DNA of 25,906 nt, taken from positions 1 to 25,906 of IMG/VR virus record IMGVR_UViG_3300003650_000123. One strand, 5' to 3'. This DNA is from a virus. The notes beneath the pieces were generated by a model. That model did no database searches. It was not told the origin of the DNA and worked only from the letters and a program-made list of their open reading frames with translations. Shown one piece after another: positions 1 to 25,906 of this stretch (position 1 is the stretch's first letter; every line of letters begins with the position of its first letter). A program made the translations under genes and the position numbers.

Positions 1-1608
1 ATTGTGGGTGAGCCGGGGACAGGAAAAACAGCAATTGCCGAAGGCCTTGCAAAGCGTATTGTAGATGGTGAGGTTCCCCCGCTCTTACAAAACAAGACTG
101 TCTATAGTCTAAGTATTGGTGACTTGATTGCCGGAACACGGTACAGAGGCGATTTCGAAGAACGCCTAAAACTAGTACTAAAAACTCTTGAGGATAACCC
201 GGACAGTATTTTGTTTATTGATGAAATACACATGATTATGGGAGCCGGTTCAGCTGGCAGCAGTAGCGTAGATGTCGCTAATATGATTAAGCCTGTCCTA
301 GGAAAGGGTAGACTGTTAACAATTGGCGCGACTACTCCCGACGAATTCGCAAGCACGTTTGAAAAGGATCGTGCGTTGATGCGACGATTTGCGAGATTAG
401 ATATCGAGGAGACATCGGTCGAAGACACTAAACGAATTTTGCATGGCTTGAAAGAGCAATACGAAACTTTCCACGTTGTTACTTATGCCGAGGGTGTAAT
501 CGATAAGTTGGTCGACTTGACCGATCGGTACATTAAGAATAAATATTTCCCCGATAAGGCCTTAGACATCATGGATGCGGCTGGTGCTACGGTTAAGTTG
601 CGTGGAGAGGCGATCGTTTATATTGAGGATGTTACTGCTGTACTTAGCATCGTATCTAAAATCAACGAGAACATGATCGATATTGAAAAGAATGACAGCT
701 TTAAGAGTTTAGATACTCGCATCAAGAGTCAAGTATTTGGTCAAGATACCGCAATAGACGCTATTGTAGAAAACATCTTAGTGTCTAAAGCAGGATTGCG
801 CGAACGCAATAAGCCAATTGGTTGCTATTTATTTGTAGGTCCCACCGGAACAGGAAAGACAGAAACTGCGCGGGCTCTTGCAAAGGCAATGGACGCAACC
901 TTAGTTAAATTCGATATGTCGGAGTATCAAGAGCGACATAGTGTCAGCAAGCTGATTGGCGCACCTCCCGGATACGTTGGTCACGCTGAAGGCAGGGGTG
1001 GCCAAGGACAACTTCTGGCAGCGGTGGAAAGCTCACCCAATTGTGTTTTACTTCTTGACGAGATCGAAAAAGCTGATCAAGCTGTATTGCAATTACTGTT
1101 ACAGGTAATGGACGATGGCAAGTTGACCGGGGCTACTGGGAAGACTGTGGACTTCACTAACGTGGTGTTGCTAATGACCTCTAACTTAGGTGCTAGCGAT
1201 GGTGAGAAGTTGAGGATTGGTTTTGGTGATCAAAATAAGGACGGAGAAGTAACAAAAGCAGTAAGCAAGTTCTTTAGCCCAGAGTTCCGGAACAGACTTG
1301 ATGCTACAATAACATTTAACAAGCTATCACCCGAGCTTATGTTGAGGATTGTTGATAGATTGGTAGACGAAACTAACAGCCTCCTAAAAGATAATGAATC
1401 GGGCGTGACTATAATGCTAGATGATTCAGCCAAAACTAAGCTCGCTAAAGATGGGTATGAGCCCGCAATGGGTGCGAGACCGTTAAAGCGAGTATTTGAG
1501 AATGATATCAAGAAACCGCTCAGTAAGAAAATACTATTTGATGGCTTGAAGGATTGCAGTGTTATTATTACTGCTACTGAGTCGGGGTATACCTTTGACA
1601 AATCCTAG
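1..1608 (+). CDS. clpA: ClpA-type AAA+ protein unfoldase, 5'-partial
   Basis: ATP-driven unfoldase that would feed proteins to a ClpP protease in the cytoplasm. The reading frame is open from base 1 and enters directly at the first Walker A (GEPGTGKT), so the N-terminal domain lies upstream of the window. The first AAA domain has Walker B (LFIDEIH, about residues 70-76). The second has Walker A GPTGTGKT (near residue 278), Walker B LLLDEIEK, and the C-terminal signature GARPLKRV. The long coiled-coil middle domain of ClpB is absent, which points to ClpA or ClpC rather than a disaggregase. An IGF tripeptide (RIGFGDQ, near residue 400) sits where ClpP-binding loops lie in ClpA/ClpX, so interaction with host ClpP is plausible. 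No clpP is seen in the window. The gene is followed by a late-promoter-like element and a putative virion gene. Confidence 0.9.
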
Positions 1609-1615
1609 ATTAAAA

Positions 1616-1624
1616 GATAAATAC
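1616..1624 (+). promoter_or_regulatory. T4-type late promoter element (GATAAATAC)
   Basis: ATAAATA at 1617-1623 lies in the short gap after clpA, 21 bases before the ATG at 1645. T4-type phages use (N/T)ATAAATA as the only conserved late-promoter element. A TTGACA lies 16 bases upstream (1595-1600), but it is inside the clpA coding sequence and the -10 match is poor, so the late reading is preferred. Confidence 0.55.
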
Positions 1625-1644
1625 AAGCATGAATAGGAACTATT

Positions 1645-2064
1645 ATGACAATTAACCGCCGATCAATTACTCTTATGAGCTCTTCGAGTGACCAGATGCA
1701 TCTCACGAGCACCGCAGCTAAGGCCGACAGCTATTATGGCTATACCGACGGCTTACAAACGATACAGGTTATCTATTCGAATTTTGAAGGGCGTGTAAGA
1801 ATTCAAGCAACCCTTAGCTTAGAACCCACAGAGAACGATTGGTTTAATTTAGTGCCAATTACTATTGCCGGCACTGCCTTTCACCCTAACGGATACGTTG
1901 AATTCGGCGAGGGCGAGGACGAGGTAGCTAACGGTTCGGAAGCGTACACAGTACAGGGAAATTTTGCATTCCTCCGAGTCGTTATGGACAGGGCTGAAGT
2001 TGGTGATGGTGAGACGTACGACGCGTCTTACGGTCAAATTATGCAAGTTCTGATGTCCACATAG
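1645..2064 (+). CDS. Hypothetical, putative virion-associated protein
   Basis: A 139-residue protein that I cannot assign to a named family. It has no signal peptide or membrane segment. The body alternates short hydrophobic strands with polar turns (for example IQATLSLEPTENDWFNLVP), suggesting an all-beta fold of the kind common in phage tail, fibre or decoration proteins. The start is supported by AGGA at 1635-1638, six bases before the ATG. It stands alone behind a late-promoter-like ATAAATA, and in T4-type phages late genes are mainly virion and lysis genes; the structural role is inferred only from that and the beta-rich look. Downstream is a 73-base gap containing a sigma70-type promoter for the next gene. 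Confidence 0.6.
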   Translation: MTINRRSITLMSSSSDQMHLTSTAAKADSYYGYTDGLQTIQVIYSNFEGRVRIQATLSLEPTENDWFNLVPITIAGTAFHPNGYVEFGEGEDEVANGSEAYTVQGNFAFLRVVMDRAEVGDGETYDASYGQIMQVLMST

Positions 2065-2103
2065 TTTCCACGTAAGTAACTGATTTACCTCTAATTTCTA
2101 TAC

Positions 2104-2131
2104 TTGACTTATACACCAAGTGTGCTATAAT
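2104..2131 (+). promoter_or_regulatory. Sigma70-type promoter, extended -10
   Basis: TTGACT at 2104-2109 and TATAAT at 2126-2131 are separated by 16 bases, with TGC just before the -10 (extended -10). The predicted transcription start, about seven bases past the -10, coincides with the A of the ATG at 2138, so the transcript may be leaderless. Confidence 0.8.
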
Positions 2132-2137
2132 ATTAGT

Positions 2138-2746
2138 ATGACCAAAAAACAAAAGATAATAATTACTGATTGCGACGGCGTACTTACGAACTGGGAATTC
2201 GCATTCCACACACAGATGCAATATCACGGCCATATCACAACTACCGGATACAAGGAGTATTACGATATAACGAAGCAATATCAAATCAGCGAAGGTATGA
2301 AATACATAAAAGAATTTAATGCCAGTGCCGCGATCGGATTCCTCCCTCCTCACCGAGATGCCCAATACTATGTCGCCCAATACTACGTCAAGTTACTAAA
2401 CGAAAAGCATGGCTATCGTTTCGTAGTTTTGACATCGTTTGGCACCGAACCCCACGCAGTAGAACTCCGTAAGCGCAATCTTGTCAAATTGTTTGGTGAT
2501 ATTTTTGATGATATCATCTGTATAGAAACTACTGAAACAAAAGAAGAAAAGTTAGCAGATCTATACAAAAAGTATGGAAACGCTAAGTGGATAGAAGATC
2601 ATCCTGTCAACGTTGACTTGGGTATTGCTGCTGGGTTTGACGGTTTGTTGATGGAACACAAACATAATTTGGATTACGCTGGAAACGCAACCGTTGTAAA
2701 AAATTGGGAAGAGATTTACAACATAATAGTGGAGGATGAGAAATGA
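2138..2746 (+). CDS. HAD-superfamily phosphatase / 5'-nucleotidase-like
   Basis: A 202-residue haloacid-dehalogenase-type hydrolase. Motif I is DCDGVL (residues 11-16; D11 nucleophile, D13 general acid/base). Motif II is probably VLTSFG, and the acidic motif IV is in WIEDHPVN. HAD phosphatases of this size in T4-type phages usually dephosphorylate deoxynucleotides, but the substrate cannot be read from the sequence. The frame is open further upstream to a GTG at 2120, but that would overlap the promoter -10. The ATG at 2138 lies seven bases past the -10 and has no Shine-Dalgarno sequence, so translation may begin on a leaderless mRNA. It overlaps the next gene by ATGA. Confidence 0.75.
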   Translation: MTKKQKIIITDCDGVLTNWEFAFHTQMQYHGHITTTGYKEYYDITKQYQISEGMKYIKEFNASAAIGFLPPHRDAQYYVAQYYVKLLNEKHGYRFVVLTSFGTEPHAVELRKRNLVKLFGDIFDDIICIETTETKEEKLADLYKKYGNAKWIEDHPVNVDLGIAAGFDGLLMEHKHNLDYAGNATVVKNWEEIYNIIVEDEK

Positions 2747-2970
2747 CTTTAACAGGAACGCATGAAAAATCCGGTATGATAGAGATTACCGACTGTTCAG
2801 ATGAAGGTGGTAGTGTAGTACGGTGCTATCCGGACGGAAGGATTGAGTTGTTTCACGTTCCGCATCGCGGATGGGCTGAGCGTCCCCATGGTAACTATCC
2901 AACAATCTGTGCTGCCTTTGCAGAAGGGGAGAAATGGAAGTGGGTCTACCCAGCGGAGAAAGTGAAATGA
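2743..2970 (+). CDS. Hypothetical small protein
   Basis: A 75-residue protein of unknown function, with no recognised family, signal peptide or membrane segment. It is rich in Gly, Trp and acidic residues, with a central run reading YPDGRIELFHVP that looks like beta-hairpin structure. The gene is locked into an operon: its ATG overlaps the stop of the HAD gene (ATGA at 2743-2746), a GGAGG lies just upstream, and its stop overlaps the ATG of the next HAD gene at 2967. Translational coupling with the two HAD genes is therefore likely, but gives no specific function. Confidence 0.65.
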   Translation: MTLTGTHEKSGMIEITDCSDEGGSVVRCYPDGRIELFHVPHRGWAERPHGNYPTICAAFAEGEKWKWVYPAEKVK

Positions 2971-4013
2971 AAATAATATTTTTAGATATTGATGGAGTAA
3001 TAGCTACACCAACCGCTTCTCTAGCATTCAATAAGAAGCTCTGGTGTATTGATCCTACCTTGGCTCGATTACTCCGACGAATATGTATCGAGTGCGATGC
3101 AAAGCTTGTAATATCTTCGACATGGAGGAACGGTGGTCACAATTGGAACACTTTTGCGGACTTACTTACCGCCTATAACTTGGAACACCAATTAGTACAT
3201 GAACTAGAATTTTGGAAAACTCCATCGTATCTTAAGGACAATAAAGACGGTCGCGGTGGTGAAATTAACAAATTTGTACACATACTCGAACAATGCAAGG
3301 CAAGCGTTATGAAATTTAAAACTATCGACGTGGTATCGGCGGCTTGCGCAATACATCGTATTAATGGTGGTTACTATAAAACTGACAGTGAACATTGGCC
3401 TAACACGGGTAGACCACAGTGGTCTAATCGAAGACTACTAAATGAACATTTGGCAATAGACGGTAATTTTGAGAAAGTGATCATTACTGACGAGGATACA
3501 GAACTTGCAGAGAAAGCTATTAATTACCTTAAAGGCTTGGGTTTAAAACGGTTTGAGCGAGATCTTTCTGATTATGAATCTAAAGTATTAAAACTTGTCG
3601 CGTACGAAGATTTCGATCTCTCGACAAATTACGTGGGCATTGCTGCCTCACTTCCTAGCATGTATTTGACGAGCTCAGTAGCAGATGCCTGGTTCTACAA
3701 GGAACAAGAGATAGGACCAAAAAGTCAGTTCGTAGGGGTAGTGGGCAACAGACACACTGCTACGGTAACGGTAGAGTTTGTAAAACAGTTCTCTCAGTTT
3801 GAAAAATATTTAACTTGTTGTACCGATCAAGACAACAATATTGTAAAATTCTTCGGGGCAGCCGAGATGCCTGTAGGTGAGAAATTTGTAGTATCGGGCA
3901 ACGTGAAGCCACACGAAATAAATGGGTACACGGGGTACAAAGATACACTCTTAAATAGAATCAAATTTCCGCCAGCACTGAATCACTTGACTTCACTAGA
4001 AATCGTTGTATAA
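2967..4013 (+). CDS. HAD-like domain fused to a beta-rich C-terminal domain
   Basis: A 348-residue two-part protein. The N-terminal part starts with FLDIDGVI (D7 and D9 as motif I) and has VISSTWR (48-54) as motif II and IITDEDTELA as a probable acidic motif, so a HAD-type phosphatase fold is likely. After about residue 200 the sequence changes to a beta-rich region with a phrase of the form VSGNVKPHE-YTGYKDTLLNRIK. I associate that phrase with small, possibly OB-like domains at the C-termini of several phage DNA-metabolism proteins; this link is from memory and tentative. The ATG at 2967 overlaps the preceding stop (ATGA). An upstream in-frame ATG at 2934 exists but would lie inside the previous gene. 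A sigma70-type promoter for the next segment lies in its last codons. Confidence 0.7.
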   Translation: MKIIFLDIDGVIATPTASLAFNKKLWCIDPTLARLLRRICIECDAKLVISSTWRNGGHNWNTFADLLTAYNLEHQLVHELEFWKTPSYLKDNKDGRGGEINKFVHILEQCKASVMKFKTIDVVSAACAIHRINGGYYKTDSEHWPNTGRPQWSNRRLLNEHLAIDGNFEKVIITDEDTELAEKAINYLKGLGLKRFERDLSDYESKVLKLVAYEDFDLSTNYVGIAASLPSMYLTSSVADAWFYKEQEIGPKSQFVGVVGNRHTATVTVEFVKQFSQFEKYLTCCTDQDNNIVKFFGAAEMPVGEKFVVSGNVKPHEINGYTGYKDTLLNRIKFPPALNHLTSLEIVV

Positions 4014-4014
4014 T
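3987..4014 (+). promoter_or_regulatory. Sigma70-type promoter before a captured gene fragment
   Basis: TTGACT at 3987-3992 and TATAAT at 4009-4014 with a 16-base spacer. The -35 lies in the last codons of the HAD gene. The predicted start near 4020-4021 leaves only a very short leader before the ATG at 4027. GGAG at 4015-4018 would then lie upstream of the transcript start. Confidence 0.75.
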
Positions 4015-4026
4015 GGAGTAGTTTAA

Positions 4027-4095
4027 ATGATATACAAATTACGATCAGGTTCGCCCTTGGTCACCGTTAATCCAAATGAAGGTTGCCAGTCGTGA
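4027..4095 (+). other. Short 22-codon open frame at a gene junction
   Basis: ATG at 4027 opens a 22-codon frame ending at TGA 4093-4095, placed correctly behind the promoter at 3987. The peptide begins MIYKLRSG and matches nothing I know. It overlaps the captured cytochrome/monooxygenase fragment in another frame, and its stop sits two bases before an in-frame ATG of that fragment (4097), so stop-and-restart translation is conceivable. It may be the leftover start of a displaced phage gene rather than a functional peptide. Confidence 0.3.
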
Positions 4096-5197
4096 AATGC
4101 CACCTTATGCGTACGACCAGCATATTGGTATACAAGACTTGCAAGGTGATTGGCGACTTGACCAGGAAGAAATTGATACTCTAGTAACATGGGTTAATCA
4201 AGGTTCACCGAAAGGAGATGCCTCTAGCGATGTAATTCCGCCAGTTTTACCCGATCTGGACGCATGGAAGTTCGCCGCACTTTATGGCGAGCCGGATCTT
4301 ATCCTACCATCTACTCCAATCGACATTCCTGCTAACGGTAATGACATGTGGCACCGTCCCTATGTAATGACCGGTCTTACGACTGACCGCTGCATAAAGG
4401 CAGTTCAGGTTAAGCCTAAAGGCGAGCAATCCAAAACTATTGTTCATCACGCTAACTCATCCGCTGAAGTACTTAACGAAGATGGTGGGTATGATCGGTA
4501 TAGCCAGCTTACTGAATATGCAATGGGCAAATGGGGTGAAGTGATTCCTGATGGCGTTTGTCGAACCCTGCCAGCCAATTCACGTGTTTCCTGGGATATC
4601 CATATATTCCCTGGTGGACTAGGTGCAACTGCTCCTGGTACTGCTGTTAGTGGTGGTGTAGTTGAAATTGGACTATGGTTCCATCCTGAAGGCTACGAAG
4701 AGGTTGCCGCGTATAAACAAGACCTGTCTTTGTACAGACTTGATCAGGGCGAACTAATCATTGCTCCGCACGGCTATACTATGACACAGGGCTTCAAGAG
4801 CTTTCCTTACCCGGTTCGTATCGACAGTTGGCAGCCACACGGTCATTTGCGTTTGCGTGCAGCCTCGCTGGAAATATTTTATCCAGCAACTGGCAGGACA
4901 GAGCAGATCAGCCAGGTCAGTAACTGGAGTGCGGTTTGGCATCACAGCCATATCTACGAACCAGATGTTTCCCCGCTACTTCCAGCCGGTGCTGTTCTGG
5001 TTATGAAGCAGTGGTATGACAATACCGAAGCTAACCCCAATAACCCCGACCCTGATGTCTGGGTGGTTGATGGATCACGAACGGCAGACGAAATGTCGCA
5101 TAATTGGATCGCGGTCACCCATTTGGATGAAGCCGGTTATGAGAAGATAGTCGCTGAGCGCAAAGAGAAAGCGCAACTGGCTATAGCAGCTAGGTAA
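4031..5197 (+). pseudogene. 5'-truncated cytochrome c / copper-monooxygenase-like gene (host-derived)
   Basis: The frame begins right after an in-frame TGA (4028-4030). The first residues, reading QVRPWSPLI then REMPPYAYD, align with the part of a c-type cytochrome domain just after its CxxCH haem motif; compare KGWSPMI then KRMPPGQID in the gene at 25213. Homology therefore starts before the first usable ATGs (4076, 4097), and the haem motif, redoxin domain and signal peptide are missing. The rest resembles copper type II ascorbate-dependent monooxygenase-like proteins: a His pair in VHHAN (124-125, counted from 4076), His in WFHPEG, an HxH in PHGHLR (255-257), and DNTEANPNNPDP. GC content and CTG use look higher than in neighbouring phage genes. 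Without a signal peptide it would stay in the cytoplasm, so it is probably non-functional; a new cytoplasmic role cannot be excluded. It sits behind a sigma70-type promoter and before a terminator. Confidence 0.7.
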
Positions 5198-5212
5198 TAA
5201 ACTAGGTAATAT

Positions 5213-5240
5213 AAAAGCCCTTTAATTAGGGCTTTTTATT
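5213..5240 (+). terminator. Rho-independent terminator
   Basis: AAAAGCCCT (5213-5221) pairs with AGGGCTTTT (5228-5236) around a six-base loop, ending in a T-rich tail. It closes the captured cytochrome/monooxygenase fragment. Confidence 0.8.
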
Positions 5241-5264
5241 GACTTGTATTTATCCCCATACACG

Positions 5265-5283
5265 ACGCTTGTCAAGCGTTTTT
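5265..5283 (+). repeat. Short inverted repeat with T-run
   Basis: ACGCTTG and CAAGCGT (5265-5271 and 5273-5279) form a near-perfect palindrome followed by TTTTT. It could be a second weak terminator or a protein-binding palindrome. The rest of the gap to 5340 holds only a late-promoter element. Confidence 0.35.
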
Positions 5284-5317
5284 GTACTACAGCAGCCACA
5301 GGAATAACTACGATCTC

Positions 5318-5326
5318 GATAAATAC
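5318..5326 (+). promoter_or_regulatory. T4-type late promoter element (GATAAATAC)
   Basis: ATAAATA at 5319-5325, 15 bases before the ATG at 5341. It is followed by a G-run (5333-5337) that could serve as ribosome binding site. No -35 element is seen, as expected for late promoters of this type. Confidence 0.6.
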
Positions 5327-5340
5327 TAGCACGGGGGTTT

Positions 5341-5757
5341 ATGAAAAAACTACTGCTATTATTTGTCCTTATGCTATTGCCCAATTCTTATTCTTGGGGT
5401 GCTGAACCGACGGTAAATCAGGAAACACCTGTATTATCTGCTCAAGATCTTGAACTGGCTAAAGCAGCGGTAGAGGCCAAGATCAATCTTCGATGTAATA
5501 CATCAATTATTGAGATAGGTGCCGATAGTTTTTACCAATTAACATGCCAAGCAGATGTGTATGGTATCATGCAATTCGACGCCATAAACTCACAGGGTGC
5601 CCAGCAATTAATCACGAAAAGTATGTACACTAAAGATTCTGGCGTTTTGCTCTCGATCAACGATTGGATAATACTCGCGAGGTTCATTTCTTCCGAAGAA
5701 ATCTTAGTTTTTCAACTAATTCCAATTTCAGTGATATCGGAAATTAATCGTGTGTAG
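5341..5757 (+). CDS. Exported hypothetical protein with cleavable signal peptide
   Basis: A 138-residue protein. Residues 1-21 form a classical signal peptide: MKK, a Leu-rich core, then SWGA before AEPT. The mature part contains two Cys about 17 residues apart (RCNTS and LTCQAD) that could form a disulfide in the periplasm. The pattern Cys, Ile, aromatic-Gln-Leu, Cys, Gly recurs in the next gene, so the two look like tandem paralogues. Family and function are not recognised. A late-promoter-like element lies just upstream, so it is probably made late and acts in the envelope or at lysis, but that is inference. Its end overlaps the next frame. Confidence 0.7.
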   Translation: MKKLLLLFVLMLLPNSYSWGAEPTVNQETPVLSAQDLELAKAAVEAKINLRCNTSIIEIGADSFYQLTCQADVYGIMQFDAINSQGAQQLITKSMYTKDSGVLLSINDWIILARFISSEEILVFQLIPISVISEINRV

Positions 5758-6235
5758 GAGAGTGTGGCAACGATTGTTGATTGCGGTAGTCGCAGCAGTT
5801 GCAGCGGTACTGGCGGTGTTGTTAGTGGGCACCACAGCAAAAATCAATGATACACCCAATATAACTACATTGACTACACTAGAGGAACAGTTATTCCCGG
5901 TACCAGTAAAGCCTGAACTTACGTGTGAATTCCACGATATACAAACTAATTTTTGGGATGGGCAAGAAGCATGGCAATTGCACGTTAGGTGCGAGACCAA
6001 CACCTGGGGATCGTTCGAAGTGTATAACGTATATGAGGTATTGGGTGATTCTTCTTTAAAGTTTCGTAATGGCGACAGTTATAATAATAGTATAGGTATA
6101 GTGTTTGCCACAAATCCAGTAGACCTGTATGTAATATTTTATGATATGACTACAGGAGAAATGGCTGATCTAGTGCTTAATACAACAAGTCGTGTAAGAG
6201 ATTGTTTACTGGTATTTAATTGTTTTCGTCCATAG
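5750..6235 (+). CDS. Membrane-anchored hypothetical protein, paralogue of upstream gene
   Basis: A 161-residue protein with a short positive N-terminus (RRVWQR) and an Ala/Val-rich membrane segment (about residues 8-27), then a probably periplasmic domain. This domain has two Cys in the same context as the preceding exported protein: CEFHDI, then WQLHVRC, then WGSF. Two further Cys lie near the C-terminus. The start is uncertain: GTG 5750 overlaps the previous gene, GTG 5762 and TTG 5774 are alternatives, and an AGGAG at 5756-5760 is poorly spaced for all of them. Function unknown. Co-transcription with the upstream paralogue from the late element at 5318 is likely. Confidence 0.6.
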   Translation: MCRRVWQRLLIAVVAAVAAVLAVLLVGTTAKINDTPNITTLTTLEEQLFPVPVKPELTCEFHDIQTNFWDGQEAWQLHVRCETNTWGSFEVYNVYEVLGDSSLKFRNGDSYNNSIGIVFATNPVDLYVIFYDMTTGEMADLVLNTTSRVRDCLLVFNCFRP

Positions 6236-6252
6236 CCAAAACCTACGAAATC

Positions 6253-6260
6253 GATAAATA
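6253..6260 (+). promoter_or_regulatory. T4-type late promoter element (GATAAATA)
   Basis: ATAAATA at 6254-6260, 31 bases before the ATG of the acyl carrier protein gene at 6292. It lies in a short intergenic gap, like the other late-type elements here. Confidence 0.55.
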
Positions 6261-6291
6261 ATCGAACAGCCTAGGATGCAGGAATCGCAAA

Positions 6292-6525
6292 ATGCCTGAT
6301 AACAAAATAATAGTAAAAATTATTTCTGACATTTTGGGGGTTAGCGTTAGAAAGTGCCAGCCAAAAGCATTGCTTGTGCGTGACTTAGGCATGGATTCGC
6401 TTGACGCTGTCGAGCTTGTTATTCGGCTCGAGATGGAGTTTAATGTAGACATACCCAACAACGATGTCGAAAAAATGAAGACCGTTGGCGATGTTATTAC
6501 TTGGTTTAGTAAAAATACGATATGA
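6292..6525 (+). CDS. acpP: Acyl carrier protein
   Basis: A 77-residue acyl carrier protein. The phosphopantetheine attachment site is LGMDSLDAVEL, with Ser36 in the canonical DSL motif, followed by the usual acidic helix (ELVIRLEMEFNVDIPN). Length and motif placement match bacterial AcpP. Such a protein carries acyl chains on a thioester in the cytoplasm and needs a 4'-phosphopantetheinyl transferase, presumably the host enzyme. AGGAA at 6280-6284 gives a good start. It sits between exported/membrane genes behind a late-type element, so it may supply or divert acyl groups late in infection. No acyltransferase or ketosynthase is visible nearby, so its partner is unknown. Confidence 0.9.
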   Translation: MPDNKIIVKIISDILGVSVRKCQPKALLVRDLGMDSLDAVELVIRLEMEFNVDIPNNDVEKMKTVGDVITWFSKNTI

Positions 6526-6535
6526 GGAGGATATT

Positions 6536-6799
6536 ATGCCCGAAAAAGAGGCTGATTTAGATAGTGATGGTAACTTGGATTCTTACGAAGAGAAAATGTA
6601 TGATCGTAAGGTAAAGAATCGTCGAAGGATGGCATGGCTTTCACTTGTCGCACTCATCGGATCAGGGATGTTATTAATGTTTTTGGTACCTGAGTCTAGA
6701 CTTAGCAGCTTAGATGGGCTACTCGAATTGTACTGGATATCCTTAGGTGGAGTAGTTGGGGCTTACGTGGGGATGGAGGCGTGGGCATCAAAACGATAA
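6536..6799 (+). CDS. Small membrane protein with N-terminal EF-hand loop
   Basis: An 87-residue protein. Residues 7-18 (DLDSDGNLDSYE) fit the 12-residue EF-hand calcium loop exactly: D7, D9, D11, G12, L14, E18. A basic stretch (KVKNRRR) leads into a hydrophobic segment (about 34-50), and a second hydrophobic segment near 65-78 precedes WASKR. Two membrane passes with a charged N-terminal head are compatible with a holin-like or small envelope protein, but no family is claimed. The ATG at 6536 is chosen over the earlier open frame because GAGGAGG at 6524-6530 lies six bases upstream, directly after the ACP stop. Confidence 0.7.
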   Translation: MPEKEADLDSDGNLDSYEEKMYDRKVKNRRRMAWLSLVALIGSGMLLMFLVPESRLSSLDGLLELYWISLGGVVGAYVGMEAWASKR

Positions 6800-6802
6800 A
6801 TA
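6795..6802 (+). promoter_or_regulatory. Possible late promoter element (GATAAATA)
   Basis: The motif overlaps the stop of the EF-hand gene and ends only four bases before the ATG at 6807. A transcript from it would start at or after that ATG. It may therefore serve genes further down, or be a chance match. Confidence 0.3.
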
Positions 6803-6806
6803 TAAC

Positions 6807-7112
6807 ATGGGTCATAAATTTTTAAAGCATTTTTGCAGATTTATAACTGCTAAAGAGCTAGACAACGAGGATGTAATTATATTCTTTGACATTGTTCAAA
6901 GTATAGTGTATACTAAGCTTGTTGTCGCGTTCGATAACGAAGCAAGCTCATCAGTAAATGTTGAGGTAATTGCGTATAAAAACAAAGATGAAAATGTGTA
7001 CGAGATTGTGCTAGAAGAAGACATAACACAAGAAGATGGTGACAAGATATCACTACAATTAGACAAAGAATTTGACTTTGACTTTGAATTTGAGGCGAGC
7101 ACTAAGACATGA
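6807..7112 (+). CDS. Hypothetical acidic protein
   Basis: A 101-residue protein of unknown function. It is strongly acidic, ending in a run with alternating Asp/Glu and Phe (FDFDFEFEA). It shows no signal peptide or membrane segment. The ATG at 6807 is preferred because earlier in-frame codons lie inside the preceding gene, but there is no clear Shine-Dalgarno sequence, so the start is uncertain. It overlaps the next gene by ATGA (7109-7112), indicating an operon. Confidence 0.55.
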   Translation: MGHKFLKHFCRFITAKELDNEDVIIFFDIVQSIVYTKLVVAFDNEASSSVNVEVIAYKNKDENVYEIVLEEDITQEDGDKISLQLDKEFDFDFEFEASTKT

Positions 7113-7471
7113 AAATTAGCGAAATATTTTGGAAAAAGGACCAATACAAACCTAGCAACCGCGGTTTTAAATCAATGGACGAGGTTATTGGTCCGTCACA
7201 ATTTGCGGTTAAGGTAGGAAGCCAACAGTTTATCTACTCGCAAGAAGAAGTGCCAGAAGAAGACACTGTAAAAATTTGGCACAACGTAACAGATAGTAAA
7301 GGAAACACACACAGCATGGATTGGAGTCCATACGAGACTCCGACAGCAGAAGAGGTAGAACTTTGGATTAGATTGGGTATGCCGAAAAGAATATCAACTG
7401 GCCCGCTTACCCATAACGATCTAATTAAAGTAGCAAGACAAAAGGGCATACAACTGAATAGGAGAAAATGA
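7109..7471 (+). CDS. Hypothetical protein
   Basis: A 120-residue soluble protein without a recognised family. It has an N-terminal basic and aromatic stretch (KISEIFWKK), a central beta-looking region (QFIYSQEEVPEEDTVKIWHNV), and a helical C-terminus ending in basic residues (LNRRK). ATGA overlaps link it to the gene before and the small membrane protein after it, so the three are probably translated together. Nothing in the sequence identifies its role. Confidence 0.6.
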   Translation: MKISEIFWKKDQYKPSNRGFKSMDEVIGPSQFAVKVGSQQFIYSQEEVPEEDTVKIWHNVTDSKGNTHSMDWSPYETPTAEEVELWIRLGMPKRISTGPLTHNDLIKVARQKGIQLNRRK

Positions 7472-7626
7472 TGGATTTTGGATTGATTGTAGGATTATTG
7501 GTAGTTGCAGGAGTAGTGTATTATTTCTGGAGTAACAGGCCGTCTAAGAAAGCCGTAGTAGAACCGCAACCAAAGGTGGAAGTTAAGCCGCAACCAAAGG
7601 TGGCGTCTAAAAAGCGGAAGAAATAA
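7471..7626 (+). CDS. Small single-pass membrane protein with Lys-rich tail
   Basis: A 51-residue protein. Residues 2-20 form one transmembrane helix (FGLIVGLLVVAGVVYYFW). A proline- and lysine-rich tail follows, containing two copies of PQPKV and ending in KKRKK. The tail repeat comes from a 16-base direct duplication in the DNA. The ATG at 7471 is favoured over that at 7468 because AGGAG at 7460-7464 is then six bases away. It resembles small phage inner-membrane proteins in layout, but no family is recognised. A terminator follows. Confidence 0.6.
   Translation: MDFGLIVGLLVVAGVVYYFWSNRPSKKAVVEPQPKVEVKPQPKVASKKRKK
7564..7603 (+). repeat. 16-base direct repeat, 24-base period
   Basis: CCGCAACCAAAGGTGG occurs at 7564-7579 and 7588-7603, in frame, encoding two PQPKV units in the tail of the small membrane protein. 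Confidence 0.9.
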
Positions 7627-7660
7627 GCTGGCAGAAATATGCAAGCAGTAAGTTTTAAGG

Positions 7661-7682
7661 TGCCCCGCAAGGGGCATTTTCT
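7661..7682 (+). terminator. Rho-independent terminator
   Basis: TGCCCC (7661-7666), loop GCAA, GGGGCA (7671-7676), then TTTTCTT. A strong GNRA-type tetraloop hairpin that ends the late-type operon before the replication block. Confidence 0.85.
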
Positions 7683-7719
7683 TGAGTGCCGATTATTTGG
7701 TTAAGTGCGTTATAAACAC

Positions 7720-7727
7720 CATAAATA
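7720..7727 (+). promoter_or_regulatory. Possible late promoter element (CATAAATA)
   Basis: ATAAATA at 7721-7727, in the gap between the terminator and the DsbA-like gene and upstream of the sigma70-type promoter at 7758. It could allow a second, late transcription of the replication block. Confidence 0.4.
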
Positions 7728-7757
7728 GAAGTGATACACCTTATCTTGCAGTATTAT

Positions 7758-7785
7758 TTGACATTATGTAATGTTGTGCTATAAT
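7758..7785 (+). promoter_or_regulatory. Sigma70-type promoter, extended -10, of replication block
   Basis: TTGACA at 7758-7763, a 16-base spacer and TATAAT at 7780-7785, preceded by TGTGC exactly as in the promoter at 2104. A leader of about 34 bases carries AAGGAA just before the ATG at 7826. Confidence 0.85.
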
Positions 7786-7825
7786 ACTATCTAATATAAC
7801 AACAATTTAACAAAAGGAATATTAT

Positions 7826-8089
7826 ATGAGTTTTAATCGTGTTTTTAACGCGGAAGAGGTTGCACGTCTAAAAAAACTGATCGAGGAGGGATGTCAAGTT
7901 TCATACGAACTAGATTCTCTAAAAGAAGGATTGCGTGATACAGTTAAAGCAATCGCAGAAGAGATGGACCTTAAACCAGCCATCTTGAACAAGGCAATTA
8001 GCGTTGCGCATAAAGCAAAATTCCAAGACGCTTACGATGATTTCGATGCGCTAGAAACTATTCTCGAAGCTGTCGGAAAGACGATGTAA
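7826..8089 (+). CDS. dsbA: DsbA-like small DNA-binding protein (T4 type)
   Basis: An 87-residue, mostly helical protein. The pattern (ELDSLKEGLRDTVKAIAEEMDLKPAILNKAISVAHKAKF, read here in pieces) resembles T4 DsbA, a small double-stranded DNA-binding protein linked to late transcription. This refers to the T4 DNA-binding protein, not to the thiol oxidoreductase, and there is no CxxC. Its length matches T4 DsbA (about 89 residues). It is the first gene behind a strong sigma70-type promoter and abuts the DNA polymerase gene with no gap. Identification rests on remembered similarity and remains moderate; other short helical phage proteins could look alike. Confidence 0.55.
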   Translation: MSFNRVFNAEEVARLKKLIEEGCQVSYELDSLKEGLRDTVKAIAEEMDLKPAILNKAISVAHKAKFQDAYDDFDALETILEAVGKTM

Positions 8090-10420
8090 GTGTGTTATGT
8101 CGACGCATTTTATAATAAAAATAAGGACATCGTCCAGGTAGTCGAACGGGTCGATGGTAAACGAATAATTAGGGAATTTCGTCCCGAGTATAATTTCTTT
8201 TACCGCGATCCCAAAGGCAAACATCGAAGTATTCACGGTGATCGTGTTACTGAGCTGCGTTGCAAGAACGAAAATGATTTTAAGAAGCACGTTGCGTTCA
8301 ATAAGCACAGCGGGCTTTTTGAGAGTGACGTTAGGCCTGTTAATAAAACTTTAGCCAAGCACTATCTTGGTGTAGATCCTCCAGACCTACATAATGCCTT
8401 TTTTGACATCGAAGTCAGTTTTGATCCGTTGCGTGGCTACAGCTCTCCCGAAGAGGCATTTATGCCCATCACTGCTATTGGGGTGTACCTGCAATGGTTA
8501 GATACAATGATCTGTTTAGCGGTTCCTCCTAAGAAGCTAACCTGGGAGCAGGCTAACGAAATTGCTGCACAGATGCCCGAGGTCGTTTTATTTCGCACAG
8601 AAGCTGAAATGCTCGCTGCATTCATAGATGTGATTGACGATGCTGATATACTAAGCGGGTGGAACAGTGAAGGGTACGATATACCGTATACCGTTAATAG
8701 GATTGTCCGAACGCTAGGTAAAGAAGCAACTCGCAAGCTATGTTTATTCGACCAATTCCCACCTGTTCGAACTTATGAAAGTCACGGTGCTGAACGTAAA
8801 ACTTACGATTTGATTGGGCGGGTGCATCTTGACTATATGGACTTGTACAAGAAATATAACTATGAAGAACGACACACTTACCGATTAGACTATATTGGTG
8901 AAATGGAGATAGGCGAGAAGAAAGTCGCATACGAAGGTAGTCTAGATAGGCTTTATAATTACGACTTTAAGAAGTTCTTAGAGTACAATATACAAGACGT
9001 AATGCTATTAGACAAACTCGATAAGAAACTTAGGTTTATTAACTTGGCGAATCTAATTGCTCACGAAAATACAGTACTTCTCCCTGTTACTATGGGCGCA
9101 GTCGCGACCACCGAACAAGCGATCATAAATGAGGCTCACCGTCGAGGTATGGTAGTTCCTGACCGTAAACGAAACGTATCTGATCACGAGAGTGCTGCTG
9201 GTGCATACGTTGCATTTCCAAAGAAAGGATTTCATAAATGGGTGGGTAGCTCGGACTTAAATAGTCTATACCCCAGTGTCTTCCGTGCGCTCAATATGTC
9301 AAATGAAACAATGGTAGCGCAAATTAATCTTGAATATACTGATGCTGAGATTAGTAGCAAAATGGAAGGTACATGGGTTAATCCCGAGAGTGGAAAAACA
9401 TGTAAAAAAATGGCATTCGCTGAGGCGTGGAGCGGTAAGTTCGGTACAAATGAATTCGAAGCTGTGATGAGGAAAGATGTAAATATACCACTACGTCTGG
9501 AAATGGTTGATCGCGATACTTTCACAAATACAGTAATTGATACAAATGGTGCTGAAATATATAACCTAGTATTCAACAGTGGACAACCTTGGAACATTAG
9601 CGCAAATGGCACTATTTTTAGAACTGATGAGATAGGAGTTATTCCGGGTTTGCTCGAACGCTGGTACGCTGAGCGGCAAGATATGCAGGCCAATAAAAAG
9701 AAAGCTACCACTGTTGCAGATATAGATTACTGGGATAAACGGCAGCTTATTAAAAAGATTAATTTAAATTCACTTTATGGCGCCTTGTTGAATAATGGGT
9801 GCAGATTTTACGACAAGCGTATAGGTCAATCTACTACACTTACAGGTAGGCGTATTACGCGCCATATGGCAGCGGAAACGAATCGAATGTTTACTGGAGA
9901 CTACAACCACGAGGGTAAGTGTATCATATATGGAGATACCGATTCCTGTTTTTTCTCAGCGGTTCCTATTTTAGAAGAAGGGCAGGAGCTAGATGTCGAC
10001 AGCGCGATCAAATTATACGACTATGTATGCGATGAGGTTAACAACACGTTCCCGTCGTTCTTAAAACAAGAATTTAACATCCCACTGTCAGTTGGAAAAG
10101 TGATGCAAGCCGGGCGAGAAGTAGTAGGCAAATCTGCGTTATTTAATACCAAGAAGCGTTATGCTATTCTTATGGTTGACAAGGAGGGCAAGAGATATCC
10201 GGATGGTAAATTAAAAGTTATGGGACTTGATATAAGGCGCTCGGATACTCCGGTCTTTATTCAAAACTTTTTGGAAGAGATTTTGCTGGATTGTCTAGAA
10301 GGAGAACCTGAGCAATCCGTTATCGATAAGATTAAAGAATACAAAAAAGAATTTAGCAACATGGATGCCTGGAAGAAGGGAATGCCTAAAGCTGTTAATA
10401 AATGTCTTTTCATCAACTGA
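8090..10420 (+). CDS. 43: Family B DNA polymerase (T4 gp43-like), C-terminally truncated
   Basis: Replicative DNA polymerase with 3'-5' proofreading. Exonuclease motifs: DIE (106-108), GWNSEGYDIPY (190-200), YNIQD (299-303). Polymerase motifs: SDLNSLYPS (388-396), KKINLNSLYG (555-564), YGDTDS (614-619). The N-terminus aligns with that of T4 gp43, supporting the GTG start at 8090 right after the DsbA-like stop; GGAAAG lies upstream. At 776 residues it is about 120 shorter than gp43. Homology runs through KLKVMGLDIRRSDTPVF and stops after GMPKAVNK, then a few out-of-place residues precede the stop. Much of the thumb and the C-terminal clamp-binding tail are missing. The last bases overlap a dehydrogenase fragment in another frame. 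Either the gene was truncated by a deletion or insertion, the rest is encoded elsewhere, or this is an assembly join. Confidence 0.9.
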   Translation: MCYVDAFYNKNKDIVQVVERVDGKRIIREFRPEYNFFYRDPKGKHRSIHGDRVTELRCKNENDFKKHVAFNKHSGLFESDVRPVNKTLAKHYLGVDPPDLHNAFFDIEVSFDPLRGYSSPEEAFMPITAIGVYLQWLDTMICLAVPPKKLTWEQANEIAAQMPEVVLFRTEAEMLAAFIDVIDDADILSGWNSEGYDIPYTVNRIVRTLGKEATRKLCLFDQFPPVRTYESHGAERKTYDLIGRVHLDYMDLYKKYNYEERHTYRLDYIGEMEIGEKKVAYEGSLDRLYNYDFKKFLEYNIQDVMLLDKLDKKLRFINLANLIAHENTVLLPVTMGAVATTEQAIINEAHRRGMVVPDRKRNVSDHESAAGAYVAFPKKGFHKWVGSSDLNSLYPSVFRALNMSNETMVAQINLEYTDAEISSKMEGTWVNPESGKTCKKMAFAEAWSGKFGTNEFEAVMRKDVNIPLRLEMVDRDTFTNTVIDTNGAEIYNLVFNSGQPWNISANGTIFRTDEIGVIPGLLERWYAERQDMQANKKKATTVADIDYWDKRQLIKKINLNSLYGALLNNGCRFYDKRIGQSTTLTGRRITRHMAAETNRMFTGDYNHEGKCIIYGDTDSCFFSAVPILEEGQELDVDSAIKLYDYVCDEVNNTFPSFLKQEFNIPLSVGKVMQAGREVVGKSALFNTKKRYAILMVDKEGKRYPDGKLKVMGLDIRRSDTPVFIQNFLEEILLDCLEGEPEQSVIDKIKEYKKEFSNMDAWKKGMPKAVNKCLFIN

Positions 10421-10913
10421 TGAAATAATCGGTATGAGTAGGACGAACGGATACAATATATCCGACACCGACGCTATTATTCACATCGCCAAGGATTGCG
10501 ATGTTTTTATCAATAATGCATATTTAGGACCTAACCAAACGATCCTCTTTGCTGCGATGCTAGCGGAGTGGTTTGACGACAATAATAAGACCATAGTTAA
10601 TATTAATAGCAGAGCAAGGTATGACAATAGAATTGATAGGGATTATAATATACAAAAAAAGAGCCTATATAATGCAGCGGTGCTAGTCGCAAACGACTAT
10701 CGGAGAAAATGCCGAGTCATTAACCTTTCCCCTGGCTACATAAGTACCGACAGAATAGTAAATGCTGTAACAAATGTATCGAAAGATAAAATGCTAACGC
10801 CCGTTCAATTTGCTGAAATGGTAAAATGGACGATTAATCAACCACAAAATGTCGAAATAGCTGAATTATCCGTTTGGATAAATATGGCATTCGATACACC
10901 TACCAACCCATAA
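10404..10913 (+). pseudogene. Short-chain dehydrogenase fragment lacking its N-terminus
   Basis: The frame carries the second half of a short-chain dehydrogenase/reductase: CDVFINNAYLG (NNA motif), a catalytic-type YxxxK in YNIQK, and VINLSPGYISTDR. The glycine-rich TGxxxGxG cofactor motif that should start the fold is absent. Recognisable sequence (VFSSTDEIIGMSR) begins at about 10404, where the DNA polymerase homology ends. The frame is open back to an ATG at 10365 inside the polymerase, but that part is out-of-frame polymerase sequence. The first internal ATG is 10434, with no clear ribosome binding site. As it stands it could not bind NAD(P) normally, so it is called broken. Its substrate is unknown. 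Confidence 0.65.
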
Positions 10914-10929
10914 ATCTAAAATCATTTGC

Positions 10930-10957
10930 TTGACAAAAACTAAATATAGTGTATACT
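10930..10957 (+). promoter_or_regulatory. Sigma70-type promoter of the clamp gene
   Basis: TTGACA at 10930-10935, 16-base spacer, TATACT at 10952-10957. Transcription would start near 10964, upstream of GGAG at 10976-10979 and the ATG at 10991. Confidence 0.8.
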
Positions 10958-10990
10958 GTATATTGTAAAAACATTGGAGATTACGAACAC

Positions 10991-11740
10991 ATGACACAAC
11001 TTAAAGACACACTTAAAGACATCCTCAAACACACCCACGGCCTAGGTATATTTGAAATGGTGCGAATTACTGGCACCAAAGAATCTACTGGGGTCGAAAC
11101 TGTCGACGCGAACAAAACAGTAATTATGAAGGCAGTAACCAACAAACCGGTTCCCGAATTTATAGATTCGGTTATCGGTCTTAGGGTACTCGGCGTATTA
11201 GACGGGTATTTGAAGTTTCACGGGTTCGATACTGATGGTGGATCACTATCAATTACTACACAAGACCGAAACGGCGTAGTAACACCATTTGGTGCGGTAT
11301 TTAAATCTAAAGATGGGACGCTAGGCGATTATCGTTTTGCCATCGGTGCAGTATTAGACCAACAAATGGCATCTATCGATTTTAAGGGGGCAACTTACAA
11401 AGTAGAGATAGTGCCTACTCCTGTCAACATCACAGACCTTGGTTGGTTTAACTCCACGTTAAGCTTGACTGATATGACGTTTACTCCTAGGACTAATGGG
11501 ACAACGTTGACTTTCGACGTTGGTGATGGATCTAGTGATAGTGCCAAGATTGTTATTAACAATAACATAACTGGCTCGCTTAGTACTGAGCGACAATGGC
11601 CTCTTGATATTGTATTAAAAATCTTAAAATTGAGCAACACTAGCAGTAGTTGCGTACTAAGCATAAATGATAAATTAATGCAGATTAAAATATCTAGCGG
11701 GCTAGGCGAGTACACTTACCTAATTCCACCTAAACAATAA
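10991..11740 (+). CDS. 45: Probable DNA sliding clamp (gp45-like)
   Basis: A 249-residue protein that would form the ring-shaped processivity factor for the DNA polymerase; in T4 it is also a late-transcription activator. It starts with a short helix (LKDTLKDILKHTH), as gp45 does. It has two beta-rich halves and ends with WPLDIVLKILKLS, a short strand and GLGEYTYLIPP, the kind of ending I associate with phage clamps. It is close to gp45 in length (228). Similarity is remote and inferred from pattern and from its place after the polymerase. ATG 10991 is chosen over the open frame from 10949 because that start would overlap the promoter -10, while GGAG lies well placed before 10991. Confidence 0.6.
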   Translation: MTQLKDTLKDILKHTHGLGIFEMVRITGTKESTGVETVDANKTVIMKAVTNKPVPEFIDSVIGLRVLGVLDGYLKFHGFDTDGGSLSITTQDRNGVVTPFGAVFKSKDGTLGDYRFAIGAVLDQQMASIDFKGATYKVEIVPTPVNITDLGWFNSTLSLTDMTFTPRTNGTTLTFDVGDGSSDSAKIVINNNITGSLSTERQWPLDIVLKILKLSNTSSSCVLSINDKLMQIKISSGLGEYTYLIPPKQ

Positions 11741-11747
11741 GGCTTAA

Positions 11748-11867
11748 GTGAAGATTAAAATTGAAGTAGAGCTCGACACGGTAACCGATGCAGATGAGAT
11801 TGATGCGCTTTTGGCTGTAATCTCACGCATCAAGGCTGTGCCGGCCCCACAAGAAGATAAGGAATAA
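11748..11867 (+). CDS. Hypothetical 39-residue protein
   Basis: A short GTG-started frame between the clamp and the QueD-like gene. The peptide begins MKIKIEVELDTVTDADEIDALL, an amphipathic acidic stretch, and ends EDKE. Its stop overlaps the next ATG by one base (TAATG), the spacing expected of coupled genes, which is the main support for it being real. No family is recognised. Confidence 0.5.
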   Translation: MKIKIEVELDTVTDADEIDALLAVISRIKAVPAPQEDKE

Positions 11868-12223
11868 TGGAAACTAAAACGTTCATCAAAGTAAGAACAC
11901 AGTTTGAAGGGTTTCACCATTATCCTGGTGCTGGCGTGATTGATCAACGTATTAAGTTTTTGGAGAACGATCATCGCCATATGTTTCACGTTACCGTGAA
12001 ACTTGCAGTCACACATTTAGATCGCGAGCTGGAATTCTTTTTAGTAAAATGGGCATTAGCTAATTTCATAAAATCGGGTAACCAGAATTATAAATCTTGT
12101 GAAATGATAGCATCAGATATTTTAAACGATCACTTAATACCATTGTATGGTGATCAACGATATTACGAAGTGACAGTATCAGAGGACGGTGAGTCTGATG
12201 GCATTGTCGAATATTTACCGTAA
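11867..12223 (+). CDS. QueD/6-pyruvoyltetrahydropterin synthase-like protein
   Basis: A 118-residue protein whose layout suggests the tunnelling (T-fold) family that includes QueD. FEGFHHYPG (His17/18) stands where the first zinc His lies, and DHRHMFHVTV (H36, H38) replaces the usual HGH pair. The C-terminal half, SCEMIASDILNDHL then YYEVTVSED, resembles the PTSENIA and VxVxE regions of QueD. The catalytic Cys that normally precedes the HGH is not seen, so activity as a 6-carboxytetrahydropterin synthase is uncertain. FolE, QueE and a DpdA-like gene in the same segment make a role in 7-deazaguanine synthesis plausible. It could instead be a structural homologue with another substrate. Confidence 0.45.
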   Translation: METKTFIKVRTQFEGFHHYPGAGVIDQRIKFLENDHRHMFHVTVKLAVTHLDRELEFFLVKWALANFIKSGNQNYKSCEMIASDILNDHLIPLYGDQRYYEVTVSEDGESDGIVEYLP

Positions 12224-12260
12224 AAATAACAACAAAACAGTTGTATAAGGAGAAATAATC

Positions 12261-12440
12261 ATGACAGAGACACATTTAAAACTTAAAGTACTATTCGATG
12301 ACTATATCACACAAAGTGAAAAGTTCGAAGTCGGCGGTGTTAAAGCAGCAGCGGCTCGCTGCCGTAAGGCACTAATGGAAATTTCCAAGTTGTGCAAAGT
12401 GCGCCGCGGTGAGATTCAAGACAAAAAGAACGCAACGTGA
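12261..12440 (+). CDS. Small histone H1/Hc1-like basic protein
   Basis: A 59-residue protein preceded by AAGGAGAAATAATC, an excellent ribosome binding site. The C-terminal two thirds (KFEVGGVKAAAARCRKALMEISKL, then VRRGEIQDKKNA) is a Lys/Arg/Ala-rich helix. It recalls the chlamydial Hc1-type histone H1-like family and small basic proteins of large phages. A nucleic-acid-binding role is inferred from charge and pattern only. The gene overlaps the next small basic gene (GTGA at 12437-12440), so the two are probably coupled. Confidence 0.55.
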   Translation: MTETHLKLKVLFDDYITQSEKFEVGGVKAAAARCRKALMEISKLCKVRRGEIQDKKNAT

Positions 12441-12604
12441 ACGGCACGACCACATTTATAGATAATGTAGACGAGGAGACAGGTACCCCATTACTGTCTC
12501 CGGCCGACATAGAAGCTATAGCGAGGGCAGAGTTAAAGCGTATTCGCAAACGGGCAGCAAGAGCTAAACACTATGCCGCTCAAATTATAACAAACCAAGC
12601 CTAA
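12437..12604 (+). CDS. Hypothetical small basic protein
   Basis: A 55-residue protein with GTG start overlapping the preceding stop (GTGA). The N-terminus is acidic (DNVDEETG). The second half is a strongly basic helix (ARAELKRIRKRAARAKHYAAQ). This split charge pattern suggests nucleic-acid or partner binding, but no family is recognised. It lies 17 bases before the DpdA-like gene and is probably in the same transcript. Confidence 0.5.
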   Translation: MNGTTTFIDNVDEETGTPLLSPADIEAIARAELKRIRKRAARAKHYAAQIITNQA

Positions 12605-12621
12605 TAATTACAGGTACTAAG

Positions 12622-14199
12622 ATGGCATACAAACAACACACCGTAGATTTAGGCCAGACTCAACGAGATTTCGCCGTATATCTCCCAGCCATTTCCTCAT
12701 TCTACACCAAGCAATTGGAAAAGATTGTTGGGGCAGATAAAGCTAACAGTAGAGTACCTGCTGGGTTTGAAAAAGGTAACGAAGGTCTTGACTTTTTAGA
12801 TCCAGACGGATATTACTATTACCCTTACGGACTTTATAGCGCAGGACACGCCCAATTGGATGTGTCCAAAACTGATGCTGCCGAGCCGATGATTCAGAAA
12901 CGAGATCGTAGTAAGACTGTGATCGTCGGTGACAGTGGTGGATTTCAGGTTGCTACTGGTGTATTGAAGATGGATTGGAAACACGCTGGCGATCCTAACG
13001 ATCCTGCTCGAGAGGCAATATGTGAAAAAATATTGCGATGGTTGGAACACACAGCAGACTGGAGTATGACATTTGACGTACCTAGCGTGGCGTGTATTCC
13101 ACCACTTAATCAGAGGACCGGGTTGACTAGTTTCCAAGCAGCACTTGATATCACTATTCTTAATCTAGATTACTTTTTAAAGAATAGGGTACCTGGTGCT
13201 ACCAAGTTTATGAACATTTTGTCGGGAAACGATGAGGCTAGTTCAGATCAATGGTATAAGGCAGTAAGGCACTTTAGTGATACTGCCTTTGTAAAAGAAG
13301 TGTATGGTGACGCTGACAGAACGTTAGAAGGGTATGCATTTGCTGGTATTAACAAAAGCTTCATGTATATTGCCCTCAAGCGTATCCTAGATTTGCGTCG
13401 TGATGGTTTACTAGAAGGCAAAGGCTGGATGCACTTTTTGGGAACCGGTAAACTGAATTGGGCCTGTTACTTAACAAGTATCCAGCGAGTACTACGCAAG
13501 CACGATAGTCCGGATATTATACTAAGCTTCGATGCCGCTAGTCCTTTTGTGAACACAGCATTTGGGCAGACATACTCGCATAACTTTTTCGCCCCTAAAA
13601 AATTCAGCTACTTCATGGACAGGGCATTTGATTCACAAAAGCTAAAAGGTAGTACTTTACCCATGCCATTTGGTAGCCCAATTATGAACCGTTTAACAGC
13701 TGGTGATATTTGTACTATGGCTGTTGGGGATTTAGATAAGAACGGGAAAGCAAAAGGAACAGACAGCACAAGTTGGGACACTCAAAGCTATATGTATTAT
13801 ATGGCCCACAGTGTTTATAATCACCTTACCGCAGTACAAGAAGCAAACAGGTTAGCTGACTTAGAAAAGTTTCGTGCCGACGTCCATTATACTGATTGGA
13901 TCGGTGACAAGAGAAGCAAGTACACAAACGAGTTCTCGCCGTATGTTCCATATAGTGTAGTGTACTTTGATAGCTTCGTTAAGGATCTGTTAGATCCTAA
14001 AAATCCCGATCCTTACGGCATGCTTAAGAAATATAAATGCTTCTTAGACGAGATTAGTTTTGGTACGTTAGCAGCAGAGAAAAAACTCGACATTGAGCAC
14101 TTTGACGAATCTAAAGGTATAATGAATAGCGATGAACTTGGAACAGAAATAGAGAATATTAACTTTGAAGATATAATGGGCGATGAAATACAAAATTAA
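12622..14199 (+). CDS. dpdA: DpdA-like tRNA-guanine transglycosylase family protein
   Basis: A 525-residue member of the TGT superfamily. VGDSGGFQ (DSGGFQ at 104-109) is the signature carrying the first catalytic Asp, D104. IILSFDAASPF (D304) fits the second, nucleophilic Asp region (FDCVxPTR in bacterial Tgt). FDVPS and MHFLGTGKLN fit other core strands of the TIM barrel. It lacks the usual C-terminal zinc site of Tgt and is longer than tRNA enzymes (about 375). Together with folE and queE nearby this favours DpdA, which in phages swaps guanine in DNA for a 7-deazaguanine, helping evade restriction. An alternative is an RNA-modifying Tgt. Start ATG 12622 has only a weak AGG upstream. The 3' end overlaps the macro-domain gene by 17 bases. 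Confidence 0.75.
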   Translation: MAYKQHTVDLGQTQRDFAVYLPAISSFYTKQLEKIVGADKANSRVPAGFEKGNEGLDFLDPDGYYYYPYGLYSAGHAQLDVSKTDAAEPMIQKRDRSKTVIVGDSGGFQVATGVLKMDWKHAGDPNDPAREAICEKILRWLEHTADWSMTFDVPSVACIPPLNQRTGLTSFQAALDITILNLDYFLKNRVPGATKFMNILSGNDEASSDQWYKAVRHFSDTAFVKEVYGDADRTLEGYAFAGINKSFMYIALKRILDLRRDGLLEGKGWMHFLGTGKLNWACYLTSIQRVLRKHDSPDIILSFDAASPFVNTAFGQTYSHNFFAPKKFSYFMDRAFDSQKLKGSTLPMPFGSPIMNRLTAGDICTMAVGDLDKNGKAKGTDSTSWDTQSYMYYMAHSVYNHLTAVQEANRLADLEKFRADVHYTDWIGDKRSKYTNEFSPYVPYSVVYFDSFVKDLLDPKNPDPYGMLKKYKCFLDEISFGTLAAEKKLDIEHFDESKGIMNSDELGTEIENINFEDIMGDEIQN

Positions 14200-14728
14200 A
14201 AATTTACTCGACGCATTTGACGATGGTGAGATCGACATGATGGCTCACCAGTGTAATTGTTTTTGTAAAATGGGGAGTGGAATAGCTCCCCAAATTGCCA
14301 AACGTTTTCCGGAAGCCAAGTATGTTGATGACAAAACTATGAAGCTTGGCGCGAAAAAATTAGGGCTATGGACTTGTGCTATGGCCAAGAGGACCCACCC
14401 GACACCGGGCACAATTATCAACCTATACGGTCAATTTTTCCCTGGCAAGACCGATGACGTCTTACGTGTTGGTTCAATGTTCGATGGACATAATGTTCGG
14501 TACGCTCCGATACGACACGCGATACGTTCCTTTAATTTGTCGGTTACTGCCATGCCATCTGAGACTAAAATTGGCCTACCTAAGATAGGGTCGGGACTTG
14601 CGGGTGGGGATTGGAAAGTGATTGAAAAAATTATCGAGGAAGAATTAACTAACTTGGATGTTACCATCTACATTTTAAATAAAGCAGAGTTCCCGCCGTG
14701 GGTAAGTGATGGGGAACTTCGTGAGTAA
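14183..14728 (+). CDS. Macro-domain protein (ADP-ribose binding / hydrolase-like)
   Basis: A 181-residue single macro domain. The N-terminal loop AHQCNCFCKMGSGIA fits the VNxAN-GGG(V/I)A-type ADP-ribose site. INLYGQ and IGLPKIGSGLAGGDW fit the conserved core and second binding loop, of the ALC1/ADP-ribose-1''-phosphatase subtype. Such proteins bind or remove ADP-ribose. In a phage this could reverse ADP-ribosylation of DNA or proteins by host defences (DarT-like toxins), clear NAD-derived signals, or recycle ADP-ribose; the sequence does not choose. It overlaps the DpdA-like gene upstream and the glycosyltransferase downstream, so it belongs to the same operon. Confidence 0.75.
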   Translation: MKYKIKNLLDAFDDGEIDMMAHQCNCFCKMGSGIAPQIAKRFPEAKYVDDKTMKLGAKKLGLWTCAMAKRTHPTPGTIINLYGQFFPGKTDDVLRVGSMFDGHNVRYAPIRHAIRSFNLSVTAMPSETKIGLPKIGSGLAGGDWKVIEKIIEEELTNLDVTIYILNKAEFPPWVSDGELRE

Positions 14729-15689
14729 AATAATTTACGTACCGTTAGAACACATTGATGGCAGATACACTGTACACATGGATCGTGACATTGAAGCTTA
14801 TTTGAATAGTACAAGCAGGGAGTTTGTGAAAATCATGCCGTTTGGTGGGGAGTCACCGCCACCACCTCCTGGCCAGTTCCTTAATGCCCCGTTTACGAGC
14901 AAATTTAAGGCATTACAGTTAGCTGAAATTTCCGGCATGTATGAGACGGGGCTAATAGAAAATGGTGATACTTTCTTCTTTAGTGATCTCTGGTTTCCGG
15001 GCATTGAATCTATTCCTTACATGAATTACTTTACAAAAACTGATGCTAAAATTACAGGCATAATTCACGCAGGTAGTTTTACTGATACTGACTTTGTACG
15101 GGATATGGAACGTTGGGCCAAGAACTTTGAGGATATTATTTTCGATATTAGCAGTAAGGTTTTTTGTGCTAGTAAATTCATTAGAAATGACATTATTAAG
15201 AAACGCATGATAGATCCTAGGAAGTTAATAGTAACCGGATTACCGGTAGATTACGCTGGTCTCGATCCGTACCTAGACAGAGATAAAGAAAACATTGTTA
15301 TATTTAATGGCAGGCTGTGTGACGAAAAACAGCCCTGGTTATTTGATGAATTAGAACGGAGACTTACTAACCGTACCTGGCACGCCCAGTGTATCAAAAC
15401 ACAAGATTTAAAGTTAAGCAGAACCGAGTACTATGAATTATTAGCCAAAAGTAAAGTTGTAGTAAGCTATGCCCTACAAGAAAATTTCGGGTTTGGTATA
15501 GCAGAAGCAGCGTATTTAGGTTGTACTCCTGTTATACCAAATCGATTAGTGTATCCTGAATTATATTCCAAAGAAAATTTGTTTGATACTTTTGAAGAGA
15601 GCGTTGATATGGTTTACAATGCCCTAACAAATTATAAGCAGAACCAATTCAAAATCAATACAGATTGTTTTGAAAAATGGTTCGATTAA
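14721..15689 (+). CDS. Glycosyltransferase, GT-B fold (GT4-like)
   Basis: A 322-residue sugar transferase. The C-terminal half shows NIVIFNGRLCDEKQP (start of the donor domain) and ENFGFGIAE, an EX7E motif, followed by AAYLGCTPVIPN, typical of GT-B retaining enzymes that use nucleotide sugars. The acceptor could be modified DNA bases, a virion protein or host surface sugar; none can be chosen. GTG 14721 is favoured over GTG 14706 and ATG 14709 because GGGGA (14711-14715) stands five bases before it, giving an eight-base overlap with the macro gene. A run of five prolines (near residue 45) is unusual. It is followed ten bases later by an epimerase gene, which may make its donor sugar. Confidence 0.75.
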   Translation: MSKIIYVPLEHIDGRYTVHMDRDIEAYLNSTSREFVKIMPFGGESPPPPPGQFLNAPFTSKFKALQLAEISGMYETGLIENGDTFFFSDLWFPGIESIPYMNYFTKTDAKITGIIHAGSFTDTDFVRDMERWAKNFEDIIFDISSKVFCASKFIRNDIIKKRMIDPRKLIVTGLPVDYAGLDPYLDRDKENIVIFNGRLCDEKQPWLFDELERRLTNRTWHAQCIKTQDLKLSRTEYYELLAKSKVVVSYALQENFGFGIAEAAYLGCTPVIPNRLVYPELYSKENLFDTFEESVDMVYNALTNYKQNQFKINTDCFEKWFD

Positions 15690-15699
15690 AGGCAACGAT

Positions 15700-16686
15700 A
15701 TGGAAAATGAAAAAACAGTTCTTGTTACGGGTGGTAGTGGATTTATAGGTGTAGAAACCTGCAGACAGTTAGTGGATGCCGGTTACGCTGTAATTAATAT
15801 TGATAAGAAAAAGAAAGAGATTGCCGGGGTAACCCAATATCCCTTTGATATTTCCAATTCCCAAGTAAAGGGCATTATTGCCTTAACTCGTCCAGACGCA
15901 ATTATACATCTTGCGGCCGAGCATGAAGTCGAACGCAGTGTTACTGAACCTAGTGATTATTATTGGAATAATGTAGCAAACACCATTGCGTTATTGAACC
16001 ACGCGGTTGAGGCAGGCGTTAAAAAGTTTATATTTGCGAGCTCAGGCAGCGTATACGGTAATAGAACTACGACTTTTGGTCCATGGGCCTATAGGAAGGC
16101 TCCTTTTTCAGAAAGAGAAAATCTTAACCCATTGTCTCCTTATAGCAAATCTAAGATGATTATTGAAGGCATATTGCCAGACTACGAAGCTGCGTATGGT
16201 ATGAAATTTGTTATTTTGCGGCACCATAATGTTGCCGGTGCGTCAAAGGACCTAAAGCACGGCTATGTACAAAAGCCAGCAAAAAACTTAATTCCATCTA
16301 TTTGTAAAGCCATTACGCATGATAAGACCTTGTCGGTTACTGGTAACGATTATGATACAAGCGATGGTACGTGCTCAAGAGATTATACACATTTGGTTGA
16401 TGCTGCACGGGCGCATCTGGACGCATTAACATATCTTGAAACTAAAAAGAGTGGCACGTTTAATATTGGTACTGGCCTCACTTATACTGTACTTCAAGTT
16501 TTTGATAAATTTGAAAAGGTTATACGTAAAAAGCCCAATTATGAAATAGTCGGAAGGCGCATTGGTGATCCTACCATTTCTTGCGCGGACATAGAAAAGG
16601 CGAAGACTGAATTAAGTTGGTTACCACAATACACAATCGATGACATAATTCTCGATGCGTATAATTGGGAGCTAAAACAAAAATGA
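15700..16686 (+). CDS. NAD-dependent epimerase/dehydratase (GalE-like)
   Basis: A 328-residue extended short-chain dehydrogenase. GGSGFIG (11-17) binds NAD, followed by LAAEHEVERSV, ASSGSVYG and the catalytic YSKSK (YxxxK). The layout matches UDP-glucose 4-epimerase and related nucleotide-sugar epimerases in length (about 330-340). The exact sugar is not readable. ATG 15700 is chosen because upstream in-frame codons fall within the glycosyltransferase gene. It follows the glycosyltransferase and overlaps the phosphoribosyltransferase (ATGA at 16683), suggesting a small sugar-nucleotide operon. Confidence 0.8.
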   Translation: MENEKTVLVTGGSGFIGVETCRQLVDAGYAVINIDKKKKEIAGVTQYPFDISNSQVKGIIALTRPDAIIHLAAEHEVERSVTEPSDYYWNNVANTIALLNHAVEAGVKKFIFASSGSVYGNRTTTFGPWAYRKAPFSERENLNPLSPYSKSKMIIEGILPDYEAAYGMKFVILRHHNVAGASKDLKHGYVQKPAKNLIPSICKAITHDKTLSVTGNDYDTSDGTCSRDYTHLVDAARAHLDALTYLETKKSGTFNIGTGLTYTVLQVFDKFEKVIRKKPNYEIVGRRIGDPTISCADIEKAKTELSWLPQYTIDDIILDAYNWELKQK

Positions 16687-17177
16687 CACATAAATTATTC
16701 TACACAAACGAAAACCTAAAAGGCGACCTTCTTGAGCTAACGAGGCAAATGGCAAATGACAATTTTCGGCCCGATATTATTATGGGGCCTGGGCGTGGTG
16801 GGTACGTACCCGGTGTTATGCTCAGCCACTTTTATGGCGTACCGTTTAGGGGATTCGAGTGGCAGACTCGAGATGGTAGTGTGCGCGACGCTAACGTGGT
16901 TTATAATATAGTATCTGACGCTATGACAACAAGTCACCGCGTAAACATTTTATTAGTTGACGATATAAACGACACTGGTACTACATTAATCGGTATAGTA
17001 ACCGAGGTTTTTAAACCGATTGGTGAATTTATCTACACGGGACAATTTAAAGTTGCCACGTTGTTTAACAAAGAGCAAAGCAATTTTAAAGGGGTTGATT
17101 TTACTGCGAGAACACTAACAATAGATGACGATCCCTGGATTATCTTTCCATACGAAAATTGGTGGAATGTTCAATAA
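16683..17177 (+). CDS. Phosphoribosyltransferase (type I, purine-like)
   Basis: A 164-residue type I phosphoribosyltransferase. The PRPP loop is ILLVDDINDTGTTL (89-102). PDIIMGPGRGGYVPG (30-44) is the pyrophosphate-binding region of hypoxanthine/xanthine-type enzymes. It would transfer phosphoribose from PRPP to a base, such as a purine or an unusual base. Since the neighbouring genes make or insert 7-deazaguanines, a role in salvage of modified bases is possible, but ordinary purine salvage is as likely. The ATG at 16683 overlaps the epimerase stop. A promoter and leaderless-looking gene follow. Confidence 0.75.
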   Translation: MTHKLFYTNENLKGDLLELTRQMANDNFRPDIIMGPGRGGYVPGVMLSHFYGVPFRGFEWQTRDGSVRDANVVYNIVSDAMTTSHRVNILLVDDINDTGTTLIGIVTEVFKPIGEFIYTGQFKVATLFNKEQSNFKGVDFTARTLTIDDDPWIIFPYENWWNVQ

Positions 17178-17182
17178 AAGGC

Positions 17183-17210
17183 TAGACAAACTGAAAAAAG
17201 GTGCTATAAT
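17183..17210 (+). promoter_or_regulatory. Sigma70-type promoter, extended -10
   Basis: TAGACA at 17183-17188, 16-base spacer, TATAAT at 17205-17210 with GTGC before it. The predicted start, seven bases past the -10, is the A of ATG 17217: a second probable leaderless transcript. Confidence 0.75.
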
Positions 17211-17216
17211 ATGACA

Positions 17217-17402
17217 ATGAATAGAACAAGTGAAATAGTAATCACCAAAACAGACCTAGGAGAGGAACTGTACTCGGTTCTTATGTACGAAGATGGTAAA
17301 CTGGTCGAGCATAGGACATTGCCGGGCAAAAATATTTACTATGCGGGAGATCTTATGGAGAACTGGGAAACCGGTATAATTAAAACAGTGAAGACGGTAT
17401 GA
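17217..17402 (+). CDS. Hypothetical 61-residue protein
   Basis: A small protein beginning MNRTSEIVITKTDLGEEL, with regular polar/hydrophobic alternation that suggests a small beta sheet. No family is recognised. An in-frame ATG also exists at 17211, but it directly follows the -10 hexamer and would lie upstream of the expected transcript start, so 17217 is used. There is no Shine-Dalgarno sequence. Its stop overlaps the ATG of folE (17399), making it the first gene of the folE-queE operon. Confidence 0.6.
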   Translation: MNRTSEIVITKTDLGEELYSVLMYEDGKLVEHRTLPGKNIYYAGDLMENWETGIIKTVKTV

Positions 17403-18088
17403 AAGATAAATTAATGTCTGAAGTAATTAGAGAGCGGTTAATACTTGCTGGCAAAAGGTTTCACAGTAACGATAACATTAGTGACTATATCGTGGAAGGT
17501 GATCTTGACAAGTTGCAGGGTGAGTTGCAAGAGGCGTTCCAAGAAGTTCTATCGCGATTAGTTATTGACACCGACAATGATCACAACACAAACGAAACTG
17601 CCAAGCGTGTAGCCAAAATGTTTATACGTGAGACTTTTGGTGGTCGATATGTTGCTGCCCCTCGGATAACCAGCTTTCCGAATATAGGATATACTGGACT
17701 ATACATGAGCGGTCCGATTAGTGTCCGCAGTACTTGTGCGCACCACTTTCAAAATATTGTTGGTAGTTGTTGGGTGGGGATTATGCCACAGACCGAGGTT
17801 ATCGGTCTAAGTAAATTTAATCGCATCATACGGCACATCGCAGAACGTCCACAAATTCAAGAAGAAATGACTACACAAATTGCCGACTCTCTCAAATTAT
17901 ACGCAAAAACCGAGCACGTGGCTGTTGTGCTTAAAGCAGAGCACCACTGTATGACAATGCGGGGAGTTCGTGAGCATGAGAGCGATATGACCACTGCTAT
18001 CATGCTCGGTGCGTTCCAGACGGACCCAGCACTTAAGGCAGAGTTTTATAATATTCTACACACAATGAAGGGACACAGCGGGCACTAA
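17399..18088 (+). CDS. folE: GTP cyclohydrolase I
   Basis: Converts GTP to dihydroneopterin triphosphate, the first step toward both folate and 7-deazaguanines. The 229-residue protein shows the zinc and catalytic motifs STCAHHF (C113, H115, H116) and EHHCMTMRGV (C184), plus VIGLSKFNRI and the ERPQIQE stretch typical of FolE. Length matches bacterial enzymes (about 220). The start overlaps the preceding stop by four bases. Because queE follows two genes later and a DpdA-like gene is upstream, its product is probably used for queuosine-type base synthesis rather than folate. The three zinc ligands are intact. Confidence 0.93.
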   Translation: MKDKLMSEVIRERLILAGKRFHSNDNISDYIVEGDLDKLQGELQEAFQEVLSRLVIDTDNDHNTNETAKRVAKMFIRETFGGRYVAAPRITSFPNIGYTGLYMSGPISVRSTCAHHFQNIVGSCWVGIMPQTEVIGLSKFNRIIRHIAERPQIQEEMTTQIADSLKLYAKTEHVAVVLKAEHHCMTMRGVREHESDMTTAIMLGAFQTDPALKAEFYNILHTMKGHSGH

Positions 18089-18089
18089 C

Positions 18090-18605
18090 ATGATCGGGAC
18101 CAGGGGCGAGGAACCAAAAGTAATAGTTCTAGAACCACACGGCATACCAATTCAAGATATTGCCGATGCAATTACATCTGATCACGATATGAAGTGGTTA
18201 CTCTCGAGATTCTTAGTAACCGAAGAGGAAGTATTTGAGGTTATCGACGCTGCTGCTGGATTTCTTCACACCTGGGAAAACTGCATTACTCTTAAAAATC
18301 TCGGTGATTTGGAAAATATTGATCTTGAAGCTGAACACGTCAACAGCACAATGTTTTTTAATATTTTAAGTTACGGTCGTGTACAGAAAAAGACATCAAA
18401 TTTTGTTGAGTTGTTTAGACTTGGGTTGGTTGCTCTTATTGAAGATATTTACACTGATATTGGCAATGATAGTGAAGATTTTAAGCAGAGCGATGTTCAT
18501 CTTGCATTATATGGCGCTCTTTTAGAAACGATAGGTGATGTAAACCCGCTTGAGGTAATGGAACAACTGACGCTAAGTGAAGAGCAACGAAATGGAAATA
18601 ATTAA
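18090..18605 (+). CDS. Hypothetical acidic protein between folE and queE
   Basis: A 171-residue, acidic, mostly helical protein with no recognised family, signal peptide or membrane segment. The first 20 residues (EEPKVIVLEPHGIPIQDI) look like a beta strand and turn leading into helices. Its ATG lies one base after the folE stop and it ends three bases before the queE start, so it is firmly inside the folE-queE operon. A helper role in the same pathway is only an inference from position. Confidence 0.65.
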   Translation: MIGTRGEEPKVIVLEPHGIPIQDIADAITSDHDMKWLLSRFLVTEEEVFEVIDAAAGFLHTWENCITLKNLGDLENIDLEAEHVNSTMFFNILSYGRVQKKTSNFVELFRLGLVALIEDIYTDIGNDSEDFKQSDVHLALYGALLETIGDVNPLEVMEQLTLSEEQRNGNN

Positions 18606-18608
18606 ATC

Positions 18609-19502
18609 ATGAAGTTACGATACGCGGAAAAATTCCTCTCGATTCAAGGCGAGGCACGATTTGTTGGAGTTCCTAGTATATTTTTACGCACCTTCGGCTG
18701 TAATTTTTCTTGTTCGGGCTTTGGCCAGCCACGCGGAGGCCCATATCTCGCCACAGATCAAATGCCATACATGCTTGATCCGCGTGCCGACAAAAATCAT
18801 CCAGAGGCATATAAATCTATTTCAGAATTACCAGTAACGTTAGTTGGATGCGACAGCTCTGCAAGTTGGGCAATGAAATATAAACACCTGCAACATACCG
18901 AGACCGTGGACGAGGTGTTTGAGGGGATACTAGCTATCCTCCCAAATAGATCTTTTACTGGAAAAAACAATCAGGACATACACCTAGTCCTTACTGGTGG
19001 TGAGCCGCTGTTGGGGTGGCAAAAACTTTGGCCAGAGTTGCTGTCTAAATGTTATTCAGCCGGGTTACGAAATCTTACGTTTGAGACAAACGGCACACAG
19101 GTAATTATTCCAGAGTTGATTGAATTCTTTAATGAGTGTGCCGAAGGACAGAAAATACATGTAACCTGGAGCACTTCACCAAAGCTTACGATTAGTGGTG
19201 AGGAAAAGAGTGAGGCATTGAGGCCAGAGGCACTCCTAAGCATGAACAAGGTGAAAAACAGCTATCTATATAACAAGTTTGTAGTCAGAGACGAAATAGA
19301 TTTTAAAGAGGTCGACTTGTTTGTTAAAACATACTTAGATAATAAAGTAAAAATTGATGCAGTTTATTGTATGCCCGAAGGAGCGACTGAAGGTCAATTG
19401 GCATTAACAGAAGTTGATGTAGCAGAAGAGTGTATGAGAACAGGGTATAAATTTAGTCCAAGACTTCATTGCCAGCTTTTTGAAAATAGATGGGGAACGT
19501 AG
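18609..19502 (+). CDS. queE: 7-carboxy-7-deazaguanine synthase (radical SAM)
   Basis: QueE converts 6-carboxytetrahydropterin to 7-carboxy-7-deazaguanine using a 4Fe-4S cluster and SAM. The 297-residue protein begins with KFLSIQGEARFVGVPSIFLR, the standard QueE opening. LTGGEPLLGW is the SAM-binding GGEP motif, and the end (SPRLHCQLFENRWGT) matches QueE C-termini. The cluster motif is unusual: C31 and C35 are CxxxC, but the third Cys is displaced to C81 in VGCDSSASW, which resembles the CDTxYAW that normally follows the second Cys closely. An insertion of about 45 residues thus lies inside the cluster loop. The enzyme is longer than typical QueE (about 210-240). It sits with folE and, further up, QueD-like and DpdA-like genes; ccmE starts directly after its stop. 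Confidence 0.88.
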   Translation: MKLRYAEKFLSIQGEARFVGVPSIFLRTFGCNFSCSGFGQPRGGPYLATDQMPYMLDPRADKNHPEAYKSISELPVTLVGCDSSASWAMKYKHLQHTETVDEVFEGILAILPNRSFTGKNNQDIHLVLTGGEPLLGWQKLWPELLSKCYSAGLRNLTFETNGTQVIIPELIEFFNECAEGQKIHVTWSTSPKLTISGEEKSEALRPEALLSMNKVKNSYLYNKFVVRDEIDFKEVDLFVKTYLDNKVKIDAVYCMPEGATEGQLALTEVDVAEECMRTGYKFSPRLHCQLFENRWGT

Positions 19503-19943
19503 GTGGAAGCACATCGTCGTAAAAGATTATCAATAATCGTTTTTATCGCTGCTGGTTTATCCGTCGCGATAGGCCTGGCATTGTTTGCCCTGCGGCAGAA
19601 TATCAGTTTATTTTTCACTCCCACGCAAATTGCCATGGGCGAAGTTTCCAGTGGGCAACGCATTCGTGTTGGCGGTATGGTGAAAGAGGGTTCGGTGCAG
19701 AGTCAGGGAGATTCACTGGAAGTGCGCTTCATGGCCACTGATTACGCCAATGATGTGCCAATACATTACGTAGGCATACTGCCGGACTTGTTTCGCGAAG
19801 GGCAGGGCATAGTCGTGGAGGGTAGCGTGGATGGCAGTGGTATATTCCAGGCTTCACGAGTGCTGGCCAAGCATGACGAAAATTATATGTCCCCCGAAGT
19901 CAAGGCGGCGCTCGGTGCTGCACAGCGTTCTATAAATAATTAA
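19503..19943 (+). CDS. ccmE: Cytochrome c maturation haem chaperone CcmE
   Basis: CcmE carries haem covalently in the periplasm and hands it to CcmF/H for attachment to c-type cytochromes. The 146-residue protein is complete: a short basic N-terminus (HRRKRL), one membrane anchor (about 10-30), then a beta-barrel domain with [11 protein letters not shown] and [22 protein letters not shown] carries the haem-binding His (H124) and Tyr (Y128) with the spacing of E. coli CcmE H130/Y134. GTG 19503 directly follows the queE stop; GGGGA at 19493-19497 serves as binding site. Composition is more GC-rich than its neighbours and CTG is about half of the Leu codons, which suggests recent capture from a host. 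No other ccm genes are visible, so it would have to work with the host CcmABCD and CcmFH. Confidence 0.93.
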
Positions 19944-19963
19944 GTATTTAACAAAGGAAAATA

Positions 19964-20488
19964 ATGAAAATTAAAAGATGGATACCATTTACCTGGATGC
20001 CTGCATCCTGGGGATTAAAGGGGAAGATTAAAAAGCAAGCTGAGACTTCTTATTATTGGGACGGGTTAGATCTTGAGAGAGAGCTAGCGTTACTAGATAC
20101 TAATACTGAGTTAGAACGAGAAATAATTAACATCGGTAGCAAATACAAAACAGGGACGATAGCAAAAACAGAACACGATAAGTTAATTGCCGATTTAAAA
20201 AAGGAACCATGGGTGGGAGTTCCTAATTTGGAAATTGACCCAGAGCACCCGTCGCAGGGCGCGTTTGAGTTAGATTGGAATTCATACTTCATTGAAATGT
20301 TACAAGAGAATGGCTACGTTGGACAAAATGACGAAACTATCATTAACACGTGGTTCAACGATGTTTGTAAAACAGTCTTAACACAAGAAGCAGCAGACCA
20401 AGACTATGGGTTAGAAAATACAGAGGAGCGGCCGGATGTCATCAGGACCACAAAGCCTAGAGCAACGGACAAAAATAAAACTAGTTAA
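19964..20488 (+). CDS. Hypothetical phage protein
   Basis: A 174-residue protein beginning MKIKRWIPFTWMPASWGLKG, an N-terminus that I have the impression recurs in T4-type phages without known function. The middle is helical and charged (LERELALLDTNTELEREI), with a conserved-looking KYKTGTIAKTEHDKLI. The tail is polar. There is no signal peptide. AAAGGAAAATAATG gives a good start. It overlaps the next gene by about 50 bases. Confidence 0.6.
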   Translation: MKIKRWIPFTWMPASWGLKGKIKKQAETSYYWDGLDLERELALLDTNTELEREIINIGSKYKTGTIAKTEHDKLIADLKKEPWVGVPNLEIDPEHPSQGAFELDWNSYFIEMLQENGYVGQNDETIINTWFNDVCKTVLTQEAADQDYGLENTEERPDVIRTTKPRATDKNKTS

Positions 20489-20675
20489 ACTAGTCAATGC
20501 GTTACAGCCAATCATCAATACCCAAATAGCAGATTTTGAGGACGATGAGATCACAAATGTATTGAACAATTTTAGGCAATTCTTGGCACTTGATTTAGTC
20601 AGGGATTTTGAGAAGCGGAAAGAAAAGAATCTTAAAGAAAGTCCGTTCGACGCAATAATCAACGATATTTTATAG
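20436..20675 (+). CDS. Hypothetical small helical protein
   Basis: A 79-residue, helix-rich, charged protein (LVKLVNALQPIINTQIADFEDDEI, then LVRDFEKRKEKNL). Function is unknown. GAGGAG at about 20424-20429 before ATG 20436 supports the start, although the gene overlaps the end of the previous one in another frame by 53 bases, which is long for this window. Both frames look protein-like, so a true overlap is plausible. Confidence 0.55.
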   Translation: MSSGPQSLEQRTKIKLVKLVNALQPIINTQIADFEDDEITNVLNNFRQFLALDLVRDFEKRKEKNLKESPFDAIINDIL

Positions 20676-20703
20676 GTTGTTGATTTATACGACAGTAAGG
20701 TGC

Positions 20704-20731
20704 TTGACTAATCTAATATTCGTGTTATTAT
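20704..20731 (+). promoter_or_regulatory. Sigma70-type promoter, extended -10
   Basis: TTGACT at 20704-20709, 16-base spacer, TATTAT at 20726-20731 preceded by TGT. A short leader holds GGAG (20742-20745) before ATG 20754. Confidence 0.75.
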
Positions 20732-20753
20732 AGTGTATAGTGGAGATTTATAA

Positions 20754-21002
20754 ATGGTAGATAAGATTGAAGCTGTCGATTTTTTAGGGGAAGACCTCGA
20801 AGTCGGACAACGTGTAGTGTTTATGCCGCCGTATCGCAGGTCGATGGCGTGGGGAACCGTTAAAAGAATTACCCCACAGACTGTTAGGATAATTTACGGC
20901 ATGGCTAACAAAGAGTGTAATAGAACCCAGAAAGAAGTAATCGTATTAAGTGAGGAACAACTTGGGCTCCTTGCTGCGATGAGATTATCCGGTCGAAAAT
21001 AA
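20754..21002 (+). CDS. Hypothetical small beta-barrel-like protein
   Basis: An 82-residue protein. VGQRVVFMPPYRRSMAWGTVKRITPQTVRIIYG, read in pieces, has the strand-turn-strand rhythm of small KOW/SH3-like barrels (a V-G-x-x-V start, then W-G-x-V). The C-terminus is a short helix (SEEQLGLLAAMRL). A nucleic-acid or protein-binding role is possible but unproven. It is a single-gene unit behind its own sigma70-type promoter and followed by a late-type element. Confidence 0.65.
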   Translation: MVDKIEAVDFLGEDLEVGQRVVFMPPYRRSMAWGTVKRITPQTVRIIYGMANKECNRTQKEVIVLSEEQLGLLAAMRLSGRK

Positions 21003-21006
21003 CACC

Positions 21007-21013
21007 ATAAATA
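21007..21013 (+). promoter_or_regulatory. T4-type late promoter element (CATAAATA)
   Basis: ATAAATA lies just after the preceding stop, upstream of a tiny open frame (21094) and the virion-like fusion gene (21152). The intervening leader (about 130 bases) contains a GATAGG/CCTATC pair that could form a long-loop hairpin. Confidence 0.5.
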
Positions 21014-21093
21014 ATATCATGGGGCGGATAGGATGTTACACTAACCATTGCCCTATCTAAAAGAAGAAATTACAAGTATTAGGAAATACATAT

Positions 21094-21138
21094 ATGCAAT
21101 TAACTGGTCAAGCAAAATCAGTAACAGCCGGATTTTAA
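21094..21138 (+). CDS. Possible 14-residue peptide
   Basis: ATG 21094 follows TTAGGAAATACATAT, a usable ribosome binding site, and encodes MQLTGQAKSVTAGF before TAA. The next gene begins 13 bases later with its own GAGG. It could be a leader peptide, or the surviving start of a degraded virion gene. Support is weak. Confidence 0.3.
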   Translation: MQLTGQAKSVTAGF

Positions 21139-21151
21139 TAGAGGATTATAA

Positions 21152-22357
21152 ATGTTAGCTAATGGCATAAAAGAAACGACAACCACAACCGGTACAGACA
21201 CAGTTACGTTATCAGCAGTAATTGGTTTTACTCGTTTCGCCAATGCTTTTGCCAATGGTCTATCTGCATCTTATGTCATTTGCAGTGGTAATAATTGGGA
21301 ATGGGGAATTGGTACAGTAGGTGCTGGAAATACATTAGCCAGAACCGTCATTACTGCAACATTAGTGGCTGGAACTTATACTGCATCTGGCGCTACCGCC
21401 ATTACTCTGTCTGGCACCTCTAATGTAATTAGTGTTGGCCATACAGGCACGCATGCCGTGCCTCGTAGTGTGCCTGTTTATATAACCAGAATTCTTGGGG
21501 CATTAGGAAGGGTTCAAGATAGTGTCTCCAGTATTGGTAGAACCATATTCAGGTATGGCTGGATCACAGCTAGAGTTTCCATGACCAACCTAGTTTCAAA
21601 TACAGGTGTAGTTTCGACTGATACACCAGGTATAGAGTCCAAGGAAGGCATTACTGCTTCAACAAGGGAGTTATTAACACACGCGCAAGTAGCACTACCA
21701 GGGCAATCGGTATCGGTAGAACAAGGTTTAATTCTTGCCCAAGAAGATCAGCCATTAACAGTCGTACGTACCCATTCTGAAGAATTTATAAAATATGAAG
21801 CTGACTACAGGGTGTTTCTAGATGTCATCAGTAATACAAATGAGGAGGCGTTCGAGAACATGGGGGATAATGCACCCTCTGGTTTTCTGTATATTGTCAA
21901 AAATAATTGGCGTTGGACCAAGGATTCCGGCCAAATTTCATTGCTTTATTCTGGAACGAATATCGTTGGCGTGAGTGCTGTTGAGCAATCTACGTTATCA
22001 GATAGGATAGGATCAGTCGGCCGTCATTGGATATCGTCAGCGTATAGGGGTAAATATAGTGATGGATCAATGGCTCTGCTAGAAAGCGGTATACAGTGGT
22101 GTAAAGATAATGGCAAAGCGGGAATGGTAATAACATTTAACGACTATAATAAACCACTATTTGATCTAATATCTAGGGAGAAAAAAGGGCCATATCCCAG
22201 GTGGAACGATTGGTGGGCAGATTGGATTCCATTACCTCGTGTGGTTCTCGTACTGGGTGTTTTACAATGGGCACTCTTGAAACCATTGATACCGGTTAAC
22301 GAGTTATTACCGATATTATCTGAAATTGATAAGAATTATGGCGTCGATAGTGTATAA
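21152..22357 (+). CDS. Fusion of a virion-type N-terminal module and a GNAT-like acetyltransferase
   Basis: A 401-residue chimeric protein. Residues 1-100 (start MLANGIKETT, then NNWEWGIGTVGAGNTLART) are a repetitive Thr/Gly/Ala-rich module of the kind found in phage tail or baseplate proteins. Residues 100-230 are unrecognised. From about 255, QISLLYSGTNIVGVSAVE, RHWISSAYRGK and IQWCKDNGKAGMVITFN follow the order of GNAT N-acetyltransferases: a beta strand, an acetyl-CoA loop near YRGK, then strand and helix. In this combination the enzyme may be carried in the virion or displayed on it, modifying a host or phage component. Both assignments are by pattern, and the GNAT part lacks a textbook Q/RxxGxG/A. 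A small inverted repeat lies at the first module boundary. It ends next to a late-type element. Confidence 0.55.
   Translation: MLANGIKETTTTTGTDTVTLSAVIGFTRFANAFANGLSASYVICSGNNWEWGIGTVGAGNTLARTVITATLVAGTYTASGATAITLSGTSNVISVGHTGTHAVPRSVPVYITRILGALGRVQDSVSSIGRTIFRYGWITARVSMTNLVSNTGVVSTDTPGIESKEGITASTRELLTHAQVALPGQSVSVEQGLILAQEDQPLTVVRTHSEEFIKYEADYRVFLDVISNTNEEAFENMGDNAPSGFLYIVKNNWRWTKDSGQISLLYSGTNIVGVSAVEQSTLSDRIGSVGRHWISSAYRGKYSDGSMALLESGIQWCKDNGKAGMVITFNDYNKPLFDLISREKKGPYPRWNDWWADWIPLPRVVLVLGVLQWALLKPLIPVNELLPILSEIDKNYGVDSV
21446..21462 (+). repeat. Inverted repeat inside the fusion gene
   Basis: GGCAC (21446-21450) and GTGCC (21458-21462) flank GCATGCC. The repeat lies in codons 99-104, at the change from the virion-type module to the rest of the protein. 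It may mark a recombination point, or be coding chance. Confidence 0.35.
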
Positions 22358-22363
22358 TAAATA
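22357..22363 (+). promoter_or_regulatory. Possible late promoter element (AATAAATAC)
   Basis: ATAAATA overlaps the stop of the fusion gene and lies just upstream of a sigma70-type promoter, the same late-plus-sigma70 pairing seen before the DsbA-like gene at 7721/7758. Confidence 0.4.
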
Positions 22364-22372
22364 CATTTTCTC

Positions 22373-22400
22373 TTGACTTTTTGGCTACTTCTGTTATACT
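22373..22400 (+). promoter_or_regulatory. Sigma70-type promoter, extended -10
   Basis: TTGACT at 22373-22378, 16-base spacer, TATACT at 22395-22400 preceded by TGT. The leader of about 28 bases holds AGGA (22420-22423) before ATG 22435. Confidence 0.8.
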
Positions 22401-22434
22401 ATACACATACATAATATACAGGAATGATCGTTTT

Positions 22435-23427
22435 ATGGCACACACTTACATACTAGTAGATTCAATGAACATGTTTTTCAGGGCAAAGCATTCTGTAAGC
22501 GGAAACAACATGGATATGAAGATCGGTATGGCGATGCATATCATGTTCAACTCAGTAAAAAAAGCATGGAAAGATTTTAATGGGTCTCATGTCATCTTTC
22601 TATTAGAGGGACGATCTTGGAGGAAAGATTTTTATCCACCTTACAAGGCCAATCGGCAAACTCTTAGAGACAAGCGAACACCAAAAGAACAAGAGGATGA
22701 TGAAGTCTTCTTCGAAGCATTCAATAGCCTTTTCGAATACTTAGAAAATAAAACCAATTGCACCGTTCTACAGCAAAGCAATGCCGAAGCTGATGATCTT
22801 ATCGCTACCTGGATACACACTCACCCAAATGATCAGCATATTATTATTAGCAGTGATAGCGATTTTTATCAGCTTATGGCTCCCAATGTCAAACAATACA
22901 ATGGTGTAGCAGAGCAAATCATTAGCCTTGATGGGTTTGTAGATGCGAAGAAGGGCACTATGATTATCGATAAAAAGACAAAAAAGCCAATGCAATTACC
23001 TGACCCGAAATGGTTGCTGTTTGAAAAGTGTGTCCGTGGTGATAAAAGCGATAACGTCTTTAGTGCTTACCCAGGGGCGCGGCTTAAGGGAACCAAAACC
23101 AAGACCGGTATTCAAGAGGCGTTTAATGATATCGAGAATGGCGGGTATAATTACAATAATTTTATGCTACAGCGTTGGGTAGATCATAACAACGTCGAGC
23201 ACCGTGTCCGTGACGATTTTGATAGGAATATGTCGTTGATTGATTTGACTCGCCAACCTGATGACATAAAGGAAGAATCGCAACGAGTTATTAGTGCTGC
23301 TAAAAGCAAGGCGCCAGTCGCCCAGGTCGGGATACATTTTTTAAAGTTTTGCGGAGTATGGGATTTACAAAAAATAAGCCAAACACCGCATTATTACACA
23401 GAATTTTTAAACGCAGGCATTGTGTAA
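22435..23427 (+). CDS. rnh: 5'-3' exonuclease / flap nuclease (T4 RNase H-like)
   Basis: A 330-residue PIN/FEN-family nuclease that removes RNA primers and 5' flaps during replication. Motifs in order: YILVDSMNMFFRA (D9), LLEGRSWR, YKANR, NAEADDLIATW (E118, D120, D121), SSDSDFYQL (D141, D143) and CVRGDKSDNV, the GDxSDN motif of the helix-hairpin region. The second metal site often reads D in (F/L)xxD; here it is E in LLEG, a mild substitution. Length is close to T4 RNase H (305). ATG 22435 is used because the open frame further upstream (from 22381) runs through the promoter. It overlaps the MazG-like gene by one base. Confidence 0.88.
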   Translation: MAHTYILVDSMNMFFRAKHSVSGNNMDMKIGMAMHIMFNSVKKAWKDFNGSHVIFLLEGRSWRKDFYPPYKANRQTLRDKRTPKEQEDDEVFFEAFNSLFEYLENKTNCTVLQQSNAEADDLIATWIHTHPNDQHIIISSDSDFYQLMAPNVKQYNGVAEQIISLDGFVDAKKGTMIIDKKTKKPMQLPDPKWLLFEKCVRGDKSDNVFSAYPGARLKGTKTKTGIQEAFNDIENGGYNYNNFMLQRWVDHNNVEHRVRDDFDRNMSLIDLTRQPDDIKEESQRVISAAKSKAPVAQVGIHFLKFCGVWDLQKISQTPHYYTEFLNAGIV

Positions 23428-23726
23428 TGTTGAATAAAAATCAACACCTTCTTCAGATATTAGCCGAAGAGTGTGCAGAAGTAATTAAAGAAGTTAGTAA
23501 GTCTTTACGGTTTGGTACGGATAACGAACGACCAAATACTGGTGAGTCGAACGCTAAGTTGATCTCGAAAGAGTTCATTGAAGCTATTGCTGTTCGAAAT
23601 ATGTTAGTAGAAGCCGGTGTTTTAGTAATACCGCTCGACGCATACGAGATAGGCGAGGCAAAGAAGGTGAAAGTATTAAAATACTTAGAATATTCTCGAG
23701 TTGCTGGGATGCTGGATGAAGGATGA
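23427..23726 (+). CDS. MazG-like nucleotide pyrophosphohydrolase-related protein
   Basis: A 99-residue helical protein. LLQILAEECAEVIKEVSK carries the EExxE signature (E14, E15, E18) of MazG-type pyrophosphohydrolases, which cleave nucleotides to monophosphates plus pyrophosphate. The second acidic element is less clear: KEFIEAIAVRN has an Ala where an ExxD motif would place Asp, so activity is uncertain. ATG 23427 overlaps the exonuclease stop (TAATG). The longer frame from 23349 would lie inside the exonuclease. Confidence 0.65.
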   Translation: MLNKNQHLLQILAEECAEVIKEVSKSLRFGTDNERPNTGESNAKLISKEFIEAIAVRNMLVEAGVLVIPLDAYEIGEAKKVKVLKYLEYSRVAGMLDEG

Positions 23727-23985
23727 AGTACAAGTAAAAATTTATGCGAATGTTAACGATTCGAGCGATATAATAATTCAAATCAAAACGCATAAGGTTA
23801 ATAATTTTATACACGCTAGGCCGGCTGCGTGGGAATATACTTACGCCACTTCGGAAAGATTTCATGACATATCTGCCAATAAAGATTGGGATAGCGAAAC
23901 TTGGAACAAACGGATGCGATCGTATATGGAACGCAAAGCTCGTCGAGTCACAAAAATATTTGAAAAAAGGATAAACAGATGGTAA
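23716..23985 (+). CDS. Hypothetical basic protein
   Basis: An 89-residue protein. The N-terminal half looks beta-rich (VQVKIYANVND, IIIQIKTHKV). The C-terminal half is helical and basic (NKRMRSYMERKARRVTKIFEKR). No family is recognised. ATG 23716 lies in the end of the MazG-like gene (11-base overlap), and its own end overlaps the next ATG by seven bases, so it is part of the same operon. Confidence 0.55.
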   Translation: MKDEVQVKIYANVNDSSDIIIQIKTHKVNNFIHARPAAWEYTYATSERFHDISANKDWDSETWNKRMRSYMERKARRVTKIFEKRINRW

Positions 23986-24482
23986 ACATAAAAACAAAAT
24001 TACAACAGATTTCAGATGTAGCTTGGTTAGTTAGCCAGGGCGGGGAAAAGATTGGCATCTTAAATAAGGGTGTACAGGATCGCTTCACGTTTATTAGTGG
24101 AAAAACTATAGAAATATTTGTTGGCGATAAAGAAGTAAGAGAACATTTCGGAAACATCGCCTTGTTCGAAGATCAAATAACAGACCCAATAACTGCCCCT
24201 GATAGCTTTTATATTAGAGGACATTTGATCGATTACGATAATCCAATTTTAGTAGACGAGGGTGATCCGAACTACGATGCCAACTTACCGTTGTATTTAA
24301 AAGCTGCCAATAGCAATGTCTATTATGCGGCTGGGTGGTATTGTATCAATTTCGAAAAAGGGTGGAAGCACAGCCATAGTCCCAAGTTGGGTACGTTATT
24401 GAAATATGGATACAACGGGCCGTATAAAACTGAAATTGATTGTAGAATAGTAATGAAACGTTTAAACAAAATAGGAGATTAA
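23979..24482 (+). CDS. Hypothetical phage protein
   Basis: A 167-residue soluble protein. Distinct stretches are WLVSQGGEKIGILNK (start of a beta-rich half), SFYIRGHLIDYDNPI, and a C-terminal YYAAGWYCINFEKGWKHSH. I have the impression that similar phrases occur in proteins of unknown role in marine T4-type phages. No catalytic motif can be named. It overlaps the previous gene and ends one base before the next GTG start. Confidence 0.6.
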   Translation: MVNIKTKLQQISDVAWLVSQGGEKIGILNKGVQDRFTFISGKTIEIFVGDKEVREHFGNIALFEDQITDPITAPDSFYIRGHLIDYDNPILVDEGDPNYDANLPLYLKAANSNVYYAAGWYCINFEKGWKHSHSPKLGTLLKYGYNGPYKTEIDCRIVMKRLNKIGD

Positions 24483-24483
24483 T

Positions 24484-24840
24484 GTGAAAAGAATAGAAAG
24501 ACAAGAACCAGCAATAGGTATTTTGGAACATAACTCATACCCGGGGTCAACATCGAAATGGTTTACAGTACAATGCGATTGTTCTGATACAAACTGTTCG
24601 GTTGTATCTTCGATCGAGATTGAAGCTGACACTGAAATGAATTCTCTCTGTATATCACATTACGCAAATGTAACATCGCCTCTTCCTCGTCGGAGTCGTT
24701 GGAAGGCTATTTGGGAATTAGTGTGGCGCGGACATACCGACTACCAGCATGATTTTATAGTGAACGGACAGACTGCAAGAAATTGGTTAGGTGCTATGAC
24801 CTCCGCTGTTGAAGAACTGGAGAAGGGTAAAAAGAAGTAA
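24484..24840 (+). CDS. Hypothetical Cys-containing protein
   Basis: A 118-residue protein with GTG start supported by GGAG about five bases upstream. Three Cys cluster near residues 31-38 (VQCDCSDTNCSVV), with a fourth at about 57 (SLCISH), which could form a metal site, though not of a family I can name. The second half is helical and Trp-rich (RWKAIWELVWRGHTDYQH), ending in lysines. It appears to be part of the run of small unknown genes after the exonuclease. Confidence 0.6.
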   Translation: MKRIERQEPAIGILEHNSYPGSTSKWFTVQCDCSDTNCSVVSSIEIEADTEMNSLCISHYANVTSPLPRRSRWKAIWELVWRGHTDYQHDFIVNGQTARNWLGAMTSAVEELEKGKKK

Positions 24841-24864
24841 AATTCACTACTGTGGGGAATCGTG

Positions 24865-25140
24865 ATGATATATTTTAATATCGATGTAAAGATACCGTTC
24901 GCGCGGGACAGGTTTGATACAATATGGTACAAGGGATGTTTGCCATATAAAAATAAATCCTTTGAGATACAAGTTGATCGAACCGATACTCTTTTTAACT
25001 TCCATTTTTCTTGGACCACGAAACAAGACCATGCTGGAATTACACTCGAGCTTGGTTTTATGACTCTACACACATACATAACGTTTGTTGATACGCGGCA
25101 TTGGGACGATGAGACTAATGCCTTTAAGGTCTACACGTGA
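24865..25140 (+). CDS. Hypothetical protein
   Basis: A 91-residue protein of unknown function, with an aromatic-rich, beta-looking sequence (FNFHFSWTTKQDHAGITLEL). ATG 24865 is preferred over the GTG at 24862 because GGGGA at 24853-24857 is seven bases away. It is the last gene before the late-type element of the cytochrome gene. Confidence 0.55.
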   Translation: MIYFNIDVKIPFARDRFDTIWYKGCLPYKNKSFEIQVDRTDTLFNFHFSWTTKQDHAGITLELGFMTLHTYITFVDTRHWDDETNAFKVYT

Positions 25141-25164
25141 AATTGTGTGTAACCGTAACATAAT

Positions 25165-25172
25165 GATAAATA
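25165..25172 (+). promoter_or_regulatory. T4-type late promoter element (GATAAATA)
   Basis: ATAAATA at 25166-25172, 40 bases before the ATG of the redoxin-cytochrome gene. Between them AGGAAACCA is repeated in tandem (25194-25202, 25203-25211); the second copy supplies the ribosome binding site. Confidence 0.6.
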
Positions 25173-25212
25173 ACATTAACAGAGCAGTATAACAGGAAAC
25201 CAAGGAAACCAA

Positions 25213-25906
25213 ATGAAAAACTTAAGTTTATTTTTGATAGTAAGTATTATGGTTTTGGTAGTGCCGAGCGCACTTGCCCAAACTAAAGTGGGAGACTTCT
25301 CACTAATCGATCAGGCTGGGGTATTCCACCAAATGGGTCGATACAACGATAACGAGAACATAGTAATCCTATATCCTGATGCAGAATTCCAATCGACAAT
25401 GGATCGCTTGACCCTAAAGTATGCGGATACTGTAACACAGTTTTTTATGATTACTACTGACGTTGGCGGGGAAGTATTAGGCTCAGTCCCCACGTTAGTA
25501 GATGATACAGGCGTAATAACCCAAGCGTTGGGAATTACACATAAAGGCGATGCTGTACTATTTAATCCAACGTCTTTTACTGTAACCGAGTTAGTAGAAG
25601 GCATGGGTGACATGCTAGCGTTCGCTACCGTCCCAGAAGTAAATTACACAGTTGATGTTGCCCCTTTTATTGCTGAAAATTGCGCAGCTTGTCACCGAGC
25701 AGGTGGCATTGCTCCTTTTGCATTAAATAGCAGTGCAATGGTCAAAGGCTGGTCGCCGATGATTCGTGAGGTCTTAATGACCAAGCGTATGCCTCCCGGA
25801 CAGATCGATCCGCACGTTGGCGATGGTTTTACTAATAGCAGAACGGTGGCGGTGGCAGACTTACAAAAAGTAATTAAGTGGATAGAAGATGGAGCAAACC
25901 TCAATG
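25213..25906 (+). CDS. Exported redoxin-fold / c-type cytochrome protein, 3'-partial
   Basis: The first 231 residues are in the window. Residues 1-22 are a signal peptide (MKN, hydrophobic core, ALA before Q23). Residues 25-140 resemble a thioredoxin/AhpC-like fold (VGDFSLIDQAGVFHQ, VPTLVDDTGVITQALGI) but contain no Cys, so redox activity of this domain is unlikely. NCAACH (Cys157, Cys160, His161) is a CxxCH haem c site, followed by KGWSPMIREV and KRMPP, whose Met193 may be the second haem ligand. Bacterial relatives of this layout, as I remember them, continue into a copper type II monooxygenase-like domain like the fragment at 4031-5197. Codon use is phage-like and a late-type element precedes it, so it looks long resident and expressed late. 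Haem attachment in the periplasm would need the Ccm system, to which the phage ccmE belongs. Confidence 0.85.
   Translation, partial: MKNLSLFLIVSIMVLVVPSALAQTKVGDFSLIDQAGVFHQMGRYNDNENIVILYPDAEFQSTMDRLTLKYADTVTQFFMITTDVGGEVLGSVPTLVDDTGVITQALGITHKGDAVLFNPTSFTVTELVEGMGDMLAFATVPEVNYTVDVAPFIAENCAACHRAGGIAPFALNSSAMVKGWSPMIREVLMTKRMPPGQIDPHVGDGFTNSRTVAVADLQKVIKWIEDGANLN

Follow-up and report, generated by a model that had tools for sequence, protein, structure and literature searches.

In RB69 gp43, the family-B replicase used here as a reference, the palm ends at residue 699 and the clamp-binding peptide comprises residues 883–903 (PMC3012046). Polymerases of this type also occur in split form. The halves of the split gp43 of phage 25 co-purify with activity (PMC2988022), and MIJ3 has an intein-split PolB (PMC6892783). 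In PA5oct, MIJ3 and the sister contig described below, the polymerase is divided near motif C at an intein or homing-endonuclease site with the C-terminal piece located just downstream, and in PA5oct and the sister an endonuclease lies between the polymerase halves.

The window analyzed here, the whole 25,906-nucleotide IMG/VR virus record IMGVR_UViG_3300003650_000123, contains a polymerase frame that likewise ends early, but at a different position and next to a short-chain dehydrogenase gene that is shortened too. Very probably, the arrangement arose by one recent deletion-type junction at which ~466 bp are missing, so that the polymerase has no tail and the dehydrogenase no head. The relevant features are as follows.

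7826–8089, + strand: DsbA-like transcription regulator, a conserved neighbor upstream of the polymerase in relatives (phrog_12534, E=2.9e-18; phrog_639; 74–75% to relatives)
8090–10399, + strand: first 770 residues of a family-B (gp43-like) DNA polymerase, no intein (phrog_262, motifs, sister identity)
10399–10404, no strand: junction from polymerase to dehydrogenase homology (column-by-column register comparison with the sister contig)
10400–10420, + strand: end of the shortened polymerase ORF, made up of six codons out of register (KCLFIN, in which the K aligns with relatives) and a TGA stop (translation, alignment)
10401–10913, + strand: short-chain dehydrogenase without its first 17 residues, which include the TGxxxGIG loop (sister identity, motifs, alignments)
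10930–10957, + strand: sigma-70-like promoter before the clamp gene (TTGACA-16-TATACT, 11 of 12; similar sequence in the sister)
10949–11740, + strand: sliding clamp (72% to the sister)

The sister contig and the register switch

The sole close contig recovered in a search with the clamp protein was the 50.4-kb IMGVR_UViG_3300035698_009105, referred to here as the sister. Positions 1–14.2 kb of the window are syntenic with this contig at a DNA identity of about 73% (64–76% over most matched stretches), and most window genes that have a relative align with it over nearly their whole length. The sister polymerase ends in ...EEYFSFG and a stop codon, overlaps by ATGA with an intact dehydrogenase gene (MNIAITGHTRGIGKSIADALS...) and is followed by the clamp gene. 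At 276–4405 of the sister, motif C of the polymerase is interrupted after YGD by an apparent split intein, and a separate endonuclease ORF lies between the halves, as in MIJ3; the corresponding site in the window polymerase is uninterrupted. Degenerate patterns from either flank matched no near-identical record of the same strain in IMG/VR, no DNA-level match was present among phage GenBank records, and a scan of genome contigs with the TGT-like neighbor yielded no relative.

In the window, polymerase homology stops at 10399–10402 and short-chain dehydrogenase homology starts at 10401–10404 in a different frame. When compared column by column with the sister, positions 10385–10402 matched at 78% in the polymerase register versus 22% in the dehydrogenase register, and positions 10400–10429 matched at 50% in the dehydrogenase register, which applies from 10402, versus 30% in the polymerase register. 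Base-by-base comparison revealed a single, clean register switch at 10400–10402, where the window is a net 466 bp shorter than the sister. This loss is equivalent to ~138 C-terminal polymerase residues and 17 N-terminal dehydrogenase residues. The preliminary description had placed the end of polymerase homology near 10403 and the beginning of dehydrogenase homology at about 10404 in another frame, which agrees with this switch, and its statement that both genes lose essential parts at one point is accounted for by the one 466-bp loss. The ORFs that flank the junction are intact and free of frameshifts, and the dehydrogenase ORF is open across it for 182 codons. No repeats of at least 12 bp were found near the junction in the window, and the sister breakpoints have just a 7-mer in common. 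Simple k-mer collapse therefore is not visible, and repeat-mediated collapse was dropped as a candidate in view of the lack of a repeat of this length around the junction. No Rfam family matched an intron at the junction.

Retained and missing parts of the two proteins

The polymerase ORF (8090–10420) matched phrog_262 (E=1.6e-174) across profile positions 16–736 of 856, and all exonuclease I–III and polymerase A, B and C motifs are present: FFDIE, NSEGYDIPY, YNIQD, DLNSLYPS, KINLNSLYG and YGDTDS. The protein is 68–78% identical to sister polymerases, and its nearest named relatives are those of jumbo phages, namely Sinorhizobium phage Phosso, Pseudomonas phages PA5oct and MIJ3, Agrobacterium phage Atu_ph07 and E. 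coli phage 121Q. In translation, polymerase homology ends at ...GMPKAVNK, then CLFIN and a stop, such that the protein terminates six codons past the conserved VN without a complete thumb or the C-terminal clamp-binding tail. Sequence alignment places the break at approximately residues 786–793 of the 903-residue RB69 gp43. As this position lies between the end of the RB69 palm and the clamp-binding peptide, the start of the thumb is kept, with the remainder of the thumb and the clamp tail lost. The earlier claim that the thumb is missing thus holds for the distal thumb and the clamp tail, but not for the beginning of the domain.

Related loci that reach the break region numbered 85, among which six run off their contigs and 79 have a stop codon inside the contig and were measurable. 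All 79 extend 115–156 residues past the break, mostly ending in an aromatic clamp box (e.g., LFG, FFV or FEF). The previous estimate of about 120 lost residues is close, but slightly low for the clade, as the sister runs on for 138. A naturally short polymerase with the same end in related phages had been named in advance as the finding that would speak against an abnormal break; it occurred in 0 of the 79, and this candidate was rejected. Two further close contigs, L142 and L143, encode an 898-residue polymerase that is 68% identical to that of the window, with the clamp gene directly after it and no dehydrogenase between. At 5725–7318 of L142, a TGT-like gene that is intact in L143 occupies two overlapping frames, an apparent frameshift that is possibly an assembly error.

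Comparison of the window and sister polymerases gave pN of 0.13 and pS of 0.85, and unique residue replacements numbered 36 on the window branch versus 58 on the sister branch with G003 as the outgroup. At the sequence level there was no sign of relaxed selection or decay in the retained polymerase, which suggests that the break is very recent, is not biological, or is compensated. A tblastn search of the 25.9-kb record for the missing polymerase C-terminus produced chance-level matches only.

The dehydrogenase is 63% identical to residues 14–187 of the sister protein, and its ORF also can be opened at an ATG at 10365, inside the polymerase frame. Residues 1–17 of the sister protein (MNIAITGHTRGIGKSIA), which include TGxxxGxG, are absent. 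As described initially, the NAD-binding glycine motif is missing: the TGxxxGxG cofactor-binding loop occurs nowhere in the window dehydrogenase ORF and is present in the sister. The missing N-terminus has no copy elsewhere in the 25.9-kb record. NNAY and YxxxK (YNIQK) are kept, as expected of the active site of a classical short-chain dehydrogenase. As encoded, neither the polymerase nor the dehydrogenase is expected to function.

The clamp coding region downstream probably starts at the ATG at 10991. The clamp is 33% identical to a protein annotated as proliferating cell nuclear antigen in a PA5oct-type record and 30% identical to the Phosso protein annotated as the clamp. Further along the window, a full-length gene for bacterial-type CcmE (cytochrome c maturation) at 19503–19943 lies between phage genes and possibly is a host-derived metabolic gene; its GC content is 0.505 compared with ~0.42 around it.

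Origin of the junction

Both genes are whole and adjacent in the syntenic sister, and the flanks of the junction belong to the same lineage. One deletion explains both losses; the lost segment would cover the polymerase gene's 3′ end together with the 5′ end of the overlapping dehydrogenase gene. The abrupt change of register could also come from two different phages joined as a chimera at 10402, but this origin is very improbable: the two flanks share synteny with a single sister at similar DNA distance (68–73% identity to the left of the junction and 72–74% to the right) and GC3 is alike on either side (0.40 and 0.38). A split polymerase, in which another part of the genome encodes the C-terminal thumb and clamp tail and these act in trans, has a precedent in the active split gp43 noted above and in the polymerases of the sister, PA5oct and MIJ3, which are themselves divided by an intein or homing endonuclease. 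The retained part of the window polymerase is under constraint, and the record is a 25.9-kb fragment only. That arrangement is nonetheless hardly to be expected, since no C-terminal piece is present in the record, the break lies ~150 residues beyond the known split site of the clade, and no endonuclease, intein or intron is found there (no Rfam intron, no intein signal in the polymerase); only the shortened dehydrogenase comes next. The start of that gene was lost at the same point, which one deletion accounts for and relocation of the polymerase C-terminus does not. Supply in trans, as proposed in the preliminary description, therefore found no support, as the C-terminus is absent from the record and the split polymerases of the clade break near motif C.

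Natural viable deletion, in which the phage dispensed with the thumb and tail because it uses another polymerase or because the truncated enzyme suffices with other processivity factors, is compatible with the intact, frameshift-free ORFs on both sides and with the lack of a visible repeat at the junction. It too is very unlikely. No short polymerase occurs among the 79 measurable relatives, a conserved clamp gene is still present alongside, the distal thumb and PIP tail (RB69 residues 883–903; PMC3012046) are standard parts of the enzyme, and the cofactor loop of the dehydrogenase is lost as well with no compensation. More generally, there is little prospect that the window represents a living jumbo-type phage whose polymerase does without the distal thumb and clamp tail, whether the missing domain is dispensable or is supplied by a separate gene elsewhere.

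The junction is real in the sequence, is explained by one deletion and most likely brings no biological novelty; it does not mark a polymerase that has evolved to be thumbless. By itself, a family-B replicase with neither distal thumb nor clamp tail should not sustain replication, which points to loss by artefact or by recent deletion in a genome that is defective or in the minority. In our judgement, as distinct from a computed value, an assembly or library artefact is somewhat the better bet, and a genuine recent deletion in such a genome within the population is a possible, if distinctly less probable, source. The misjoin named as an alternative in the preliminary description is thus one of the two leading explanations.

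Besides the polymerase and dehydrogenase, two more places in the contig are exceptions to the nearly complete alignment of window genes with their relatives. A monooxygenase-like ORF at 4076–5197 lacks the first ~62–78 residues of the 447-residue sister protein, which has a signal peptide-like start and CxxCH; the homology is recognizable again from ~4031, after two stop codons, and a promoter (TTGACT-16-TATAAT) is present just upstream at 3987–4014. At 2934–4013, a HAD phosphatase of the Swiss Army Knife type stops at profile position 99 of 139 with its C-terminus missing and is fused in frame to a second gene. The junction is at ~3285–3309, and the second family is free-standing in three relatives with its own start codon. 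An ORF at 25213–25905, open at the contig end, has a CxxCH domain related, at 28–40% identity, to the N-terminal stretch that the sister monooxygenase has and the window copy lacks; the ORF possibly is a second, longer monooxygenase paralogue. The 3–5 kb cargo region is variable, and the monooxygenase and HAD junctions could be natural. Several scars in one contig make it likelier that the contig, and not the biology, is unusual. Metagenomic viral contigs can carry deletion scars that fuse neighboring genes; a single relative with synteny suffices to spot them. Were the junction fixed in a viable phage, it would mean either that a family-B replicase can dispense with its distal thumb and clamp tether or that a new split-polymerase layout exists.

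Comparison with known systems

The early end of the polymerase frame is a trait that the window shares with the split gp43 (43A/43B) of Aeromonas phages 25 and 44RR and with the intein-split PolB of MIJ3 and PA5oct. The window differs from these in that its record holds no partner gene, endonuclease or intein, the break site is another one, and the neighboring gene is shortened too. Exonuclease, palm and fingers motifs are common to the window polymerase, the gp43 replicase of T4 and RB69, and the jumbo clade (PA5oct, MIJ3, Phosso, Atu_ph07 and 121Q), but the window copy stops at RB69 position ~786–793, short of the distal thumb and clamp tail. Within the short-chain dehydrogenase family, NNAY, YxxxK and the SPGY region are shared with a short phage branch of ~160–190 residues, from which the window copy differs in its lack of the TGxxxGIG cofactor-binding loop.

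Compared with the window, the sister has the full polymerase C-terminus and an intact dehydrogenase, and its motif C carries the split intein plus endonuclease. Proximity of the polymerase to a gene for the sliding clamp is shared with PA5oct, Phosso and the close contigs, and the order DsbA-like regulator, polymerase, dehydrogenase, clamp and TGT-like gene is the same in the window and the sister, with protein identities of 62–85%.
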